Below are positions 1 to 64,000 of a DNA stretch of 64,000 bases, piece by piece. Both the position numbers and the translations under genes were made by a program. The stretch's first letter is position 1. Each line of letters starts with the position of its first letter. The stretch lies in NCBI RefSeq assembly GCF_009711525.1, contig NZ_SMLV01000433.1, positions 1 through 64,000 on the forward strand, written 5' to 3'. The DNA is from Fulvivirga lutimaris. GTDB taxonomy: Bacteria; Bacteroidota; Bacteroidia; Cytophagales; Cyclobacteriaceae. A model generated the notes under the pieces. That model had not been told where the DNA came from and did no database searches. It saw only the letters and a list, made by a program, of their open reading frames with translations.

Positions 1-3000
1 TTTTTGCCCCGTCTCGAATAGAACGAAGTTTAAGACGATAAACGTATATTCCTGCATCTAATTTTTGCCCAAACAAATTTTCACCATTCCACTCAAACAA
101 ATCAACTATTGACGGGCTATTTTCTATATTAAAATCAGCAGAAAACACGGTGCCACTAATTGGTGAGATAATATCTAAAGTCACAGCAACGTTTTCACCA
201 GATCTATTATGTTCGAACCTAAAAGTTGTCGAGTTATTAAATGGGTTAGGGTAATTATCTAGATCATAAATCACCACTAAGTTTGGGTCTGCTACAGTAA
301 AATTAATCTCAGCCTCTGAGGAGTTATTAAAGGTGTCCCAGGCTTTCAACGTTATTTTATGAGGTCCTTTTTCTAGTTCCGAAAGAGGGAATTGCAATGT
401 GCCTCTTTGGAAGGAATTGATATCTGCTTTATAGTAATCATTAAGAATGAATTCTTCTGAATCATCTAAGGTTGCCGTAAAGCTATTTCCATTACCGAAT
501 GACGAAATATTTATACCGCTTTTATCTGACAGCTTGGCAAAAAGAAAAGTGTTATGACTCACCTGATTTAGATTGCTATTTAGCGAATCGCCCATGAATA
601 GTTTAATCTCAGGACCAATGGTGTCATTGTTAGTAACTTGGTTTTCTGAGCTGCCAATTTTCAAGCTTATATCGGATCCGTTAGCATCATCCTGACCATT
701 ATAATCAAATGCATATAGGTTTATTTTACCCATCCCAACTTCATATGAAATACTTTTTGGAACAAAAAAACTAAGGTCAAACTGCCCATTACTAACTGTA
801 GATGTTCCTCTAAATATTGCATTTTCATTAGACATATAGGTGAAGGGAGAATTTTCATTTCCTAAGGTGGTTTTCTTTACCTGCTTATCGTAAATAACAA
901 AGGAAACCTCACCATTAAACTGGCCATCAAGTTGATTGCTGGATGATCTGATTTCGCCAGACATTTTGACTCTACTTAATGCTTTTAAAGTATCTTGTTT
1001 TGAAGTGTTGTCATTGATGGCAGTAATAACAATGTTCTTATTTGGGTATGATAATCGAAGCGTAGGGTCTCCAAGCAAAGAAAAGTTTCGGTTGCCCACT
1101 TTATTGAAGTCCGTTGCCAGATTTGTACTAGCGTTTTTTGTCAATCTAAATATATCCCCAAGTCTCAGATATTCGCCATTTTCTTTGCTATAAACCACTT
1201 CATAAAATGCCTTATTTAATGCAAAGTTAGAGCTTGAACTAACAGGCCTACAAGTACTTACTATTGCAATTCCTCCGCCTTTAGCACTGGTCACAACAAG
1301 CTCTCCCCCCGATATCCGTCTAGGATCATCGTGTCTTCCAAATTCGCAAGTGGCAGTAACAAAAAGAGGGAGTCTGTTTATGTTATCCCACTTTTCAATC
1401 TGAACTACATCGAGCACTTGCTCCTGCATCCATCCATTTTCACCACCGTGGCCAGTGAAGTTTACTATTAGAGCACCTTTTTCTACAGTATCATCCAACG
1501 CTTTACTGGCGGCAGGAGCACTTTCCCCACTTGCTTTGGCAACTTGAGGGAAGTCGTCTAAATAAAATTTATTAGAGTTAAAAGCTGAAAATGTAGTGTC
1601 AATAAAGACTGAAAGCTCATCAGCTTGTCTTTGATGCAAATTAAAATCTCCATCATCAGCGACCAGAACAACATCATTTCTCCAATCGCCAATTGTAGCT
1701 GTATTCGAACTGTAGTTAATGATTTTGTCCACAACTCCTGTGGCGATGGCTGTAGTAGTAACTGGTAATCTACCTATGCCAATATCCATTGTATGATTAC
1801 CACCATTCTCTTCGAGCCACGCACCTTCGTCATCTTCCATAAAACCGTAGTAGTCATCAGAAATATATGAATCTAAAGGATGCAGGGAGTTTCTAGATTC
1901 GTATACAGGGACATAGTTTGTGTTGTTATTAATTGCATTTTTATAATCATATGACCCTCTGCCAAAAAGCAAAAGATATTTTATGCTGCCATTGTCATAA
2001 AGGTATTTGGCATAATTTCTAATGGCTGTCGGGTCTTGCCTTCCACTTGAAAATTCATTGTAAATATGATTAAGCTGGACAACTTTGCTATTGATCCCAT
2101 CATTCTGCATTCGAAAATTTGCTAATCTCACCGCTTCATTGTAGAAATTGTTATGTGCTACTATGATGAATTCAGTATCAGTATATGCCTTTATATTTTG
2201 ATTATCCATGGAGGTGATGTTCGATGGCACCAAATTACTTTCTGTTTTATTTAGCACAACAAACTCCTTTAAGCTACTAGTTTCAACTCCAAATTTTATG
2301 GTTGAACCTTCAAGCGAATAGTTCTGGTTGGTCGGGGATAGATGATTTGAAATATCCCAAACCAAAATATTATTATTAGCATTTGATATGTTGAATGTGC
2401 TATTGACATTAGCCATACTTTCTAACGATCGGAATGAAAATGCACCATTATTATAATTTAATGGCCTGTTAACCTCAATTAGAAGATTATTTAAAAAACC
2501 CACTGATTGCCCACTAGCAGCTTTTTTATAGGTCAACCCAACCTTGATATTTCCATCTGCAGCTAACTCTGAACCTGATGTAAAAGCGGCAGTTGACTCT
2601 TTACCCTTTATGCTATAGCGATATACTTTTTGATTGAAATCTGGAACTGTTTCAATCGGAGTGTTGCCAAGCACAGTGCCGTTTAGAGTAATATCAAAAC
2701 TGGAAGGCTGAAACGACTGGGCCATTAAGTTGGCGGTTACTTTTATTGAAGAATTGGTGGCCAGTGTTCCAAAATTAAAATCATAATCAATATTGGTTGT
2801 AAGATCAAATCTATCAGAATACCATTCTCTTCCTGAGGCAAGCAGATTGTATTTTTCAATTTCATGGTACTTGAAATCATCATATGAATTGATAGCTGGA
2901 AAGTCATTACCTAGGTTTTCCTGACTTTGTATTCTTAAGCCGTTGGCACCTGATGAAGTGATGTAGTAATAATTTTCGTCTGCATAAGGATTATGGCTAT

Positions 3001-3376
3001 AGGTTAATTCCGAGCCATTGTAAGTGTAACTATCACCATCATCTGCATAAAAAAGAATATAGTCACCCGGGTCGAATTTTCCATCTGGCTCGCCTTCTAC
3101 CCAAATAGCCAATTGCTGCGGGTCATTGAACCTGGTGTCAGCCAAAGATTGAGCGAGAGCCCCACCTGTAAGTCCATAAATCTTGAGCGTACGCGGATCG
3201 ATATTGTCAACATTTAAACCTGCACTCTTCAAATAATCATATGTGAGTTTATATACTCCACGCTCATCTATTCTCATTTTAAACCATTGTCCACTATCAA
3301 ATACTGAAGATTGTGACAACAGATTAGCTGCGGAAGATGATAAAATGATTAAAACCAGAAGTAGACGTCTTGGCAT
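1..3376 (-). CDS. porU: Type IX secretion system sortase PorU (C25 gingipain-like peptidase), 3' end cut by window edge
   Basis: I read this frame directly: it opens at an ATG (3376-3374) and stays open to the window edge, giving about 1125 residues. It begins with a signal peptide (MPRRLLLVLIILSSSAA). The peptidase C25 domain shows the two catalytic landmarks: His643 in NFTGHGGENGW and Cys677 in VTATCEFGRHDDP. The last residues before the edge contain YPNPFNNST, typical of a T9SS/FlgD-like C-terminal domain, so only a few residues are missing. In the family, PorU is the outer-membrane-associated sortase that removes C-terminal sorting signals from T9SS cargo and attaches them to the cell surface. 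Two cargo candidates lie in this window (11525-13711 and 44364-49499). porV often follows porU, which would place it just left of the window. A gingipain-type secreted protease is the alternative, but the long N-terminal region fits PorU better. Confidence 0.88.
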   Translation of the reverse strand, partial: MPRRLLLVLIILSSSAANLLSQSSVFDSGQWFKMRIDERGVYKLTYDYLKSAGLNVDNIDPRTLKIYGLTGGALAQSLADTRFNDPQQLAIWVEGEPDGKFDPGDYILFYADDGDSYTYNGSELTYSHNPYADENYYYITSSGANGLRIQSQENLGNDFPAINSYDDFKYHEIEKYNLLASGREWYSDRFDLTTNIDYDFNFGTLATNSSIKVTANLMAQSFQPSSFDITLNGTVLGNTPIETVPDFNQKVYRYSIKGKESTAAFTSGSELAADGNIKVGLTYKKAASGQSVGFLNNLLIEVNRPLNYNNGAFSFRSLESMANVNSTFNISNANNNILVWDISNHLSPTNQNYSLEGSTIKFGVETSSLKEFVVLNKTESNLVPSNITSMDNQNIKAYTDTEFIIVAHNNFYNEAVRLANFRMQNDGINSKVVQLNHIYNEFSSGRQDPTAIRNYAKYLYDNGSIKYLLLFGRGSYDYKNAINNNTNYVPVYESRNSLHPLDSYISDDYYGFMEDDEGAWLEENGGNHTMDIGIGRLPVTTTAIATGVVDKIINYSSNTATIGDWRNDVVLVADDGDFNLHQRQADELSVFIDTTFSAFNSNKFYLDDFPQVAKASGESAPAASKALDDTVEKGALIVNFTGHGGENGWMQEQVLDVVQIEKWDNINRLPLFVTATCEFGRHDDPRRISGGELVVTSAKGGGIAIVSTCRPVSSSSNFALNKAFYEVVYSKENGEYLRLGDIFRLTKNASTNLATDFNKVGNRNFSLLGDPTLRLSYPNKNIVITAINDNTSKQDTLKALSRVKMSGEIRSSSNQLDGQFNGEVSFVIYDKQVKKTTLGNENSPFTYMSNENAIFRGTSTVSNGQFDLSFFVPKSISYEVGMGKINLYAFDYNGQDDANGSDISLKIGSSENQVTNNDTIGPEIKLFMGDSLNSNLNQVSHNTFLFAKLSDKSGINISSFGNGNSFTATLDDSEEFILNDYYKADINSFQRGTLQFPLSELEKGPHKITLKAWDTFNNSSEAEINFTVADPNLVVIYDLDNYPNPFNNSTTFRFEHNRSGENVAVTLDIISPISGTVFSADFNIENSPSIVDLFEWNGENLFGQKLDAGIYVYRLKLRSIRDGAK

Positions 3377-3454
3377 GAAGTATTATTTCACTTGTAATAG
3401 CTAAGAAACAACATAATAGGATGAAACGTTTCTACAAGCACTTTATTATGACTT

Positions 3455-4129
3455 TTACGATGAAGTAACCTTAATAACAAAGGATAACAGAATATATCCC
3501 AAAATAATAAGTGGTAAGGCTAAAAACTGAAGAAAAACAATGGAAGTTAATGATAATAAGAGGAAAGCGAACCTCACTTCGTTTCCTTTCCATGCATAAT
3601 TTTTAAACTTCAGAGCAAATAATTCCAGAGGAGCAACCAGTAATAAAGAGAATATTACTGCTACTCCAACCAAAAAGTATAATTGATTAAATGCTGGAAA
3701 TCGCTCAAAAACAAAAATCAGGGAAGAAAGAAAAAGCGCGTTAGCCGGAGTGGGAAGCCCAATAAACACCGACTGTTGCTTATCATCTACATTAAATTTG
3801 GCTAAGCGCAATGCCGAAAACACCGCAATAAGTAGTGCAATATACTTGATGGGTCCAGTTTCATGTTGCTCAATCAATTGGAGAATAAGTATAGCAGGTA
3901 GTACCCCAAAAGTGACCATGTCAGCCAAACTGTCTAATTCTTTACCTATTGGGGATGATACTTTTAACAACCGAGCAGCAAAACCATCCAGAAAATCAAA
4001 AAGCATGGCAATCCATATTAGATAGACGGCAAATTTAAGATCACCTTGAAAACAATAGATGATACCTAGACAACCGCACACCAAGTTGCTTGAGGTTAAA
4101 AGGTTTGGGATGTGTTTTTTTATGCTCAA
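3455..4129 (-). CDS. pssA: CDP-diacylglycerol--serine O-phosphatidyltransferase
   Basis: A 224-residue polytopic membrane protein of the CDP-alcohol phosphatidyltransferase family. It transfers phosphatidyl from CDP-diacylglycerol to serine, the first step of phosphatidylethanolamine synthesis. The full family signature is visible as D48-G49, A52-R53, G62, D66 and D70 (DGFAAR ... GKELDSLAD), which binds metal and CDP. Hydrophobic segments cover most of the rest. The start is TTG at 4129-4127. It overlaps the stop codon of the upstream hydrolase as TTGA, which suggests translational coupling. The length matches the short Bacteroidota and Gram-positive-type PssA rather than the long E. coli enzyme. 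Phosphatidylinositol or phosphatidylglycerol synthase are alternatives within the superfamily, but overall similarity favours PssA. Confidence 0.9.
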   Translation of the reverse strand: MSIKKHIPNLLTSSNLVCGCLGIIYCFQGDLKFAVYLIWIAMLFDFLDGFAARLLKVSSPIGKELDSLADMVTFGVLPAILILQLIEQHETGPIKYIALLIAVFSALRLAKFNVDDKQQSVFIGLPTPANALFLSSLIFVFERFPAFNQLYFLVGVAVIFSLLLVAPLELFALKFKNYAWKGNEVRFAFLLLSLTSIVFLQFLALPLIILGYILLSFVIKVTSS

Positions 4130-4773
4130 CTGTTAACTCCGCAAAATGGATTATGCATTTTCTCTTCTCCTATTGTAGTACTATCACCATGCCCACAGTA
4201 AACCACAGTATCATCATCTAATAAAAACATTTTAGTTTTAATACTGTGAATTAATGTATCAAAGTCTCCTCCAGGAAGGTCTGTACGACCAATACTGCCC
4301 TGAAAAAGAACATCTCCTCCTATGCAGATTTTTTCTGCTTTATTGTAAAATGCTATATGTCCAGGAGCATGGCCTGGCACAAACATGATTTCAAGCTCGC
4401 TAGTGCCAAACTTTATTTTGTCTGACTCTTTTAAGAATTTATCAGCTGTGGATTCCTGAAAGTGCTGGAAACCATAGCTGGGTGCGTAGGCCTTTACCGC
4501 CAATAATGTAGCAGCGTCAAATTTATGAATCTCAAGATCAACACCAAAAGTAGTTTTAGCCCACTGGTTGCCAAAAACATGGTCAATATGGCAATGGGTA
4601 TTTAGTAATCTCACCACTTTAAGACTGTTTTCATCAATGAAAGCTTTTAAGCTATCTTGCTCAAACTTTTCATAACAGCCAGGGTCAATGATAATACACT
4701 CTTTGGTTTCGTCAAAAAGCACATAGGTATTCTCTAAAAATGGATTGAAAACAAAAGACTTAACTTGAATCAT
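4126..4773 (-). CDS. MBL-fold metallo-hydrolase (glyoxalase II-like)
   Basis: A 215-residue metallo-beta-lactamase-fold hydrolase. The metal-binding motif H60-C-H-I-D64-H65 (THCHIDH) is intact. Further ligands are expected in VPGHAPGHIAFY, GGDVLFQGSIGRTD and YCGHGDSTT. This arrangement is that of the hydroxyacylglutathione hydrolase-like (glyoxalase II-like) subfamily, which hydrolyses thioesters. The true substrate cannot be read from the sequence. Bacillithiol, suggested by bshC at 52429, is a possible thiol partner instead of glutathione; this is inference. It is the first gene of a minus-strand pair with pssA and overlaps it by four bases. It is divergent from the FAD oxidoreductase at 4839 across a 65-base gap. 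Confidence 0.85.
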   Translation of the reverse strand: MIQVKSFVFNPFLENTYVLFDETKECIIIDPGCYEKFEQDSLKAFIDENSLKVVRLLNTHCHIDHVFGNQWAKTTFGVDLEIHKFDAATLLAVKAYAPSYGFQHFQESTADKFLKESDKIKFGTSELEIMFVPGHAPGHIAFYNKAEKICIGGDVLFQGSIGRTDLPGGDFDTLIHSIKTKMFLLDDDTVVYCGHGDSTTIGEEKMHNPFCGVNS

Positions 4774-4838
4774 TTTTTTAATGGTACGCTTTCCACAATT
4801 TTAGGAAAATTAAGTAAGACTATTCTTAAATACCCAAT

Positions 4839-5936
4839 TTGAAAGAGAAGGTTGATTATATTATTGTCGGAGGTGGCATAGCGGGGTGCACATTAGCTTA
4901 TCACCTAATAGAGGCGAATCAGTCTGTGATTATGTATGACAAGTTAAATACCCAGTCAGCATCTCGAGTGGCAGCAGGCTTGTATAATCCTATTACTGGC
5001 CGTAAAATGGTAAAAACCTGGAAGGCTGATCTTTTATTTCCTTATCTCAATGAATTTTATAGAGAAGTTGAACGTAGGACAAACCAGAAGTTTTTGGTTG
5101 AAAAGGAAATATATAGGCCATTTCATTCTGTTGAAGAGCAAAACGAATGGATGTCAAGATCTGGTGATGAAAATTTCATTCCTTATATAAACACTATTCA
5201 TCAGAAATCTCTGAACGAAAATTACTGCGATCAATATGGTGGAATATCATTAGCCAATGCTGGTTATTTAAATGTTGGTTTGTACCTGAGTTCGGTCAGA
5301 AATTACTTAAAAGAGAATGGAGTTAATATTGTTGAAGAAAACTTCGAGGTTCAAAAGTTGAAGGCTTATGAACCATTAGTTGAATATAACAATATTGAAG
5401 CGAGCAGATTAATATTCTGTGATGGCGCTATGAGTCTTAGCAATAAGTTCTTCTCATGGCTACCGTACAAACTGGTGAAGGGAGAACTTCTGGAGATTGA
5501 ATCGGACCTATCAGAAAACAATAGGATTATAAATCGGGGGGTTTTTGTAATACCAAAATCTAAAAATCGTTTTAGAGTGGGTGCTACCTATGAGAATTAT
5601 GATTTGACATTAACCCCAACCGACAAAGGCAAAAGTGAGATTGAGGCTAAACTAAAGGAACTGATAAACGTTGATTATAAGGTTGTAGATCATTTTGTGG
5701 GCATCAGGCCAGCAACAAAAGATAGAAAACCATTTGTTGGAATGCATCCAAATTTCAACAAAGTAGGTATCTTTAATGGTCTTGGTGCTAAGGGAGTATC
5801 TCAGGCACCTTACTTTGCGAATCAATTTGCACGATTTTTGGTTAATCAATCAGAACTTGACCAAGAGATTGACATTAAGCGTTACTACTCTTTATATGAT
5901 GGTGAAACTGCTACATTTGATTTAAATGAGGAATAA
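4839..5936 (+). CDS. FAD-dependent oxidoreductase (DAO family)
   Basis: A 365-residue flavoprotein of the D-amino-acid oxidase/glycine oxidase superfamily. The N-terminal FAD-binding motif GGGIAG (residues 11-16) lies in a typical beta-alpha-beta start. The segment AAGLYNPITGR follows, and a C-terminal GxGAKG-type FAD contact is present (NGLGAKGVSQAPY). Such enzymes oxidise C-N bonds of amino acids or modified nucleosides; the substrate is unknown here. The AAGLYNP region resembles the region after the Rossmann motif in the oxidase half of MnmC, and a stand-alone MnmC methyltransferase half is encoded at 60690, but this link is only a hypothesis. The start is TTG at 4839, chosen because the FAD fold begins immediately. 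The stop overlaps the next gene by 11 bases, so the two are probably co-transcribed. Confidence 0.8.
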   Translation: MKEKVDYIIVGGGIAGCTLAYHLIEANQSVIMYDKLNTQSASRVAAGLYNPITGRKMVKTWKADLLFPYLNEFYREVERRTNQKFLVEKEIYRPFHSVEEQNEWMSRSGDENFIPYINTIHQKSLNENYCDQYGGISLANAGYLNVGLYLSSVRNYLKENGVNIVEENFEVQKLKAYEPLVEYNNIEASRLIFCDGAMSLSNKFFSWLPYKLVKGELLEIESDLSENNRIINRGVFVIPKSKNRFRVGATYENYDLTLTPTDKGKSEIEAKLKELINVDYKVVDHFVGIRPATKDRKPFVGMHPNFNKVGIFNGLGAKGVSQAPYFANQFARFLVNQSELDQEIDIKRYYSLYDGETATFDLNEE

Positions 5937-8900
5937 ACTTACTTATATAGTCGCAGGACTTATACTTATATCACTTGCTGCTTCGGCTCAACAGGCGAAT
6001 GAGAAATTTGGTAGAAACAGGCTACAATTTGAGTCGTTTGACTGGAGCTATCTCAGTTCTGATAATTTTGATGTTTACTATTACAGAGGAAGTGCAAAGA
6101 TAGCGCGTGAAATAAGTGAATACCTCGAACAGGAATTTGACAGAATTACTGATGTTATAGGTTACCCACCATACTCAAAAACTAAACTTTTCCTTTACAA
6201 TTCTATTTCTGACATGCAGCAAAGCAATGTTGGTATTGGTGAAGGAACCTTCACTCCTGGTGGAGAAACTCAATTTGTTAAGCCCTATATTGAAGTTGCC
6301 AATCCTGGAAGTATTTCTGAGCTTAAAAAGGAACTATTAACCAAAGTATCTGCGCTTATGGTTAATGAAATGATGTTTGGAGGTAGCTTGAAGGACATGT
6401 TTCAAAGTGCGGTGCTTTTGAATTTGCCTGAATGGTTTATTGCAGGTGCAGCACTTTATGTGGCAGAAGGGTGGAGCATAGAAATGGATGATTATGCCAG
6501 AGAACTTGTAAATACACGAACTGCAAGAAAGTTTAGCAGATTGACAGGTGAAGAAGCCGCATTGGCAGGACAGTCTCTGTGGAATTTCATTGCTCATAAA
6601 TATGGAAGGAGCAATATTTCAAATGTTCTGAACTACACCAGAATAATAAGAAATGAGGAAAAAAGTTTAGCGATTACACTTGGTGTGTCTTTTGATCAAT
6701 TGATGCTTGAGTGGCAAAACTTTTATATAGATAATGACCGCCAGGTTAAACAGAATTATGAAAATCCGTTGATTGACCTTTCTATTACTGGTTCCAAGAA
6801 TAGACGTGATCTTGTTTATCAAAACATCAAAATAAGTCATGATGCCACAAGAGTGGCTTTTACTGTGAATGATAATGGCAGATATCATGTAAAAATTAAG
6901 GATCTCAATACACACAAGGAGATCAATGTCATATCTGGAGGATATAAAGTTATCGGTCAGCAAATAGATTATGAAATGCCAATTGTTGATTGGGCTGATG
7001 ATAATACATTGGGTATTATTTATACTAAATATGGCAAGGTGCATTTTGTCCTTTATGATGTTACCACAGACAGCAAATTACCAAGAGTATTACAGAGACT
7101 TGAGCAGGTGAAGAGCATGGAATTTTCTGAAAACGGAAGACTTTGTATAGTAAGTGCTGTAGTTGAAGGAAGAAATGACTTATACCTTCTTAGTACCAGA
7201 AGAGATAGAACTAAAAGATTAACCAATGACATATTTGATGATTTGAGCCCATCATTTGTTCCAAATTCAAATACTATAGTATTTGCTTCAAACAGAGTGT
7301 CGGATACTTTGGATGTTAAAGAAAGAAATATTGAAGAAGTAGGGAATAACTACAATCTGTTTTTCTTCGATTTAGATACTACAAAAAATGTGCTTCATAG
7401 GGTGACTAATACCATCAGCAAGGACACTAAACCTATGGCCCTTAGTACCAACAAAATATTTTATTTGAGTGATCAGAAGGGGATCAGAAATTTATTCAGT
7501 TTCGATGTATCAACAGGCATATATTCTCAGGTTACTAATTACTCTACAAGCCTCAAGAACTATGACATTAATTTTTCTAATGGTTCATTAGCTATAGTAA
7601 CCGCTGATAAAGGAGCTGATTTCATTTATCTCGATCCAAACTTCAATTACAACCAGCAAATATTTACGCCACAAACGCTTAGGCAACAGGTTATTCAGGC
7701 CAAGGAGTATAATGCCAGAAAGCAAGCTAAGAAAACTGAAGGTCTGACCATTGAGCAGATTGTAGAGCAAAGACTGGCCAACAGAAAGAAAGAACAGGAA
7801 TTAGAGAAAGCCAAAGTGGATTCAGTTGAATCGATATCTTCACTTCCGTTGGACTCTGGCCTAATTGACATACAGAATTATTCGTTTGAGGAGCCAACGG
7901 TTGAAGTTGACACTATTGAAACTGAAGAAGTACTTGATACCGATAACTATGTTTTTGAAGAAGACTTATTGAGAGAAGATAAGCAGGACTCTTTTTTAGC
8001 ACAATACAGACAAACCAGAACAGATAAAAAGATAAGTGGCCCATTTCCATATCAGAGCCGTTTCAGTGCAGACCAGTTACTAACTTCTTTTGTTATTGAT
8101 CCATTACGAGGATTCGGGATATTGCTCGAAGTTGAGATGAATGACATGTTGGAGAATCACAAGTTTACAGGAGGAATTATGGCCAATACTGACTTCAAGA
8201 GTGGTGATATTTGGACTCAATATCAATACCTCAAAAACTTCTTAGATTATAATATTCGCTTTGACAGAAATGTGATCTATTGGGAAAATGATGTTGACCT
8301 TCAGGAGTACACAAAAAACACTTTAGAGGTAGGAGCTTCTTTACCAATAAATACTAAAACAAGGTTCAGTATTAAGCCTTTTGTAACCATCACACAGTTT
8401 GAAAATCTTCTTCCTCAGGGCTCAGGCAATCCACCTAGATTTTTGGCTTCAGAAAGTGATCAATATTTAGGAGCTACTGCTGAATTTGTATTTGACAACT
8501 CCATAATCAACGGAATGAATTTGATAGAAGGCAGTAGGGCAAAGATTTCCTTAAGGCATTATGAGGGGGTGTCTGATAAGGAAAAGAGTTTTAGCAATTT
8601 CAAGGTGGACATAAGACATTATCAAAAGATTCATAGAGAGATTGTTTTTGCAGTAAAAGGCTTCTATGGCTCATTCTTTGGCAATAGCCCTAAACAATAT
8701 CTACTAGGTGGAATGGACAACTGGATATTACGTCAAGTAAATACAGATGGAGATAGAAATCCGCTGCAAGACAATCGTGAGCGAACTAATTCAGACCTGT
8801 TGTTTGTAGAATATGCGACTAATCTGAGAGGTTTTGACTATGCAGAATTATTCGGCAACAATGTATTGCTGCTCAATACGGAGCTAAGAATTCCTTTGAT

Positions 8901-9219
8901 TAGGTACCTGAACGGTGGTGGACCGATTACCTCAAATTTCTTCAGAAACTTCCAGATGACTGGTTTCTTTGATATCGGTTCTGCCTGGTCAGGAAAATCA
9001 CCTTTCAATGAGGAGAATCGCATTAGTAACGAAACTATTCGAGAAGGTGCTTTTACAATTGACCTGAAAAATTATCGAAATCCATGGTTGTACAGCTATG
9101 GCTTTGGGTTTAGAACAATGCTTCTTGGCTATTATGCCAAATTGGATATTGCTTGGCCGGTTGAAGACTATACTGTTCAGGATACTCGCTACCAGGTAAC
9201 ATTAGGATACGATTTTTAA
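5926..9219 (+). CDS. Exported peptidase-MA-like / TolB-type propeller / outer-membrane barrel protein
   Basis: A 1097-residue exported protein with a signal peptide ending around ASAQQ. Residues about 35-280 resemble the peptidase-MA-like family, including the conserved LPEWFIAGAALYVAEGW. The expected HExxH zinc site is absent: the corresponding stretch reads VNEMMFGG. This domain is therefore probably non-catalytic. Residues about 290-560 carry WD40-like/TolB-type (PD40) propeller repeats such as FSENGRLCIVSA and FVPNSNTIVFASNR. A charged, Glu-rich linker (about 590-700) leads into a C-terminal region of amphipathic strands. It ends in Phe (TLGYDF), as outer-membrane beta-barrels usually do. 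The start overlaps the upstream flavoprotein gene. It is often named translocation protein TolB-like in databases, but a fusion to a barrel suggests an outer-membrane surface or assembly role. The function is unknown. Confidence 0.75.
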   Translation: MRNKLTYIVAGLILISLAASAQQANEKFGRNRLQFESFDWSYLSSDNFDVYYYRGSAKIAREISEYLEQEFDRITDVIGYPPYSKTKLFLYNSISDMQQSNVGIGEGTFTPGGETQFVKPYIEVANPGSISELKKELLTKVSALMVNEMMFGGSLKDMFQSAVLLNLPEWFIAGAALYVAEGWSIEMDDYARELVNTRTARKFSRLTGEEAALAGQSLWNFIAHKYGRSNISNVLNYTRIIRNEEKSLAITLGVSFDQLMLEWQNFYIDNDRQVKQNYENPLIDLSITGSKNRRDLVYQNIKISHDATRVAFTVNDNGRYHVKIKDLNTHKEINVISGGYKVIGQQIDYEMPIVDWADDNTLGIIYTKYGKVHFVLYDVTTDSKLPRVLQRLEQVKSMEFSENGRLCIVSAVVEGRNDLYLLSTRRDRTKRLTNDIFDDLSPSFVPNSNTIVFASNRVSDTLDVKERNIEEVGNNYNLFFFDLDTTKNVLHRVTNTISKDTKPMALSTNKIFYLSDQKGIRNLFSFDVSTGIYSQVTNYSTSLKNYDINFSNGSLAIVTADKGADFIYLDPNFNYNQQIFTPQTLRQQVIQAKEYNARKQAKKTEGLTIEQIVEQRLANRKKEQELEKAKVDSVESISSLPLDSGLIDIQNYSFEEPTVEVDTIETEEVLDTDNYVFEEDLLREDKQDSFLAQYRQTRTDKKISGPFPYQSRFSADQLLTSFVIDPLRGFGILLEVEMNDMLENHKFTGGIMANTDFKSGDIWTQYQYLKNFLDYNIRFDRNVIYWENDVDLQEYTKNTLEVGASLPINTKTRFSIKPFVTITQFENLLPQGSGNPPRFLASESDQYLGATAEFVFDNSIINGMNLIEGSRAKISLRHYEGVSDKEKSFSNFKVDIRHYQKIHREIVFAVKGFYGSFFGNSPKQYLLGGMDNWILRQVNTDGDRNPLQDNRERTNSDLLFVEYATNLRGFDYAELFGNNVLLLNTELRIPLIRYLNGGGPITSNFFRNFQMTGFFDIGSAWSGKSPFNEENRISNETIREGAFTIDLKNYRNPWLYSYGFGFRTMLLGYYAKLDIAWPVEDYTVQDTRYQVTLGYDF

Positions 9220-9259
9220 CTCCAGTATTTTAGCGGCTTAATTTTTTATAGTTTTTGTT

Positions 9260-10144
9260 ATGCTAAAGTCAATGACTGGGTATGGCGCTGCCAAGCAATC
9301 TGATGGCAATGTCTCTATTAATATCGAAGTAAAGACCCTCAATTCTAAATTTCTTGATTTGAACCTTCGTTTTCCAAAGAGTTTATCGATGAATGAGCTG
9401 GAAATGCGAAATGTTGTTTCTGATGTACTTCAAAGGGGTAAAATTTCCTTGTCTATCGATGTGCAAAATGAAGCTGAGACTGAGCTCAAGCAAAAATACA
9501 ATGAGGCGCTTTTTCTGAAGTATTATCAGTCATTGAAGGAGCTTGCCGATAAGGTAGGTGCCTCAAATGATGAATTGTTCAAGTTAGCACTTGGTTCGCC
9601 CGATGTTATTGTCAATTCTGGGTCCGGCAGTGAGGAAGAAAATGAAGGCGACTGGAATAAGATTCTCGAATTGATGAAGCAAGCACTTGAACAGTGCGAC
9701 CAGTTCAGAATTAAGGAGGGAGCAGTATTAGAAAGCAAGTTTAGAGGATATATTAAAAGTATTGCTACTAGCCTCAAAGAAGTTGAAACGCTTGACCCCC
9801 AAAGAGTCGCTAAAGTGAGAAACAGGATTTATGGCAATCTAAAAGCTTTTGTAGAAGAGGAAAGCCTTGATCAAAATCGTCTTGAGCAAGAGATGATCTA
9901 CTACATCGAGAAGTTTGATATTACTGAGGAGAAAGTCCGCTTAAAAAATCATCTGGATCATTTTGAAGAGATAATTAACGAAAGCGACAGCCTTGGAAAA
10001 AAACTTGGTTTTATTTCTCAGGAGATTGGTAGAGAGATTAACACAATTGGATCAAAGGCTAATGACTCTGAAGTTCAAAAGCATGTAGTGTCAATGAAGG
10101 AAGAGTTGGAAAAAATAAAAGAGCAGCTTCTAAATGTGCTTTAA
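9260..10144 (+). CDS. yicC: YicC/YloC-family endoribonuclease
   Basis: A 294-residue protein with the family hallmark start MLKSMTGYGAA and the conserved C-terminal region ending in EEIINESDSLGKKLGFISQE and the IGREINTIGSKAND motif. Length and both ends match the YicC/YloC family, described as endoribonucleases involved in RNA turnover and stationary-phase fitness. The start ATG at 9260 is fixed by the conserved N-terminus. It follows the barrel fusion gene by 40 bases on the same strand, so read-through is possible. It converges on murF with a single base between the two stop codons. No terminator hairpin fits there. Confidence 0.9.
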   Translation: MLKSMTGYGAAKQSDGNVSINIEVKTLNSKFLDLNLRFPKSLSMNELEMRNVVSDVLQRGKISLSIDVQNEAETELKQKYNEALFLKYYQSLKELADKVGASNDELFKLALGSPDVIVNSGSGSEEENEGDWNKILELMKQALEQCDQFRIKEGAVLESKFRGYIKSIATSLKEVETLDPQRVAKVRNRIYGNLKAFVEEESLDQNRLEQEMIYYIEKFDITEEKVRLKNHLDHFEEIINESDSLGKKLGFISQEIGREINTIGSKANDSEVQKHVVSMKEELEKIKEQLLNVL

Positions 10145-10145
10145 T

Positions 10146-11426
10146 TTATAACACCTTAAGTGTTTCCTCAAGCCCCATACTTCTTGATCCCTTAATTAGT
10201 ATCAAGGCATTTTCAAGATCAATGTTTTTCAGAATTTCCAGTAGCGCTTCACGAGATACAGCATGCTTTGCATTTGGGTATTTGCCAGCTGCTGCTCTCA
10301 TTTCCACACCACATAAAAAGACATTGTCAAATTTATATTGAGATAGAAGAGTGCCTAGAGATTCATGCTCTTTAATGCTATCCTCTCCTAACTCTTTCAT
10401 ATCTCCAAGGATCACTACTTTATTAATATTATCCATTTTAGATAGGTTTTCTAAAGCGGAAACCATAGATGTTGGATTGGCATTGTAGGCATCTAAAATG
10501 ATAGTATTAGACCCTTGCTTAAGCACCTGAGACCTATTGTTTTCTGGGTTGTAATCTGCAACAGCTTTATTTGCAAGGTCTGCAGGTACTTCAAAATATT
10601 TGGAGGCACAAAGTGCGACTGCAATATTTTCGAAGTTGTACTTTCCAATCAAATGAGTATTTACCGTGGCACCATCTTCAGTTTTAAAAATGATATTTGG
10701 ATTTGCTTCAATAAATTCAGCCTGATAGTAATCACCTTCATTTGGATAGAAAAGTGGATTTTTAAATCGTTTTGCCATATTGGATAAAATCTCATTTTTA
10801 GAATTTATCCAAACCACACCATCATGCTGAATCAAATGATGATAAAGTTCACTCTTACCTCTAATCACGCCTTCAATACCTCCAAAGCCCTCGAGGTGTG
10901 CTTTCCCTATATTAGTTATTAGTCCATGTGTTGGATTTGCTATGCCGCAAAGCATGGCTATTTCACCCACATGGTTAGCGCCCATTTCAATAATAGCCAG
11001 CTCGTGTTCTGGTCGTATCGATAATATGGTTAACGGCACTCCAATATGATTATTCAAATTGCCTTTTGTGGCAAGTACATTATACTTCGGAGATAGTGCC
11101 ACAGTAAGAAGTTCTTTCGTTGTGGTTTTACCATTAGAACCTGTTAATCCGATTACTGGTATTTTTAGTTCAGAACGGTGTCTTTTAGCAAGATTCTGAA
11201 GTGCCAGAAGCGCATCTGCAACTAATAGGTATTTGTAATTGAGGGCGTGTTCTGACTCATCAACGACACACAAGCTAGCTCCTTTTTCCAAAGCTTCTTT
11301 CGCAAAACTGTTTGCATTGAAATTGGGACCCTTAAGCGCAAAGAAGATACAACCTTCAGTGATCTTTCGAGTGTCAGTGCAAATGACTGGATACTTTAAA
11401 TAATGTTGGTAGAGTTTATCAATCAT
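10146..11426 (-). CDS. murF: UDP-N-acetylmuramoyl-tripeptide--D-alanyl-D-alanine ligase
   Basis: An enzyme of about 426 residues that adds D-Ala-D-Ala to the UDP-MurNAc-tripeptide, the last cytoplasmic step of peptidoglycan precursor synthesis. The N-terminal MurF domain contains CTDTRKITEGCIFFALKG. The ATP-binding P-loop GSNGKTT lies at residues 96-102. The central Mur ligase motif EMGANHVGEI and the C-terminal DAYNANPTSM and LGDMKELGE are all present. I placed the start at ATG 11426 (MIDKLYQHYL). The reading frame extends 20 codons upstream to 11486, but that stretch is basic and not family-like. It is divergent from the FG-GAP gene at 11525. Confidence 0.93.
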   Translation of the reverse strand: MIDKLYQHYLKYPVICTDTRKITEGCIFFALKGPNFNANSFAKEALEKGASLCVVDESEHALNYKYLLVADALLALQNLAKRHRSELKIPVIGLTGSNGKTTTKELLTVALSPKYNVLATKGNLNNHIGVPLTILSIRPEHELAIIEMGANHVGEIAMLCGIANPTHGLITNIGKAHLEGFGGIEGVIRGKSELYHHLIQHDGVVWINSKNEILSNMAKRFKNPLFYPNEGDYYQAEFIEANPNIIFKTEDGATVNTHLIGKYNFENIAVALCASKYFEVPADLANKAVADYNPENNRSQVLKQGSNTIILDAYNANPTSMVSALENLSKMDNINKVVILGDMKELGEDSIKEHESLGTLLSQYKFDNVFLCGVEMRAAAGKYPNAKHAVSREALLEILKNIDLENALILIKGSRSMGLEETLKVL

Positions 11427-11524
11427 TGGAATGCAAGTATGCATAAAGTTATGTTTAATTTTTAATTTAGAAGTTGTAAACTTCAATCAGGACCAATTCG
11501 TTACGCTTATATCAATTTCGAAAT

Positions 11525-13711
11525 ATGAGAATACTTTTGAGTGTCCTGCTATTCTTTTTAGCACAATCTGTATTAAGTCAAACTTATGTTATTGATCAGT
11601 CGATTCCTGTTAAAGAAGGAGATCGATATCTGTCCAATGCATGGAGCGGAGGGTTAAATTCTGGCCAATATAGCACCATTGATATCAACTTTGATGGGGT
11701 AGATGACTTAGTAGTTTTTGATAGAACATCATCAAAAATCAACGTGTTCATCAACGAGGAAAATGAATACAAATATCATCCCGAATATGCCTCCCATTTC
11801 CCTACTGGAATAAGTAACTGGATGCTTCTAAGAGATTATGACTGTGATGGACGCAAAGACATTTTTACAAGCGATCCTTTAGGGATTAGAGTGTATGTAA
11901 ATAAGAGTGATGGCGAAAATGTGAAGTGGAGGCTTTTTAATTCCAGGGCACCACAACCTTCACCCTTACTAACCAAAGGATTTTCTGCATCCCCTATTAA
12001 CATTCAAATGAACAGCTCTGACATTCCGTCTATTGATGATGTTGATGATGATGGAGACTTGGACATTTTACTCTTCAGGTTTTCTTCAGTTTCAACAGTG
12101 GAGTTTCACAAAAATCTGAGCATGGAACGTACTGCCAGCTGTGACTCTATGCAGTTTGAGCGCATTACACAGAGTTGGGGTGATTTTCAGGAGTGTGGCT
12201 GCAGAAGCTTTGCTTTTAATGGAGAAGATTGTCCAAATGGAGGAAGGACTGAGCATCAATCGGGTAAGTCTTTACTAACACTAGATCTTGACGGGGATGG
12301 TGATCATGATGCATTGTTTGGTGAGGAGGATTGTGGTTTTATTAATCAACTCCCCAATGATGGAACAAAAGAGTTGGCTGATATAAATAAGGCCTCCATT
12401 AATTTCCCAAATGTTGAAGAGCCTATTGCCTTTAATATTTTTCCTGCTACTTATTTTGAGGATGTAGATTTTGACGGAGTGAAGGATCTGATAGCAGCTC
12501 CTAACGTGCCTACCAATGTTGGCTATGGGGTTGATTTCAAGCGGTCGAGTTGGTTTTATAAGAATAATGGAACCAATGAAAACCCCTCTTTCTCCCGGGT
12601 TCAATTAGATTTTCTTCAGGATGGGATGCTAGAATTTGGGGAGAATGCTGTGCCAGCATTTCATGATTATGATGGTGATGGAGACCTAGATATGTTTGTT
12701 GGAAGCACTCTGGATAATACAGGTCGCTTCTCATCAGCCATTAGATATTATAAAAACATTGGTACTTCAAGCCTTCCTGAATTTTCATTAGAAGAAGAGG
12801 ATTTTTTAGGGTTTTCTAACATTGGCGCTATTGGCTATAAACCTAAATTTATGGACATCAACAAAGATGGTCTTATGGATATGGTTTTTAGCGCTACGCA
12901 GACCTCTACATTTTCTACTAGCATATTTTATTTGTTGGGCAGAAATACTTCAACAAAGTTTGATTCTCAAATCACGCAGTTTTTTGGCCCTTTAGGAACT
13001 GATGAGAATTTCGAAATTTATGATGTGGACAGCGATGGAGAATTTGATATTTTGGTGGGCCGTTCTACTGGTAGGGTTGAGTACTATCGTAATCTTGGAA
13101 ATTTTGAAACACCAAACTTTGTGCAGGAAGATCAATCATTTTACGATCTTGATTTTAGTCCGTTTAGACAAAATCCATCAATTGAAATCACGGATTTTGA
13201 TGTTGATGGAAATGCAGACATGCTAATAGGAGATGCCAGAGGGAATCTCACATTATATAATGACTTTCTGTCGACTATTGAGAATCCTGTTGAAGGGCTA
13301 ACTGAATTAGTAATTGTTAACGATAGTCTAAGCAGTTTTAATTTCGGAAGTAAAATAGCACCAGTGGCCGTCAACCTTTTTAATGAAAATAAACCAGCAA
13401 TAGCTATTGGAACAGGACAGGGTGGTATTTCAATATTGAGAAATCAGACGGCTTCTTCAAACCCTGGTAATGGAAATGTAGGTCTGTATCCTAATCCAAT
13501 TAGACCCGATCAGCTATTGACTGTCAGATCAAAAAAATCCTTCCTTGCTAATGTTGTAACTACTTCAGGTCAGGTTGTGATGAAGAACATTGAATTGGCG
13601 GCTAATGAAGATGTTATTGTTAACATATCAGCTTTAAAAGAAGGACTTTATATCCTATCTCCTGTAGACGGGAGCAAGTCAGATGCTATCCGTTTTGTAG
13701 TCTATAAATGA
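11525..13711 (+). CDS. T9SS-exported FG-GAP/VCBS repeat surface protein
   Basis: A 728-residue secreted protein. It has a signal peptide (MRILLSVLLFFLAQSVLSQ) and many calcium-binding-type VCBS/FG-GAP repeats with Asp-rich loops such as NFDGVDD, DYDCDGRKD, DVDDDGDLD, DLDGDGDHD, DYDGDGDLD and DSDGEFD. This suggests an integrin-alpha-like beta-propeller. A Cys-rich insert lies near residue 220 (CGCRSFAFNGEDC). From residue 653 (GLYPNP) to the end is a type A T9SS C-terminal sorting domain, so PorU, encoded at the left edge, would process it. In this family the propeller usually serves adhesion or ligand binding, but the ligand is unknown. It is the first gene of a three-gene overlapping unit, and its stop overlaps the next start as ATGA. 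Confidence 0.85.
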   Translation: MRILLSVLLFFLAQSVLSQTYVIDQSIPVKEGDRYLSNAWSGGLNSGQYSTIDINFDGVDDLVVFDRTSSKINVFINEENEYKYHPEYASHFPTGISNWMLLRDYDCDGRKDIFTSDPLGIRVYVNKSDGENVKWRLFNSRAPQPSPLLTKGFSASPINIQMNSSDIPSIDDVDDDGDLDILLFRFSSVSTVEFHKNLSMERTASCDSMQFERITQSWGDFQECGCRSFAFNGEDCPNGGRTEHQSGKSLLTLDLDGDGDHDALFGEEDCGFINQLPNDGTKELADINKASINFPNVEEPIAFNIFPATYFEDVDFDGVKDLIAAPNVPTNVGYGVDFKRSSWFYKNNGTNENPSFSRVQLDFLQDGMLEFGENAVPAFHDYDGDGDLDMFVGSTLDNTGRFSSAIRYYKNIGTSSLPEFSLEEEDFLGFSNIGAIGYKPKFMDINKDGLMDMVFSATQTSTFSTSIFYLLGRNTSTKFDSQITQFFGPLGTDENFEIYDVDSDGEFDILVGRSTGRVEYYRNLGNFETPNFVQEDQSFYDLDFSPFRQNPSIEITDFDVDGNADMLIGDARGNLTLYNDFLSTIENPVEGLTELVIVNDSLSSFNFGSKIAPVAVNLFNENKPAIAIGTGQGGISILRNQTASSNPGNGNVGLYPNPIRPDQLLTVRSKKSFLANVVTTSGQVVMKNIELAANEDVIVNISALKEGLYILSPVDGSKSDAIRFVVYK

Positions 13712-14073
13712 ATTTGATTCTTCATATCAAGGTTTGTAAAGACGCATTCAATTTTAGTGAATCAATTAACATTGAAGGTTGCCAGTATATTGATATAGAT
13801 AATTTTTCAGATGCCGCAATGGTAGAAACTATCAATAAAGCTATTGACTTGTCAGATAGGATTTTTGCTTTTATTCAGATTGATGGTTCACATGACCTAG
13901 GGTTATTAATGAAGGTGATTCAAAAAATAATGAAGCATAAAGGAGATTCTCTTTTACTACATTCAGGGAATCATGAAAAACTGGATAAGATGCTAGTACT
14001 TATGGGGAGTGAAAAAATCAAAACAGAGGATTTTTTGTTAAGGTGTAATGAACATTTTAACTCAACTCACTAA
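13708..14073 (+). CDS. Hypothetical protein, 121 residues
   Basis: I do not recognise this protein. It is 121 residues with no signal peptide or membrane segment, so probably cytoplasmic. It begins with a beta strand (MNLILHIKV) and contains FAFIQIDGSHDLGLLMKVIQ. It looks like a small alpha/beta domain. Its start overlaps the stop of the FG-GAP gene by four bases (ATGA) and its 3' end overlaps the next lipoprotein gene by 26 bases. Real coding status is supported by this tight coupling and by codon use like that of the neighbours. The context suggests a role tied to the exported neighbours, such as maturation or regulation, but nothing in the sequence proves it. Confidence 0.65.
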   Translation: MNLILHIKVCKDAFNFSESINIEGCQYIDIDNFSDAAMVETINKAIDLSDRIFAFIQIDGSHDLGLLMKVIQKIMKHKGDSLLLHSGNHEKLDKMLVLMGSEKIKTEDFLLRCNEHFNSTH

Positions 14074-14914
14074 ATATACTTTATCAGCAGCTATAATAAT
14101 ATCTTGTTCTAACAAGAAGGATCAATTTCTATTTTCATCCAGTAGAAATGGCAACGGAGATATTTTTATAATGAATTACGATGGGTCTAATATGCAGCAA
14201 CTCACATCTTCGGATTTAGAAGAATGGGCTCCGGTATGGATTACAAAAGAGAAGATTAGCTTTTTAAGACAGGATGGAGATAAGATCACTAGGCACAAGC
14301 TTAACATTCAGTCAAAAAAGGAAGAGGAAATACCTCAACCAACCAATTGCATATTGGATGATAAAAATTCACTGTTTGCTGATCAGGGTAAAAGAGCCCT
14401 TTATCTATGCGGAAAGGACATTTTTCTATGGGATGCTATAACTGATTCAGAGGTTAATTTAACAGAAGAATTATCTGGCGTTTCAAATTACCCTGCATGG
14501 TCACATGACTTTAAGAGTATGCTGTTTACAAATAACTCGTCAGGTAGTAATGATATTTATAAGATGGACATTGTCTCAAAGAATGCGATTAAGCTTATTG
14601 ATTTTGACTCAAATGACGAGAGAGGTTCATTGTCCAGTGATGGATCGAAATTGGTCTTTAGCTCAGATCGAGATCATAAAGGAAATCAAGACATTTATAT
14701 ATTGGATGTTGAGACTCAAGAGTTAACCAATATTGCTAATAGTGATGGTCAAGAGTTGATTGCCAGATGGTCAAGAGACGATAAATATATTTTCTTTGGA
14801 AGTAATAAGGATGGTAATTGGGAGATATATTCATTTCAACTAGAGGGAGAGAAAATTAGCAGATTGACAAATAATCCAGAATTTGATGGTGATCCTAGAG
14901 TATTGCTTCACTAA
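14048..14914 (+). CDS. TolB-like PD40 beta-propeller lipoprotein
   Basis: A 288-residue predicted lipoprotein. The N-terminus (MNILTQLTKYTLSAAIIISC) ends in a lipobox-like IISC, so Cys20 is the likely lipidated residue. The rest is a WD40-like/PD40 beta-propeller with repeats of the type FSSSRNGNGDIFIMNYDG, FTNNSSGSNDIYKMD, FSSDRDHKGNQDIYILD and FGSNKDGNWEIYSF. These match the C-terminal propeller of TolB, but the TolB N-terminal domain is missing. It is therefore a stand-alone propeller anchored in an envelope membrane, not the Tol-Pal TolB itself. The last four bases overlap the convergent omega-amidase gene. It is the last gene of the unit beginning at 11525. Confidence 0.78.
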   Translation: MNILTQLTKYTLSAAIIISCSNKKDQFLFSSSRNGNGDIFIMNYDGSNMQQLTSSDLEEWAPVWITKEKISFLRQDGDKITRHKLNIQSKKEEEIPQPTNCILDDKNSLFADQGKRALYLCGKDIFLWDAITDSEVNLTEELSGVSNYPAWSHDFKSMLFTNNSSGSNDIYKMDIVSKNAIKLIDFDSNDERGSLSSDGSKLVFSSDRDHKGNQDIYILDVETQELTNIANSDGQELIARWSRDDKYIFFGSNKDGNWEIYSFQLEGEKISRLTNNPEFDGDPRVLLH

Positions 14915-15702
14915 GATTTAATATCAAACTCATCAGCATCAAGATGAGCCGGAAACTTCTCTCTGAATTGATCTAAATCTTGTTTTGAAAGGATGACAGT
15001 AGAGATACTTTCATTATCCTCTGAAAAGTATAAAGTCTCCCCTTTAGGGCCATATACAGCAGAGTGACCATTGTAGTCAATATCATTTTCATCTTTACCG
15101 ACTCTGTTTAAGCCAAGACAATAACTGACATTTTCAACGGCTCTAGACTTTAATAAAATGTCCCAGGCATTAACCCTTACTGCAGGCCAATTGGCAACAA
15201 AGAGAAGTAAGTCATAATCCAGTTCATTGTTTTTAGATGTATTTCTACTCCAAACAGGAAATCTTAGGTCGTAACAAACAAGCGGGCAAATTTTCCAGCC
15301 TTTCAATTCTTTAACAATTCGTTTTTCTCCTCCAGAGAAATGCTCATGTTCATTAGCCATTCTGAAGAGATGCCTTTTATCATAGCAGTCATAGCCGCCA
15401 TCTGGCTGCATCCAGATAAGCCGGTTATAATAGTTATTGCCTTCTTTTATAACAACACTGCCAGTGATCACGGCTCCTGTTTGAGCCGCCATCTGCTTCA
15501 TCCATTTAAATGTTGTGAAGTTCATTGGCTCAGCTACTTGTTCTGCATTCATTGTAAATCCTGTATTGAACATTTCAGGAAGAACAATTAAGTCTGTTTT
15601 GCCCTCTATTAGCCATATCTTTTCCTCAAACATCGCAAGGTTAGCACCAGCATTCTGCCAGTGAATTTCAGATTGTATAAGTGTTACTTTTAAATCTTGC
15701 AT
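14911..15702 (-). CDS. yafV: Omega-amidase YafV-type (nitrilase superfamily)
   Basis: A 263-residue carbon-nitrogen hydrolase with the complete Glu-Lys-Cys triad: E43 (LPEMFNTGF), K109 (YDKRHLF) and C143 (LVCYDLRFPVW). Motifs and length fit the YafV/Nit2-type omega-amidase. That enzyme hydrolyses 2-oxoglutaramate or 2-oxosuccinamate, the products of glutamine or asparagine transamination. Its start lies 13 bases inside the preceding aminotransferase gene, whose relatives (YbdL) use glutamine and methionine. The pair fits a glutamine-transaminase/omega-amidase route that pulls the transamination forward, for example in methionine salvage. This functional pairing is inference from family knowledge and gene order. 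Confidence 0.87.
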   Translation of the reverse strand: MQDLKVTLIQSEIHWQNAGANLAMFEEKIWLIEGKTDLIVLPEMFNTGFTMNAEQVAEPMNFTTFKWMKQMAAQTGAVITGSVVIKEGNNYYNRLIWMQPDGGYDCYDKRHLFRMANEHEHFSGGEKRIVKELKGWKICPLVCYDLRFPVWSRNTSKNNELDYDLLLFVANWPAVRVNAWDILLKSRAVENVSYCLGLNRVGKDENDIDYNGHSAVYGPKGETLYFSEDNESISTVILSKQDLDQFREKFPAHLDADEFDIKS

Positions 15703-16829
15703 AATATTTCAGCGGCTCGTTCTAAGGTCTCTTCATTTTTAGCAAAGCAGAATCTTAAAAGCTTATTGTCTTCCTTATTTTGATAAAATACGGAAATAGG
15801 GATTGAGGCCAACTTATTTTCTTTGGTCAGTTTGGTGGCCATACTCATATCATCCAAATCAGAGATGTTTTTGTATGACAATAATTGGAAATAGGTGCCA
15901 AAGCTAGGAATGATCTCAAATTTGGAAGCTGCCAGACGTTCAACAAAGAACTTCCTTTTATTATTATACATTTCGGCAATATGCAAATAGTGATCGGGCT
16001 CCTTCAGATAGTCGGCAAGGGCATATTGCATAGGCGTATTTACGCTAAACACCAGGTACTGGTGTACCTTTCTTATTTCATTGGTTATTTCTTCAGGCGC
16101 TATTAAATAACCAATCTTCCATCCCGTGGCATGAAATGTTTTTCCGAAAGAGGAAACGGCTATACTTCTCTTTCTTAAAGCATCATATTTTAAAATACTC
16201 TGGTGTTGCTGACCAAATATGATGTGTTCATAAACCTCATCACTTAAAATCAAAAGGTCATGCTTGACAGCAATTTCTTCGAGAGTTTTGAAATCATTTT
16301 CTGATAACACTGCACCACTCGGGTTATGTGGCGAGTTGATAATGATGAGTTTAGTTTCAGCACTAATTTTAGTTTTTACCGCTTCCCAGTCAATTGAAAA
16401 ATCTGGTTGCTTAAGAGAAATGTGAATTGGAATGCCTCCATTTAATCGGATGGCAGGGGCGTAACAGTCATAAGCTGGGTCGAATAGTATTACCTCATCT
16501 CCGTTGCCAATAAGGGCAGTTATTGTAGCATAAATAGCTTCAGTGGCGCCTGCTGTAATTGTTATATCTTTATAAGGATCAACTTTAGACTGATAGCAAT
16601 TATCTATCATCTCAGCTATTTGCTCTCTAAGTGCAGGCAGGCCTGGCATTGGAGCATACTGGTTATAACCCTGCTTCATGTGGCGGTTAACCAGCTCTAT
16701 AAGCTTTGGAGAAATGCGAAAATCTGGAAAACCCTGAGATAAATTTAGTGCATTATGCTCAGCTGCCATCTGTGACATGACAGTGAATATTGTTGTTCCT
16801 ACATTGGGTAGTTTTGATTTAAAGGCCAT
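15690..16829 (-). CDS. ybdL: Methionine/glutamine aminotransferase (YbdL-like, PLP fold type I)
   Basis: A 379-residue class I/II aminotransferase. It shows the PLP lysine K230 in SSFGKTFHATGWKIGY, the substrate and phosphate-binding TAGATEAIYATI, the aminotransferase motif INSPHNPSG, and the aspartate that contacts the pyridine nitrogen in ILSDEVYEH. Overall it is closest to YbdL/kynurenine-oxoglutarate-transaminase-like enzymes, which prefer methionine and aromatic amino acids as donors. It overlaps the omega-amidase gene by 13 bases and starts three bases after the def stop codon. It is thus inside a compact minus-strand operon. Kynurenine aminotransferase activity is an alternative. Confidence 0.86.
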   Translation of the reverse strand: MAFKSKLPNVGTTIFTVMSQMAAEHNALNLSQGFPDFRISPKLIELVNRHMKQGYNQYAPMPGLPALREQIAEMIDNCYQSKVDPYKDITITAGATEAIYATITALIGNGDEVILFDPAYDCYAPAIRLNGGIPIHISLKQPDFSIDWEAVKTKISAETKLIIINSPHNPSGAVLSENDFKTLEEIAVKHDLLILSDEVYEHIIFGQQHQSILKYDALRKRSIAVSSFGKTFHATGWKIGYLIAPEEITNEIRKVHQYLVFSVNTPMQYALADYLKEPDHYLHIAEMYNNKRKFFVERLAASKFEIIPSFGTYFQLLSYKNISDLDDMSMATKLTKENKLASIPISVFYQNKEDNKLLRFCFAKNEETLERAAEILCKI

Positions 16830-16832
16830 TCC

Positions 16833-17384
16833 TCATTTTTTCACTGGAATAGCGACACGATACTCTACTTTCATTTTTCCTTTGGTGATGTTGGTAAGCT
16901 TACCTTTCAGCATTCTCTTTTTCAAAGGAGTTAAATAGTCGGTGAATAGTATGCCCTCTATATGATCATATTCATGCTGAATAATTCGAGCCTTCATGCC
17001 GTCAAATTCTTCTTCATGATATTCCCATTTTTCATCGTAGTATTTGATTTTCAGGCTCTCAGGACGCTCCACGTCTTCCCTTATATTAGGTATGCTTAAG
17101 CAACCCTCTTCAAAAGCCCATTCCTCACCAAACTCTTCAACAATCTCCGGGTTTACAAAAACCTTCACAAAATCATTCGTTTCTTCATCTTCAAGAGGCC
17201 GTCCGTCTACAACAAAAAGGCGAATGCTTTTGCCAATTTGTGGGGCAGCAAGGCCAATGCCATGTGCGCCTTTCATGGTTTCATACATATCTTCTACCAA
17301 TTGTGTAAGGTCTGTCCCTTTTTCAATTTCTGCCGCCTTCTTCTTAAGTACCGGGTCTCCGTAAACTACGATGGGATAAATCAT
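16833..17384 (-). CDS. def: Peptide deformylase
   Basis: A 183-residue metalloenzyme that removes the formyl group from nascent N-terminal methionine. All three family motifs are present: GIGLAAPQIG (residues 42-51), EGCLSIP with metal ligand C95, and H137-E138-x-x-H141 (QHEYDHIEG). Length and motif spacing are normal for type I deformylases. The protein begins at ATG 17384 with the usual MIYPIVVYGDPVL start. It follows ruvX by 42 bases, an arrangement common in Bacteroidota, and precedes the aminotransferase by three bases. Confidence 0.96.
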   Translation of the reverse strand: MIYPIVVYGDPVLKKKAAEIEKGTDLTQLVEDMYETMKGAHGIGLAAPQIGKSIRLFVVDGRPLEDEETNDFVKVFVNPEIVEEFGEEWAFEEGCLSIPNIREDVERPESLKIKYYDEKWEYHEEEFDGMKARIIQHEYDHIEGILFTDYLTPLKKRMLKGKLTNITKGKMKVEYRVAIPVKK

Positions 17385-17426
17385 CGGGTATTTTTTAATT
17401 GATTAGAATGCAAAAGTAACTAATTT

Positions 17427-17846
17427 TCAATAAGATGAGTTCGACTGGAGGTAGGATTGAAGTATAATGGTTGCACTCACTTTGTCAACCGTTTCTTTAT
17501 TCTGACGATCTTTCTTTTTTAATCCACCATCAATCATGGTTTGAAAGGCCATTTTACTGGTGAACCTTTCATCGGCAGTGATGACTTTAACCTCTGGGAA
17601 AGTTTTTTCTAATTTCAATACAAACTTGCGTACACTTTCAGTGGAATGGGTGTCTTCGTTTTGAAGGTTTTTGGGCATTCCAACAATTATTTTATCTACC
17701 CCTTCCTTACTTAAATATGATTTCAAATATGTTAATATCTCTTTGTTAGGCACGGTGTCCAATGGAGATGCTATAATTTGTAAAGGATCTGTGGAGGCTA
17801 AACCAACTCTTTTTGTGCCAAAATCGATGGCTAATATTCTACCCAC
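17427..17846 (-). CDS. ruvX: Putative pre-16S rRNA nuclease / Holliday junction resolvase-like RuvX
   Basis: A 139-residue protein of the YqgF/RuvX family, an RNase H-like fold. Motifs are the N-terminal MGRILAIDFGTKRVGLAS (catalytic Asp in the AIDFG strand), VGMPKNLQN, and DERFTS with the C-terminal DKVSATIILQSYL. Family members process the 5' end of pre-16S rRNA and were earlier thought to act as Holliday junction resolvases. The start is GTG at 17846-17844, directly after the TAA of the hemerythrin gene with no intergenic base. Translational coupling is therefore likely. Confidence 0.93.
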   Translation of the reverse strand: MGRILAIDFGTKRVGLASTDPLQIIASPLDTVPNKEILTYLKSYLSKEGVDKIIVGMPKNLQNEDTHSTESVRKFVLKLEKTFPEVKVITADERFTSKMAFQTMIDGGLKKKDRQNKETVDKVSATIILQSYLQSNSSY

Positions 17847-18593
17847 TTAGTTGTATTGAATTTTCTTCTTGAAAGATTCATTTACTTCTCTCTCCAGCGC
17901 CAGCGCTTTAGGAAACAATATTTCATTTTCCACTTTAGCGTGTGTTTTCAGCTCGCTTTCCAGCGCCTGCAGTTCAGCATAAACTACCCTTAAGTGCAAT
18001 GGTGATTTTTCACTCAGTTGATATTGCTGGGTTATTTGTCTGATGCCCATCATTTCATCATCATGTTCCTGATGCTCTGCAGCATAGGAAGAAAGGCTGT
18101 GATTTTCCATTTCGAAATACATTTTCGAAATGTTACCTCTGCCTTTTTTGAAATGATACAGACTTAACAAATAAGAAAATAAAGTATCTTCTTCCTCATA
18201 AATATGATGAATGAAATCTTCAACAAACAATGGAAAAACAAATTTCAGGTCTTTAACCACTGCGGTATAGCCTTCGGTTTGATTATCAAGACATTCGATT
18301 AATCTGCTGATATAGGGCAGCTTTTGTTTGATGAAAATGTAATGAGCATGCTTTAAATATTCAATCACAAGGTCAATTGGGAACTCTTGAAGTGCCACAT
18401 CTTCTTCGCAAAGCGTGGAGGATTCTAGCTTTTTAACCACAGATTCCAATTTTAAACCCTTTGCAGCACAAGCTTGTTCTAAAGTTAGTTCAGAATAATT
18501 GTAGAATTCTATGCCAAAATAAAACAAGACAGAGGCGTGAATGTAGTTGCAGTCAACTATATCAATAATCCGTTTTTTGTCGAGTTCGCTCAT
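17847..18593 (-). CDS. Hemerythrin HHE-domain protein with degenerate ScdA-type N-terminal domain
   Basis: A 248-residue cytoplasmic protein. Residues about 1-60 match the ScdA/YtfE N-terminal (DUF542-like) pattern in IDIVDCNYIHASVLFYFGIEF and TLEQACAAKGL. The usual CCGG after GIDF is replaced by YNYS. The C-terminal hemerythrin four-helix bundle keeps likely di-iron ligands: His in LKHAHYIF, HHIYEEED, the AAEHQEHDDE segment, and HAKVENEILFP. Relatives repair nitrosative or oxidative damage to iron-sulfur clusters. Loss of the two cysteines suggests that the N-terminal part cannot bind metal or form the disulfide, so the role may differ. It heads the minus-strand unit with ruvX, def, ybdL and yafV. 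Confidence 0.8.
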   Translation of the reverse strand: MSELDKKRIIDIVDCNYIHASVLFYFGIEFYNYSELTLEQACAAKGLKLESVVKKLESSTLCEEDVALQEFPIDLVIEYLKHAHYIFIKQKLPYISRLIECLDNQTEGYTAVVKDLKFVFPLFVEDFIHHIYEEEDTLFSYLLSLYHFKKGRGNISKMYFEMENHSLSSYAAEHQEHDDEMMGIRQITQQYQLSEKSPLHLRVVYAELQALESELKTHAKVENEILFPKALALEREVNESFKKKIQYN

Positions 18594-18705
18594 GATAAAT
18601 ATTGTTTTAAATTTACAAAAACTCTATCAAAAAAAGAGCTAATACGGCATATAGTAATTAGGCCAACAAAATATTTTGTCTCTTCGTTATAGAGTTAATA
18701 TTCCC

Positions 18706-18713
18706 TAGATTTG
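18706..18713 (+). promoter_or_regulatory. TAGATTTG -7 element before the C-terminal protease gene
   Basis: An exact TAnnTTTG match 45 bases before the GTG start at 18759. No TTG partner is present at 17-23 bases. The position gives a leader of about 40 bases for the protease-hmgA transcript. Confidence 0.4.
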
Positions 18714-18758
18714 GTCAAATCGGGTTAATTGATTTTTAACACTAATCTGTAATAAGAC

Positions 18759-20387
18759 GTGAGTGAATACAAAAACACAAAATATCAAATAAGACTTCCT
18801 CTAATCCTTGCTATAGGTTTGGCAGGAGGAATCTTCATTGGAGCAACTTTTAGCGAGTCTTCTCCTGTTCAGAATGATCTTAACAAAGACATTCAAAAAT
18901 TTAAAGAAGTACTAACCCTAGTAGATAGAAACTATGTAGATGAGGTTAATACCAGTGACTTGGTGGAGGATGCTATATCTCACATGCTCAATAAGCTGGA
19001 TCCACACAGTTATTATATATCTGCAAAGGATAAGGTAGCTGCCAATGAGGATCTGCAAGGAAACTTTGAGGGCATAGGCATTGAGTTCAATATTTTCAAA
19101 GATACTATAGTAGTGGTTACGCCTTTAAGTGGTGGACCAAGTGAGTCTTTAGGTATTATGTCCGGAGATCAGATAATAGCTATTGATGACAAAAATGTAG
19201 CTGGGGTTGGGTTTACTAACCGTGATGTGCAAAAGCATTTGAAAGGGCCAAAAGGAAGCGAGGTAAAGGTTACTATTAAAAGAAAGAATAAAAAGAGCCC
19301 AATTGATTTCGAAATCATAAGAGATAAGATTCCTCAATATTCTGTAGATGCCAGCTATATGATAGATGATGAGAAAGGCTACATCAAAATCAGTCGTTTT
19401 GCTGCAACTACTTATGAGGAGTTTAGGGTGGCCATGATCAAACTTAAAGGTGAGGGGATGACCAAACTTATTCTTGACCTACAAGGTAATGGAGGAGGTT
19501 ATATGAACCACGCCATTAATATAGCGGATGAATTTATTTCAGGAGATAAAAAGATTGTTTACACCTTAGGTAAAGAAACCAGGTATAATTCTCAAGCTAA
19601 TGGACAGAGAAAAGGTCTTTTTGAAGAGGGTGAATTGATTGTCCTGGTTAATGAAGGTAGCGCTTCAGCTTCAGAAATTGTGACTGGTGCTTTACAAGAT
19701 AATGATAGAGCATTGGTAGTTGGTAGAAGATCATTTGGAAAAGGACTTGTGCAGGCCCCAATGGACTTGAGCGATGGCTCGGAAATGCGACTGACTATTT
19801 CCAGATATTACACGCCTAGTGGAAGATCTATTCAAAAGCCATATGACGACATGGATGATTATTCTGGAGACCTGATTGCCAGATACAAGCATGGTGAGTT
19901 TTTTAGTGCAGATAGTATTCAGTTTAATGACTCATTGAAGTACGAGACACTAAGCGGTAGAGCCGTATATGGGGGAGGTGGCATAATGCCTGATTATTTT
20001 GTACCATTAGATACATCTGCCAACTCAACTTATTTGAATAAGCTTTTCATAAGCAACTCTATTCAGGAGTTCACATTTAAATATGTAAACGATAACAAGA
20101 AAATGCTTGAGGGGATGGACTACAAAGACTACTTCAATGATTTTAAAGTGACTAAGCAAATGAGAGATGAGCTGGCCTCAATAGGCAAAGGCAATGGTGT
20201 TAAGCCCGATCTTAATGATATGAAGAAAAATCAGGCCCTGTTTGATCTACATATTAGAGCACAAATTGCAAGACAGATTTGGGACAATGAAGGCTTTTAT
20301 CCTATATTCAATCAAACAAATGAAGTACTTCAGCAGGCTGTGAAATTATTTGATCAGGCTGAGAAACTAGATAGATCAAAATTATAA
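18759..20387 (+). CDS. C-terminal processing peptidase, S41 family
   Basis: A 542-residue periplasmic or envelope protease. An N-terminal signal anchor (ILAIGLAGGIFIGATF) precedes an S41 N-terminal helical region. A PDZ domain follows at about residues 95-180 (GIGIEFNIFKDTIVVVTPLSGGPSE ... GDQIIAIDD), split here for brevity. The S41 catalytic core shows Ser303, the middle serine of GSASASEI, and Lys328 in FGKGLVQ, exactly 25 residues apart as in plant D1 protease and E. coli Prc. It cleaves C-terminal tails of unfolded or tagged envelope proteins. The start is GTG at 18759. A TAGATTTG promoter-like element lies 45 bases upstream. hmgA begins two bases after its stop. Confidence 0.92.
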   Translation: MSEYKNTKYQIRLPLILAIGLAGGIFIGATFSESSPVQNDLNKDIQKFKEVLTLVDRNYVDEVNTSDLVEDAISHMLNKLDPHSYYISAKDKVAANEDLQGNFEGIGIEFNIFKDTIVVVTPLSGGPSESLGIMSGDQIIAIDDKNVAGVGFTNRDVQKHLKGPKGSEVKVTIKRKNKKSPIDFEIIRDKIPQYSVDASYMIDDEKGYIKISRFAATTYEEFRVAMIKLKGEGMTKLILDLQGNGGGYMNHAINIADEFISGDKKIVYTLGKETRYNSQANGQRKGLFEEGELIVLVNEGSASASEIVTGALQDNDRALVVGRRSFGKGLVQAPMDLSDGSEMRLTISRYYTPSGRSIQKPYDDMDDYSGDLIARYKHGEFFSADSIQFNDSLKYETLSGRAVYGGGGIMPDYFVPLDTSANSTYLNKLFISNSIQEFTFKYVNDNKKMLEGMDYKDYFNDFKVTKQMRDELASIGKGNGVKPDLNDMKKNQALFDLHIRAQIARQIWDNEGFYPIFNQTNEVLQQAVKLFDQAEKLDRSKL

Positions 20388-20388
20388 T

Positions 20389-21546
20389 ATGTATTATCAT
20401 AAGTTAGGTAAAATACCGCCAAAAAGGCATATTCAGTTCCTTCAGGAAGATGATAGCCTATATAAAGAAGAGCTGGTAAGTTCGAAAGGGTTTTCAGGTA
20501 TTTACTCCAATTTGTACCACATATATGCGCCTACTAAAATAAAAGCCGTAGGAAAAGTCACTCCCTTTGGTAGCAAAATCATGACCGACTATGGTCTGAA
20601 GCAGACACACCTTAATACCTCTAAAATAGGTATAACAGGAGATGACTTTTTAAGTGGAAGAAAAGTGCTTTTAAAGAATGCCGATGTATCTATTGCCTTG
20701 TGTGTACCTAAGAGCAAGTCAATGGATTACTATTATAAGAATGCCGAAGGCGATGAGGTAATCTATATTCATGATGGTAGTGGCGAATTGCGTTCTCAAT
20801 TTGGAAAAATAGAAGTGAAAAAGGGTGACTATGTAGTTATACCAAGAACTGTAATCTACAAGTTCAAATGGAATGACGAACCTTTAAAACTTTTGGTAAT
20901 TGAATCTGCAAGCCCAATAGAAACACCTAGAAGATATAGAAATGAATTGGGGCAACTGGAAGAACACTCCCCATTTTGTGAGCGTGATATCAGACCGCCT
21001 TCAGAAATAATAACAGAAGACAAGGAAGGCGATTACCTTCTTAAAATAAAGAAACATGATCAATTGCATGAATATCATTACAGCCATAGCCCATTTGATT
21101 TGGTAGGTTGGGATGGTTTTCTGTGGCCGTATGCCTTTTCTATTCATGATTTTGAACCAATAACGGGCAGAATTCATCAGCCACCACCCGCACATCAAAC
21201 ATTTCAGGCTGGCGGTTTTGTGATATGCTCATTTGTGCCAAGGCTGTTTGACTACCACCCTTTGGCTATTCCTGCACCTTATAATCACTCTAATATTGAT
21301 TCGGATGAAGTACTTTACTACACCGAAGGTGAGTTTATGAGCAGAAAAGGAATTGATAGAGGTTCATTCACTTTGCACCCTGGAGGCTTGCCACATGGCC
21401 CACATCCTGGCACTGTTGAAAAAAGTATTGGAGCCAAAGAAACACATGAATATGCCGTCATGGTTGATACTTTCAAGCCACTTTTCTTAACAGAAGATGC
21501 TATGGAGTTTGTGGATAAGAATTATCCTATGAGCTGGACGGAGTAA
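20389..21546 (+). CDS. hmgA: Homogentisate 1,2-dioxygenase, Bacteroidota type
   Basis: A 385-residue cupin-fold iron dioxygenase opening the ring of homogentisate to maleylacetoacetate in tyrosine and phenylalanine degradation. Recognisable elements are the N-terminal YYHKLGKIPPKRHIQF, the metal region YNHSNIDSDEVLYY, and the very conserved LHPGGLPHGPHPG with the final iron His. It is shorter than the roughly 440-residue human and Pseudomonas enzymes, as is usual for this bacterial subgroup. None of the pathway partners (4-hydroxyphenylpyruvate dioxygenase, fumarylacetoacetase) are in the window. It starts two bases after the protease gene, and may simply share its promoter. Confidence 0.88.
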   Translation: MYYHKLGKIPPKRHIQFLQEDDSLYKEELVSSKGFSGIYSNLYHIYAPTKIKAVGKVTPFGSKIMTDYGLKQTHLNTSKIGITGDDFLSGRKVLLKNADVSIALCVPKSKSMDYYYKNAEGDEVIYIHDGSGELRSQFGKIEVKKGDYVVIPRTVIYKFKWNDEPLKLLVIESASPIETPRRYRNELGQLEEHSPFCERDIRPPSEIITEDKEGDYLLKIKKHDQLHEYHYSHSPFDLVGWDGFLWPYAFSIHDFEPITGRIHQPPPAHQTFQAGGFVICSFVPRLFDYHPLAIPAPYNHSNIDSDEVLYYTEGEFMSRKGIDRGSFTLHPGGLPHGPHPGTVEKSIGAKETHEYAVMVDTFKPLFLTEDAMEFVDKNYPMSWTE

Positions 21547-21584
21547 GCGTGAAATATTCTTTATCTGGTGAAAGTAGGATGAGA

Positions 21585-22289
21585 CTAGTTCATAATCTGA
21601 TGTCTGATCTGGAATCCATTACTTCGTTTTTTGTATTTTTCCATATCAAATTCATAAAGAAACGAGCCTTTTTTAGAAGATGACTTGTCCTTTTCGTCAA
21701 GTCGCTTTAACAACCCGAAAGAGTTTACCTTTTTAGAGAAGTTTCTTTTATCGTATTTCTCTTCAAAAATTTCTTCATACAGCATTTGCAGCTGGCGCAT
21801 GGTGAATTTTGCAGGAAGCAATTCGAATCCAATTGGCTCAACTGAAGCTTTGAAACGAAGTCGCTCCATTGCGAGGGTCACCATGTCATTGTGGTCAAAT
21901 ATTAGTTTTGGCTTTTCCGATATTTTGAACCATGTAGCTGAAAAATCCCTGTATAATTCGTCCTTAAAATCTACAACATTGATCAAAGCAAAGTAGGCCA
22001 CAGATATAGTACGCTCGGCAGGATCTCGATCTACAATACTAAATGTTTTAAGTTGTTCCAAAAAGATGTTTTCGAGGCCGGTAAGTGTGTTCAAAACACG
22101 GTTGGCCGCTTCCTTCAATGTTTCTCCCGGTTCCATAAACCCACCCATTAATGACCAGTTGCCTTTTTCAGGTTCAAAATTCCTCTTAATAAGTAAGATC
22201 TTAAGTTCTTCAGCATTAGGATCAAATCCGAAGATGATACAATCTACGGCAACAAATACTTTGGCTTCGTTATTATATTTATTATGCAT
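21585..22289 (-). CDS. araR: AraR-type transcriptional regulator (NrtR family, Nudix-derived)
   Basis: About 234 residues: a Nudix-like N-terminal domain plus a C-terminal winged helix (about 150-230, PAKFTMRQLQMLYEEIF). The Nudix box keeps G50, E56, R64 and G71 but has V65, T68 and L69 where the three catalytic glutamates should be. It is thus a ligand sensor, not a hydrolase. In Bacteroides, the L-arabinose repressor AraR belongs to this NrtR family. Here the gene sits divergently beside a complete ara operon, so arabinose is the likely effector. I set the start at ATG 22289 (MHNKYNNEAKVFVAVDCIIFG) because the 25 upstream codons of the open frame are not domain-like. It converges on hmgA with 38 bases between stops. 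Confidence 0.85.
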   Translation of the reverse strand: MHNKYNNEAKVFVAVDCIIFGFDPNAEELKILLIKRNFEPEKGNWSLMGGFMEPGETLKEAANRVLNTLTGLENIFLEQLKTFSIVDRDPAERTISVAYFALINVVDFKDELYRDFSATWFKISEKPKLIFDHNDMVTLAMERLRFKASVEPIGFELLPAKFTMRQLQMLYEEIFEEKYDKRNFSKKVNSFGLLKRLDEKDKSSSKKGSFLYEFDMEKYKKRSNGFQIRHQIMN

Positions 22290-22412
22290 GAAACATTGAG
22301 TTTGGGTGCATGAAAATATGAGTTTCCTGCAGAATGAATGTCTAAATAATGGTAATTCCTGCAATATGTCAAACTAACCTCATCTAAGTTGGGAGAAATA
22401 GTTAATTATAAT

Positions 22413-22445
22413 TGTAAATAATACATTTATTTTTTCATATTTACA
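22413..22445. promoter_or_regulatory. Candidate AraR operator (inverted repeat)
   Basis: TGTAAATA (22413-22420) and TATTTACA (22438-22445) are perfect inverted copies 17 bases apart in the 251-base gap between araR and the GH127 gene. The same gap holds two direct copies of TTCCTGCA (22324-22331 and 22356-22363), 32 bases apart, and a 10-base palindrome GAGGCGCCTC (22481-22490). Any of these may be regulator sites. The inverted repeat is the strongest symmetry. Confidence 0.4.
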
Positions 22446-22540
22446 TTTAGCAACTCATATCAAAAACTGGAGTGAGCATTGAGGCGCCTCTTTTTCTGCA
22501 GTGGTTATTGAGTTGGACTACCATATTTATAGGATAAATA

Positions 22541-24529
22541 ATGAAGAATTTTTTTTACATGGTATTTTTCTTGATTGGCTTAGTTGGTATATCATGCCAG
22601 TCAGCTAATAAGGATATTATTGTTGAAGTAGACAATGCTCTGTCGGACTATCTAATAGAGCCTGTTGATATCCGCAATGTAAAGGTGACTGATGATTTTT
22701 GGTTACCGATAATTCAGCGAGTACAACAAAAAACCATTGAATATGCTATAGAAAAATGCAAAGAGGAAGGCCGCTTAGAAAACTTCCTGATTGCTGGAAA
22801 TCAAATGGAAGGCACTACCAAAGGAGCCATGCCTTTTGATGACACGGATGTTTATAAAATTATTGAGGGCGCTTCAACTTCTTTAATTAGCTCACCTAAT
22901 AAGGAGCTTGAAGTTCTACTGGACTCATTAATAACTATTATTGGTATTGGGCAGGAAGCTGATGGCTATTTAACTACATGGCGAACCATTGATCCAGCAA
23001 GTCCACCTGCACCTTGGGTTAAGGTGATTGAAGGGAAACGTTGGGAGTCGTTGGACGCAAGTCATGAAATGTACAACCCTGGCCATATGTATGAGGCTGC
23101 AGTGGTACATTTTCAGGCTACTGGAAAAAGAAACTTCTTAGATATCGCCATCAAAAATGCTGACTTGATTGTGAATACTTTTGGGCCTGGTAAGATAGAA
23201 ACAGTTCCGGGGCACCAAATCATAGAAACCGGATTAATTAAGCTTTACTCAGTAACTGGCAAAAAGGAATATTTAGAATTAGCGAAGTACTTTCTTGATT
23301 ACCGCGGACATGGTGACCATAGGACTTTGTTTGGTCCCTATTCTCAAGATCATATTCCCGTAATTGATCAACGCGAAGTTGTTGGTCATGCCGTTCGTGC
23401 GGTGTATATGTATGCTGGCATGACAGACATTGCTGCCATGTATGATGATGAGGCTTATAAAAATGCCATTGATTCACTTTGGGAGAACATGGTGAATAAG
23501 AAAATGTACCTTACTGGTGGTATTGGTTCCAGGCATGATGGTGAAGCATTTGGCGAAAATTATGAGTTGCCAAACCTGACAGGCTATAACGAAACCTGCG
23601 CAGCTATCGGTGATGTTTATTGGAATCACCGTCTATTCAGATTAACTGGTGATAAAAAATATTATGATATTATTGAGCGCACACTTTATAATGGACTAAT
23701 CTCTGGGTTGTCATTGGATGGCACTCAATTCTTCTACCCAAACGCCTTAGAGTCAGATGGTAAGTACAAATTCAATCGCGGAGCTTGTACAAGACAATCA
23801 TGGTTCGATTGTTCATGTTGTCCAACGAATGTGATTCGATTCATTCCTTCTATGCCAGGGCTGATTTACTCTAAACAAGCTGACACGGTTTATGTAAATC
23901 TATATGCTGCCAGTGAAGCCAAAATCAACTTAAATAGTAAGACAGTAATGGCAAAGCAGGAAACAAATTACCCTTGGAGTGGAGGTGTAAAACTTAGCCT
24001 TAAGTCGGAAAGCGATTTTGATTATGTAGTTAAACTTCGTGTGCCTGGTTGGGTACAAAACGAGGTGCTTCCAAGTAACCTTTATTCATATGTAGGTACG
24101 ATTGATTCAAAAATTACCCTTACGGTAAATGGAGACTCTAAGATTGTGGAGGTTATTGATGGTTATGTAGTATTAAAAAACGATTGGGGTAAGGAAGCTT
24201 CGATTGAAGTGAAATTCCCAATGGAAGTACGCAAAGTTAAAGCGCACCCATTGGTGAAAGATGATAGTAGGAAAGTGGCCTTAGAGTATGGGCCTTTGGT
24301 GTATGCCATCGAGGAGATAGACAATAAAAATCAATTTGATCAAATCGCAATAACAGGTAGCGAGGAATTTAATGTAGAGCCTCAGCCAGAATTGTTGGAA
24401 GGCATCAGTATAATTAATTCTAAAAACGATAATGTCGAATTTTCGGCAATACCCTATTATGCCTGGTCTAATAGAGGAATTGGTAAAATGAAGGTGTGGA
24501 TACCTGAAGCGGCTATGGAAGATCTATAA
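22541..24529 (+). CDS. GH127 beta-L-arabinofuranosidase, lipoprotein
   Basis: A 662-residue glycoside hydrolase of family 127 (formerly DUF1680). The N-terminus MKNFFYMVFFLIGLVGISC is a lipoprotein signal with lipobox GISC, so it should be membrane-anchored in the periplasm or on the outer membrane. The zinc/cysteine catalytic set of the family is visible: E351 and C353 in YNETCAA, and C426-C427 in CSCCPTN. Known members cleave beta-L-arabinofuranosyl residues from glycoproteins such as extensin. As first gene of the ara operon it would feed free arabinose to the downstream pathway. The GH146 relative family is an alternative assignment. Confidence 0.87.
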   Translation: MKNFFYMVFFLIGLVGISCQSANKDIIVEVDNALSDYLIEPVDIRNVKVTDDFWLPIIQRVQQKTIEYAIEKCKEEGRLENFLIAGNQMEGTTKGAMPFDDTDVYKIIEGASTSLISSPNKELEVLLDSLITIIGIGQEADGYLTTWRTIDPASPPAPWVKVIEGKRWESLDASHEMYNPGHMYEAAVVHFQATGKRNFLDIAIKNADLIVNTFGPGKIETVPGHQIIETGLIKLYSVTGKKEYLELAKYFLDYRGHGDHRTLFGPYSQDHIPVIDQREVVGHAVRAVYMYAGMTDIAAMYDDEAYKNAIDSLWENMVNKKMYLTGGIGSRHDGEAFGENYELPNLTGYNETCAAIGDVYWNHRLFRLTGDKKYYDIIERTLYNGLISGLSLDGTQFFYPNALESDGKYKFNRGACTRQSWFDCSCCPTNVIRFIPSMPGLIYSKQADTVYVNLYAASEAKINLNSKTVMAKQETNYPWSGGVKLSLKSESDFDYVVKLRVPGWVQNEVLPSNLYSYVGTIDSKITLTVNGDSKIVEVIDGYVVLKNDWGKEASIEVKFPMEVRKVKAHPLVKDDSRKVALEYGPLVYAIEEIDNKNQFDQIAITGSEEFNVEPQPELLEGISIINSKNDNVEFSAIPYYAWSNRGIGKMKVWIPEAAMEDL

Positions 24530-24548
24530 TTTGTAAGTGAACTAACTA

Positions 24549-26201
24549 ATGGAAAAGAGGTATGTAATTGGTTTGGACTTTGGAACGGATTCTGTTCGTG
24601 CAGTGCTCGTAGATGCACTAGATGGGACTACATTAAACACTGATGTTCATTACTACAAAAGGTGGAAAGAAGGTAAGTATTGTGATCCTTCAAAATCGCA
24701 ATTCAGGCAGCATGTGCTTGACTTTATCGAGGGTACAGAAGCAACAATTTCCACGGTTGTTAAAAATTCTGGGGTTGCAGCGGAAGCGGTAAAAGGCATA
24801 TGTATTGATACAACAGGCTCATCTCCCATCCCAGTTGATTCAAACGGAACGGCCCTTTGTCTGAAGCCGGAATATGAACACAACCCAGATGCAATGATGG
24901 TACTTTGGAAAGACCATACGGCTATCAAAGAGGCTGAAGAAATAAATAAGCTGTCAAGAAGCTGGGGCGGTGTTGATTATACAAAATATGAAGGGGGCAT
25001 CTATTCTTCTGAATGGTTCTGGGCGAAAATATTGCATATTAACAGGACCAATGCCAAAATAAAAGAAGCTGCCCACTCCTGGATGGAGCATTGCGATTTA
25101 ATGACCTATATAATAACAGGGGCTACGGATTTGGAAGCCTTTAAAAGAAGCAGGTGCGCAGCGGGGCATAAAGCCATGTGGCACGAGTCATGGGGCGGGT
25201 TACCTGAGGATAAATTTTTAGAACAATTGGATCCTTCATTGGTGAAGCTTAAAGACAATATGTATCATGATACTTTTACTTCTGATATTGCAGCAGGAAC
25301 ACTATCGCAGGACTGGGCCGATAGAACCGGCCTGACTGAAGATACAGTTGTTGCTGTTGGCACATTCGATGCACATTCTGGTGCTGTAGGTGCTGAGGTA
25401 GAAGAGTTCACATTGGTACGAGTAATGGGTACTTCAACGTGCGATATTATTGTCTCGAAAAATGAAGTAATTGGTGAAAATACGGTAGATGGAATTTGTG
25501 GCCAGGTAGATGGTTCTGTAATACCTGATATGGTTGGACTTGAAGCGGGTCAGTCAGCCTTTGGTGATTATTTAGCTTGGTTTAGAGATGTATTGGCATG
25601 GCCAATCAACAATATGTTGGACATTTCAGACGAAGAAAAGGAAAGCCTAAAAGACAATATGATTGCCAGACTTTCTGCAGAGGCAGAAAAAACACCATTA
25701 GTTGAAACTGCTCCGGTTGCATTGGATTGGATCAATGGAAGAAGAACACCAGATGCTAATCAGGCACTAAAAAGTGCTATTGTTAATTTAAATTTAGGAA
25801 CTAAAGCTCCTGAAATTTTTAGATCATTAGTCGAGGCAATCTGTTTCGGGTCACGAAAAATAGTAGAACGTTTTAGAGATCAAGGAGTAGAAATTAAAAC
25901 TGTAGTTGGTATTGGTGGTGTGGCTAAAAAGTCTGGCTTTATTATGCAAACCTTGGCTGATGTACTTGATATGCCTATTAAAATAGCCAATTCAGAGCAA
26001 GCTCCGGCATTGGGTGCCGCTATGTACGCAGCAACAGCTGCTGGTATTTATTCAAATGTGAATGATGCTATTAAGGCAATGGGTAATGGCTTTGAAACCA
26101 CTTATTATCCGAAAGATGAGAATAAAGACGTATACAACAAGCTGTACGCAACATACAGTACGCTGGGAGAATTTGTAGAAACAAAAATTAACAATCAATA
26201 A
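24549..26201 (+). CDS. araB: Ribulokinase
   Basis: A 550-residue FGGY-family carbohydrate kinase that phosphorylates L-ribulose to L-ribulose 5-phosphate. Motifs: phosphate-1 loop VIGLDFGTDSVRAVLVD at the N-terminus, GICIDTTGSSPIPVD, the phosphate-2 and adenosine elements VRVMGTSTCD and GIGGVAKKSGFIMQ. Length matches AraB. It follows the GH127 gene by 19 bases and precedes araD with one base between them, so all belong to one transcript. Substrate assignment rests on family similarity and on the araB-araD-araA order. Confidence 0.95.
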   Translation: MEKRYVIGLDFGTDSVRAVLVDALDGTTLNTDVHYYKRWKEGKYCDPSKSQFRQHVLDFIEGTEATISTVVKNSGVAAEAVKGICIDTTGSSPIPVDSNGTALCLKPEYEHNPDAMMVLWKDHTAIKEAEEINKLSRSWGGVDYTKYEGGIYSSEWFWAKILHINRTNAKIKEAAHSWMEHCDLMTYIITGATDLEAFKRSRCAAGHKAMWHESWGGLPEDKFLEQLDPSLVKLKDNMYHDTFTSDIAAGTLSQDWADRTGLTEDTVVAVGTFDAHSGAVGAEVEEFTLVRVMGTSTCDIIVSKNEVIGENTVDGICGQVDGSVIPDMVGLEAGQSAFGDYLAWFRDVLAWPINNMLDISDEEKESLKDNMIARLSAEAEKTPLVETAPVALDWINGRRTPDANQALKSAIVNLNLGTKAPEIFRSLVEAICFGSRKIVERFRDQGVEIKTVVGIGGVAKKSGFIMQTLADVLDMPIKIANSEQAPALGAAMYAATAAGIYSNVNDAIKAMGNGFETTYYPKDENKDVYNKLYATYSTLGEFVETKINNQ

Positions 26202-26202
26202 C

Positions 26203-26904
26203 ATGTCAAAATATAAAGCACTTAAAGAAGAATGTTTTGAGGCCAATATGCAGCTTCCAAAACTTGATTTAGTGATTTACACTTTCGGTAATGTAAGTGC
26301 AGTTGATCGTGAAAAAGGTGTTTTTGCTATTAAACCAAGCGGTGTGCCTTATGATGTGCTTAAAGCAGATGACATTGTAATCGTTGATTTTGACAATAAT
26401 ATTATTGAAGGCGAAATGCGTCCTTCATCTGATACGAAAACACATGCTTTTTTATATAAACATTGGGAGACCATAGGTGGAATATGCCATACGCACTCTA
26501 CCTATGCCGTTGCCTGGGCACAAGCGCAGCGAGATATTCCAATTATGGGAACTACTCATGCTGATTATTTAACGCATGATATTCCTTGCGCACCACCGAT
26601 GAGTGATGAACTTATTGAAGGTGATTATGAACACAACACGGGGCAACAAATATTAGACTGTTTCGCCAATAAGCGACTTGACTACAAAGAAGTGGAAATG
26701 GTGCTTATCGGTAACCATGGCCCGTTTACTTGGGGGAAAAGTGCCGATAAGGCAGTGTTTAATTCAAAGCTGCTTGATGAATTGGGTAAGATGGCACACA
26801 TAGCATTAAGTATTAATCCGGAAGCTCCAAGGTTGAAGGATGCGCTAATCAAAAAGCATTACGAAAGAAAACATGGTAAAAACGCCTATTATGGGCAAAA
26901 TTAA
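26203..26904 (+). CDS. araD: L-ribulose-5-phosphate 4-epimerase
   Basis: A 233-residue class II aldolase-like epimerase converting L-ribulose 5-phosphate into D-xylulose 5-phosphate, the link to the pentose phosphate pathway. Zinc ligands are visible as the two His of [13 protein letters not shown] and the His in [12 protein letters not shown]. The phosphate and substrate site [12 protein letters not shown] is intact. Length is standard. The start codon is two bases after the araB stop, and araA follows after five bases. Confidence 0.95.
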
Positions 26905-26909
26905 TAAAT

Positions 26910-28406
26910 ATGAAAGGTTTAGATCAATTTGAAGTTTGGTTGATTACGGGTAGCCAGCATTTATACGGAGATGTTGTGCTACAAAACGTAGCCAATCATT
27001 CTGAAGAAATCGCTAAATATTTTGACGGTAATGCTGACATTCCTGTTCAGGTAAAATATAAATCAGTAGTAAAGTCACCAGGTGAAGTGTTAAGCATAAT
27101 TCAGGAGGCTAATAATACACCCAAGTGTATCGGTTTAATCCTATGGATGCACACATTCTCTCCAGCAAAAATGTGGCTCAATGGTCTTAAAATATTGAAT
27201 AAGCCATTCGTTCATTTACATACGCAATACAATGCTGAGATTCCATGGGCGGAAATAGACATGGATTTCATGAACGAAAACCAATCAGCGCATGGCGACC
27301 GTGAATTCGGCTTTATGACTTCTCGACTTCGCATGAAGAGAAAGGTGATTGTTGGACACTGGAAGCAGCAAGATGTTATCGTTAAATTAGCCAAATGGAC
27401 GCGCGTGGCATCAGGTTGGCATGCCATGCAAAACATGAAGGTCGCAAGAATTGGTGACAACATGCGCGAGGTGGCCGTAACTGAAGGTGATAAAGTGGAA
27501 GCACAAATTCGCTTTGGAATGTCTGTGAATGGATATGGTGTTGGTGATGTCGTAAAATATGTAAATGAAATTTCAGACAGCCAGGTTGAGCAGCTCCTTA
27601 AGGAGTATGCTCATAGCTATGAAGTTACAAGCGAAGTATTAAAAAGCGGGTCATTAAAAGATTCAGCAAGAATCGAGCTTGGGTTAAGATCATTTTTGCA
27701 AGAAGGCGGTTTTCAGGCATTCACAGACACGTTCGAAAACCTTCATGGTATGAAGCAATTACCAGGGATTTCTGCGCAGCGTTTAATGGCAGATGGTTAT
27801 GGCTTTGGAGCCGAGGGTGATTGGAAGACTTCAGCACTTTTACATGCTATTAAAGTAATGGATCAAGGTTTAGCTGGGGGTACTTCATTTATGGAAGATT
27901 ATACCTACGATTTCCATAATGGCGATTCCAGAGTGCTTGGTGCGCATATGCTTGAGATATGCCCAACCATTGCAATGGGTAAACCAAAAGTTCAAGTGCA
28001 TCCTTTAGGAATTGGAGGAAAAGAAGATCCTGCCCGTTTGGTGTTTGATGTGGATTCTGGGCCAGCAATTAATGTTTCTTTGATTGATATGGGTAACCGA
28101 TTTAGATTATTGGTAAATGAGGTAGATGCAGTTAAGCCAGAGCATGAGTTACCTAACCTTCCTGTAGCACGAGTACTGTGGGATGCACATCCTAACCTGG
28201 ATGTTGCAGCACAAGCTTGGATTCACGCTGGTGGGGCCCACCACACTGTATTTAGCAAAGCAATTACCACTGAATATATTGAGGATTTTGCTGATATGGC
28301 GGGCATAGAGCTTGTTGTTATCGATAAAGAAACAAGAATGAGAGCCTTCAAAGATGGCTTAAAGTGGAATGAAGTATATTATCATTTATTCGAAAATAAA
28401 CTATAA
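26910..28406 (+). CDS. araA: L-arabinose isomerase
   Basis: A 498-residue enzyme converting L-arabinose to L-ribulose. The N-terminal start [14 protein letters not shown] is the family signature. Metal and catalytic residues lie in [32 protein letters not shown] and [14 protein letters not shown]. These correspond to the two Glu and two His ligands of the E. coli enzyme. Length is normal. It is the third catabolic gene of the operon and is followed after three bases by the epimerase lipoprotein. Confidence 0.96.
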
Positions 28407-28409
28407 GAC

Positions 28410-29564
28410 ATGAAAACATATTTATCAGGATTGGTTGTACTATTAGTTGCTTTTTCTTGCACTTCAACTAGTCAAAAAACAGAAACAGAAGAAATGGAGG
28501 AACCAAAAGCAACAATTGAAAAATCAGTTTTCGGAACCATGCCAAATGGTGAAGAGGTTCATGAATTTAAGCTGAAAAACAGTCAGGGAATGGAAATGAG
28601 TGTAATCACCTATGGCGGTATTATTCGCACATTAACAGCTCCTGACAAGGATGGAAACTACGATGATATTGTTTTAGGGTATGATAATTTGGACGGTTAT
28701 TTAGAGGCTACTCCGTATTTCGGAGCCATTATTGGGCGTTTCGGGAATAGAATTGCCAAAGGTAAATTCTCACTAGATGGTGAAGAATATCAACTTGCCA
28801 CCAATAACGACCAAAATCACTTACATGGTGGTGTGCGGGGTTTTGATAAGGTAGTTTGGGCGAGTGAAGCTGTAGAAGGTGAAAACAGTGTTGGTGTTAA
28901 AATGACACGCGTGAGCCCTGACATGGAAGAAGGGTATCCTGGAAACCTTACCGTTGAAGTTACTTATACGCTAAACAATGACAATGAGCTTATCTTCGAT
29001 TATAAAGCCACTACAGATAAAGCTACAATCGTTAACCTTACCAACCACGCTTATTACAACTTGGCTGGCGGTGGTGATATTTTAGGGCATGAGCTAAAAT
29101 TAAATGCCTCCAAGTATCTGCCAGTGGATGAAACATTAATTCCTTCAGAAGTTGTATCTGTTGAAGGCACTCCATTCGATTTTACTGATTACAAAGTGAT
29201 TGGAAAGGAAATCAATGAGGAGAATGAGCAACTTAAAAACGGCCTTGGATATGATCATTGTTGGGTGCTTGATGAGTCAGATGATGCATTAACTTTTGCT
29301 GCTTCATTAGTTGAGCCAACTTCTGGAAGAAGAATGGATATTTATACTGAAGAGCCTGGAATTCAATTCTACTCAGGTAATTTTCTTAATGGTACCATCA
29401 CAGGTAAAAACAATACCACTTACCAATTCAGATCGGGATTGTGTTTAGAAACACAGCATTATCCAGACTCTCCAAATAAACCGGAATTTCCTAATGTAGT
29501 TTTAAAACCAGGAGAGACATATTCAACTAAAACATTGACTAAATTTTTAGTACAAAAGGATTAA
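28410..29564 (+). CDS. galM: Aldose 1-epimerase (mutarotase), lipoprotein
   Basis: A 384-residue GalM-family mutarotase interconverting alpha and beta anomers of aldoses. It starts with a lipoprotein signal (MKTYLSGLVVLLVAFSC; lipobox AFSC), so it acts in the envelope, not the cytoplasm. The core shows NRIAKGKFSLDG, NNDQNHLHGG (first catalytic His region), NLTNHAYYNLAG (second His) and a C-terminal Glu region in GLCLETQHYPDSPN. In the ara operon, an exported mutarotase would speed conversion of released arabinose into the anomer used by the adjacent symporter. This last point is inference. Confidence 0.9.
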   Translation: MKTYLSGLVVLLVAFSCTSTSQKTETEEMEEPKATIEKSVFGTMPNGEEVHEFKLKNSQGMEMSVITYGGIIRTLTAPDKDGNYDDIVLGYDNLDGYLEATPYFGAIIGRFGNRIAKGKFSLDGEEYQLATNNDQNHLHGGVRGFDKVVWASEAVEGENSVGVKMTRVSPDMEEGYPGNLTVEVTYTLNNDNELIFDYKATTDKATIVNLTNHAYYNLAGGGDILGHELKLNASKYLPVDETLIPSEVVSVEGTPFDFTDYKVIGKEINEENEQLKNGLGYDHCWVLDESDDALTFAASLVEPTSGRRMDIYTEEPGIQFYSGNFLNGTITGKNNTTYQFRSGLCLETQHYPDSPNKPEFPNVVLKPGETYSTKTLTKFLVQKD

Positions 29565-29568
29565 TGCT

Positions 29569-31296
29569 ATGACGCAGTTTGCAACTTTAGACTGGATTGT
29601 ACTCGCCATTTTTGCGGCAGCTTTAATTGGTATTATTGTTTGGGTATTTAAACAAAAGCAATCCAGTTCAGGAGATTATTTCCTGGCAGGAAGAGATGCC
29701 TCCTGGGTGGCCATCGGGGCTTCAATTTTTGCTTCTAATATTGGTTCTGAACATTTAATAGGGTTAGCAGGTGCTGGAGCATCCAGTGGTTTGGCTATGG
29801 CACACTGGGAAATTCAGGGTTGGATGATCCTTATATTAGGATGGGTTTTTGTACCATTCTATACGCGAAGTATGGTTACCACTATGCCCGAATTCCTTGA
29901 AAAACGCTACAATAAGGAGTCAAGATCAATATTATCTATCATTTCATTAGTGAGTTATGTGCTGACTAAGGTTGCTGTTACTGTATATGCAGGAGGATTA
30001 GTGTTTAAAGAGGTATTTGGGATTGAAACACTGTGGGGCATCGATTTCTTCTGGATTTCAGCAATAGGTTTGGTAATTCTGACTGCAGTTTATACCGTAG
30101 TAGGAGGTATGAAATCCGTACTTTATACATCGGTACTTCAAACACCAATTTTGCTGTTGGGCTCAATTATAATCGTAGTGTTGGGCTTGCAAGCTGTTGG
30201 CGGATGGGAAGAGGTGCTTAGAATTACCAGTGCCGTTCAAGTAAATGAATATGGCGATTCAATGACGAATCTTGTTCGAAGTAATAAAGATGAGAGTTTC
30301 CCTTGGTTGGGTGTGTTAATAGGCTCATCCGTGATTGGATTCTGGTACTGGTGTACGGACCAATATATTGTTCAAAGAGTATTGTCTGGTAAAGACGAAA
30401 CACAAGCGAGACGAGGAACAATTTTTGGCGCTTACTTAAAATTAACACCTGTGTTCTTGTTTATGATTCCAGGTATGATTGCCTTTGCTATGGCGCAAAA
30501 AGGAGTAATTCTCAATGGAGAAGTATTTACACTATCGTCTTCTGATGCAGCTTTTCCGACTTTGGTTGCCAAGTTATTGCCAGCTGGTGTTAAGGGGTTA
30601 GTGGTGTGCGGAATTCTGGCAGCATTAATGAGTTCATTGGCCTCATTATTTAACTCATCGGCAATGCTATTTACAATTGACTTTTATAAGAAGTTTAAAC
30701 CGGAAGCTTCTGAAAAGAAATTGTTAAGTGTAGGCAGAATGGCCACTGTTGTAATTGTTATACTTGGTATACTATGGATTCCAATTATGCGTAGCATAGG
30801 TGATGTTCTCTATACCTATTTGCAAGATGTGCAATCTGTTTTGGCACCTGGAATAGCGGCCGCATTTTTACTTGGAATACTTTCTTCCAAGCCAACTCCG
30901 CTTGGTGGAATGTGGGGGATGATTGCAGGTTTTATTATTGGAGTGTTTCGCTTAGGAGCTAAAGTATTTTATACAACCAAGGCTGGTAATGCTGGGTATG
31001 AAGATGTAAAACTTTGGGCCTCTGAGAATGGCATTGACAATTTCTTCTATAACTTATTTTATGACGTAAATTGGCTTTTCTTCTGTGGAGGCATGTTGGT
31101 GTTCAGTATGTTTGTCATCATCATTGTAAGTATGTTCACTAAATCTGCACCCGCTGCGCAAATTGCTGGATTGACTTTTGGATCTGCCACTGCAGAACAG
31201 AAAGCTGCTAGTCGCAAGAGTTGGAATAAATGGGATATAATCCATTCTGTTATTATTATTGGACTTACCGTATTATTCTACATTAATTTCTGGTAG
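29569..31296 (+). CDS. Sodium:sugar symporter (SSS family), probable arabinose transporter
   Basis: A 575-residue inner-membrane protein with about 14 hydrophobic segments, member of the sodium:solute symporter (SGLT-like) family. Typical elements are DYFLAGRDASWVAIGASIF, the unwound-helix region ASNIGSEHLIGLAGAGA, and FWYWCTDQYIVQRVLSGKD, which is diagnostic for the sugar-transporting SGLT branch. It is the last tightly spaced gene of the arabinose operon, starting four bases after the epimerase stop. L-arabinose is therefore the most likely substrate. Outer-membrane SusC/SusD homologues are absent from the locus, so entry of oligosaccharides needs another route. Confidence 0.9.
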   Translation: MTQFATLDWIVLAIFAAALIGIIVWVFKQKQSSSGDYFLAGRDASWVAIGASIFASNIGSEHLIGLAGAGASSGLAMAHWEIQGWMILILGWVFVPFYTRSMVTTMPEFLEKRYNKESRSILSIISLVSYVLTKVAVTVYAGGLVFKEVFGIETLWGIDFFWISAIGLVILTAVYTVVGGMKSVLYTSVLQTPILLLGSIIIVVLGLQAVGGWEEVLRITSAVQVNEYGDSMTNLVRSNKDESFPWLGVLIGSSVIGFWYWCTDQYIVQRVLSGKDETQARRGTIFGAYLKLTPVFLFMIPGMIAFAMAQKGVILNGEVFTLSSSDAAFPTLVAKLLPAGVKGLVVCGILAALMSSLASLFNSSAMLFTIDFYKKFKPEASEKKLLSVGRMATVVIVILGILWIPIMRSIGDVLYTYLQDVQSVLAPGIAAAFLLGILSSKPTPLGGMWGMIAGFIIGVFRLGAKVFYTTKAGNAGYEDVKLWASENGIDNFFYNLFYDVNWLFFCGGMLVFSMFVIIIVSMFTKSAPAAQIAGLTFGSATAEQKAASRKSWNKWDIIHSVIIIGLTVLFYINFW

Positions 31297-31382
31297 GGAA
31301 GTATTTAGACGATTATGATATTGCTCAGCAAATTAAACTATATGGTTATCGAGATGGAGCACCTAAATTGATAAAAAAATAA
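31287..31382 (+). pseudogene. Orphan coding-like fragment after the arabinose symporter
   Basis: In the frame shifted against the symporter end, 31 codons are open up to TAA at 31380-31382. They read in part GKYLDDYDIAQQIKL and YGYRDGAPKLIKK. The composition looks like a real protein C-terminus, but there is no start codon. It may be the remnant of a deleted gene that once followed the arabinose operon. I cannot name the parent family. Confidence 0.3.
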
Positions 31383-31418
31383 ATCGGTTGATGGATGACC
31401 TGAAATAGACTTTTAATA

Positions 31419-32057
31419 ATGAAGGGTGTAATTTTTGATTTAGATGGAACCATGGTGGATAACATGATGATTCACCATAAAGCCTGGCAGGAGACCTTGA
31501 GTGAGCTAGGGCTTGAAATGAGTATTGAAGAAGTAATGGAAAGAGTGCATGGAATTAATGAAGAGATTCTTGCACGACTTTTTAAAGAGAGGTTCACATT
31601 TGAAGAGCGAACAGCTATTTCAGCCAAAAAGGAAAAAAGGTATAGAGAGCTATTTGCCCCTCAGCTTACCCTTTTAGATGGGCTACACGATTTCCTCCAT
31701 GTCCTAAAAAGCAAAAAGATACCCATGGCGGTGGCCACTGCTGCACCAAAAATCAACATGGATTTCATAATTGATAATTTAGAAATACGATCCTTGTTTA
31801 AAGCTACGCTTCATGCTGGGCATGTTACCAAAGGCAAGCCTGATCCGGAAGTATTTCTGAAAGCAGCCCAGGCCATCAGGGTTGACCCCAAAGATTGTGT
31901 GGTGTTTGAGGATAGTCCAACTGGAGCCAAGGCTGCGGTAGCTGCTGGGTGCAGTTTAGTAGTGGTTACAACCACACACCAGCATGATGATTTTCAAGGT
32001 ATTACTGTCGATAAATTTATATCCAACTACATAGACCTAAGCATCGGAGATATTTAA
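31419..32057 (+). CDS. HAD-superfamily hydrolase (beta-phosphoglucomutase-like)
   Basis: A 212-residue HAD subfamily IA enzyme. Motif I is D7-L-D9-G-T (FDLDGTMVDNM), a helical cap follows, motif II is VATAAP, motif III includes KGKPDPEVFLKAA, and motif IV is VFEDSPTGAKAA. These resemble beta-phosphoglucomutase and sugar-phosphate phosphatases. It lies 122 bases downstream of the arabinose symporter, a larger gap than inside the operon. It may be co-transcribed or have its own promoter. A sugar-phosphate substrate is plausible, but the exact reaction is unknown. Confidence 0.82.
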   Translation: MKGVIFDLDGTMVDNMMIHHKAWQETLSELGLEMSIEEVMERVHGINEEILARLFKERFTFEERTAISAKKEKRYRELFAPQLTLLDGLHDFLHVLKSKKIPMAVATAAPKINMDFIIDNLEIRSLFKATLHAGHVTKGKPDPEVFLKAAQAIRVDPKDCVVFEDSPTGAKAAVAAGCSLVVVTTTHQHDDFQGITVDKFISNYIDLSIGDI

Positions 32058-32103
32058 TCCTGTCTTGGTAACATTTAGAAGCATCCCTTTTTGTAAGTTC
32101 TAA

Positions 32104-34470
32104 TTAATCCTCTTTCAAAACATTAACAGGGTTCGCTAGTCCGGCCTGGATGGTTTTAGCACTTACAGTTATCATAGCAACTGCTAGTACGGCCAATATT
32201 GTGATGCCAAATACCATAGGGCTAATCTCAATGTGATAAGCAAATCCGTTTAGCCAATCATTTAGATAGTAAATTCCGATAGGCACTGAAACAACAAATC
32301 CGATTAGGATTAGCGCTGCAAACCTTTTTGACATGAGCTGCACTATTGAGTATATAGATGCCCCCAAAACTTTTCTGATACCAATTTCTTTCTTCCTCTT
32401 TTCTACATTATAAGAGACAATACCAAATAGGCCCAGGCATGCTATTATGATTGCCACCGTTGAAAAAATCGTGCTCATCAATAAAAGCCTGCTTTCTGAC
32501 TCATACATTGTAGCTACATTTTCATCAATGAAAGCATAATCGAATGGTAAAGTTGAGTTTAAAATTGACCACTTAGATTCTGCAAAGTCAATGATCGTTT
32601 TGGCTTTCCCAGGTCTTGCATTTATTGTTAGATAGCTATGGGCAGCATTGGAAGGCACTCGATGAAAATGAATTATGGGCCTAACTTCATCGCGCATGGT
32701 TTCAAAATTGAAATTATCAATTACACCCACTACATTTATCCTATTGTTCCCAATCCTAATGGCTTTCCCCTCAATATCTTCAAAACCAAATGCTTCCATT
32801 GCAGATTTATTAAGCACAGCAGATTCTCTTTGATCCCCATAGGCATCATCATTAAAGTTTGAGCCTTGAATAATTTCTATTCCGTAGGTTTCAAAAAACT
32901 TAGCATCATGATATGTATATGCCATTCTCAATGGGTCGCCATCCCAGCCGTCAGGTCTTACAAAAAGATAGGAGTTAGTCCAGTCTGTGGGAATGTTTCT
33001 TGAGGTAGTAATTGAGATAACATCACTATGCTTGGCAATTTCATTTTTGAAGGTTTCAATTCTGGTAATGGTAGTGGAATCGCTGCTTTCAAAATCGCGA
33101 AGTGAAAGAGGGATAGCCACCTGATTATCTTTCTTAAAACCCATATCGGTGTTTTGCATAAAGCTGATTTGATCATTGATCACTAAAGTGCCTACAATTA
33201 GAAGTATGGATACTACAAACTGAAATGCAATCATTAAATCTCTGAGGTTGTTTTTGCCCATTGATTTATCAAAACTCCCTTTAAGCGAAGAAATAATTCC
33301 AAACCTGGAAATTAAGTAGGCTGGGTAAGCCCCGGACAGCATGCTTATAATCAAAGTAAGGCTCACTAAAACTGCAATAGTACTGAACTGATTGAAGCCA
33401 ACAGCAAGCTGAAGATCAAAAGCGGAATTAATAAAAGGTAAGCATAGTGATACCAGTAGTATTGCTATTCCCATGCTGATAGAGGAAACAACCAAAGATT
33501 CACCTAAAAACTGTCTTGCTAATTGCTTCCTTGAGCTGCCAATCACTTTTTTAACTGCTACTTCTTTTGATCTACCTAAGGCGCTGCTGGCAAACAGGTT
33601 GATAAAGTTAATAGACGATATTAACAATATGCCAGCTGCAATGTATAACAAGATATATGCGATATCAGTATCGCCTATAATGGTGCTGTATACGTTGTGT
33701 AATGGTAACAATTTGAAATTGGTTCTATTTTGAACTTCTGCATCCCAAATGTTTTTGATTAAATCTGGAAATTTAGCCTCAAGTGATGCAGCATTGTTTG
33801 GATTATCGAGCTGTACATAAGTATGTAAAAATGAACCGCCCCAGTTATTCTCATAATCTGGGTATTCTGGTATTGTTTTTAGTGATATTAAATGGTCAAT
33901 TTGAATGGATGAGTTGGTTGGAATAGGACGAAGTACACCTGTCACCTCATATACCCTTTCAAAGTCTATTCTTAAAGTTTTGCCTATAGGATCGGCATCA
34001 CCAAAGTATTTTGTTGCCATTTCCTGAGATAAAATAATGGCATTTTTAATAGGAAAAGGGTTATTAACGTCACCTTTTATCAGGTCGAAGTCAAACATTT
34101 GAAAAAGAGATTCGTCTGAATAAGCTAAGCTACCTTCAAATCGCTCATCACCAATTTCAAATAAGCTGTTGTCTGTAAAAAAGCGAGTGGAGTTAATTGC
34201 TTCTGGGTATTCAGTAACTAGACGCTCACCCATTGGCACCCAGGTATCATAGGTGGCTTGAGTTTCATTAGGGGTAATCCGCTCTTTGTAAGCCATGAAT
34301 ATGGACTCTGACTTTTCATGATATTGGTCATAAGTCAGTTCGTGTGTGGAAAATGTGATAATAATAATCGTTGCTGCTAACCCAAGAGCCAGCCCGAAGA
34401 TGTTTAAGAAGGTATAGAGTTTTTGACGTAGGAAACTTCTAAAGGTGATTTTGAGAAATGTTTGTAACAT
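32104..34470 (-). CDS. ABC transporter permease, FtsX/MacB type
   Basis: A protein of about 788 residues with two MacB-type periplasmic domains and two FtsX permease modules, the duplicated form common in Bacteroidota. It has an N-terminal transmembrane helix (LNIFGLALGLAATIIIITF), three helices around residues 270-400 with SINFINLFASSALGRSKEVA, and a second set at the C-terminus with EIGIRKVLGASIYSIVQLMS. Each FtsX module carries the KEVAVKKVIG/KEIGIRKVLG coupling segment. No ATPase gene is adjacent, so it pairs with one encoded elsewhere. Such permeases transmit mechanical force across the inner membrane for lipoprotein, antibiotic or peptide export. I chose ATG 34470 (MLQTFLKITFRSF), the standard family start, over the in-frame codon 60 bases upstream. 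Confidence 0.85.
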   Translation of the reverse strand: MLQTFLKITFRSFLRQKLYTFLNIFGLALGLAATIIIITFSTHELTYDQYHEKSESIFMAYKERITPNETQATYDTWVPMGERLVTEYPEAINSTRFFTDNSLFEIGDERFEGSLAYSDESLFQMFDFDLIKGDVNNPFPIKNAIILSQEMATKYFGDADPIGKTLRIDFERVYEVTGVLRPIPTNSSIQIDHLISLKTIPEYPDYENNWGGSFLHTYVQLDNPNNAASLEAKFPDLIKNIWDAEVQNRTNFKLLPLHNVYSTIIGDTDIAYILLYIAAGILLISSINFINLFASSALGRSKEVAVKKVIGSSRKQLARQFLGESLVVSSISMGIAILLVSLCLPFINSAFDLQLAVGFNQFSTIAVLVSLTLIISMLSGAYPAYLISRFGIISSLKGSFDKSMGKNNLRDLMIAFQFVVSILLIVGTLVINDQISFMQNTDMGFKKDNQVAIPLSLRDFESSDSTTITRIETFKNEIAKHSDVISITTSRNIPTDWTNSYLFVRPDGWDGDPLRMAYTYHDAKFFETYGIEIIQGSNFNDDAYGDQRESAVLNKSAMEAFGFEDIEGKAIRIGNNRINVVGVIDNFNFETMRDEVRPIIHFHRVPSNAAHSYLTINARPGKAKTIIDFAESKWSILNSTLPFDYAFIDENVATMYESESRLLLMSTIFSTVAIIIACLGLFGIVSYNVEKRKKEIGIRKVLGASIYSIVQLMSKRFAALILIGFVVSVPIGIYYLNDWLNGFAYHIEISPMVFGITILAVLAVAMITVSAKTIQAGLANPVNVLKED

Positions 34471-34654
34471 GAGTTTGAGTTTTTGACCATTGCTAAAATA
34501 GATAACGTGGCTCAAAAAAAATGGATTCAAACATCAGCTGTGGGATAGATGTAGTGAAGTGTGAAATAAGTGCATTGAATATTTTGATAACATTCAAGTT
34601 AATACTCTTGGTCTTACAACTATTTACAAAAGTGCTTTTTTTATAATCATCCTA

Positions 34655-34682
34655 AATTGCTAATTGCCAATTGTTAATTGAT
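34655..34682. repeat. Four tandem 7-base AATTGNN units upstream of rmuC
   Basis: AATTGCT, AATTGCC, AATTGTT and AATTGAT follow each other without a gap just before the rmuC start at 34692. They may be a protein-binding array or simple low-complexity sequence. Confidence 0.55.
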
Positions 34683-34691
34683 ATTTGAATA

Positions 34692-35990
34692 ATGATTGAA
34701 TTACTCTGGTTAGCGGTAGGTATTGTTGTTGGCGGAATAGCTGCCTGGTTTATAGCTAAATTTAAGTTTTCAGGAAATAATGGCTCAGCATCTGAACTTA
34801 AGATGGAGCGTGAAAGGGTTGATGATCTTAAGAATCAAAATGTAGAGTTTAAAAAGGAGCTTGAAACTGAGCGCACAAAAGTTATAGAGCTTAATAATAG
34901 TCTGGCTGCTACCGAAGCTGATTACCGAAACCTTCAGGAGCGTTTAGCAGAGCAGAAGCAGGAGTTAAAAAGTCTTCAGGATCAATTTGCAGTACAGTTC
35001 AAAAACCTGGCAAATGAGATTTTTGAAGAAAAGACTAAGAAGTTCACTGACCAGAATAAAACTAACCTTTCTGAAATACTCAATCCGCTGAGAGAGAAGA
35101 TTGGTGAGTTTGAGAAAAAGGTGGAACTAAGCAGTAAAGAGAATCTACAATATAGCACTGCCTTGAAAGAGCAACTTACTGGTTTGAAAGAACTAAATCG
35201 GCAGATGACCAAGGAGACTGAAAACCTGACAAAAGCCTTAAAAGGAGATAGCAAAGCTCAGGGCAATTGGGGAGAAATGCAAATAGAACTGATACTTGAA
35301 AAGGCAGGTTTGCAAAAGGATGTCCATTATTTTAAAGAGAAGAATTTCAAGACTGAAGATCAGCAAAATCAGCGGCCTGATTATATTATATTGATGCCTG
35401 ATGACAAAGCTATTGTTTTGGATTCAAAGGTATCATTAACAGCCTATGCAAATTATTTTGATGCGGAACCAGATCGTCAGCCAGGGTTATTAAAACAGCA
35501 CCTTGACAGTGTTAATGGCCATATCAAAATGCTTAGCGATAAGAAATATCAGAATATTCATGACATCAATCAACCTGATTATGTGATGATGTTTATTGCC
35601 AACGAGCCCGCTTTGACAGTTGCGCTTAAGGAAGATCAAGACCTGTATGAAAAGGCACTGGATAGAAATATAGTTTTGGTGAGCACCACAACGTTAATGG
35701 CCACGCTTAGAACCATTTCGTATATCTGGAAACAAGACCTGCAAAACAAAAATGCTATTGAGATTGCTCGTCAGGCCGGTGCGTTGTATGACAAGTTTGT
35801 AAACTTCTCTGAGGACTTAATAAAGATTGGTAAGAGTCTTGACCAAACAAAAGCCATTTATTCTGAAGCTTCTAAAAAGCTTTATGAAGGAAATGACAAC
35901 CTTGTGAGAAAGACTGAAAGACTTAAGGAGCTTGGGGCAAAAGCGAGTAAATCTATTGCTCAAAAGCTACTAGATAAAGCTGAAGACTAG
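34692..35990 (+). CDS. rmuC: DNA recombination protein RmuC homologue
   Basis: A 432-residue protein with an N-terminal membrane anchor (LWLAVGIVVGGIAAWFIAKF), a long coiled coil (about 30-190) rich in Glu, Lys and Gln, and the RmuC core. The core includes GNWGEMQIELILEKAGL, RPDYIILMPDDKAIVLDSKVS and MMFIANEPAL. The DSK triplet resembles the PD-(D/E)xK nuclease-like core assigned to this family. RmuC limits recombination at inverted repeats in E. coli. Its 3' end overlaps the convergent Lrp regulator by four bases. The promoter region carries four head-to-tail AATTGNN units. Confidence 0.9.
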   Translation: MIELLWLAVGIVVGGIAAWFIAKFKFSGNNGSASELKMERERVDDLKNQNVEFKKELETERTKVIELNNSLAATEADYRNLQERLAEQKQELKSLQDQFAVQFKNLANEIFEEKTKKFTDQNKTNLSEILNPLREKIGEFEKKVELSSKENLQYSTALKEQLTGLKELNRQMTKETENLTKALKGDSKAQGNWGEMQIELILEKAGLQKDVHYFKEKNFKTEDQQNQRPDYIILMPDDKAIVLDSKVSLTAYANYFDAEPDRQPGLLKQHLDSVNGHIKMLSDKKYQNIHDINQPDYVMMFIANEPALTVALKEDQDLYEKALDRNIVLVSTTTLMATLRTISYIWKQDLQNKNAIEIARQAGALYDKFVNFSEDLIKIGKSLDQTKAIYSEASKKLYEGNDNLVRKTERLKELGAKASKSIAQKLLDKAED

Positions 35991-36442
35991 TCAACAGGTA
36001 GCACTCGTGTTTGCTTTATTTTATTAAGTACCATATGGCTATGAACCAACCCAATATTTTCTAGCTTGGCCAGTTTCTTATTTACAAAATCACCATAGTC
36101 ATCCATATTCCTGACGAGCACTTTTAATAAAAAGTCAAATGAGCCTGCCAGATGGTAACATTCCAATACCTCATCAAATTTTTTGATATCTCCTTCAAAT
36201 TGCTTTAAGAAGTCAGCTTTGTGAGACTCTAAGGTAACAGAGCAGAATACCTCAAGACCAAAGCCCATCTTTTTCTCATCAATATGGGCATGGTAGCCAG
36301 TAATTATCCCTTGCTGTTCAAGCCTTCTCAATCTGTCATAGATAGGTGTAATGCTCAGGCCTAATTCTCGGCTTAACTCTTTCATGGCAAGCTTGCCATT
36401 GTGCTGTAGTAAAGAGACTAATTTTCTATCAATTGAATCCAT
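35987..36442 (-). CDS. Lrp/AsnC-family transcriptional regulator
   Basis: A 151-residue regulator with an N-terminal helix-turn-helix (DRKLVSLLQHNGKLAMKELS ... LGLSITPIYDRLRRLEQQGI) and a C-terminal ligand-binding RAM domain (SVTLESHKADFL ... CYHLAGSFDFLLKVLVRNMD). It has the usual length for the family. It is divergent from a methionine gamma-lyase-like gene, and the 140 bases between them contain nested inverted repeats (36448-36523). Autoregulation and control of the lyase by an amino acid are the natural reading, but this is inference. The start ATG at 36442 is fixed by the conserved MDSIDRKL beginning. Confidence 0.9.
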   Translation of the reverse strand: MDSIDRKLVSLLQHNGKLAMKELSRELGLSITPIYDRLRRLEQQGIITGYHAHIDEKKMGFGLEVFCSVTLESHKADFLKQFEGDIKKFDEVLECYHLAGSFDFLLKVLVRNMDDYGDFVNKKLAKLENIGLVHSHMVLNKIKQTRVLPVD

Positions 36443-36447
36443 TGACT

Positions 36448-36523
36448 TATACTGTTTTGCTTTAAAATATATATAAATACAGTATATATCAACTGATATA
36501 TAATTAAATATTAGTTGATATAT
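36448..36523. promoter_or_regulatory. Nested inverted repeats, candidate Lrp operator
   Basis: Three symmetries overlap between the divergent regulator and lyase genes. ATATATCA-AC-TGATATAT (36484-36501) is a perfect palindrome with a 2-base centre. ATATATCAACT (36484-36494) is repeated inverted as AGTTGATATAT (36513-36523). TATACTG (36448-36454) is mirrored by CAGTATA (36480-36486). Lrp-family proteins bind several phased palindromes, so this is the likely operator for autoregulation and for the lyase promoter. Confidence 0.55.
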
Positions 36524-36582
36524 CTGACTATGTGGCGATTAATATAAATAATTTACTAATTGAGGTATAAAATAGTATTGCT

Positions 36583-37827
36583 ATGGATAAGAAAATGAGC
36601 CCCGAAAGTCTAATGATGTCATATGGTTACAAACCATCACTATCAGAAGGAGCAATTAAATCACCGATATTTCAAACCTCTACTTTTGCATTTGAAAGTG
36701 CTGAAGCAGGAAAGGCGTTTTTTGAGGTTGCCTACGGACTACGAGAGAAAAGTGAAGGGGAAGAGCTGGGATTGATTTATAGTAGGCTAAATAATCCGGA
36801 TTTAGAAATTCTTGAAAACAGGTTGACTTTGTGGGATGAAGCCGAAGATGCTGCAGTTTTTGAAAGTGGAATGAGTGCCATTACAACAGCATTACTTCAG
36901 TTTTTATCTCCAGGTGACTTAATTCTACATAGTAATCCTATTTATGGCGGAACAGATCATTTTATTAAGCATGTTCTTCCAAGATTTCAAATTAATGTAA
37001 TTGGGTTTGATCCATTAGAATCTGAAGAGAACATTATAGAAAAGATAGAAGCCAGTGGTAAAGCAGATAAACTTAAAATGGTTTATGTAGAAACCCCGGC
37101 AAATCCTACTAATCACCTGATTGATCTTGAACTGTGTCGAAGAGTAGCTGACCATTTCTCTAAAGAAGAAAAAGCGCTAGTTGTTGTTGATAATACCTAC
37201 ATGGGGCCATTGTGGCAGCACCCTTTAGCGTTTGGTGCTGACTTGGTTATATATTCAGCCACTAAATACATTGGAGGGCACAGCGATGTGATAGCAGGAG
37301 CTTGCCTCGGTTCAAAAGAACATATCGCTAAGATTAAGGAGATGCGAACTTTTCTGGGAAATATGGCTGGACCATGGACAGGATGGTTATTGCTGCGCAG
37401 TTTGGAAACTCTTAAAATTAGAATGGAAAAACAATCTGAAAATGCAGCTTATGTCTACAATGTAATTAAGGATCATCCAAAAGTTGAGCGCATTGGCTAT
37501 TTAGGAGCCATTCCGAAGGGAACACCACAATATGAGATATTTAAAAAGCAATATTCTTCTGCCGGAGCTATGCTGTCGATCATATTAAAAGGTGGCGAAA
37601 AAGAGGCTTTTACATTTTTAAACAATCTAAAGCTGATAAAACTAGCAGTAAGTTTAGGTAGTACTGAGTCATTGGCTCAACATCCTGCGTCAATGACACA
37701 TGCCGGTGTTGATAAAGATGAGAAACTTAAATATGGCATATTTGAAAGTTTGGTAAGGCTATCTGTAGGTGTAGAGAACCCTGATGATCTGGTTTGGGAT
37801 ATTAATCAGGCATTAGAAAAAGTTTAA
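36583..37827 (+). CDS. PLP-dependent trans-sulfuration family enzyme (methionine gamma-lyase-like)
   Basis: A 414-residue Cys/Met metabolism PLP enzyme. PLP lysine K228 lies in YSATKYIGGHSDVIAG; the cofactor-binding FESGMSAITTALL, the Tyr of NPIYGGTDHF, and the aspartate in VVDNTYMGPLWQHP are in place. The C-terminal SLGSTESLAQHPASMTH is typical. Family members include cystathionine gamma-synthase, cystathionine gamma-lyase and methionine gamma-lyase. The divergent Lrp-type regulator and overall similarity favour a gamma-lyase that degrades methionine to methanethiol, ammonia and 2-oxobutyrate. The residues seen here do not settle the substrate. A hairpin lies just after the stop codon (37828-37855). 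Confidence 0.83.
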   Translation: MDKKMSPESLMMSYGYKPSLSEGAIKSPIFQTSTFAFESAEAGKAFFEVAYGLREKSEGEELGLIYSRLNNPDLEILENRLTLWDEAEDAAVFESGMSAITTALLQFLSPGDLILHSNPIYGGTDHFIKHVLPRFQINVIGFDPLESEENIIEKIEASGKADKLKMVYVETPANPTNHLIDLELCRRVADHFSKEEKALVVVDNTYMGPLWQHPLAFGADLVIYSATKYIGGHSDVIAGACLGSKEHIAKIKEMRTFLGNMAGPWTGWLLLRSLETLKIRMEKQSENAAYVYNVIKDHPKVERIGYLGAIPKGTPQYEIFKKQYSSAGAMLSIILKGGEKEAFTFLNNLKLIKLAVSLGSTESLAQHPASMTHAGVDKDEKLKYGIFESLVRLSVGVENPDDLVWDINQALEKV

Positions 37828-37855
37828 TAAACAGAGCAAGTTGTTTTTCTGTTTA
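37828..37855 (+). terminator. Hairpin after the methionine gamma-lyase-like gene
   Basis: TAAACAG (37828-37834) and CTGTTTA (37849-37855) form a 7-base-pair stem with a 14-base loop directly after the stop codon. There is no T tract after it, so it could be a weak terminator or an RNA-stabilising element in front of the small gene at 37880. Confidence 0.35.
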
Positions 37856-37879
37856 CAGTAGTTATTACCTTAGTGTCTT

Positions 37880-38083
37880 ATGAAAGGAATATCTCTGAAT
37901 GTAATACGGTTAAACAAGAAGTACAGGCTAAAGAACTTTGGAGATACCTATGAGTTTGAGGTTATGGAATTTTTAAGTAGCGAGAATTTCAAACTCAAAG
38001 ACATCAATACATTAGAGTATTATGAATTTTCTGAACTTATCGCCTTTGGCAGAGGCAAGGACTTTGAGATAAGAGAGATTTAA
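37880..38083 (+). CDS. Small hypothetical protein, 67 residues
   Basis: I do not recognise this 67-residue protein. It is charged (many Lys and Glu), has no signal peptide or membrane segment, and alternates short strands: YRLKNFGDTYEFEVMEFL, then SENFKLKDINTLEYYEFSEL. This suggests a small SH3-like beta-barrel. It lies 52 bases after the lyase gene on the same strand. It ends exactly one base before the convergent hemB stop. Coding use looks like its neighbours, and there is no overlapping alternative on either strand, so I accept it as a probable gene. Confidence 0.6.
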   Translation: MKGISLNVIRLNKKYRLKNFGDTYEFEVMEFLSSENFKLKDINTLEYYEFSELIAFGRGKDFEIREI

Positions 38084-39052
38084 CTATTGCTGTTTTGCCC
38101 ACTCTTTGGCATAATAGGTAAGAATTATATCAGCACCCGCTCGCTTTATAGATAATAAAACCTCCTTCATTATGGCATCTTTATCTAACCAACCTTTTTC
38201 GGCAGCGGCACAAACCATAGCGTACTCACCACTTACATTATAGGCAGCTATTGGTAGATCGTAATTATCTTTTAACTGCTTTATGATATCCAGATAAGAT
38301 AATGCTGGTTTAACCATTAGAAAATCGGCACCTTCTTCTGTATCTAAATCTGCTTCAATTAGTGCCTCTTGACTGTTGGCAGGGTTCATCTGATAGGTTT
38401 TTTTATCACCACTTTTTGGAGCTGAATCCAGGGCATCTCTAAATGGTCCATAAAAGGCACTGGCGTATTTAGCCGTGTATGACATGATTGATACATTACT
38501 AAAACCACTTAAATCAAGTGCTTCCCTTATATAGCCAACACGCCCATCCATCATATCAGATGGGCCGATGATATCAACACCCATTTCAGCTTGAGAAACA
38601 CCCATTTTTCCAAGTATCTCAAGTGTTTCATCATTTAATATATTACCATTTGCGTCAACCAGTCCGTCATGTCCGTCTGAGCTATAAGGGTCCATAGCTA
38701 CATCTGTCATAATACAGGCTTCAGGAAACTCTTGTTTTACTCTTTTAAGTGCAGCCTGATAAAAGAAGTCATTCTGATAGCTTTTAGTAGCCGTTTTATC
38801 CTTGTGATGTTCTTCAACAACTGGGAAAATGTCAAAACTTTTGATTCCAAGTTTCATGCACTCCTCTATCTCTTTCAGCATTTTTTCAATGCCTAATCTA
38901 TAGATTCCCGGCATAGAGTGTACTTCAGCTGTTTTATTAGGCGACTCTAGTAGAAATAATGGGTACATGAGGTTAGATTGGTGTAATCTGGTTTCCTGAA
39001 CCATTTGTCTTATCGCTTCCGATTTCCGATTTCTTCTGGGTCTAATATTCAT
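38084..39052 (-). CDS. hemB: Delta-aminolevulinic acid dehydratase (porphobilinogen synthase)
   Basis: A 322-residue enzyme condensing two 5-aminolevulinates into porphobilinogen for haem synthesis. Typical elements are the N-terminal RPRRNRKSEAIRQMVQE, the two Schiff-base lysine regions SYTAKYASAFYGPFRDA and DFLMVKPALSYLDII, and TDVAMDPYSSDGHDG. At that last site the zinc-type enzymes have three cysteines. Here they are missing, so it belongs to the Mg-dependent, non-zinc group. It abuts the convergent 67-residue gene and is divergent from the flavoprotein at 39104, with back-to-back promoter-like elements in the 51-base gap. Confidence 0.95.
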   Translation of the reverse strand: MNIRPRRNRKSEAIRQMVQETRLHQSNLMYPLFLLESPNKTAEVHSMPGIYRLGIEKMLKEIEECMKLGIKSFDIFPVVEEHHKDKTATKSYQNDFFYQAALKRVKQEFPEACIMTDVAMDPYSSDGHDGLVDANGNILNDETLEILGKMGVSQAEMGVDIIGPSDMMDGRVGYIREALDLSGFSNVSIMSYTAKYASAFYGPFRDALDSAPKSGDKKTYQMNPANSQEALIEADLDTEEGADFLMVKPALSYLDIIKQLKDNYDLPIAAYNVSGEYAMVCAAAEKGWLDKDAIMKEVLLSIKRAGADIILTYYAKEWAKQQ

Positions 39053-39077
39053 TTTTCATCAATTGTAATCCTTAAAG

Positions 39078-39085
39078 CAAATTTA
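39078..39085 (-). promoter_or_regulatory. hemB: TAAATTTG -7 element before hemB
   Basis: An exact TAnnTTTG match on the minus strand, 25 bases upstream of the hemB ATG. It lies four bases from the opposite-strand element at 39090-39097, so the two divergent genes have nearly abutting -7 boxes. No clear TTG partner was found. Confidence 0.4.
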
Positions 39086-39089
39086 CTGA

Positions 39090-39097
39090 TATTTTTG
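39090..39097 (+). promoter_or_regulatory. TATTTTTG -7 element before the geranylgeranyl-reductase-family gene
   Basis: An exact TAnnTTTG match ending six bases before the ATG at 39104. A TTG occurs at 39063-39065, giving a 24-base spacer, slightly longer than usual. If active, the mRNA would be leaderless or nearly so. Confidence 0.4.
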
Positions 39098-39103
39098 AGA
39101 CTC

Positions 39104-40330
39104 ATGTCTGTAAAATCTTTTGACCTTATAATTGTTGGCGCAGGTCCTGCTGGGTGCGCATGTGCGTATGCCTTAAGGCATGAACCTATCAAAATTGCTG
39201 TTATCGATAAAGATCAATTCCCGAGAGATAAGATATGTGGTGATGCGCTAAGTGCTGATGTGGTGAATCAACTGTTCAGAATGGATAAAGATCTTGGTGA
39301 ACGATTTGAAAAGTTTTTTGATAAACAAGAGTCGCATGGTGTTCGGTTTTTTGCCCCGAATGGAAATAGATTGGATATTGATTTTTCAAATGAAAAACAT
39401 GGTGGTGCGGCAGGTTATATTTCCAAAAGAGAGCATTTCGATAACTTCTTTTTTAATCAGATCAAAGATTTAGAGAATGTTGAAATATTTCTAAGCCAAA
39501 AGGCAGATCAAATTATTAGAGATAATGAGACCATAAAGGTATTTGTTGGTTCGGATGAATTACATGCACCTATTATTATAGGGGCTGATGGAGCACATTC
39601 TATTGTTAACAGGTGTCTAGGCGAAATCAAAGTTGAAAAAAATCATTATTGTGCAGGCTTAAGGCAATACTATGCAGGTGTTGAGGGGTTTCATCAAAAA
39701 GGTCATATTGAGCTTCATTTTATTAAGGATGTATTACCGGGTTATCTATGGATATTTCCATTACCCAATGGAGAGGCCAATGTTGGTCTGGGAATGTTGT
39801 CAAGTGAGGTGAGCAAGAAAAAGGTGAATTTGAAAGCTAAATTGGATCAACTGGTAAGCAACCACCCATTACTTCAAGGAAGGTTTAAGAATGCCAGGGC
39901 TTTAGAATCAGTTAAAGGATACGGTCTTCCCATTGGCTCAAAAAAAAGGCCAATATCAGGAGATCGATTTTTACTGTTAGGCGATGCCGCAAGTTTAATA
40001 GATCCTTTTACTGGAGAAGGAATTGGCAATGCCATCAGAAGTGGAAGACTTGCAGCCGAGCATATTATCAACTGCATTAAGTCAAAACGATTTGATGCTT
40101 CTTATAATAAGGGCTATGAAAAGGTTGTCTATCACAAAATGTGGAATGAACTTCGGTTGAGTAGAGGACTTCAAAAACTGTTAAGGTTTCCAAGGCTGTT
40201 CAACTTTGTGGTGAGAAAGGCTAATAAGAATCAATCTGTGAAATTGCTATTAACTTCAATGCTAGATAACGTAGACCTGAAAAAGGAATTAGTAAAACCC
40301 TCATTCTATCTGAAGTTATTGTTCAGTTGA
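39104..40330 (+). CDS. FAD-dependent oxidoreductase, geranylgeranyl reductase family
   Basis: About 408 residues. The FAD dinucleotide fold begins at the chosen ATG 39104 (MSVKSFDLIIVGAGPAGCAC), followed by DKDQFPRDKICGDAL and the C-terminal GDAASLIDPFTGEGIGNAIRSG, which is the family signature. Members reduce isoprenoid double bonds (geranylgeranyl groups, archaeal lipids, menaquinone side chains) or hydroxylate aromatic compounds. The substrate here is unknown. The open frame extends 33 codons further upstream into hemB but lacks domain features. A TATTTTTG element six bases before the ATG suggests a very short or absent leader. It converges on the membrane protein at 40353. Confidence 0.83.
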   Translation: MSVKSFDLIIVGAGPAGCACAYALRHEPIKIAVIDKDQFPRDKICGDALSADVVNQLFRMDKDLGERFEKFFDKQESHGVRFFAPNGNRLDIDFSNEKHGGAAGYISKREHFDNFFFNQIKDLENVEIFLSQKADQIIRDNETIKVFVGSDELHAPIIIGADGAHSIVNRCLGEIKVEKNHYCAGLRQYYAGVEGFHQKGHIELHFIKDVLPGYLWIFPLPNGEANVGLGMLSSEVSKKKVNLKAKLDQLVSNHPLLQGRFKNARALESVKGYGLPIGSKKRPISGDRFLLLGDAASLIDPFTGEGIGNAIRSGRLAAEHIINCIKSKRFDASYNKGYEKVVYHKMWNELRLSRGLQKLLRFPRLFNFVVRKANKNQSVKLLLTSMLDNVDLKKELVKPSFYLKLLFS

Positions 40331-40352
40331 TGTTCTAAACCTTAGCAAATGG

Positions 40353-40901
40353 TTATGCCGGCAATAGTTCCAGAGGAATATTATCGGGGTTATACCCTTT
40401 AGGAAATCTTGTTATACAAAACTGCAACCCGTATATGGTCACAAAAACTCCGAATACAGAAGGTACAATGAAATAGAATGGATTTGAGTTAAAAGTTATA
40501 ATGCTGGCAATACATGCAGTTAAAATCAATGCAATAATTGCTACACGCTTTAAGTATCTGGCAGGAGTAGTCCCAAATTTAAATTCAGCGGCCTTATTTG
40601 ACTTTATGTGCATGTGCAGCACCCTTACAAAAGAGTTGTAATGATGGGACTGCTCAATAAACAGGCCGTTTTGATCGAAATTTTTGCTTGTAATATAAAT
40701 GGGCTTCTTGTCAACGATATTAACTGTACATGAATATTCACCCGGTGCAATAAACCCTTCTGGGTTGTTTAGCCACACACGAGTAATGTCGCTATACTTA
40801 TAATTATAAGTAGCTCCATCTATTACAATTTTAAATCCATTTTCACCTAAAACCATTTGTGTTAAATGGTCTTTAGGTGAGTTTTTAAACGCGTAATCCA
40901 T
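40353..40901 (-). CDS. Hypothetical membrane protein with two C-terminal helices
   Basis: I do not recognise this protein of about 182 residues. The N-terminal two thirds are soluble, with beta-rich stretches such as GFKIVIDGATYNYKYSDI and ITRVWLNNPEGFIAPGEYSC. These look like a PH-like domain. Two hydrophobic helices follow near residues 125-165 (VAIIALILTACIASII and PFYFIVPSVFGVFVTIYGL). The start at ATG 40901 (MDYAFKNSPKDH) avoids the overlap with the upstream rocD gene that a longer start would create. It lies 22 bases downstream of rocD on the same strand, so co-transcription is possible. No function can be assigned. Confidence 0.6.
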   Translation of the reverse strand: MDYAFKNSPKDHLTQMVLGENGFKIVIDGATYNYKYSDITRVWLNNPEGFIAPGEYSCTVNIVDKKPIYITSKNFDQNGLFIEQSHHYNSFVRVLHMHIKSNKAAEFKFGTTPARYLKRVAIIALILTACIASIITFNSNPFYFIVPSVFGVFVTIYGLQFCITRFPKGYNPDNIPLELLPA

Positions 40902-40923
40902 AATTATGATACAATATATATAA

Positions 40924-42207
40924 TTATTTGGAGAAATCCGTAATGGTTTTTTCAATAATATCGCAGCATTCATGAAGTTGGGCCTCTGTCATAACCAATG
41001 GAGGGGCAAATCTTATGATATTTCCATGTGTTGGTTTAGCAAGAAGTCCATTTTCTTTTAGTGCCACACAAAGATCCCATGCAGTTGAGCTGTCCGGTGA
41101 GTCGTTAATAACAATGGCATTAAGAAGGCCTTTACCTCTAACTAATTTTATAAGGTCTGAAGTGGCAATGAATTTCTCCATGCGCTCTCTGAAAATGTTG
41201 CCAAGCTTTCTTGCATTTTGAATAAGATTTTCATCATAAATAACGTCAAGCGCTGCCATAGCAACTTTAGCACCGAGTGGGTTTCCTCCAAAAGTACTTC
41301 CGTGCTGGCCTGGTTTTATCACATTCATTATACCATCATCAGCCAATACTGCAGAAACTGGGAACACACCACCAGAAATCGCTTTACCTAAAATGAGCAT
41401 ATCAGGTCTGGTATAAGTAGCTTGCTGCTCACATTTGTTTTCACAGCTACAATCGCCACATACTCTTAATAGCCCACCAGTTCTGGCAATACCTGTCTGA
41501 ATCTCATCTGCAATAAAAAGAGCATCAGCATCTTTGCATAATGCCGCAGCCTTTTTAATAAAACCTTCATCCGGAACAAAAACCCCAGCTTCGCCCTGAA
41601 TAGGCTCAATTAATAAACCAGCAACGTTTTCTTCCTTCAAAGCAGTCTCGAGTGCTGCCAGGTCATTATAAGGTATCTTTATAAAGCCGGGAGTATAAGG
41701 CCCAAAATTCTTTCTTGCATCTTCATCATTAGAAAAAGAAACGATGGTTGTTGTTCTTCCATGGAAGTTTCCTTCACATACTATAATCTTAGCTTCGTTT
41801 TCTGGAATTCCTTTTTTCTCATAGGCCCACTTTCTACAGATCTTGATGGCAGTTTCTACCGCCTCAGCTCCGGTATTCATCGGTAGCACCTTGTCGAACT
41901 TGAAATATTCAGTTATGTATTTTTCATAAGGACCTAAAACGTCATTATAAAAGGCACGAGATGTTAATGTCAATGTTTCAGCTTGGTCTTTAAGTGCCCC
42001 TACTATTTTTGGGTGACAATGACCTTGGTTAACTGCACTATATGCTGAAAGGAAATCGAAGTACTTCTTGCCTTCAACATCCCAAACATATACACCTTCG
42101 CCTTTGGCCAAAACTACTGGCAGTGGGTGGTAGTTATGCGCGCCATGCTTATCTTCTAAGTCAATAGCATCTTGAGAAGTGAATTTTTGATTAATGATAG
42201 CTTCCAT
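40924..42207 (-). CDS. rocD: Ornithine--oxo-acid aminotransferase
   Basis: A 427-residue class III PLP aminotransferase converting ornithine and 2-oxoglutarate to glutamate semialdehyde and glutamate. Seen: [18 protein letters not shown] (PLP phosphate region), [14 protein letters not shown] (Asp to the pyridine nitrogen) and K275 in [10 protein letters not shown]. Between these is an insert with four cysteines (C250, C253, C255, C259; [10 protein letters not shown]). It is absent from the classical Bacillus and human enzymes but, as I recall, present in other Bacteroidota orthologues. Four close cysteines could bind metal or an Fe-S cluster. The start is set at ATG 42207 ([15 protein letters not shown]). 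A hairpin lies in its 5' leader (42236-42255). Confidence 0.9.
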
Positions 42208-42235
42208 AATTAAAAGGATTAAAGATTGAACATCA

Positions 42236-42255
42236 CTACTCGTCTCGGAGAGTAG
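42236..42255 (-). repeat. Hairpin in the rocD leader
   Basis: CTACTC (42236-42241) and GAGTAG (42250-42255) form a 6-base-pair stem with an 8-base loop. It would lie about 29 bases before the rocD start codon in the mRNA. It may be a regulatory structure, but a stem this short can occur by chance. Confidence 0.3.
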
Positions 42256-42301
42256 CCATCCTTTCCTCATTCATTAAGCGGGAGAGAAATCATCCGATTG
42301 T

Positions 42302-42309
42302 CAAAATTA
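42302..42309 (-). promoter_or_regulatory. rocD: TAATTTTG -7 element for rocD
   Basis: An exact TAnnTTTG match on the minus strand, giving a leader of about 90 bases before the rocD ATG at 42207. The leader would contain the CTACTC/GAGTAG hairpin at 42236-42255. Confidence 0.35.
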
Positions 42310-42483
42310 AGAAAATACAATCAAAAAGGGCTTTATAGTATGGACAAAAAGAAGGAAGATAGGCCAATAGATATTTTGGGCAAATACAGCACTAATTTTC
42401 ATGAAAGGTGTTTACTTATATAAGTTGAAAATTTTGTTGGGATTGAAATGATGAAAAAGGTTAAATAATATTTAAAATCAATG

Positions 42484-42515
42484 TTTGGCAATTAAAATAC
42501 TTTTTGTGATATTTG
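42484..42515 (+). promoter_or_regulatory. Candidate promoter of rpmB-rpmG-DUF4295
   Basis: TTTG (42484-42487), a 20-base spacer and GATATTTG (42508-42515), one mismatch from TAnnTTTG. The rpmB ATG follows 43 bases later. Spacing is ideal for the Bacteroidota -33/-7 pair. Confidence 0.45.
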
Positions 42516-42558
42516 CAGACCCAAAATAAAAAGAGGATTTAATTTAATATTAATAACG

Positions 42559-42798
42559 ATGTCACGAGTTTGCCAGATCACAGGGAAGAAACCTCAAGTA
42601 GGAAACAATGTTTCTCACGCAAACAATAAAACCAAAAGAAGGTTTGATATAAATCTCCAGAAGAAGAGATTTTATATCCCTGAAGAGGATAAGTGGGTTA
42701 CACTTAAAGTAACTACTTCTGCGTTGAGAACTATCAACAAAAATGGCATTAGTGCTGTATTGAAAAAGGCAAGAGCTAACGGTAACACATTAGTATAA
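42559..42798 (+). CDS. rpmB: 50S ribosomal protein bL28
   Basis: A 79-residue ribosomal protein of the large subunit. The start [20 protein letters not shown] and the following [16 protein letters not shown] are diagnostic of bL28. The N-terminal Cys-x-x-Thr-Gly-Lys motif lacks the extra zinc-binding cysteines, so this is the zinc-independent type. It heads the rpmB-rpmG-DUF4295 operon, the conserved Bacteroidota order, with rpmG starting 24 bases after its stop. Confidence 0.97.
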
Positions 42799-42822
42799 CC
42801 CTAGCTTATAAAATAATATATC

Positions 42823-43005
42823 ATGGCTAAGAAAGGTAATAGAATTCAAGTAATTATGGAGTGCACTGAGCACAAAGCCAGCGGCTTGCCAGGAACTTCT
42901 AGGTACATTACTACTAAGAACAGAAAAAACACTACTGATAGATTGGAATTGAAAAAATACAATCCTATCATGAAGAAAATGACTATTCACAAAGAAATTA
43001 AATAA
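42823..43005 (+). CDS. rpmG: 50S ribosomal protein bL33
   Basis: A 60-residue large-subunit protein: [56 protein letters not shown]. This is the bL33 pattern. Only one cysteine (C14) is present, so the zinc-ribbon C-x-x-C pairs of zinc-type bL33 are missing, as in the C-minus form. It is located between rpmB and the DUF4295 gene, with two bases to the latter. Confidence 0.96.
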
Positions 43006-43007
43006 TC

Positions 43008-43163
43008 ATGGCAAAGAAAGTAGTAGCATCACTCCAGAAAGGTGAAGGTAAAAATTTCGCGAAAGTGATTAGAGCAATAAAGTCTGACAAGACTGGAGCT
43101 TATACTTTCAAAGAAGAAATGGTGACTCTTGATAAAATTCAGGAAACACTAGCAAAAAACTAA
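43008..43163 (+). CDS. DUF4295 family protein, 51 residues
   Basis: A very short gene read directly from the sequence: MAKKVVASLQKGEGKNFAKV at the start, then IRAIKSDKTGAYTFKEEMV, ending LDKIQETLAKN and TAA at 43161-43163. It matches the DUF4295 family, which is found in Bacteroidota next to rpmB and rpmG. The start is two bases after the rpmG stop. The basic, small, ribosomal-protein-like composition and fixed position in the operon suggest a lineage-specific ribosome-associated protein. Proof of that is not in the sequence. A strong terminator hairpin follows at 43190-43215. Confidence 0.9.
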   Translation: MAKKVVASLQKGEGKNFAKVIRAIKSDKTGAYTFKEEMVTLDKIQETLAKN

Positions 43164-43189
43164 GTAATACATTTTAAAATATGTGTTAT

Positions 43190-43216
43190 AAAAAAGTCCC
43201 TTGTGGGACTTTTTTG
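43190..43216 (+). terminator. Rho-independent terminator after rpmB-rpmG-DUF4295
   Basis: A perfect 11-base-pair hairpin: AAAAAAGTCCC (43190-43200), loop TTGT, GGGACTTTTTT (43205-43215), followed by GTTTTATTT. It begins 26 bases after the DUF4295 stop. Because the stem arms are A-rich and T-rich, it could also work in the opposite direction. It is the clearest terminator in the window. It separates the ribosomal genes from ftsY, whose start is at 43252. Confidence 0.85.
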
Positions 43217-43251
43217 TTTTATTTGAATATCCACCCAACTCAAACACGTTC

Positions 43252-44208
43252 ATGGCATTATTCGGAGGTTTATTTTCAAAGGAAAAAAAAGAGTCTCTAG
43301 ATAAAGGTCTTGAGAAGACTAAAGAAAGTTTATTTACTAAACTCGGCAAAGCCGTTGTAGGTAAATCAAAGGTAGATGATGAAGTTCTTGATGAACTTGA
43401 GGAGGTATTGATTACTTCTGATGTGGGTGTTGACACAACGATTAAAATAATTCAGCGAATTGAAGAGCGTGTTGCGCGGGATAAATATCTTGGTGTTGAT
43501 GAGCTTGATAAGATTCTGAAAGAAGAAATTGCCGCTCTTCTTTCTGAAAATAATACGCAAGACCTTGCAGAATTTTCTATTCCTACTGGAGCCAAACCAT
43601 ATGTTATCATGGTAGTTGGGGTCAATGGAGTAGGTAAAACCACTACTATTGGGAAGCTTTCTGCTCAATTTAAAAAAGCCGGGTACAATGTTGTTTTAGG
43701 AGCTGCTGATACATTTAGAGCAGCTGCTGTTGATCAATTAATACTCTGGGGAGAAAGAGTAGGAGTTCCGGTGATATCTAAAGGCATGAATACCGATCCA
43801 TCGGCTGTGGCATTTGAAGCTGTGGAGTACGGAGTTAAAAACAATGCAGATGTAGTTATTATAGATACTGCAGGCAGGTTACATAATAAGGTTAACCTTA
43901 TGAACGAGTTAACTAAGATCAAGAGAGTGATGCAGAAGTTTGTAGAAACTGCCCCTCATGATGTGATGCTAGTATTGGATGGCAGCACAGGCCAAAATGC
44001 CATGATCCAGGCAAAGGAATTCACCAAAGCAACTGAAGTGACTTCACTGGCCATTACAAAGCTTGATGGTACAGCTAAAGGCGGTGTTGTCATTGGCATA
44101 TCAGATGCCTTCAAAATCCCTGTTCGTTACATTGGGGTAGGCGAAAAAGTAGATGACTTACAAGTCTTCAATAAAGGAGAGTTTGTGGATTCTTTGTTTA
44201 AGAAATAA
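43252..44208 (+). CDS. ftsY: Signal recognition particle receptor FtsY
   Basis: An SRP-family GTPase of 318 residues that docks ribosome-SRP complexes at the inner membrane. The N-terminal helical N domain is followed by the G domain. G1 is GVNGVGKT (residues 123-130), then the ADTFRAAAVDQL insertion-box motif, DTAGR (G3) and TKLDG (G4), with GVGEKVDDLQVF near the C-terminus. The acidic A domain is almost absent, as is usual in this phylum. I chose ATG 43252 (MALFGGLFSKEKKES). The frame continues 17 codons upstream, but those lie inside the terminator region and are not family-like. Confidence 0.95.
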   Translation: MALFGGLFSKEKKESLDKGLEKTKESLFTKLGKAVVGKSKVDDEVLDELEEVLITSDVGVDTTIKIIQRIEERVARDKYLGVDELDKILKEEIAALLSENNTQDLAEFSIPTGAKPYVIMVVGVNGVGKTTTIGKLSAQFKKAGYNVVLGAADTFRAAAVDQLILWGERVGVPVISKGMNTDPSAVAFEAVEYGVKNNADVVIIDTAGRLHNKVNLMNELTKIKRVMQKFVETAPHDVMLVLDGSTGQNAMIQAKEFTKATEVTSLAITKLDGTAKGGVVIGISDAFKIPVRYIGVGEKVDDLQVFNKGEFVDSLFKK

Positions 44209-44349
44209 TTATTCTAGCTCAGTTAGAAACTGAAATTCCTCAAACCACTGACTAACAGCTTCTTAGCTACTTATTTTATTTCAATCTCCTCTTATAATAT
44301 TCTTTCAATAATAAAAACATTATACTTTTTAAGTATTTAAGGATAAAAT

Positions 44350-44357
44350 TATCTTTG
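44350..44357 (+). promoter_or_regulatory. TATCTTTG -7 element before the 1711-residue surface protein gene
   Basis: An exact match to the Bacteroidota -7 consensus TAnnTTTG, ending only six bases before the ATG at 44364. No clear TTG partner lies at the usual distance, only a T-rich stretch at 44326-44330. If used, transcription would begin almost at the start codon, giving a leaderless or near-leaderless mRNA. Confidence 0.4.
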
Positions 44358-44363
44358 TAGGCT

Positions 44364-47300
44364 ATGAGAAAGCTTGCGTTTTTAATTTTAGCCCTATTAT
44401 CATCTTATTACGGACACACTCAGAGTAACGACTGTGAAACCGCTATTCTTGCTTCGATTGGTGTGAATTACACACCGACTGCTCCATACTATTTTACCTA
44501 TACTTCCACTCAAAGGGAGGCACTAACCATATCGACAGCAGGTACAGGTCGCGACACCCACCTTAAAGTTTACGATGAATGCGGGGGAATTGTACTTGCT
44601 GAAAATGATGACATAGACATTGGAGCAGCAATCTATCAATCTGAATTAACCATTGAATTATCCTTAGGCCAAACGATTAAGATTGAATGGCTTGACACAT
44701 GGGAGAGTGTACCATTTGAATTTCAAATGTATCAGTTGCCATATTCAGTTGTTTCTGAGTCAGACTCATTAGCTTTAGTTGCTCTCTACAATAGTACTAA
44801 TGGTTCAAACTGGAATAAAAAGACCAACTGGCTAACTTCACCTGTTTCTTATTGGTATGGTATTACTGCTGAGGATGGCGGTGTGACTGAGATAAACTTA
44901 AAAGACAATGGTTTGTCTGGAGCATTGCCTGCAGAGTTAGCCAATATTTCTACACTACAAAGTCTTGTAATTGATGGTAATGAGCTAGATGGGCTATCAG
45001 ATCTTACTTCCTTACCTGTCCTATCTGAATTTAGTATATCCGATAATTATTTAACATTTGAAGATTTTGAATTAAACGCTTCTGTAATTACATCAAATAC
45101 TTCTCAGAAGCCCTTTGGCGAAATAGGTTTCAGGACTTTAAACCTGGGTGATAATATCACATTGAATCCGAGCTGGGCAGATGCATCTTCAAATAATGTC
45201 TTGCAGTGGGAAAAGAATTCTGAAAATATTAATGCTGCAAATGCACCTACCTACAATATTCCAAGTTTATCAAGCTCAGATGAGGGTGTTTATATTTTAA
45301 AGGTAACAAATTCTGATTTTCCTTCAGTAGTGTTAAAGAGCAACCCGATCACTTTATCGTTGCCTTTATTAGAAACAGATTCATTAGCATTAGTTGCACT
45401 TTACAATGCAACGGGGGGACAATATTGGGAAAATAATGCCAATTGGCTCAATGACCCTGTTAATACATGGTATGGTATCAAGCTAAAAGGCGGGAGAGTA
45501 TCCGAAATTTTGCTTCCAAATAATAACCTATATGGATTTTTACCAGATCAGTTGTGGCAGTTGACTGCATTAGAGGCACTTGATATCTCAAATAGTTCTT
45601 TTTTTGAAGAAGGCAAAGAAGAATATGACGGCATGTCACTGCCTCCAGAAATTGCCATGCTCTCTAATTTAAAGCATTTAAATCTTAGTTCTATTTATCT
45701 AAGAGGTTCTTTACCAGCTGAGTTAGGAAGTTTGACGAAACTGGAGTATCTCAATTTGGGTGATGGGTTATCGCGGACTATTGTCTACAGCAATGAAAAT
45801 AGATTAGACCTTCCATTGCCAAGTGAGTTTGGAAATTTGATCAATTTAAAAACATTGAGCCTATCGGGTATTAGAGATGTTAAGAGCAATAGTGCTTTTC
45901 CAGAAATAATAATGTCTTTGACAAATTTGGAGACACTAAGAATGTATTTTAATCCATTTGCTGACTCTTTACCGTCCAGTATTGAAAATTTAACCAACCT
46001 AAAACATCTTAAAATTGATATACCCTTGACTGAAAGCCTAAAGAACTTAAGTCTCACTACCTTAGATATATCTTATAATCCCAATTGGGGAATAGATTTG
46101 ACAACACTAACTAATGTGGAAGAACTTGTATTTAGAAGCAGTAAATTGGATAGCTTGCCTTCATTGCCTCCATCTTTAAAGTCACTAGATATTGGTGATA
46201 ATAGGTTCTATGATATTCCGGATTTATCGGGTTCAGCAATAGAAAGCCTGATTATTGACCTTAACTATTTAGAGTTTGATGATCTCGAGTCGGGTGCTCC
46301 TGAAGGCATTAATGAATTTGTATATGTTCCTCAAAAGGAATTTGGTTCCATTCAGGAAAGGTATGTGCATCTTGGAGATGCTTTCACTTTTAGTTTTGAT
46401 GTACCAGGCTCAGCCAATAGTTATAGAATAAGGGGGGAAGAGATTCTTGGCCCAGAGTATTCTGTTGAGCCGGTAACCCTTAATGATGATGGGGATTACC
46501 AGCTAACAGTGACAAATTCATTAGTCCCTGATCTTGTGCTTAAAAGCGCACCCGCGCTTGCATTTATTTTACCCGACCTACCTATAGAAGGAGAACTTTT
46601 TGATAGAGTAGATGGTGGAGATCTTACTCAATACGGCAAGGACCTCCAGCTTAATTATGGTGGTCAATGGGCAGATATTGATAATGATGGTTTTGAAGAT
46701 GTGATTGTTACTAATTATGCAGCAAATCATCCCATAAGATCATATATGTTTAAAAATGATGGCAATGGTAAATTTTCCAAGGTCAATTCAAATAATTATG
46801 GGTTTGCATCAGGAAGGAATGCAGCATTCGGTGATTATAATAATGATGGTTTCATTGACTATTTTTCACCCAATCTTCTAATCGAACCTTCAGTTACTTT
46901 TCCAACAGATACTTTAGTTTATGCTTCAATTCAAAAGAATAATGGAGACGGCACTTTTTCCCCTATTTACCTTAATGATGATGTTGCCTTAAAGTCAGGT
47001 ACCTGGTTAGATGTAGATAATGATGGAGATTTGGACTTATTAGTCTTAACCTATGAAGGAAATTATTTGTACATTAATGAAGGCAATGATTCTTTTAGAA
47101 AGGACACAAATACTTTTCCAATAGGAGGTAGTTGGACCCCAGTTGCCTTAGATATCAATAATGATGGTGCTATTGATGTTTTTATTTTAGACGGGGTTGC
47201 GCAGGATCTTTTTAAGATTCGCATGCCATATCTTAATAATGGAGATGGCATATTTGTCCTTGATGAAACAATTGTAGCCTCGGATACCAGCAAATATAAT

Positions 47301-49499
47301 CGGGGTATTTCCTTTGCAGACATTGATAATGATGGTGATTATGATGCATATCTGGCAAGTCAGCCTTCTGTCTCTCAATCTGAAAGTAGATTTTATATTA
47401 ACGATGGTACCGGTAATTTTACTGTTTTGCCTTCCATAGATGTACTTGGAGAGATTGTAAAAGGTGGGCGAGGGAGTGCTTTTGGTGATTACGACAATGA
47501 TGGTTTGGTTGATTTGCTAATAGGAAAGCAAGCGTCTGGTGGTGCTGAATGGGCACTTTATAAAAACAATGGTGATCATACCTTTACAAAGCAAGTAAAT
47601 TCATCATTTGGGGAAGGAAGCGGTTTTGGGGGAGTCTCGATGGTTGACTACGATAATGACGGATTTCTTGATATACTAACAGCCACTTGGGGATTGGATT
47701 ATAATGGACTGTACCATAATAAAGGTAACGCAAACAATTGGCTTCAAATAAAGCTGGAAGGTACTATTTCCAACAGAAGTGCTGTAGGTGCAAAGGTTGA
47801 TGTGTACACTCCAGATGGGAAGAGAAACCATCAGCAAATACTAACTACCAATGGCTTCGCTAATCAAAACTCTCTAACCGCACAGGTAGGTCTTGGTACA
47901 AATACGGCCATAGACTCGGTAGTAATCAACTGGCCATCCGGCATAAAACAGAAGATTACAGAGCTTGAGATAAATAAGCGATTGACTATTAAAGAGCATA
48001 GCTTTGAGGCAGACTCTTTAGCACTTGTTGCATTGTATAATGCAACTTCTGGGGACAACTGGAATAGAAATAACAACTGGTTGGAAGCACCAGTAGCATC
48101 CTGGGCAGGAGTTTCTATAAAAAATCAAGCTGTAAATGGAGTAGTTCTTCCAAGTAATAATCTTGATGGAGAAATTCCCGAGGACTTTACAAGTATGACT
48201 GAGCTGGAAAGTTTAAACTTAGCAGATAATAAGTTAACTGGTGTACCAGATTTAACAAGTCTCACCCAACTCAATTCAATCAAACTAGACAGTAATTATT
48301 TAGATTTTGGAGATTTAGAGCCAATAGTAGCCCTGCCTGGTCTGACATATGATAATCAATTCAGTTTTGATTCTCCTTTAGACACATTAATCGATGAAGG
48401 TAAAAGCCTTGCCTTATCATTCATTGTTGGAGGTTCTAGTAATCAGTATCAATGGTATAAAGATAATGTGATACTGTCAGATAGCACTAGAAGTGAAATC
48501 TACTTTAATACTATAGGATCAGAGAATGAAGGGGAGTATTATGCGGAAGTTAGCAGTTCTAAAGTTCCGGATTTGGTTATTACCTCAGCTATTAGAAAGC
48601 TGATGGTAAACTATGATGTGGGAAGTGACTCTTTAGCATTAGTTGCTTTATACAATTCTACTAATGGAGTCAACTGGAATAAAAATAATAATTGGTTAAT
48701 GAATCCGGTTTCTTCGTGGGAAGGAGTTGCTATTAAAGATGGCCATGTTAGAACTCTGAATTTGCCTAAAAACAACCTTGATGGTGATATCTCAGAAGAA
48801 TTTTTGACTATGACAGAACTTGAGCAGGTGGATTTTTCTGATAATAAAATAACAGGTGTTCCAAATGTTACAGGCCTATTGAAATTGAGTTCTATTAAAC
48901 TCGATAGTAACTATTTAGACTTTGCTGATTTGGAAAGTATAGCAGCTATGCCAGGTCTGACTTACAGTAATCAATTCATGCTAGACACTCCAATAGACAC
49001 CATAGTCAATGAAGGGAGTGTTCTCTCACTATCTTTTAATGTTGAAGGCTCAAGTAATGAATATCAATGGTTTAAGAATGATGTGATTCTTGCTGATAGC
49101 ATCAGAAATGAGCTTTATTTTAATGGAATTGACGAAATTAATGACGGAGAGTATTATGTTGAAGCCACCAATGTGAAAGTGCCAGGTTTAATACTTACTT
49201 CTGCAACCAGAAAGGTAATAGTTGAATCAATTTTAGGACTTGATGAAGCAAGTAATCTTGTGTTTTTACCTTATCCTAACCCCGCAACAGACAAGATACA
49301 TATCCAATGGGACTCTGAAGATGAAGAGCTTCATATGATAATTTATAATAAGTCTGGAACGAAAATTTCAGACCAAACCATTGCTAAAGATCAGGCGCAT
49401 GTGGATGTCAGTAACCTGAATGCAGGAAGCTACATAGTGACCTTAGGATCAACGGGCGGCAATGTTAAAGGTACCTATAGAATTGTAATTCAGAGGTAA
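44364..49499 (+). CDS. Giant modular T9SS surface protein: LRR/Ig modules, VCBS-UnbV core
   Basis: A 1711-residue secreted protein with a signal peptide (MRKLAFLILALLSSYYGHTQ). An N-terminal region (20-130) resembles pre-peptidase C-terminal/jelly-roll domains. Four copies of a module starting DSLALVALYN begin at residues 134, 339, 1217 and 1422. Each has a plant-LRR-like NWL..PV.(S/T)W.G element followed by leucine-rich repeats, and copies 1, 3 and 4 have an Ig-like domain (EGxYxLxVTN type). Copy 2 has a longer LRR and also ends in an Ig-like stretch. Between copies 2 and 4, residues about 765-1115 are VCBS/FG-GAP repeats (DIDNDGFED, DVDNDGDLD) followed by an ASPIC/UnbV domain (about 1125-1200; RSAVGAKVDVYTPDGK). 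A T9SS sorting domain starts near 1634 (FLPYPNPATD). Probably an adhesin or ligand-binding protein; ligand unknown. Confidence 0.85.
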   Translation: MRKLAFLILALLSSYYGHTQSNDCETAILASIGVNYTPTAPYYFTYTSTQREALTISTAGTGRDTHLKVYDECGGIVLAENDDIDIGAAIYQSELTIELSLGQTIKIEWLDTWESVPFEFQMYQLPYSVVSESDSLALVALYNSTNGSNWNKKTNWLTSPVSYWYGITAEDGGVTEINLKDNGLSGALPAELANISTLQSLVIDGNELDGLSDLTSLPVLSEFSISDNYLTFEDFELNASVITSNTSQKPFGEIGFRTLNLGDNITLNPSWADASSNNVLQWEKNSENINAANAPTYNIPSLSSSDEGVYILKVTNSDFPSVVLKSNPITLSLPLLETDSLALVALYNATGGQYWENNANWLNDPVNTWYGIKLKGGRVSEILLPNNNLYGFLPDQLWQLTALEALDISNSSFFEEGKEEYDGMSLPPEIAMLSNLKHLNLSSIYLRGSLPAELGSLTKLEYLNLGDGLSRTIVYSNENRLDLPLPSEFGNLINLKTLSLSGIRDVKSNSAFPEIIMSLTNLETLRMYFNPFADSLPSSIENLTNLKHLKIDIPLTESLKNLSLTTLDISYNPNWGIDLTTLTNVEELVFRSSKLDSLPSLPPSLKSLDIGDNRFYDIPDLSGSAIESLIIDLNYLEFDDLESGAPEGINEFVYVPQKEFGSIQERYVHLGDAFTFSFDVPGSANSYRIRGEEILGPEYSVEPVTLNDDGDYQLTVTNSLVPDLVLKSAPALAFILPDLPIEGELFDRVDGGDLTQYGKDLQLNYGGQWADIDNDGFEDVIVTNYAANHPIRSYMFKNDGNGKFSKVNSNNYGFASGRNAAFGDYNNDGFIDYFSPNLLIEPSVTFPTDTLVYASIQKNNGDGTFSPIYLNDDVALKSGTWLDVDNDGDLDLLVLTYEGNYLYINEGNDSFRKDTNTFPIGGSWTPVALDINNDGAIDVFILDGVAQDLFKIRMPYLNNGDGIFVLDETIVASDTSKYNRGISFADIDNDGDYDAYLASQPSVSQSESRFYINDGTGNFTVLPSIDVLGEIVKGGRGSAFGDYDNDGLVDLLIGKQASGGAEWALYKNNGDHTFTKQVNSSFGEGSGFGGVSMVDYDNDGFLDILTATWGLDYNGLYHNKGNANNWLQIKLEGTISNRSAVGAKVDVYTPDGKRNHQQILTTNGFANQNSLTAQVGLGTNTAIDSVVINWPSGIKQKITELEINKRLTIKEHSFEADSLALVALYNATSGDNWNRNNNWLEAPVASWAGVSIKNQAVNGVVLPSNNLDGEIPEDFTSMTELESLNLADNKLTGVPDLTSLTQLNSIKLDSNYLDFGDLEPIVALPGLTYDNQFSFDSPLDTLIDEGKSLALSFIVGGSSNQYQWYKDNVILSDSTRSEIYFNTIGSENEGEYYAEVSSSKVPDLVITSAIRKLMVNYDVGSDSLALVALYNSTNGVNWNKNNNWLMNPVSSWEGVAIKDGHVRTLNLPKNNLDGDISEEFLTMTELEQVDFSDNKITGVPNVTGLLKLSSIKLDSNYLDFADLESIAAMPGLTYSNQFMLDTPIDTIVNEGSVLSLSFNVEGSSNEYQWFKNDVILADSIRNELYFNGIDEINDGEYYVEATNVKVPGLILTSATRKVIVESILGLDEASNLVFLPYPNPATDKIHIQWDSEDEELHMIIYNKSGTKISDQTIAKDQAHVDVSNLNAGSYIVTLGSTGGNVKGTYRIVIQR

Positions 49500-49578
49500 G
49501 TGATTGCCGTGACTTCATTTCTTTAAATACAGAACGGAAAGCATATTTATGGAGGTTGCTCATTAGATTTAACTCACA

Positions 49579-49600
49579 AAATACCCGCTACTAGGTATTT
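49579..49600. terminator. Candidate bidirectional terminator hairpin
   Basis: A 7-base-pair inverted repeat, AAATACC (49579-49585) and GGTATTT (49594-49600), with an 8-base loop. It is followed by an A/T-rich run (CCTAAAATTTTAATAATT). It lies 80 bases beyond the stop of the 1711-residue gene and could terminate that transcript, though it lacks a clean T tract. Confidence 0.35.
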
Positions 49601-49619
49601 CCTAAAATTTTAATAATTA

Positions 49620-49652
49620 TGACATTGCATATTCAATAATATGAATGTGTCA
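49620..49652. repeat. Imperfect 33-base hairpin overlapping a small ORF start
   Basis: Outer stem TGACA (49620-49624) pairs with TGTCA (49648-49652). After a small internal loop, an inner stem CATATT (49628-49633) pairs with AATATG (49638-49643) around a CAAT loop. The inner right arm contains the ATG (49641-49643) of the 22-codon frame, so folding of the RNA would hide that start codon. Confidence 0.5.
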
Positions 49653-49709
49653 ATCAATCGGTTCGAGCTATTTATCTTAATCATGACGATCATCTTGCTG
49701 ATAGTCTAA
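49641..49709 (+). CDS. Possible 22-residue hydrophobic microprotein
   Basis: An ATG-to-TAA frame of 22 codons. The predicted peptide starts MNVSINRFELF and continues as an almost uninterrupted hydrophobic stretch ILIMTIILLIV, enough for one membrane span. Such features are typical of small membrane peptides and type I toxins, but length alone allows chance occurrence. The start codon is buried in the hairpin at 49620-49652. No homologue is recognised, and no promoter of the exact TAnnTTTG type was seen. Confidence 0.25.
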   Translation: MNVSINRFELFILIMTIILLIV

Positions 49710-49805
49710 TTTTTCAGCAGTCGTAGTATAGCGGGAAATGTAATTTTAGAAAGCAAAAATTCACAGGTGTTGGTTTTAGGGAGGTAAGTGTCGAGGCTTA
49801 GCTCC

Positions 49806-50561
49806 CTATTTTATTTCTTCTATTTTATCCTTCTTGAAAGGAACTCTAAAAATCAGCCAATACTCCAGACCCCAAGCTGATTCACGTGTGGCAGCACCAT
49901 AACCTGGGATCCAGTGAGGAGCTAATGCATTATTATCATAGTTATCATTTACCCTAAACTTAAAACGTGCTGTATACCCTGACCATACATATTTCGTCAA
50001 ACGCACCTTTAATCCAGTGGTGATCTCAAACCAGTTACTTTTTAATTCAGCGTTTGAGGCACGTTTAGAATTATCTCCATAAACCGGATTAGTATAATCA
50101 TAGACTATATAGTCTGAATATTTAGATCTGGCATATCTAAGCCCTATGAAAAGCGCATTCTTTTTCGGGTCTTTATGGAAGAAATTTACATCGGGGCCTA
50201 TTTTAATAAAGGTACCTTCATTATAATATTCTGACGCTGGCGCAATCCAGTATCTTTCAAATTTTCCGTATTCAAAATTTAGAAAATATCTGTAAATATC
50301 TATATCTGCACTAAACTTCCATTGCCTTACATCTGCTTGAGTCAAAGCTCTAATACCATTTTTTTGAACGCCTTGGCCAAAGCTAACCAGGTCAATACCT
50401 ACTCGTAGCCCGGTGGGTTTAAATTTAGAAGGGGCTTTCTGTATCGAATCTTTTTGAACCGGTTTAGCTACTGATGCGCTATCTATTTTACTTTCGGTTG
50501 ATTGACCAAAAGACATCAGCGAAGCCTGAACAAATAAGATACTAATTAAAAATCTTAACAT
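49806..50561 (-). CDS. DUF6048 family protein, probable outer-membrane barrel
   Basis: A 251-residue exported protein: signal peptide MLRFLISILFVQASLMSFGQ, a short linker rich in Lys, Ser and Pro, then amphipathic beta strands (GLRVGIDLVSFGQGVQ, FSADIDIYRYFLNFEYGKF, NALFIGLRYARSKY, WGLEYWLIFRVPF). This pattern suggests an eight- to ten-strand outer-membrane beta-barrel. Size and partner gene match the DUF6048 family of Bacteroidota. Its start lies inside the last 20 bases of the DUF6452 gene, so the pair is translationally coupled. Function unknown. Confidence 0.7.
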   Translation of the reverse strand: MLRFLISILFVQASLMSFGQSTESKIDSASVAKPVQKDSIQKAPSKFKPTGLRVGIDLVSFGQGVQKNGIRALTQADVRQWKFSADIDIYRYFLNFEYGKFERYWIAPASEYYNEGTFIKIGPDVNFFHKDPKKNALFIGLRYARSKYSDYIVYDYTNPVYGDNSKRASNAELKSNWFEITTGLKVRLTKYVWSGYTARFKFRVNDNYDNNALAPHWIPGYGAATRESAWGLEYWLIFRVPFKKDKIEEIK

Positions 50562-51003
50562 TTTCTGTTACTACGTTAGACTCACCTAATGTTATTTGTA
50601 AAGATCTATTAACAAATCTTATTGAATCGAAGTCGTTTCTCACCTTTCTTAAATTTTCAATCATTATTTCTGCTCCGCATTCTTCAGAAATCAATCGGGT
50701 CACGGTGTTGTAACTTATAATTAGAGTATCAACTCCAAACTCTGTATCGAAAACAGCCGCTATGCTTGTATCTGATGGGTTAATAGGGAGTAGCACATTA
50801 TTTGTTGACTCAATATTTTCAAGTAAGGCGGCCTCAATACCAACTACTTGTAGTTTATTTACTCTAATAGCCATTGCATCACCGGTATTTATATCATAAA
50901 ACCCAATACCCATTGTAGTACTTGCCAGACGAATACAATCTGGATCATTACATCCTACCAAGAATAGATAGGCTAAAAACAAAATTCCGGTTATTTTTCT
51001 CAT
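50542..51003 (-). CDS. DUF6452 family lipoprotein
   Basis: A 153-residue predicted lipoprotein: MRKITGILFLAYLFLVGC with lipobox LVGC, followed by NDPDC. The body is beta-rich with a conserved-looking cysteine near EECGAEI. It fits the DUF6452 family, which occurs directly upstream of DUF6048 in many Bacteroidota, and the two overlap by 20 bases here. A lipoprotein paired with a barrel suggests a small outer-membrane complex. The role is unknown. A TATATTTG promoter-like element lies 10 bases upstream of the start. Confidence 0.72.
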   Translation of the reverse strand: MRKITGILFLAYLFLVGCNDPDCIRLASTTMGIGFYDINTGDAMAIRVNKLQVVGIEAALLENIESTNNVLLPINPSDTSIAAVFDTEFGVDTLIISYNTVTRLISEECGAEIMIENLRKVRNDFDSIRFVNRSLQITLGESNVVTENVKIFN

Positions 51004-51013
51004 TAAGTGGCTG

Positions 51014-51041
51014 CAAATATAACTATCCCTCGGTCAACCAA
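51014..51041 (-). promoter_or_regulatory. Candidate promoter of the DUF6452-DUF6048 pair
   Basis: On the minus strand: TTG (complement of 51039-51041), a 17-base spacer, then TATATTTG (complement of 51014-51021), an exact TAnnTTTG match. The spacing fits the flavobacterial-type consensus TTG-N17-23-TAnnTTTG. The start codon is 10 bases beyond the -7 element, so the leader would be very short. Confidence 0.5.
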
Positions 51042-51060
51042 GAAGCAATTTTATTTTTCT

Positions 51061-51068
51061 TAATTTTG
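51061..51068 (+). promoter_or_regulatory. rimO: TAATTTTG -7 element before rimO
   Basis: An exact TAnnTTTG match 20 bases before the TTG start codon of rimO at 51089. No TTG partner is seen at the expected distance upstream. Together with the minus-strand element at 51014-51021 it makes this 85-base gap a compact divergent promoter region. Confidence 0.4.
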
Positions 51069-51088
51069 CTCCTTAAACACCACTGATT

Positions 51089-52402
51089 TTGAAAACCAAG
51101 GGAAGAAAAAAGGACAAGGTAAATATTGTAACGTTAGGTTGCTCAAAAAATATTGTTGATTCAGAAGTAATGTTGACACAGCTACGTGGCAACAAAATTG
51201 ATACCACTCATGAATCTGCTGAGGATGATGCTAATATTGTAATTGTAAACACCTGTGGTTTTATTGATAATGCTAAACAGGAGTCTATAGATACCATTCT
51301 CAGATATGCTGACGCTAAGAGCGAAGGTCTAATTGATAAATTATATGTTACTGGTTGCTTGTCTCAGCGGTATAAAGATGATTTGGAAAAGGAAATACCA
51401 TTGGTTGACTCTTTTTTCGGTACAATGGAATTGCCGTTGTTGTTGAAAAAATTTAAGGCTGACTATAAAAAGGAATTAGTTGGAGAGAGGATTTTAACAA
51501 CATCAAACCATTATGCCTATCTTAAAATTGCAGAGGGATGTGATAGACCATGCTCGTTTTGCGCTATACCTATTATGCGCGGTAAACACATTTCAAAACC
51601 TATCGAAGATCTTGTGTTAGAAGCTCAAAATTTGGCTAAAAATGGAACTAAGGAGCTTCTTTTAATTGCTCAGGACTCCACATACTACGGCCTTGATATC
51701 TATAAAAAAAGAAACCTTGCAGAGCTTTTGTCAAAGCTTTCTGATGTTGAAGGTATAGAGTGGATAAGACTTCATTATGCTTTTCCTACTGGCTTCCCGC
51801 TTGATATTTTGGATGTAATGGCCGAGCGAGACAATATCTGCAATTATCTGGATATGCCGCTCCAGCACGGATCTACCAATATGCTTAAGGCTATGCGAAG
51901 AGGAACAACCAGAGAGAAGCAGGAGGAGCTAATTCAAACGATAAGAGAAAAGGTGCCGGGTATTGCACTGAGGACAACTTTAATTTCGGGTTACCCGGGT
52001 GAATCAGAGCAAGACTTTCAGGAGATGTATGACTTTGTGGAGCGATCCAGATTTGAGAGATTGGGAATTTTCAACTACTCACATGAAGAAAACACCCATG
52101 CATATAATTTTACAGATGATGTACCTGATTCTGTGAAACAAGAAAGAGCCAATGCCGTTATGGACTTACAGGAAAAAATTTCCCTGGAAATCAACGAGGC
52201 GAAAATTGGCAAAACTTTCAAAACCTTAATAGATAGAGCAGAAAGTGGAACTTTTATTGGCAGAACCGAATTTGATTCACCAGAAGTTGATAATGAAGTA
52301 ATTATTGAATCAGATGATAATTACCTGAGGTTGGGAGATTTTGTTAATGTGAAAATTAACGATGCCACTGAGTTTGATTTGTATGGCGATGTGGTGAAAT
52401 AA
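51089..52402 (+). CDS. rimO: Ribosomal protein S12 methylthiotransferase
   Basis: A 437-residue radical-SAM enzyme that adds a methylthio group to Asp of ribosomal protein uS12. Three N-terminal MTTase cysteines (C18, C56, C90) bind one 4Fe-4S cluster. The radical-SAM CxxxCxxC (C151, C155, C158 in GCDRPCSFCAIP) binds the other. A C-terminal TRAM domain follows (about 370-437). MRRGTTREKQEELI and RTTLISGYPGE are typical of RimO rather than MiaB. The start is TTG at 51089. bshC follows after 26 bases on the same strand. Confidence 0.94.
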   Translation: MKTKGRKKDKVNIVTLGCSKNIVDSEVMLTQLRGNKIDTTHESAEDDANIVIVNTCGFIDNAKQESIDTILRYADAKSEGLIDKLYVTGCLSQRYKDDLEKEIPLVDSFFGTMELPLLLKKFKADYKKELVGERILTTSNHYAYLKIAEGCDRPCSFCAIPIMRGKHISKPIEDLVLEAQNLAKNGTKELLLIAQDSTYYGLDIYKKRNLAELLSKLSDVEGIEWIRLHYAFPTGFPLDILDVMAERDNICNYLDMPLQHGSTNMLKAMRRGTTREKQEELIQTIREKVPGIALRTTLISGYPGESEQDFQEMYDFVERSRFERLGIFNYSHEENTHAYNFTDDVPDSVKQERANAVMDLQEKISLEINEAKIGKTFKTLIDRAESGTFIGRTEFDSPEVDNEVIIESDDNYLRLGDFVNVKINDATEFDLYGDVVK

Positions 52403-52428
52403 ATTTAAATAATAGATTATAACTCTTT

Positions 52429-53991
52429 ATGAAGCTAGCATCTCTTGATCTGGAAGTCACTAATAAATTTTCTAAGCTATTCATTGACTACATAAAAGAG
52501 AACGATTCACTGAAGGACTATTATAATGTTTTTCCTCATGTAGAGAATTTTGAGGAGCTGATCAAAGAGAGAAAATTCGGTGCGGAAAATAGAAAAATTC
52601 TCTGTCAGACTTTGGATAAACAATACTCGAATATTTCAAAGTCAACTAGCCTTGAATTAAGCCTTAAGCGGCTAGCTGAATCAAAAACCTTCACAATTAC
52701 AACGGGTCACCAGCTCAACATCTTTACAGGCCCTCTCTACTTCATTTATAAGATCATTACAGTTATCAACACCTGTAAGGTGTTAAAGGAAAAATATCCT
52801 GATTGTAATTTTGTTCCCGTGTATTGGATGGCTTCTGAAGATCATGATTATGATGAAATAAAATATTTCAGATTAGATGGCAAGAAGCATATCTGGGAAA
52901 CAGATCAAAATGGTGCAGTAGGCAGATTTGATACCAAAGAACTTTCTAAACTGGCGAATGAAATACCAGGGATACCGGATTTCTTTAAATCTGCATATAA
53001 ACAAGGCAAAAACTTGGCGGAGGCTGTAAGAATCTATGTCAATGAGCTTTTTGGAGAAGAGGGGTTGGTTGTTGTTGATGCTGATGATACAGATCTGAAG
53101 AGGTTATTCATCCCTGTTATTGAGGATGATATAATAAATCATTCTGCAAAAAAGGTGGTAGGTGACTGCACTGATAAGTTAGAATCGATAGGTTACAAAA
53201 CTCAAGTTTTTCCACGTGAGATCAACTTTTTTTATCTTGATGATCAATTGAGAAGTAGAATTGAGTATCAGGACGGACTATATCAAGTTTTAGATACGGA
53301 TATAAGTTTTGATCAAAGCACGCTTGAAAAATTAATAAAGGAGGCTCCAGAAAAGTTTAGTCCTAATGTTATTCTGAGGCCAGTATATCAGGAAGTGATA
53401 CTACCTAATCTGGCGTACATAGGTGGTCCATCAGAAGTGGCTTATTGGTTTCAATTGAAGCCAATATTTGACCATTATCAAATTTCATTTCCTGCACTTA
53501 TGCCAAGAAATTTTGCCATGGTAGTACCCAAACATATCTTTAATAAGATAGAAAAAACAGGGATCTCATGGGAGGAGATGCTTAAAGACAAGAATGAAAT
53601 TTTTAAGCAGATAGCTTTAGACAATACCGATAATAAAGTGCTTTTAAATGGTCAGATGAATGAGTTGGTTGATCTTTTTGATAAGATCAAAGCTCAGGCT
53701 GAGTTGATAGACCCAACTTTAAAAGCACATGTTGAAGCTCAAAGTGTGAGAACCCAGAACAAGCTAGAGGTTATTGAAAAGAAGTTTATTCGAGCTGAGA
53801 AGAGAAAGCATTCTGATAAGATTAACCAAATTGATTCAATATTAGACTACTTGTTCCCTAATGGAGGTTTGCAGGAAAGAACTGATAATTTTCTAAATTT
53901 TTATTTAGCCAACCCAAAATTTGTCAAAAACCTAATTGATCAACTTGACCCTTTTGATTATAGGTTTCATATTTTTGACAATGGCCAGTAA
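52429..53991 (+). CDS. bshC: Bacillithiol biosynthesis cysteine-adding enzyme
   Basis: A 520-residue protein of the BshC family, which attaches cysteine to GlcN-malate in the last step of bacillithiol synthesis. Recognisable parts are TTGHQLNIFTGPLYFIYKI (nucleotide-binding-like start), PVYWMASEDHDYDEI, LRPVYQEVILPNLAYIGGPS, and a C-terminal coiled-coil dimerisation region with IRAEKRKHSDKINQID. Presence implies that this organism uses bacillithiol as a low-molecular-weight thiol. bshA and bshB are not in the window. Its 3' end overlaps the next gene by 11 bases. Confidence 0.92.
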   Translation: MKLASLDLEVTNKFSKLFIDYIKENDSLKDYYNVFPHVENFEELIKERKFGAENRKILCQTLDKQYSNISKSTSLELSLKRLAESKTFTITTGHQLNIFTGPLYFIYKIITVINTCKVLKEKYPDCNFVPVYWMASEDHDYDEIKYFRLDGKKHIWETDQNGAVGRFDTKELSKLANEIPGIPDFFKSAYKQGKNLAEAVRIYVNELFGEEGLVVVDADDTDLKRLFIPVIEDDIINHSAKKVVGDCTDKLESIGYKTQVFPREINFFYLDDQLRSRIEYQDGLYQVLDTDISFDQSTLEKLIKEAPEKFSPNVILRPVYQEVILPNLAYIGGPSEVAYWFQLKPIFDHYQISFPALMPRNFAMVVPKHIFNKIEKTGISWEEMLKDKNEIFKQIALDNTDNKVLLNGQMNELVDLFDKIKAQAELIDPTLKAHVEAQSVRTQNKLEVIEKKFIRAEKRKHSDKINQIDSILDYLFPNGGLQERTDNFLNFYLANPKFVKNLIDQLDPFDYRFHIFDNGQ

Positions 53992-54550
53992 ACAAATCCT
54001 TCGAGAGGTCTATCTAGCTAAAAGACAGTTTTTAAGTGATGATGAGTACGAGCTTCGTAATCATCAAATTAAGGAGAAATTTATATCACTGCTTGAGAAT
54101 TACAGCTTTAATGCAATTCATACTTTTCTGCCTATTATCTCCAAACGTGAAGTAGATACACTCCGGTTGATTAAATATGTCAGAACAACTAGACCCGAAG
54201 TCCAAATATTTGTTCCCAAAACATTGAGGAACGGACATTTGGAGAATTATATACTGAACGATAATTGTATTATAGAAGAGAATAAGTGGGGAATACCTGA
54301 GCCTGTAGAGGGTGATTTATCTGATGATAGCTTAATTGATTTAGTGTTGGTGCCACTTATCATATCTGACAAACTTGGTGATAGAATTGGATATGGAAAG
54401 GGTTTTTACGATCGCTTTTTAGAAAAAATACCAGAAGCTAAAAAAGTAGGACTTTCATTATTACCCAATCTTGATAAAATAGAATTTATAGAAACAACAG
54501 ATATTAGATTAGATTTTTGTATAACCCCTAGTCAGGTTTATCATTTTTAA
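53981..54550 (+). CDS. 5-formyltetrahydrofolate cyclo-ligase
   Basis: A protein of about 189 residues converting 5-formyl-THF to methenyl-THF with ATP, which recycles folate. The N-terminal MASKQILREVYLAKRQFLSD and the C-terminal signature RIGYGKGFYDRFL are diagnostic. The start ATG at 53981 lies inside the end of bshC (overlap 11 bases). An upstream in-frame ATG at 53936 would add a non-family hydrophobic stretch encoded within bshC. Its last 23 bases overlap the convergent MG2 gene. Confidence 0.92.
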   Translation: MASKQILREVYLAKRQFLSDDEYELRNHQIKEKFISLLENYSFNAIHTFLPIISKREVDTLRLIKYVRTTRPEVQIFVPKTLRNGHLENYILNDNCIIEENKWGIPEPVEGDLSDDSLIDLVLVPLIISDKLGDRIGYGKGFYDRFLEKIPEAKKVGLSLLPNLDKIEFIETTDIRLDFCITPSQVYHF

Positions 54551-56831
54551 CCAGCCCATTGAAGGATACAGTAAAGCTCTTTGAAGCATAACTAATTTTG
54601 CCATTCTCATCAATTTGCTCGACAAGTATAACATATTCCCCTGGTCTGTCTGAGGTTGTAAACTCTAAGGTTGTAGTCTCAGAAACTTTTTGATATGGTT
54701 GCCAAAGAAGTGTGCTCCTCATATCAGGGACATTAGATACCGGTATGCTATTCTTCTTTTCTATAGGTTCGGTCACTCCAGTAGTATTGAAAAAATCAAA
54801 ATTATTGATATCAGGTAGTTCAGCATTTTCTTTCATTTTTACTAATACAATACCACCAACCCCAAAAGGTAAGTGCTTCATGAGTTTTTCGTAATCAGAA
54901 ATTATCTTTATTTCTTCAACATCAACTGGATTAAGAGCAAGTAATTGATCTGCACTTGAAGGTCTTCCATTAATTAGGATAAGTGGTGTAGATTCAAAAG
55001 CATAGGTTTTTTCCAAACCATAAAACTTCAGCCAGTTCTCTTCAAATATTCTAACTATTACCTCTCCTTTCTTTTTTCTAACAGATAAACCTGCAATAAT
55101 TTCTTTTATCGTTTCTTCCATGGTGCTGAATGCAACATATTCATTAAGGTTGAAGGTGGCATCGGGTGCGGGTAGCATTTGACTGATATCAAAGGTAGAT
55201 GCATCATTGTTTTCATCTTCTTTTGAGCTGCTATAATGATTATAAACGCTCTCTATTTGCTGCCTGGCATTAAACTCAGCTTGTGCTGTTTTATGGTGAT
55301 CTGTCCAGGGTAATTCCTGTGCAAGATTATATTTCGATAGTACTTCGAAGTCACGGGATATGATTCTAGGATTTTTAAATTGATGATCCCCAGCCATTAA
55401 ATAGAACGGAATTTCTTGTTTACCATAATATTCAAAAAGTATGGCTTCCTCAAAGAAACCGAGGCGATCAATTTTTAGTTGATAAATGGTATTAATCTCA
55501 GGCACAAAGAAAAAGGCCGTGGTGGTATCTGGCAGTGGCTTATCATCTACTAAATTACCCCTCATTAAAAAGTATTTTTCTTTAGGGAAGTAACGGGTGG
55601 GAATAAATGTATCAGGAATCTCTTTATATTTCTCAGACTCTATAATCATTCTGCTTTCTAAGTCTCTGGTTTGGTTAATATTTAGCGGGTTCGAGTCAAA
55701 ATAGCGATTTGAAAAAGTAAGTAAGCCGTCAGATAACTTGTTAAAATGGTCATAGGACTCTTGGCTCAGAACGTAAGCTGATAAAAGGGCATTTTCTTTA
55801 TTATTTCCAATTTCTATTTTGACGGTCTGTCGTGTTGATAAATTATCAGCATTTAAATTGATATCTAGCGAGTCTGCTGAACCTACTGTATTAAATACCA
55901 TTCGATTACCTTCAATTTCTCCACTTTCATTTAATAGTATAAAGTTTACTACTCCCTCTGGTAGCTCTTGATTATTTATTTCTACAAGGAAATAGTCTTT
56001 TTTGATCTTCCCTTTCACCTCAAAGACTTTATAATTTTGCTGGTACCCAATTATTTTTAAAGAATCATTTTTATGTGATTTATTGGAACTTCTTACAATG
56101 AGTTGAGTTTTTTGACTGCGCTGTATAGCGCTGAATGCATACCCTTCGGTTTCTACTTGTGGTAAGGAGAAGAAACTTTCAGGTTTTCCAGAACAGGCAT
56201 GCTTTAACTGGTAGGTGTGCCCTGTCTTTGGTTTGAATATGATACTTCCGATTCCCTGGCTAGATAATTCAATAGAAAGGATCTCTTTATCCTCATCTTC
56301 CATCAGTATTGCACTAAGATTAGCGCATTTCTCTATATGCTGATAAGCCACTCTGGAAGCTATATTATCGACTAAATGTCCTCCTTCAGCGGCAAATGTA
56401 AATGACGGCTCAGATTTAGTTGGGTTTAATCCACCATCATAATCGGGGGTGTATACTGCTATTTTTTTTCTAAAGTAGCTTTCAGGGCCAAAATTTTTAA
56501 GATGATTAGTCCAGGCAATTAATTCATAAAACCCTGATTTTGTATTTGCCGGAATCTGAACAGATAATTCACCTTTACCACTTCTAGCAAAAACCTTGTT
56601 TTCTATAATATTGCCTTGGGCATTGTTTTTTAACACTATGTAAACAACTTCATCACCTTCAGACTTTACTTTAGTGAAAGCATCTACCAATAAAAAGGAA
56701 AACTCCATTTCCTGACCAGCAAAATAAAAAGGCTGATCTGTAGCTAAGTGAATTAAATTCTGGGCTATGGAAAATTTAAACCCAATAAGCAGCAGAATGA
56801 CAGAAAATAAAGCTTTGGATTTTATTTTCAT
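54528..56831 (-). CDS. Exported MG2-domain protein with TonB-plug-like C-terminal region
   Basis: A 767-residue exported protein with a signal peptide (KALFSVILLLIGFKFSIAQ). Residues about 25-130 form a macroglobulin-like MG2 domain (HLATDQPFYFAGQEMEFSF ... KSGFYELIAWTNHL). Central beta-rich domains follow. At about 590-680, the segment LILINGRPSSADQLLALNPV, then VEEIKIISDYEKLMKHLPFG and GVGGIVLVKMKEN, resembles a TonB receptor plug domain without the barrel. It is the third gene of the TonB receptor-DUF4249 unit, two bases after the DUF4249 stop. A role in surface presentation or in gating the receptor partner is possible. No exact function is known. Confidence 0.72.
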   Translation of the reverse strand: MKIKSKALFSVILLLIGFKFSIAQNLIHLATDQPFYFAGQEMEFSFLLVDAFTKVKSEGDEVVYIVLKNNAQGNIIENKVFARSGKGELSVQIPANTKSGFYELIAWTNHLKNFGPESYFRKKIAVYTPDYDGGLNPTKSEPSFTFAAEGGHLVDNIASRVAYQHIEKCANLSAILMEDEDKEILSIELSSQGIGSIIFKPKTGHTYQLKHACSGKPESFFSLPQVETEGYAFSAIQRSQKTQLIVRSSNKSHKNDSLKIIGYQQNYKVFEVKGKIKKDYFLVEINNQELPEGVVNFILLNESGEIEGNRMVFNTVGSADSLDINLNADNLSTRQTVKIEIGNNKENALLSAYVLSQESYDHFNKLSDGLLTFSNRYFDSNPLNINQTRDLESRMIIESEKYKEIPDTFIPTRYFPKEKYFLMRGNLVDDKPLPDTTTAFFFVPEINTIYQLKIDRLGFFEEAILFEYYGKQEIPFYLMAGDHQFKNPRIISRDFEVLSKYNLAQELPWTDHHKTAQAEFNARQQIESVYNHYSSSKEDENNDASTFDISQMLPAPDATFNLNEYVAFSTMEETIKEIIAGLSVRKKKGEVIVRIFEENWLKFYGLEKTYAFESTPLILINGRPSSADQLLALNPVDVEEIKIISDYEKLMKHLPFGVGGIVLVKMKENAELPDINNFDFFNTTGVTEPIEKKNSIPVSNVPDMRSTLLWQPYQKVSETTTLEFTTSDRPGEYVILVEQIDENGKISYASKSFTVSFNGLVKNDKPD

Positions 56832-56833
56832 AG

Positions 56834-57943
56834 TTACCAGAATGAAGGTTTAACATTCGTAGAATACTTAAGTACCCGGCAATCGTTCTTGAAAACATCC
56901 ATTGGAACAGGATCTGTTTTTAAATAAGATTTATTGACGAAGAAAGCAATATCCTTTACTGAAGCGGCACTAAAGAAGCCCATCACTTTTTCATTTTTAT
57001 CCTCAATTGAAACAATGTTAGAAGGAACCTCAGTATTTGTAATCGAGAAAGGGGACCCACTATCTTCTTGTTGCTTTATAATATTCCAAAATTCATAGGC
57101 TTCTTTTGTTATTGATAATTGTTGGGCATAGAAATAGTATTTACCTGTTAAACGCCCTTGAGTATTTTCAAGAAAGTGGAGAAGCGTTTTTGAATCACCC
57201 AGTGTTTTAGAAGAGACTATTGATGAATTTGAAGGTTCAGTGACCCAGCAAATGCAGCACTTACATCTAACATCATTTACATCATCTGGTATTGTTTCTA
57301 ATGTACAAGGTGGTGGATCGGGCACTTGTTGACCTTCTACATTCTTAGTTTTTAACTCTGGATTAGTTTCAACCTGATAGGTTCCTTCCCATCTCCATCT
57401 ATAGAACTCATATGTTCCATCAAATCCATTAGGTATCAGAGAAATGTTTAGCCCGTCTTTTGTTTTTTCAAGGTTATCGGCCAAGTACTTCTTACTGGTG
57501 TAGTCTATAGCATAATCTTTTATTCCTACATTTTGAGGCATGATCTCCGCTAGTGACTCATACTTTTTCCCATTTTCTAGCTCTATTTTTAAAACATATG
57601 ATGTACCAATTTGCCCTCTCATACCATCTACAGAAGATTGATATACGCCAGGCGATATTTCGGCAAACACCTCTTCATTTCCTTGATCATCAATAACAGA
57701 AACGCTAGCCTCCTGCACTAAGTCTCTTATATTGTAATCGTCCTTATTTGGGCTGAAAGGTTCAAAATAATCATTAGAGTAGGAGAGTGTTATGGTGTAT
57801 GGGCCTGGCAGGTCAGTAATCATTCCATCAACTACCAGATGGTCGGCATTACTTGGGATACCAATTTTTATTTCGTCAACGCATCCATTGATGAAAAGAA
57901 TAAGAGAACAGAAGGATAAAACTAAAACTAATTTTCTCATCAT
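56834..57943 (-). CDS. DUF4249 domain lipoprotein
   Basis: A 369-residue predicted lipoprotein: MMRKLVLVLSFCSLILFINGC, lipobox INGC, then the DUF4249 start VDEIKIGIPSNADHLVVDG. Strands typical of the family follow (YTITLSYSNDYF, SVIDDQGNEEVFAEISPGVY). A cysteine cluster (CKCCICW) lies near residue 235. DUF4249 proteins are regularly encoded after TonB-dependent receptors in Bacteroidota and probably act as surface substrate-binding partners. Its start overlaps the receptor stop as ATGA. The substrate is unknown. Confidence 0.85.
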   Translation of the reverse strand: MMRKLVLVLSFCSLILFINGCVDEIKIGIPSNADHLVVDGMITDLPGPYTITLSYSNDYFEPFSPNKDDYNIRDLVQEASVSVIDDQGNEEVFAEISPGVYQSSVDGMRGQIGTSYVLKIELENGKKYESLAEIMPQNVGIKDYAIDYTSKKYLADNLEKTKDGLNISLIPNGFDGTYEFYRWRWEGTYQVETNPELKTKNVEGQQVPDPPPCTLETIPDDVNDVRCKCCICWVTEPSNSSIVSSKTLGDSKTLLHFLENTQGRLTGKYYFYAQQLSITKEAYEFWNIIKQQEDSGSPFSITNTEVPSNIVSIEDKNEKVMGFFSAASVKDIAFFVNKSYLKTDPVPMDVFKNDCRVLKYSTNVKPSFW

Positions 57944-60633
57944 TTTATAATAAAATTATAGGTGACTGATGGAAATACAGAGCCTAATATTGATAGCTTA
58001 TAAGCTTTTGGATATCTATATCTTCCATCTTGTCCATCTTCGAAAAATACAGAAAAGGCATTTTTCCTACCATAAACGTTATATACAGTAAGTGTCCAGC
58101 TGCCCTCCCACTTTTTATCCTTTTTATGATTTGTCCGAATCAAAAGTGACATATCTAACCTGTGGTAGGTCGGAATTCTATAATTATTTCTTTCTGGGTA
58201 GTTGGTCACTATAACATTATTGATCAAAAACCTTTCAGAAGGCGCGGAGATAGGTCTGCCGGTTGCGGCATTAAAATTCACGGAAAAAACAAATCTTTTC
58301 GAGATGTCATAATTGGTATTAATTTTCACATTGTGTGGCTGGTCATAGTTAGAAGGAAAAAATGAATTGTTATTTATCTGTAAAGCTTCATCTGGAGTTG
58401 TTGTTCTTCTTCTTGATGAGGAATAAGTATAACTCAACTGTCCAGACAAACGCCCCTCTTTTATCAAGGAAAATTCTGCACCCCTTATGTCCGCCTCACT
58501 ATTTACCAATTCTGTTTCTATGTTTTGTTTAAGCGATAAATTGGCACCATTTCTATATTCTGGAACATTGTCAATGTTTTTATAAAACACTTCTACAGAT
58601 GTTGAAATATTGGATTTATCAGCTTGATAGAAATAGCCCAGCGAATATTGATAACCTATTTGAGGTTTGATATATTCATTGCTCGACACCCACGAGTCTA
58701 TTGGTGATATAGCGGTGGTATTGGATATCAAATGAAGGTATTGAAAATTCCGGCTTACACTGGCTTTGATGCTACTTCGCAAGTTCAGGTTGTACTTTGC
58801 TGCTATACGGGGTTCTAGGCCAAAGTAAGTTTTTGCAATTTTATTTTCCCCGAAAGACTTTGCCCCAGTAATAGAATAATCATTAACTGGCTCATTCGGG
58901 TCATATTGTGGCTGGTCATAAGGACCTAACAGTGCAAAGTTAGAAAGTCTTATTCCTGGAATAACTGCCAACTTTCCAAGTTGAATTTCATCGCTAATGA
59001 ATGCTCCCGTAATTATAGAACGCTCATTATTTAATTTAATTTCTTCAATTGTTGATACAGCAGACTGTGGTTTTAACACACCTCTTTTTATTTCATATCC
59101 AGTTAAATCAAGACCTGCAGTTAATAGGTGATTTTTCTTTCTCCATAGAAAGTAGCTCTTGGCCTGAAAATTATTGACCCCGTATTTCCAGTCAAAGGAC
59201 TCTAGTGGGTCTTCATCTTCAATTGTATATGAATAATTGCCTGCCGATAGGCTGCTAATGTGATATACACCTTCTTTTATTGTCCTTTCAAGATTGATTG
59301 CAACACTTGAATTTTGCCATGAATATAAAGTGTCACTTGAGAGTTTAAACTTGTCATTACTATGATATATTGAGGCACTGAGTTTGTGTTTCTTATTTAC
59401 CAGGGCACTGATTTTTCCTGTAAAATCGTAAAAAATAGTTGAGCTTTGGCGAAGTTCATCATCTTTTGCTCTCTTCAGTAGCCAATCAGAATAGCTTGAC
59501 CTTCCCGCGACCATAAAGCTTACCTTATTTTTAACTATCGGCCCTTCTAACATAAGCCTGCTGGTTATAAGTCCAATCCCACCAGAGCCTTTTAGTCGTT
59601 TTGAGTTACCATCCTTTTGCCTAACATCAAGTACCGATGAAATTTTACCACCATATTGAATTGGAATAGAGCCTTTATAAAAAGTGACATCTTTAACAGC
59701 ATCAGGATGAAATGATGAAAAGAACCCAAAGAGGTGGTTTGGATTAAATATTATTCCATTATCCAGAAGTATAAGATTTTGATCCGCTGTACCACCACGC
59801 ACATTAAAACCTGCACTGGCTTCACCTACTGAATTAACCCCGGGCAGCAATTGTACGCTTTTTATTATATCCGCTTCACCCATCATGGAAGGCGCTTTTT
59901 TAATCTCTTCTAAGGAAATTCTAGTTGTGCCAGAAGTAACATTCTGAAAACTCTCATTGATGGCATTGTCTTCTACAATAATCTCATCTAAAGTGTAAGG
60001 GTTTTCCTGAAGGGTGATGTCGAATTTTGAAGACTCATAGATTTTGACAAAGAATGTCTGAGTCTCATAATTTAGACCTTGTATTGTCATTAAATGTTCA
60101 CCTACCGGAAGTCTTATGTTATACTTTCCATTAGCATCACTGGCTACGCCTTTATCAATTTCATTGGCATATATGGTGGCACCAATCAAAGGTTCTGAAG
60201 TTGCATCGCTAAAGATTGTACCATTTAATGTTACTTCTTCTCCCCATTTTGCATTATTGGTATCTCCAAAATTGTAAGATGGTATTTCATCTTCAGCCTG
60301 ACTGATTATGTCAGCGCGTATTTCATCTATTTTAGGGTCTCTAAGTAGAACCAATCCATAATTATAAATGAGCCTTATTTGGAAGTTTCTGCCTATGAGT
60401 ATGCTCTCAAGAGCAGTTTTAACATTTTGTCCAGCATAGGACTTGTTAACCATAAGCTCATCAGTCCACTCAGGCAGGTAGAAGATTTTTACTTCCTCTT
60501 GTTCTTCAATTTGTGTGATGAGTTGAGTGAGTGATATGCCTACTTTATGTTCCGGCACCTTGAAGTTTGTGCTCTGGCTATAAACCGAAGTAAGCGGTAA
60601 AATCAGGATGAGTGCTAGTATTGTATATCTCAC
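57940..60633 (-). CDS. TonB-dependent receptor with STN and carboxypeptidase-regulatory-like domains
   Basis: An 897-residue outer-membrane receptor. A signal peptide ends at VYSQ (20). An STN (secretin/TonB short N-terminal) domain covers about 25-100, a CarboxypepD-regulatory-like domain about 135-210 (LNGTIFSDATSEPLIGATIY), and a plug domain about 220-345 (GFNVRGGTADQNLILLDNG). A 22-strand barrel follows, ending NFIIK. An STN domain normally signals to a FecR-type anti-sigma factor, but no FecI/FecR pair is adjacent. The start is GTG at 60633-60631. Downstream partners are a DUF4249 lipoprotein and an MG2 protein. The imported substrate is unknown. Confidence 0.9.
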   Translation of the reverse strand: MRYTILALILILPLTSVYSQSTNFKVPEHKVGISLTQLITQIEEQEEVKIFYLPEWTDELMVNKSYAGQNVKTALESILIGRNFQIRLIYNYGLVLLRDPKIDEIRADIISQAEDEIPSYNFGDTNNAKWGEEVTLNGTIFSDATSEPLIGATIYANEIDKGVASDANGKYNIRLPVGEHLMTIQGLNYETQTFFVKIYESSKFDITLQENPYTLDEIIVEDNAINESFQNVTSGTTRISLEEIKKAPSMMGEADIIKSVQLLPGVNSVGEASAGFNVRGGTADQNLILLDNGIIFNPNHLFGFFSSFHPDAVKDVTFYKGSIPIQYGGKISSVLDVRQKDGNSKRLKGSGGIGLITSRLMLEGPIVKNKVSFMVAGRSSYSDWLLKRAKDDELRQSSTIFYDFTGKISALVNKKHKLSASIYHSNDKFKLSSDTLYSWQNSSVAINLERTIKEGVYHISSLSAGNYSYTIEDEDPLESFDWKYGVNNFQAKSYFLWRKKNHLLTAGLDLTGYEIKRGVLKPQSAVSTIEEIKLNNERSIITGAFISDEIQLGKLAVIPGIRLSNFALLGPYDQPQYDPNEPVNDYSITGAKSFGENKIAKTYFGLEPRIAAKYNLNLRSSIKASVSRNFQYLHLISNTTAISPIDSWVSSNEYIKPQIGYQYSLGYFYQADKSNISTSVEVFYKNIDNVPEYRNGANLSLKQNIETELVNSEADIRGAEFSLIKEGRLSGQLSYTYSSSRRRTTTPDEALQINNNSFFPSNYDQPHNVKINTNYDISKRFVFSVNFNAATGRPISAPSERFLINNVIVTNYPERNNYRIPTYHRLDMSLLIRTNHKKDKKWEGSWTLTVYNVYGRKNAFSVFFEDGQDGRYRYPKAYKLSILGSVFPSVTYNFIIK

Positions 60634-60689
60634 GGAAACAAAACTTGTAAAACATTTTAGATATAAAATGCCGTATTATGGGGGATATA

Positions 60690-61373
60690 TTAGGTATTTT
60701 TCACTGCTCTTACCATTTCTTTCTTACCAGGAGGACCGGGAAGCGTTTGAACGTCTAGATTTAACGACTTTAGATTTCTCTTTAGCTGTCCCTGAGCACA
60801 GTAGGTTACGAATGCACCTTCGGGTCTCATGCTGTCATATATTTTGGTCAGAATATCCATTTCCCACATTTCAGATTGTTTGTTGGGAGCAAAGGCATCA
60901 AAGAAGATTACATCATACTTTTCAAGAGGTAAGGTATGTTGCGTTATGGAATCATGCACCTTTTTAAATGAGAAAAAGTTAGACACCTTATGAAGCTCAT
61001 TCCAGGGAATTTTATGAAGAGTATCAAACCATTCCTGTATATTATTACCTTTTATAAGTGAGGTGTAATTTAACATAGACACTTGTTTTTCACTTATCGG
61101 ATATGCTTCTATTGTATCATAGGTAATATAAACTTCGTTCTGTAATGCCCATTCTGCTGCCAGCAATGCATTAAGTCCGGTCCCAAAGCCTAATTCAAAT
61201 ACATTAACATTCTCTTTTACTCCATTGTGATAATCCAAGCCATTTTTGACAAAGACGTGTCTGGACTCTTGAATAGCACCATGAAAGGAATGGTAGGTTT
61301 CATTCAGCTTGGCATTATATAAGGAATGGGAGCCATCCTCTGTGAAGATAATTTTAATATTATCTTCAGGCAT
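60690..61373 (-). CDS. mnmD: tRNA 5-methylaminomethyl-2-thiouridine methyltransferase MnmD
   Basis: A 227-residue SAM-dependent methyltransferase equal to the methyltransferase half of MnmC. The SAM motif is VFELGFGTGLNALLAAEW. The catalytic region FFDAFAPNKQSEMWEMDIL and the C-terminal PGPPGKKEMVRA are hallmarks of the MnmC methyltransferase domain. It completes mnm5s2U at the tRNA wobble position. The oxidase half is not fused. The start ATG shares one base with the ispF stop (TAATG). Followed by 56 bases before the TonB receptor start on the same strand. Confidence 0.9.
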   Translation of the reverse strand: MPEDNIKIIFTEDGSHSLYNAKLNETYHSFHGAIQESRHVFVKNGLDYHNGVKENVNVFELGFGTGLNALLAAEWALQNEVYITYDTIEAYPISEKQVSMLNYTSLIKGNNIQEWFDTLHKIPWNELHKVSNFFSFKKVHDSITQHTLPLEKYDVIFFDAFAPNKQSEMWEMDILTKIYDSMRPEGAFVTYCAQGQLKRNLKSLNLDVQTLPGPPGKKEMVRAVKNT

Positions 61374-61858
61374 TATTTCTGGTCTTTTTGTATCAGAACC
61401 ACTGCATAAGCAGCCACGCCTTCTTCTGTACCTACAAAGCCCAGCTTTTCTGTGGTGGTGGCTTTTATTGAAATATCTTCTTCATCAATTTTCATTACTT
61501 CAGCCAGGCAGCTTTTCATTGCAGGAATATGTGGATTAACTTTTGGTTGCTGAAGGCAAATGGTACTGTCAATATTTCCAATCGACCAACCTTTGTCTGT
61601 TAGTAGTTTGATAACATCTCTAAGTAATATTTTGCTGTCAATACCTTTAAATTGCGGGTCAGTGTCAGCAAAATGAAATCCTATATCGCGCATATTGGCG
61701 GCTCCAAGAAGTGCATCACAAATAACATGAATGAGCACATCTGCATCTGAATGTCCAACTGCACCTTTAGTATGGGGCACCTTTATCCCTCCGAGCCAAA
61801 AATCCTGACCTTCTTCTAACTTATGTACGTCATATCCAAAACCCGTTCTAATTTTCAT
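61373..61858 (-). CDS. ispF: 2-C-methyl-D-erythritol 2,4-cyclodiphosphate synthase
   Basis: A 161-residue enzyme of the MEP isoprenoid pathway. Motifs: GFGYDVHKL (metal ligands Asp and His), VGHSDADVLIHVICDALLGA, IGFHFADTDP and KATTTEKLGFVGTEEGVAA. Length is standard. It lies between the M16 peptidase gene (overlap 11 bases) and mnmD (overlap one base), thus in a coupled operon of unrelated functions. Confidence 0.97.
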   Translation of the reverse strand: MKIRTGFGYDVHKLEEGQDFWLGGIKVPHTKGAVGHSDADVLIHVICDALLGAANMRDIGFHFADTDPQFKGIDSKILLRDVIKLLTDKGWSIGNIDSTICLQQPKVNPHIPAMKSCLAEVMKIDEEDISIKATTTEKLGFVGTEEGVAAYAVVLIQKDQK

Positions 61859-63098
61859 GCTGCATTTTTGATTTATAGTGAATTACCGAGCAGTTCTTTT
61901 CGTCAAGTATTTCTTTGCTCAATTTGTGAATGCCTTCAACGGTGACACTCTGAATTTTTTCTGATTCTTTGTTGATGTTGGAAGTATCACCAGAAAGCGC
62001 TGAGAATGCCAGGTTCATGGCTCTATTCAAAACTTCAATTTCAGAAAATACATGCGTTGATTCGGCCTGATTTTTTACCTTGTTCAGCTCTGCCTCTTCA
62101 GTTCCTTTATTTATAAATTCTTTTATTACCTTCCATACTGCCTTTTCTCCATCTTCAAGTGAACATCCATCTGACATTTTCCCACTAATAATGAGCAAAC
62201 CAGGATCAAGTGAACCAGTAACATATGCATTAATGGAGCTAAATAATTTTTGCTCTCTGACCAACTCAACATATAATCTGGAGGATTTTTCTCTGCCAAG
62301 AATATCGCTCATCAGATCGCAGGTATTATAATCGTCTTCAAACTTTGCAGGCATGTGGAAGGCCATATAAAGCATGTCTGACGGCACATCTGCCTCTATA
62401 ACTTCAAACTTCTTTTTTTTCTGCTTAGGCTCTACAGGGATTTTTCTCTCAAATGATTCTCCAGCTGGTATTGGCCCAAACCATTTTTCTGCCAATGACT
62501 TTACCTCATCAACTTTCACATTACCAGATAATACTAAAATGGCATTATTTGGATTGTAGTATTTCTTATAAAATGCCTTTACATCTTCCATTGTGGCATC
62601 TTCAATATGACCTATTTCCTTACCAATAGTTGCCCATTGATAGGAATGTTTGTCATAGGCAAGAGGCCTTAACTTAAGCCAAAGATCACCATAGGGTTGA
62701 TTCAAATAGCGTTGCTTAAATTCTTCAATAACCACACTTCTTTGTACTTCCAGTACATTGGTGCTAAAAGGAAGGCCTAACATTCTGTCTGATTCCAACC
62801 AAAAAGCAGCCTCAATATTCTGGTATGGTAGCGTCATATAATAGTTGGTGATATCAGGGCTGGTGAAGGCATTGTTTTCACCACCTACTGCCTGCAATGC
62901 CTCGTCAAAATTCTCGACATTAATAGAGCCACCAAACATCAGATGTTCAAAGAGGTGTGCAAAACCTGTCCTGTTTGGATCCTCATCACGGGATCCAACT
63001 TTATAAAGAATATTTAAAACTGCTATTTGTACCGTTGGGTCTTCATGCACAACAACATGCAGACCATTATCGAGAGTAAATTCCTGAAATTCTATCAT
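61848..63098 (-). CDS. M16-family zinc metallopeptidase
   Basis: A 416-residue peptidase of the processing-peptidase/pitrilysin family. The inverted zinc motif H48-L-F-E51-H52 (HLFEHLMFGG) is intact, and the downstream Glu ligand is expected in the EFKQRYLNQPYG region, as in other M16 members. One N-terminal and one C-terminal half-domain are present. There is no signal peptide, so it may act in the cytoplasm, or its export signal is missing. It heads the unit M16-ispF-mnmD. A TATTTTTG element lies nine bases upstream of the ATG at 63098. Confidence 0.9.
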   Translation of the reverse strand: MIEFQEFTLDNGLHVVVHEDPTVQIAVLNILYKVGSRDEDPNRTGFAHLFEHLMFGGSINVENFDEALQAVGGENNAFTSPDITNYYMTLPYQNIEAAFWLESDRMLGLPFSTNVLEVQRSVVIEEFKQRYLNQPYGDLWLKLRPLAYDKHSYQWATIGKEIGHIEDATMEDVKAFYKKYYNPNNAILVLSGNVKVDEVKSLAEKWFGPIPAGESFERKIPVEPKQKKKKFEVIEADVPSDMLYMAFHMPAKFEDDYNTCDLMSDILGREKSSRLYVELVREQKLFSSINAYVTGSLDPGLLIISGKMSDGCSLEDGEKAVWKVIKEFINKGTEEAELNKVKNQAESTHVFSEIEVLNRAMNLAFSALSGDTSNINKESEKIQSVTVEGIHKLSKEILDEKNCSVIHYKSKMQHEN

Positions 63099-63106
63099 TT
63101 ATGTTT

Positions 63107-63114
63107 CAAAAATA
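63107..63114 (-). promoter_or_regulatory. TATTTTTG -7 element before the M16 peptidase gene
   Basis: An exact TAnnTTTG match on the minus strand, 8 bases from the ATG. No TTG partner is seen at the proper distance. It shares the 78-base divergent gap with the promoter-like element of the E1 gene. Confidence 0.35.
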
Positions 63115-63129
63115 AATATATCCCATCAC

Positions 63130-63159
63130 TTTGCTGATACCCTCAATGCAGTAATTTTG
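63130..63159 (+). promoter_or_regulatory. TTTG-N18-TAATTTTG promoter of the E1 dehydrogenase gene
   Basis: TTTG at 63130-63133, an 18-base spacer, and an exact TAnnTTTG (63152-63159). The ATG is at 63177, 17 bases after the -7 element. Both elements and the spacer fit the Bacteroidota primary sigma consensus, making this one of the best-supported promoters in the window. Confidence 0.6.
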
Positions 63160-63176
63160 CCTCCAAATTTTTTATC

Positions 63177-64000
63177 ATGCAGTTCGACCGAAAGAAACAT
63201 TCCAAAGAAGTACTTATTCAGTTATATGAAGGCTTATTAAGGCCCAGAATGATTGAAGAGAAAATGCTGATTCTATTAAGACAAGGTAGGATCAGTAAAT
63301 GGTTTTCAGGAATCGGTCAGGAGGCAATATCAGTAGGAGCTACTCATGCGTTAGAGGCTGACGAGTATATATTGCCTATGCATAGAAACCTGGGTGTTTT
63401 TACATCAAGGAACGTGCCTTACAACAGGCTATTTGCCCAATTTCAGGGTAAGTTGTCGGGCTTTTCTAATGGCAGAGATAGGTCTTTTCACTTTGGAACT
63501 AACGAATATCATTTGGTGGGAATGATCTCTCACCTTGGGCCTCAATTGGCTGTTGCTGATGGCATAGCGCTGGCTAATCAAATTGCTGGAGATAAAAAAG
63601 CCACACTGGTTTTTACGGGTGATGGAGGAGCAAGTGAAGGAGATTTCCATGAGGCACTTAATGTTGCTGCTGTGTGGGATTTGCCAGTAATTTTTGTAGT
63701 TGAAAACAATGGCTATGGCTTGTCAACACCTAGTAATCAGCAATTTAAATTTGAGAATTTCATTGATAAAGGACCTGGTTATGGAATTGATGCTGTAAAA
63801 ATTGATGGTAATAATGTTCTGGAAGTTTATAATACCATTTCACAGTTGGCTTCAAATATTAGAAAGAAGCCAAGGCCGGTTTTAGTTGAAGCCATGACAT
63901 TCAGAATGCGTGGACATGAAGAGGCATCAGGAACTAAATACGTGCCTAAAGAACTAATGGAAAAATGGGCAATGAAAGACCCGTTAGAAAATTATGAGTC
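63177..64000 (+). CDS. 2-oxoacid dehydrogenase E1 component (branched-chain type), 3' end cut
   Basis: The frame begins at ATG 63177 (MQFDRKKHSKEVLIQLYEGL) and stays open to the window end, giving about 274 residues. It carries the alpha-subunit E1 features: WFSGIGQEAISVGATHAL, SHLGPQLAVADGIALAN, the thiamine-diphosphate motif GDGGASEGDFHEALN through VENNGYGLSTP, and FRMRGHEEASGTKY. These place it among the 2-oxoisovalerate (branched-chain) dehydrogenase E1 proteins. In Bacteroidota the alpha and beta halves are often fused into one protein of about 660 residues, but the cut does not show this. The gene is divergent from the M16 gene. Confidence 0.88.
   Translation, partial: MQFDRKKHSKEVLIQLYEGLLRPRMIEEKMLILLRQGRISKWFSGIGQEAISVGATHALEADEYILPMHRNLGVFTSRNVPYNRLFAQFQGKLSGFSNGRDRSFHFGTNEYHLVGMISHLGPQLAVADGIALANQIAGDKKATLVFTGDGGASEGDFHEALNVAAVWDLPVIFVVENNGYGLSTPSNQQFKFENFIDKGPGYGIDAVKIDGNNVLEVYNTISQLASNIRKKPRPVLVEAMTFRMRGHEEASGTKYVPKELMEKWAMKDPLENYE

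What the first reader, a model, noticed from the sequence alone, without database searches (positions are those of the whole stretch)
44364..49499. 1711-residue surface protein with four LRR/Ig modules, two of them a recent-looking tandem duplication
Modules beginning DSLALVALYN occur at residues 134, 339, 1217 and 1422. Modules 3 and 4 are exactly 205 residues apart and agree at well over half of their positions, including SIKLDSNYLDF and the Ig part. A VCBS/UnbV propeller is inserted between modules 2 and 3. LRR, Ig and integrin-like propeller modules in one exported chain suggest a multivalent adhesin that changes by module duplication.
Basis: partly seen in the sequence, partly recalled or inferred. 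Interest (0 to 1): 0.55.

Follow-up and report, generated by a model that had tools for sequence, protein, structure and literature searches.

The report
Modular secreted surface protein, old duplication
A Bacteroidota-type bacterium carries a large secreted surface protein built from common binding modules, and its most alike pair of modules was copied long ago rather than recently; it is an ordinary member of a widespread kind, sitting at a chromosomal spot where sister species carry other genes or none.

Summary
A 1711-residue ORF at 44364-49499 (+) has DSLALVALYN at residues 134, 339, 1217 and 1422, and modules 3 and 4 match at 125 of 205 positions without a gap. Anatomy: signal peptide, unassigned domain, two LRR/Ig modules, a propeller with seven calcium loops and an UnbV domain (CRTAC1 fold), two LRR/Ig modules, and a type IX secretion tail. 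Modules 3 and 4 group in the tree (96 of 100 bootstraps), so there was an internal duplication on this lineage. It is not recent: codons at conserved residues agree no better than chance (55 of 120, 0.458 against 0.430 +/- 0.035), much as for ftsY and rimO between species of the genus. DSLALVALYN and the 205-residue length are shared with far diverged modules. The gene is at this ftsY-rimO site in none of 13 measurable congeners, so module number between orthologues could not be compared. Similar architectures occur elsewhere. Most likely a calcium-stiffened surface binding protein; adhesion is inferred, not shown. A new member of a known kind.

The parts
44364..49499 (+). the whole gene, 1711 aa
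   Evidence: own-genome search recovers it once at 100%
44364..44423 (+). signal peptide (residues 1-20)
   Evidence: read from the sequence (positive start, hydrophobic core); no signal-peptide program was available
44424..44762 (+). N-terminal domain, residues 21-133, no Pfam match
44763..45377 (+). module 1, LRR cap + LRRs + Ig, residues 134-338 (205 aa)
45378..46598 (+). module 2, LRR cap + extended LRR stretch + Ig, residues 339-745
46653..47744 (+). seven-bladed FG-GAP propeller, residues 764-1127, one Dx[DN]xDGxxD loop per blade at 771, 824, 883, 930, 986, 1042, 1095
47781..47987 (+). UnbV/ASPIC domain, residues 1140-1208
48012..48626 (+). module 3, compact LRR/Ig, residues 1217-1421
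48627..49241 (+). module 4, compact LRR/Ig, residues 1422-1626, sister of module 3
49272..49496 (+). type IX secretion (type A) sorting domain, residues 1637-1711
43201..44208 (+). context: ftsY, upstream flank of the insertion interval
   Evidence: TIGR00064 over cut-off
49806..51003 (-). context: DUF6048 and DUF6452 genes, the pair kept in the interval in congeners
   Evidence: domains by Pfam in the window; the pair in congeners recognised by size, order and look of the ORFs
51089..52402 (+). context: rimO, downstream flank of the insertion interval
   Evidence: TIGR01125 over cut-off

Best explanation
A type IX-secreted cell-surface binding protein assembled from stock modules. Shown by sequence or fold comparison: LRR/Ig modules, a CRTAC1-type seven-bladed propeller with seven calcium-loop motifs, a type IX sorting tail, and a type IX translocon gene (SprA) in the same genome. 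Inferred: it is exported through Sec and then the type IX system, its tail is cut off or used for anchoring, calcium outside the cell stiffens the propeller, and the LRR faces and propeller face bind glycans or proteins on surfaces, prey, hosts or neighbouring cells, several sites per chain giving avidity. Modules 3 and 4 arose by one internal duplication on this lineage, after it parted from the nearest held relatives but long enough ago for silent sites to be randomised.
For: Domains; seven Dx[DN]xDGxxD loops at near-even spacing; model of 739-1216 with pTM 0.85 best matched by murine CRTAC1 9etn, E 1.2e-26, TM 0.79 on the query; SprA over cut-off and 34 of 35 sorting-tail matches over cut-off in the same genome; M3+M4 sister in 96 of 100 bootstraps, with the single modules of G010 and G011 next to them in 78 of 100; silent sites saturated. 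Precedents seen in passages: T. forsythia BspA is an LRR protein with a type IX tail (PMC5445135); F. psychrophilum LRR surface proteins with TIGR04183 tails (PMC5682007).
Against: No binding, localisation or expression data. The ligand is unknown. The M3-M4 tandem model is weak in its middle (mean pLDDT 70, pTM 0.53; 126 of 419 residues under 50), so it does not test the first Ig or the relative placing of modules; TM-scores on the query length were at most 0.27 in the 50 listed PDB matches. VCBS-like propellers have enzyme relatives (PMC9218822, passage), so a role in polymer capture or digestion is not excluded.
Confidence: 0.72

Rival explanations
1. Recent, ongoing module duplication: a contingency-style adhesin that changes length by recombination between near-identical modules.
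For: M3 and M4 are adjacent, of equal length and sisters in the tree. In F. psychrophilum the number of consecutive LRR proteins differs between isolates (PMC8400371, passages).
Against: M3/M4 DNA is only 66% identical, third positions 46%, conserved-residue codons at shuffle level; 66% is too diverged for easy homologous exchange (general knowledge). The longest repeat family found in the gene is the 122-nt cap region at 61-72% identity.
Confidence: 0.05
2. Enzyme-like or nutrient-capture protein: the propeller and LRR modules hold a polysaccharide or glycoprotein for uptake rather than for attachment.
For: VCBS-like propellers are typically tied to carbohydrate recognition, and family 11 rhamnogalacturonan lyases are catalytic relatives (PMC9218822, passage); the carbohydrate-binding fungal lectin PVL is the second-best fold match.
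Against: No catalytic domain in Pfam or NCBIfam scans; the genes read on either side (ftsY, DUF6048, DUF6452, rimO) are not a utilisation locus.
Confidence: 0.2
3. Self-recognition: the propeller/UnbV and LRR/Ig modules of neighbouring cells bind each other, holding aggregates together.
For: In five related ORFs that hold both parts an LRR cap follows the propeller (L011, L040, L158, L159, L169). LOTUS is listed as an antagonist of the Nogo receptor (titles and abstract starts only); that LOTUS is CRTAC1 and that this receptor is an LRR protein is recalled.
Against: No interface or co-variation test was made; the order may reflect simple domain shuffling.
Confidence: 0.03

Closest known systems
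G010:C6 (1338 aa) and G011:C1 (1335 aa) proteins of the same genus
   Same: FG-GAP propeller repeats, one compact LRR/Ig module nearest to M3/M4, type IX tail
   Different: one module, no UnbV match, a CarboxypepD_reg match, and a different chromosomal site
G021:C2 protein (3459 aa), another genus of the same family
   Same: LRR/Ig modules before and after a propeller-UnbV unit, then a type IX tail
   Different: twice as long, far more LRRs
CRTAC1 (PDB 9etn)
   Same: calcium propeller followed by UnbV/ASPIC; best fold match
   Different: animal protein; without LRR/Ig modules or type IX tail (recalled)
Tannerella forsythia BspA and Flavobacterium psychrophilum LRR surface proteins
   Same: LRR proteins with a type IX C-terminal signal (PMC5445135 and PMC5682007, passages)
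   Different: the passages name no propeller-UnbV domain; sequences not compared here

Membership tests
type IX secretion cargo (type A) | C-terminal sorting domain over the curated cut-off | tested here: met
   TIGR04183 39.5 bits against 23; PF18962 50.4 against 27
type IX secretion cargo (type A) | type IX translocon encoded in the genome | tested here: met
   SprA TIGR04189 2494.7 bits against 200; other components not searched
type IX secretion cargo (type A) | actual secretion and tail processing | not testable with these tools
   needs the organism
CRTAC1/ASPIC-UnbV propeller proteins | seven-bladed FG-GAP propeller with calcium loops | tested here: met
   seven loops; CRTAC1 top match
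CRTAC1/ASPIC-UnbV propeller proteins | UnbV_ASPIC domain after the propeller | tested here: met
   PF07593 63.5 bits against 23.4
bacterial LRR/Ig surface proteins | LRR repeats over cut-off | tested here: met
   LRR_8 61.5 against 27; LRR_4 58.5 against 27
bacterial LRR/Ig surface proteins | Ig-type domain following the LRRs | tested here: met
   Ig_3 50.9 against 30, three stretches; four module Ig ends by own HMM
phase-variable or length-variable adhesins | module-number variation between strains | tested here: inconclusive
   no orthologue in 14 congeners; one genome per species
phase-variable or length-variable adhesins | near-identical DNA repeats able to recombine | tested here: not met
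   66% DNA identity, silent sites randomised

The most novel reading that the evidence does not exclude
The propeller-UnbV unit followed by an LRR/Ig module is a recurring two-part device in Bacteroidota in which the CRTAC1-type part docks onto the LRR part, in the same chain or on a neighbouring cell, as a bacterial counterpart of the CRTAC1 (LOTUS)-Nogo receptor pairing; and the ftsY-rimO interval of this genus is a site where unrelated type IX-tailed surface genes are exchanged.
Probability: 0.05. Interest if true: 0.6.

Novelty: new member of a known kind. Interest (0 to 1): 0.2.

Why it matters
Mainly as a correction: conserved cap decamers and an exact repeat length look like recent duplication but are family features, and the silent sites show the copy is old. 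The gene adds a clean example of LRR/Ig and CRTAC1-type propeller modules in one type IX-secreted chain, and points to an interval between two housekeeping genes that takes up different genes within one genus.

Tried and rejected
Recent duplication or gene conversion between modules: rejected by silent sites; the cap of M1 is as close to M4 as M3 is (29 of 41 residues each), but codon agreement there is 16 of 26 and 13 of 26, too few to claim conversion. Positional orthologue of the G010/G011 gene: the DUF4915 gene next to it in G010 has a 76% match in the window's genome (C312), without an adhesin ORF beside it. Mobile-element footprint: the two ends of the gene were searched apart, giving no direct repeat at the 5' end and one 10-base pair of repeats at the 3' end; a repeat shared between the two ends was not tested. 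Promoter-like sites equal shuffles (25 found, 26.2 expected). Literature: searches for LRR with FG-GAP with type IX secretion in one paper gave 0 papers; that is a limit of the library, not proof of absence.

Codon-model dS: the YN00 method failed in every pair (math error) and NG86 gave no value for most controls, so the codon-agreement test was used instead. A self-BLAST in two scripts printed nothing and was not pursued. A first tree script failed and a second timed out; FastTree was used.

Full report
Observation. The ORF at 44364-49499 (+) encodes 1711 residues. DSLALVALYN is at 134, 339, 1217 and 1422. Modules 3 and 4 agree at 125 of 205 residues without gaps; the other 30 of 31 offsets tested (190-220) gave at most 23. 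The DNA of the two is 66% identical; codon positions 1, 2 and 3 agree at 73, 79 and 46%.

Anatomy. Pfam over cut-off: FG-GAP_3, FG-GAP, UnbV_ASPIC, LRR_14, LRR_8, LRR_4, LRR_1, Ig_3, Ig_2, I-set and Por_Secre_tail; NCBIfam TIGR04183 over cut-off. The NCBIfam matches to LRR effectors of pathogens are far under their cut-offs (54 bits against 450 for the best) and reflect LRRs only. The propeller has seven Dx[DN]xDGxxD loops 47-59 residues apart, read here as one per blade; such 'calcium blades' are described in PMC3123361 (passages). The model of residues 739-1216 (mean pLDDT 77, pTM 0.85, 12 sequences) has murine CRTAC1 as best PDB match (E 1.2e-26). The model of the M3-M4 tandem is partly poor; its PDB matches are LRR, LRR-Ig and Ig proteins such as NGL1, LINGO-1 and internalins, with TM-scores on the query length of at most 0.27 in the 50 rows listed. 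The genome has SprA and 35 sorting-tail matches, 34 over cut-off.

Is the duplication real, and recent? From 344 ORF translations longer than 250 residues in the loci held at that point, 56 caps were found and the 53 that also had an Ig part were used. M3 and M4 are sisters (local support 0.99), in 96 of 100 bootstraps; the single modules of G010 and G011 join them in 78 of 100; M1 with M2 in 32 of 100. In the cap-only tree the G010/G011 modules are not next to M3/M4. M3-M4 is shorter than G010-G011 in 97 of 100 bootstraps. So the copy was probably made on this lineage. But at residues conserved between M3 and M4, 55 of 120 codons are the same (0.458), against 0.430 +/- 0.035 for shuffled partners; ftsY and rimO between the window and six congeners (G010, G011, G014, G001, G005, G008; 12 comparisons) give 0.415-0.535, some of them clearly over their own shuffles, and G018 of another genus gives 0.349 and 0.441 (six of 13 usable congeners were put into this test). 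Silent sites are thus randomised and give a lower bound on age only. The decamer and the length do not argue for recency: the consensus of 16 aligned rows begins DSLALVALYNAT, and M1, 33% identical to M4, also spans 205 residues.

Relatives. Among 58 genomes searched, 27 including the window's own have a match at 1e-20, mostly to the propeller or single modules; none of the listed matches but the window's own is full length. In 15 genomes of the genus (own included) 7 have module matches at 1e-10. Of 14 congeners, 13 have ftsY and rimO on one contig (G003 lacks an ftsY match); the interval is about 1.3-1.4 kb in six (G004, G006, G007, G009, G010, G011) and 2.1-4.6 kb in seven, against 6.9 kb here (lengths by subtraction). 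None of the 13 holds this gene there. G005 and G013 hold a different type IX-tailed protein (761 and 803 aa) at that place, 59% identical to each other and with no meaningful match to this protein beyond the tail. G001, G002, G008 and G014 hold other genes, among them AraC-type regulators and a YdjM-like protein in the ones that were scanned (L142, L143, L145). In G012 no further ORF of 80 aa or more was listed. So the interval seems to take up genes repeatedly; absence by loss in the others is not excluded.

Known kind. LRR/Ig modules recur in many Bacteroidota loci. Five other ORFs join such modules to a propeller, and one, in another genus of the family, has the same order of modules, propeller-UnbV, modules and type IX tail. 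Published neighbours by passage: BspA and F. psychrophilum LRR proteins with type IX tails, bacterial integrin-type propellers (PMC3192720), FG-GAP with UnbV beside ice-binding domains (PMC9957290).

Mechanism. Export by Sec and type IX secretion, a calcium-stiffened propeller, and several LRR/propeller binding faces are inferred from the families; no ligand or function was shown. Adhesion is the likeliest role, nutrient capture the main rival.

Verdict. Observation confirmed; interpretation partly supported; 'recent' is refuted by silent sites and 'changing by duplication' could not be tested. Ordinary in kind.

Noticed in passing
window 44208-51089 and L144, L147, L142, L143, L145, L148: The ftsY-rimO interval varies from about 1.3 to 6.9 kb within the genus; two unrelated type IX-tailed surface genes occupy it in different species, and other species have regulators or other genes there.
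   Followed up: partly
window 11525-13711 (+): A second type IX-tailed protein with FG-GAP repeats, 728 aa, in the same window.
   Followed up: no
L162 2310-7454 (-), with L160, L161, L164: An LRR protein with a type IX tail (tail scanned in L162 only) of 1687-1715 aa is kept at near-constant length in four species of the genus, unlike the gene studied here.
   Followed up: partly
L158 2693-6706 (-), L159 2766-6770 (-): FG-GAP/LRR/Ig proteins that overlap the neighbouring gene (DUF4915 in L158) by one base and start without an evident signal peptide in the frame as read; the true start may lie elsewhere.
   Followed up: no
window 44424-44762 (+): N-terminal domain of about 113 residues with no Pfam match.
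   Followed up: no
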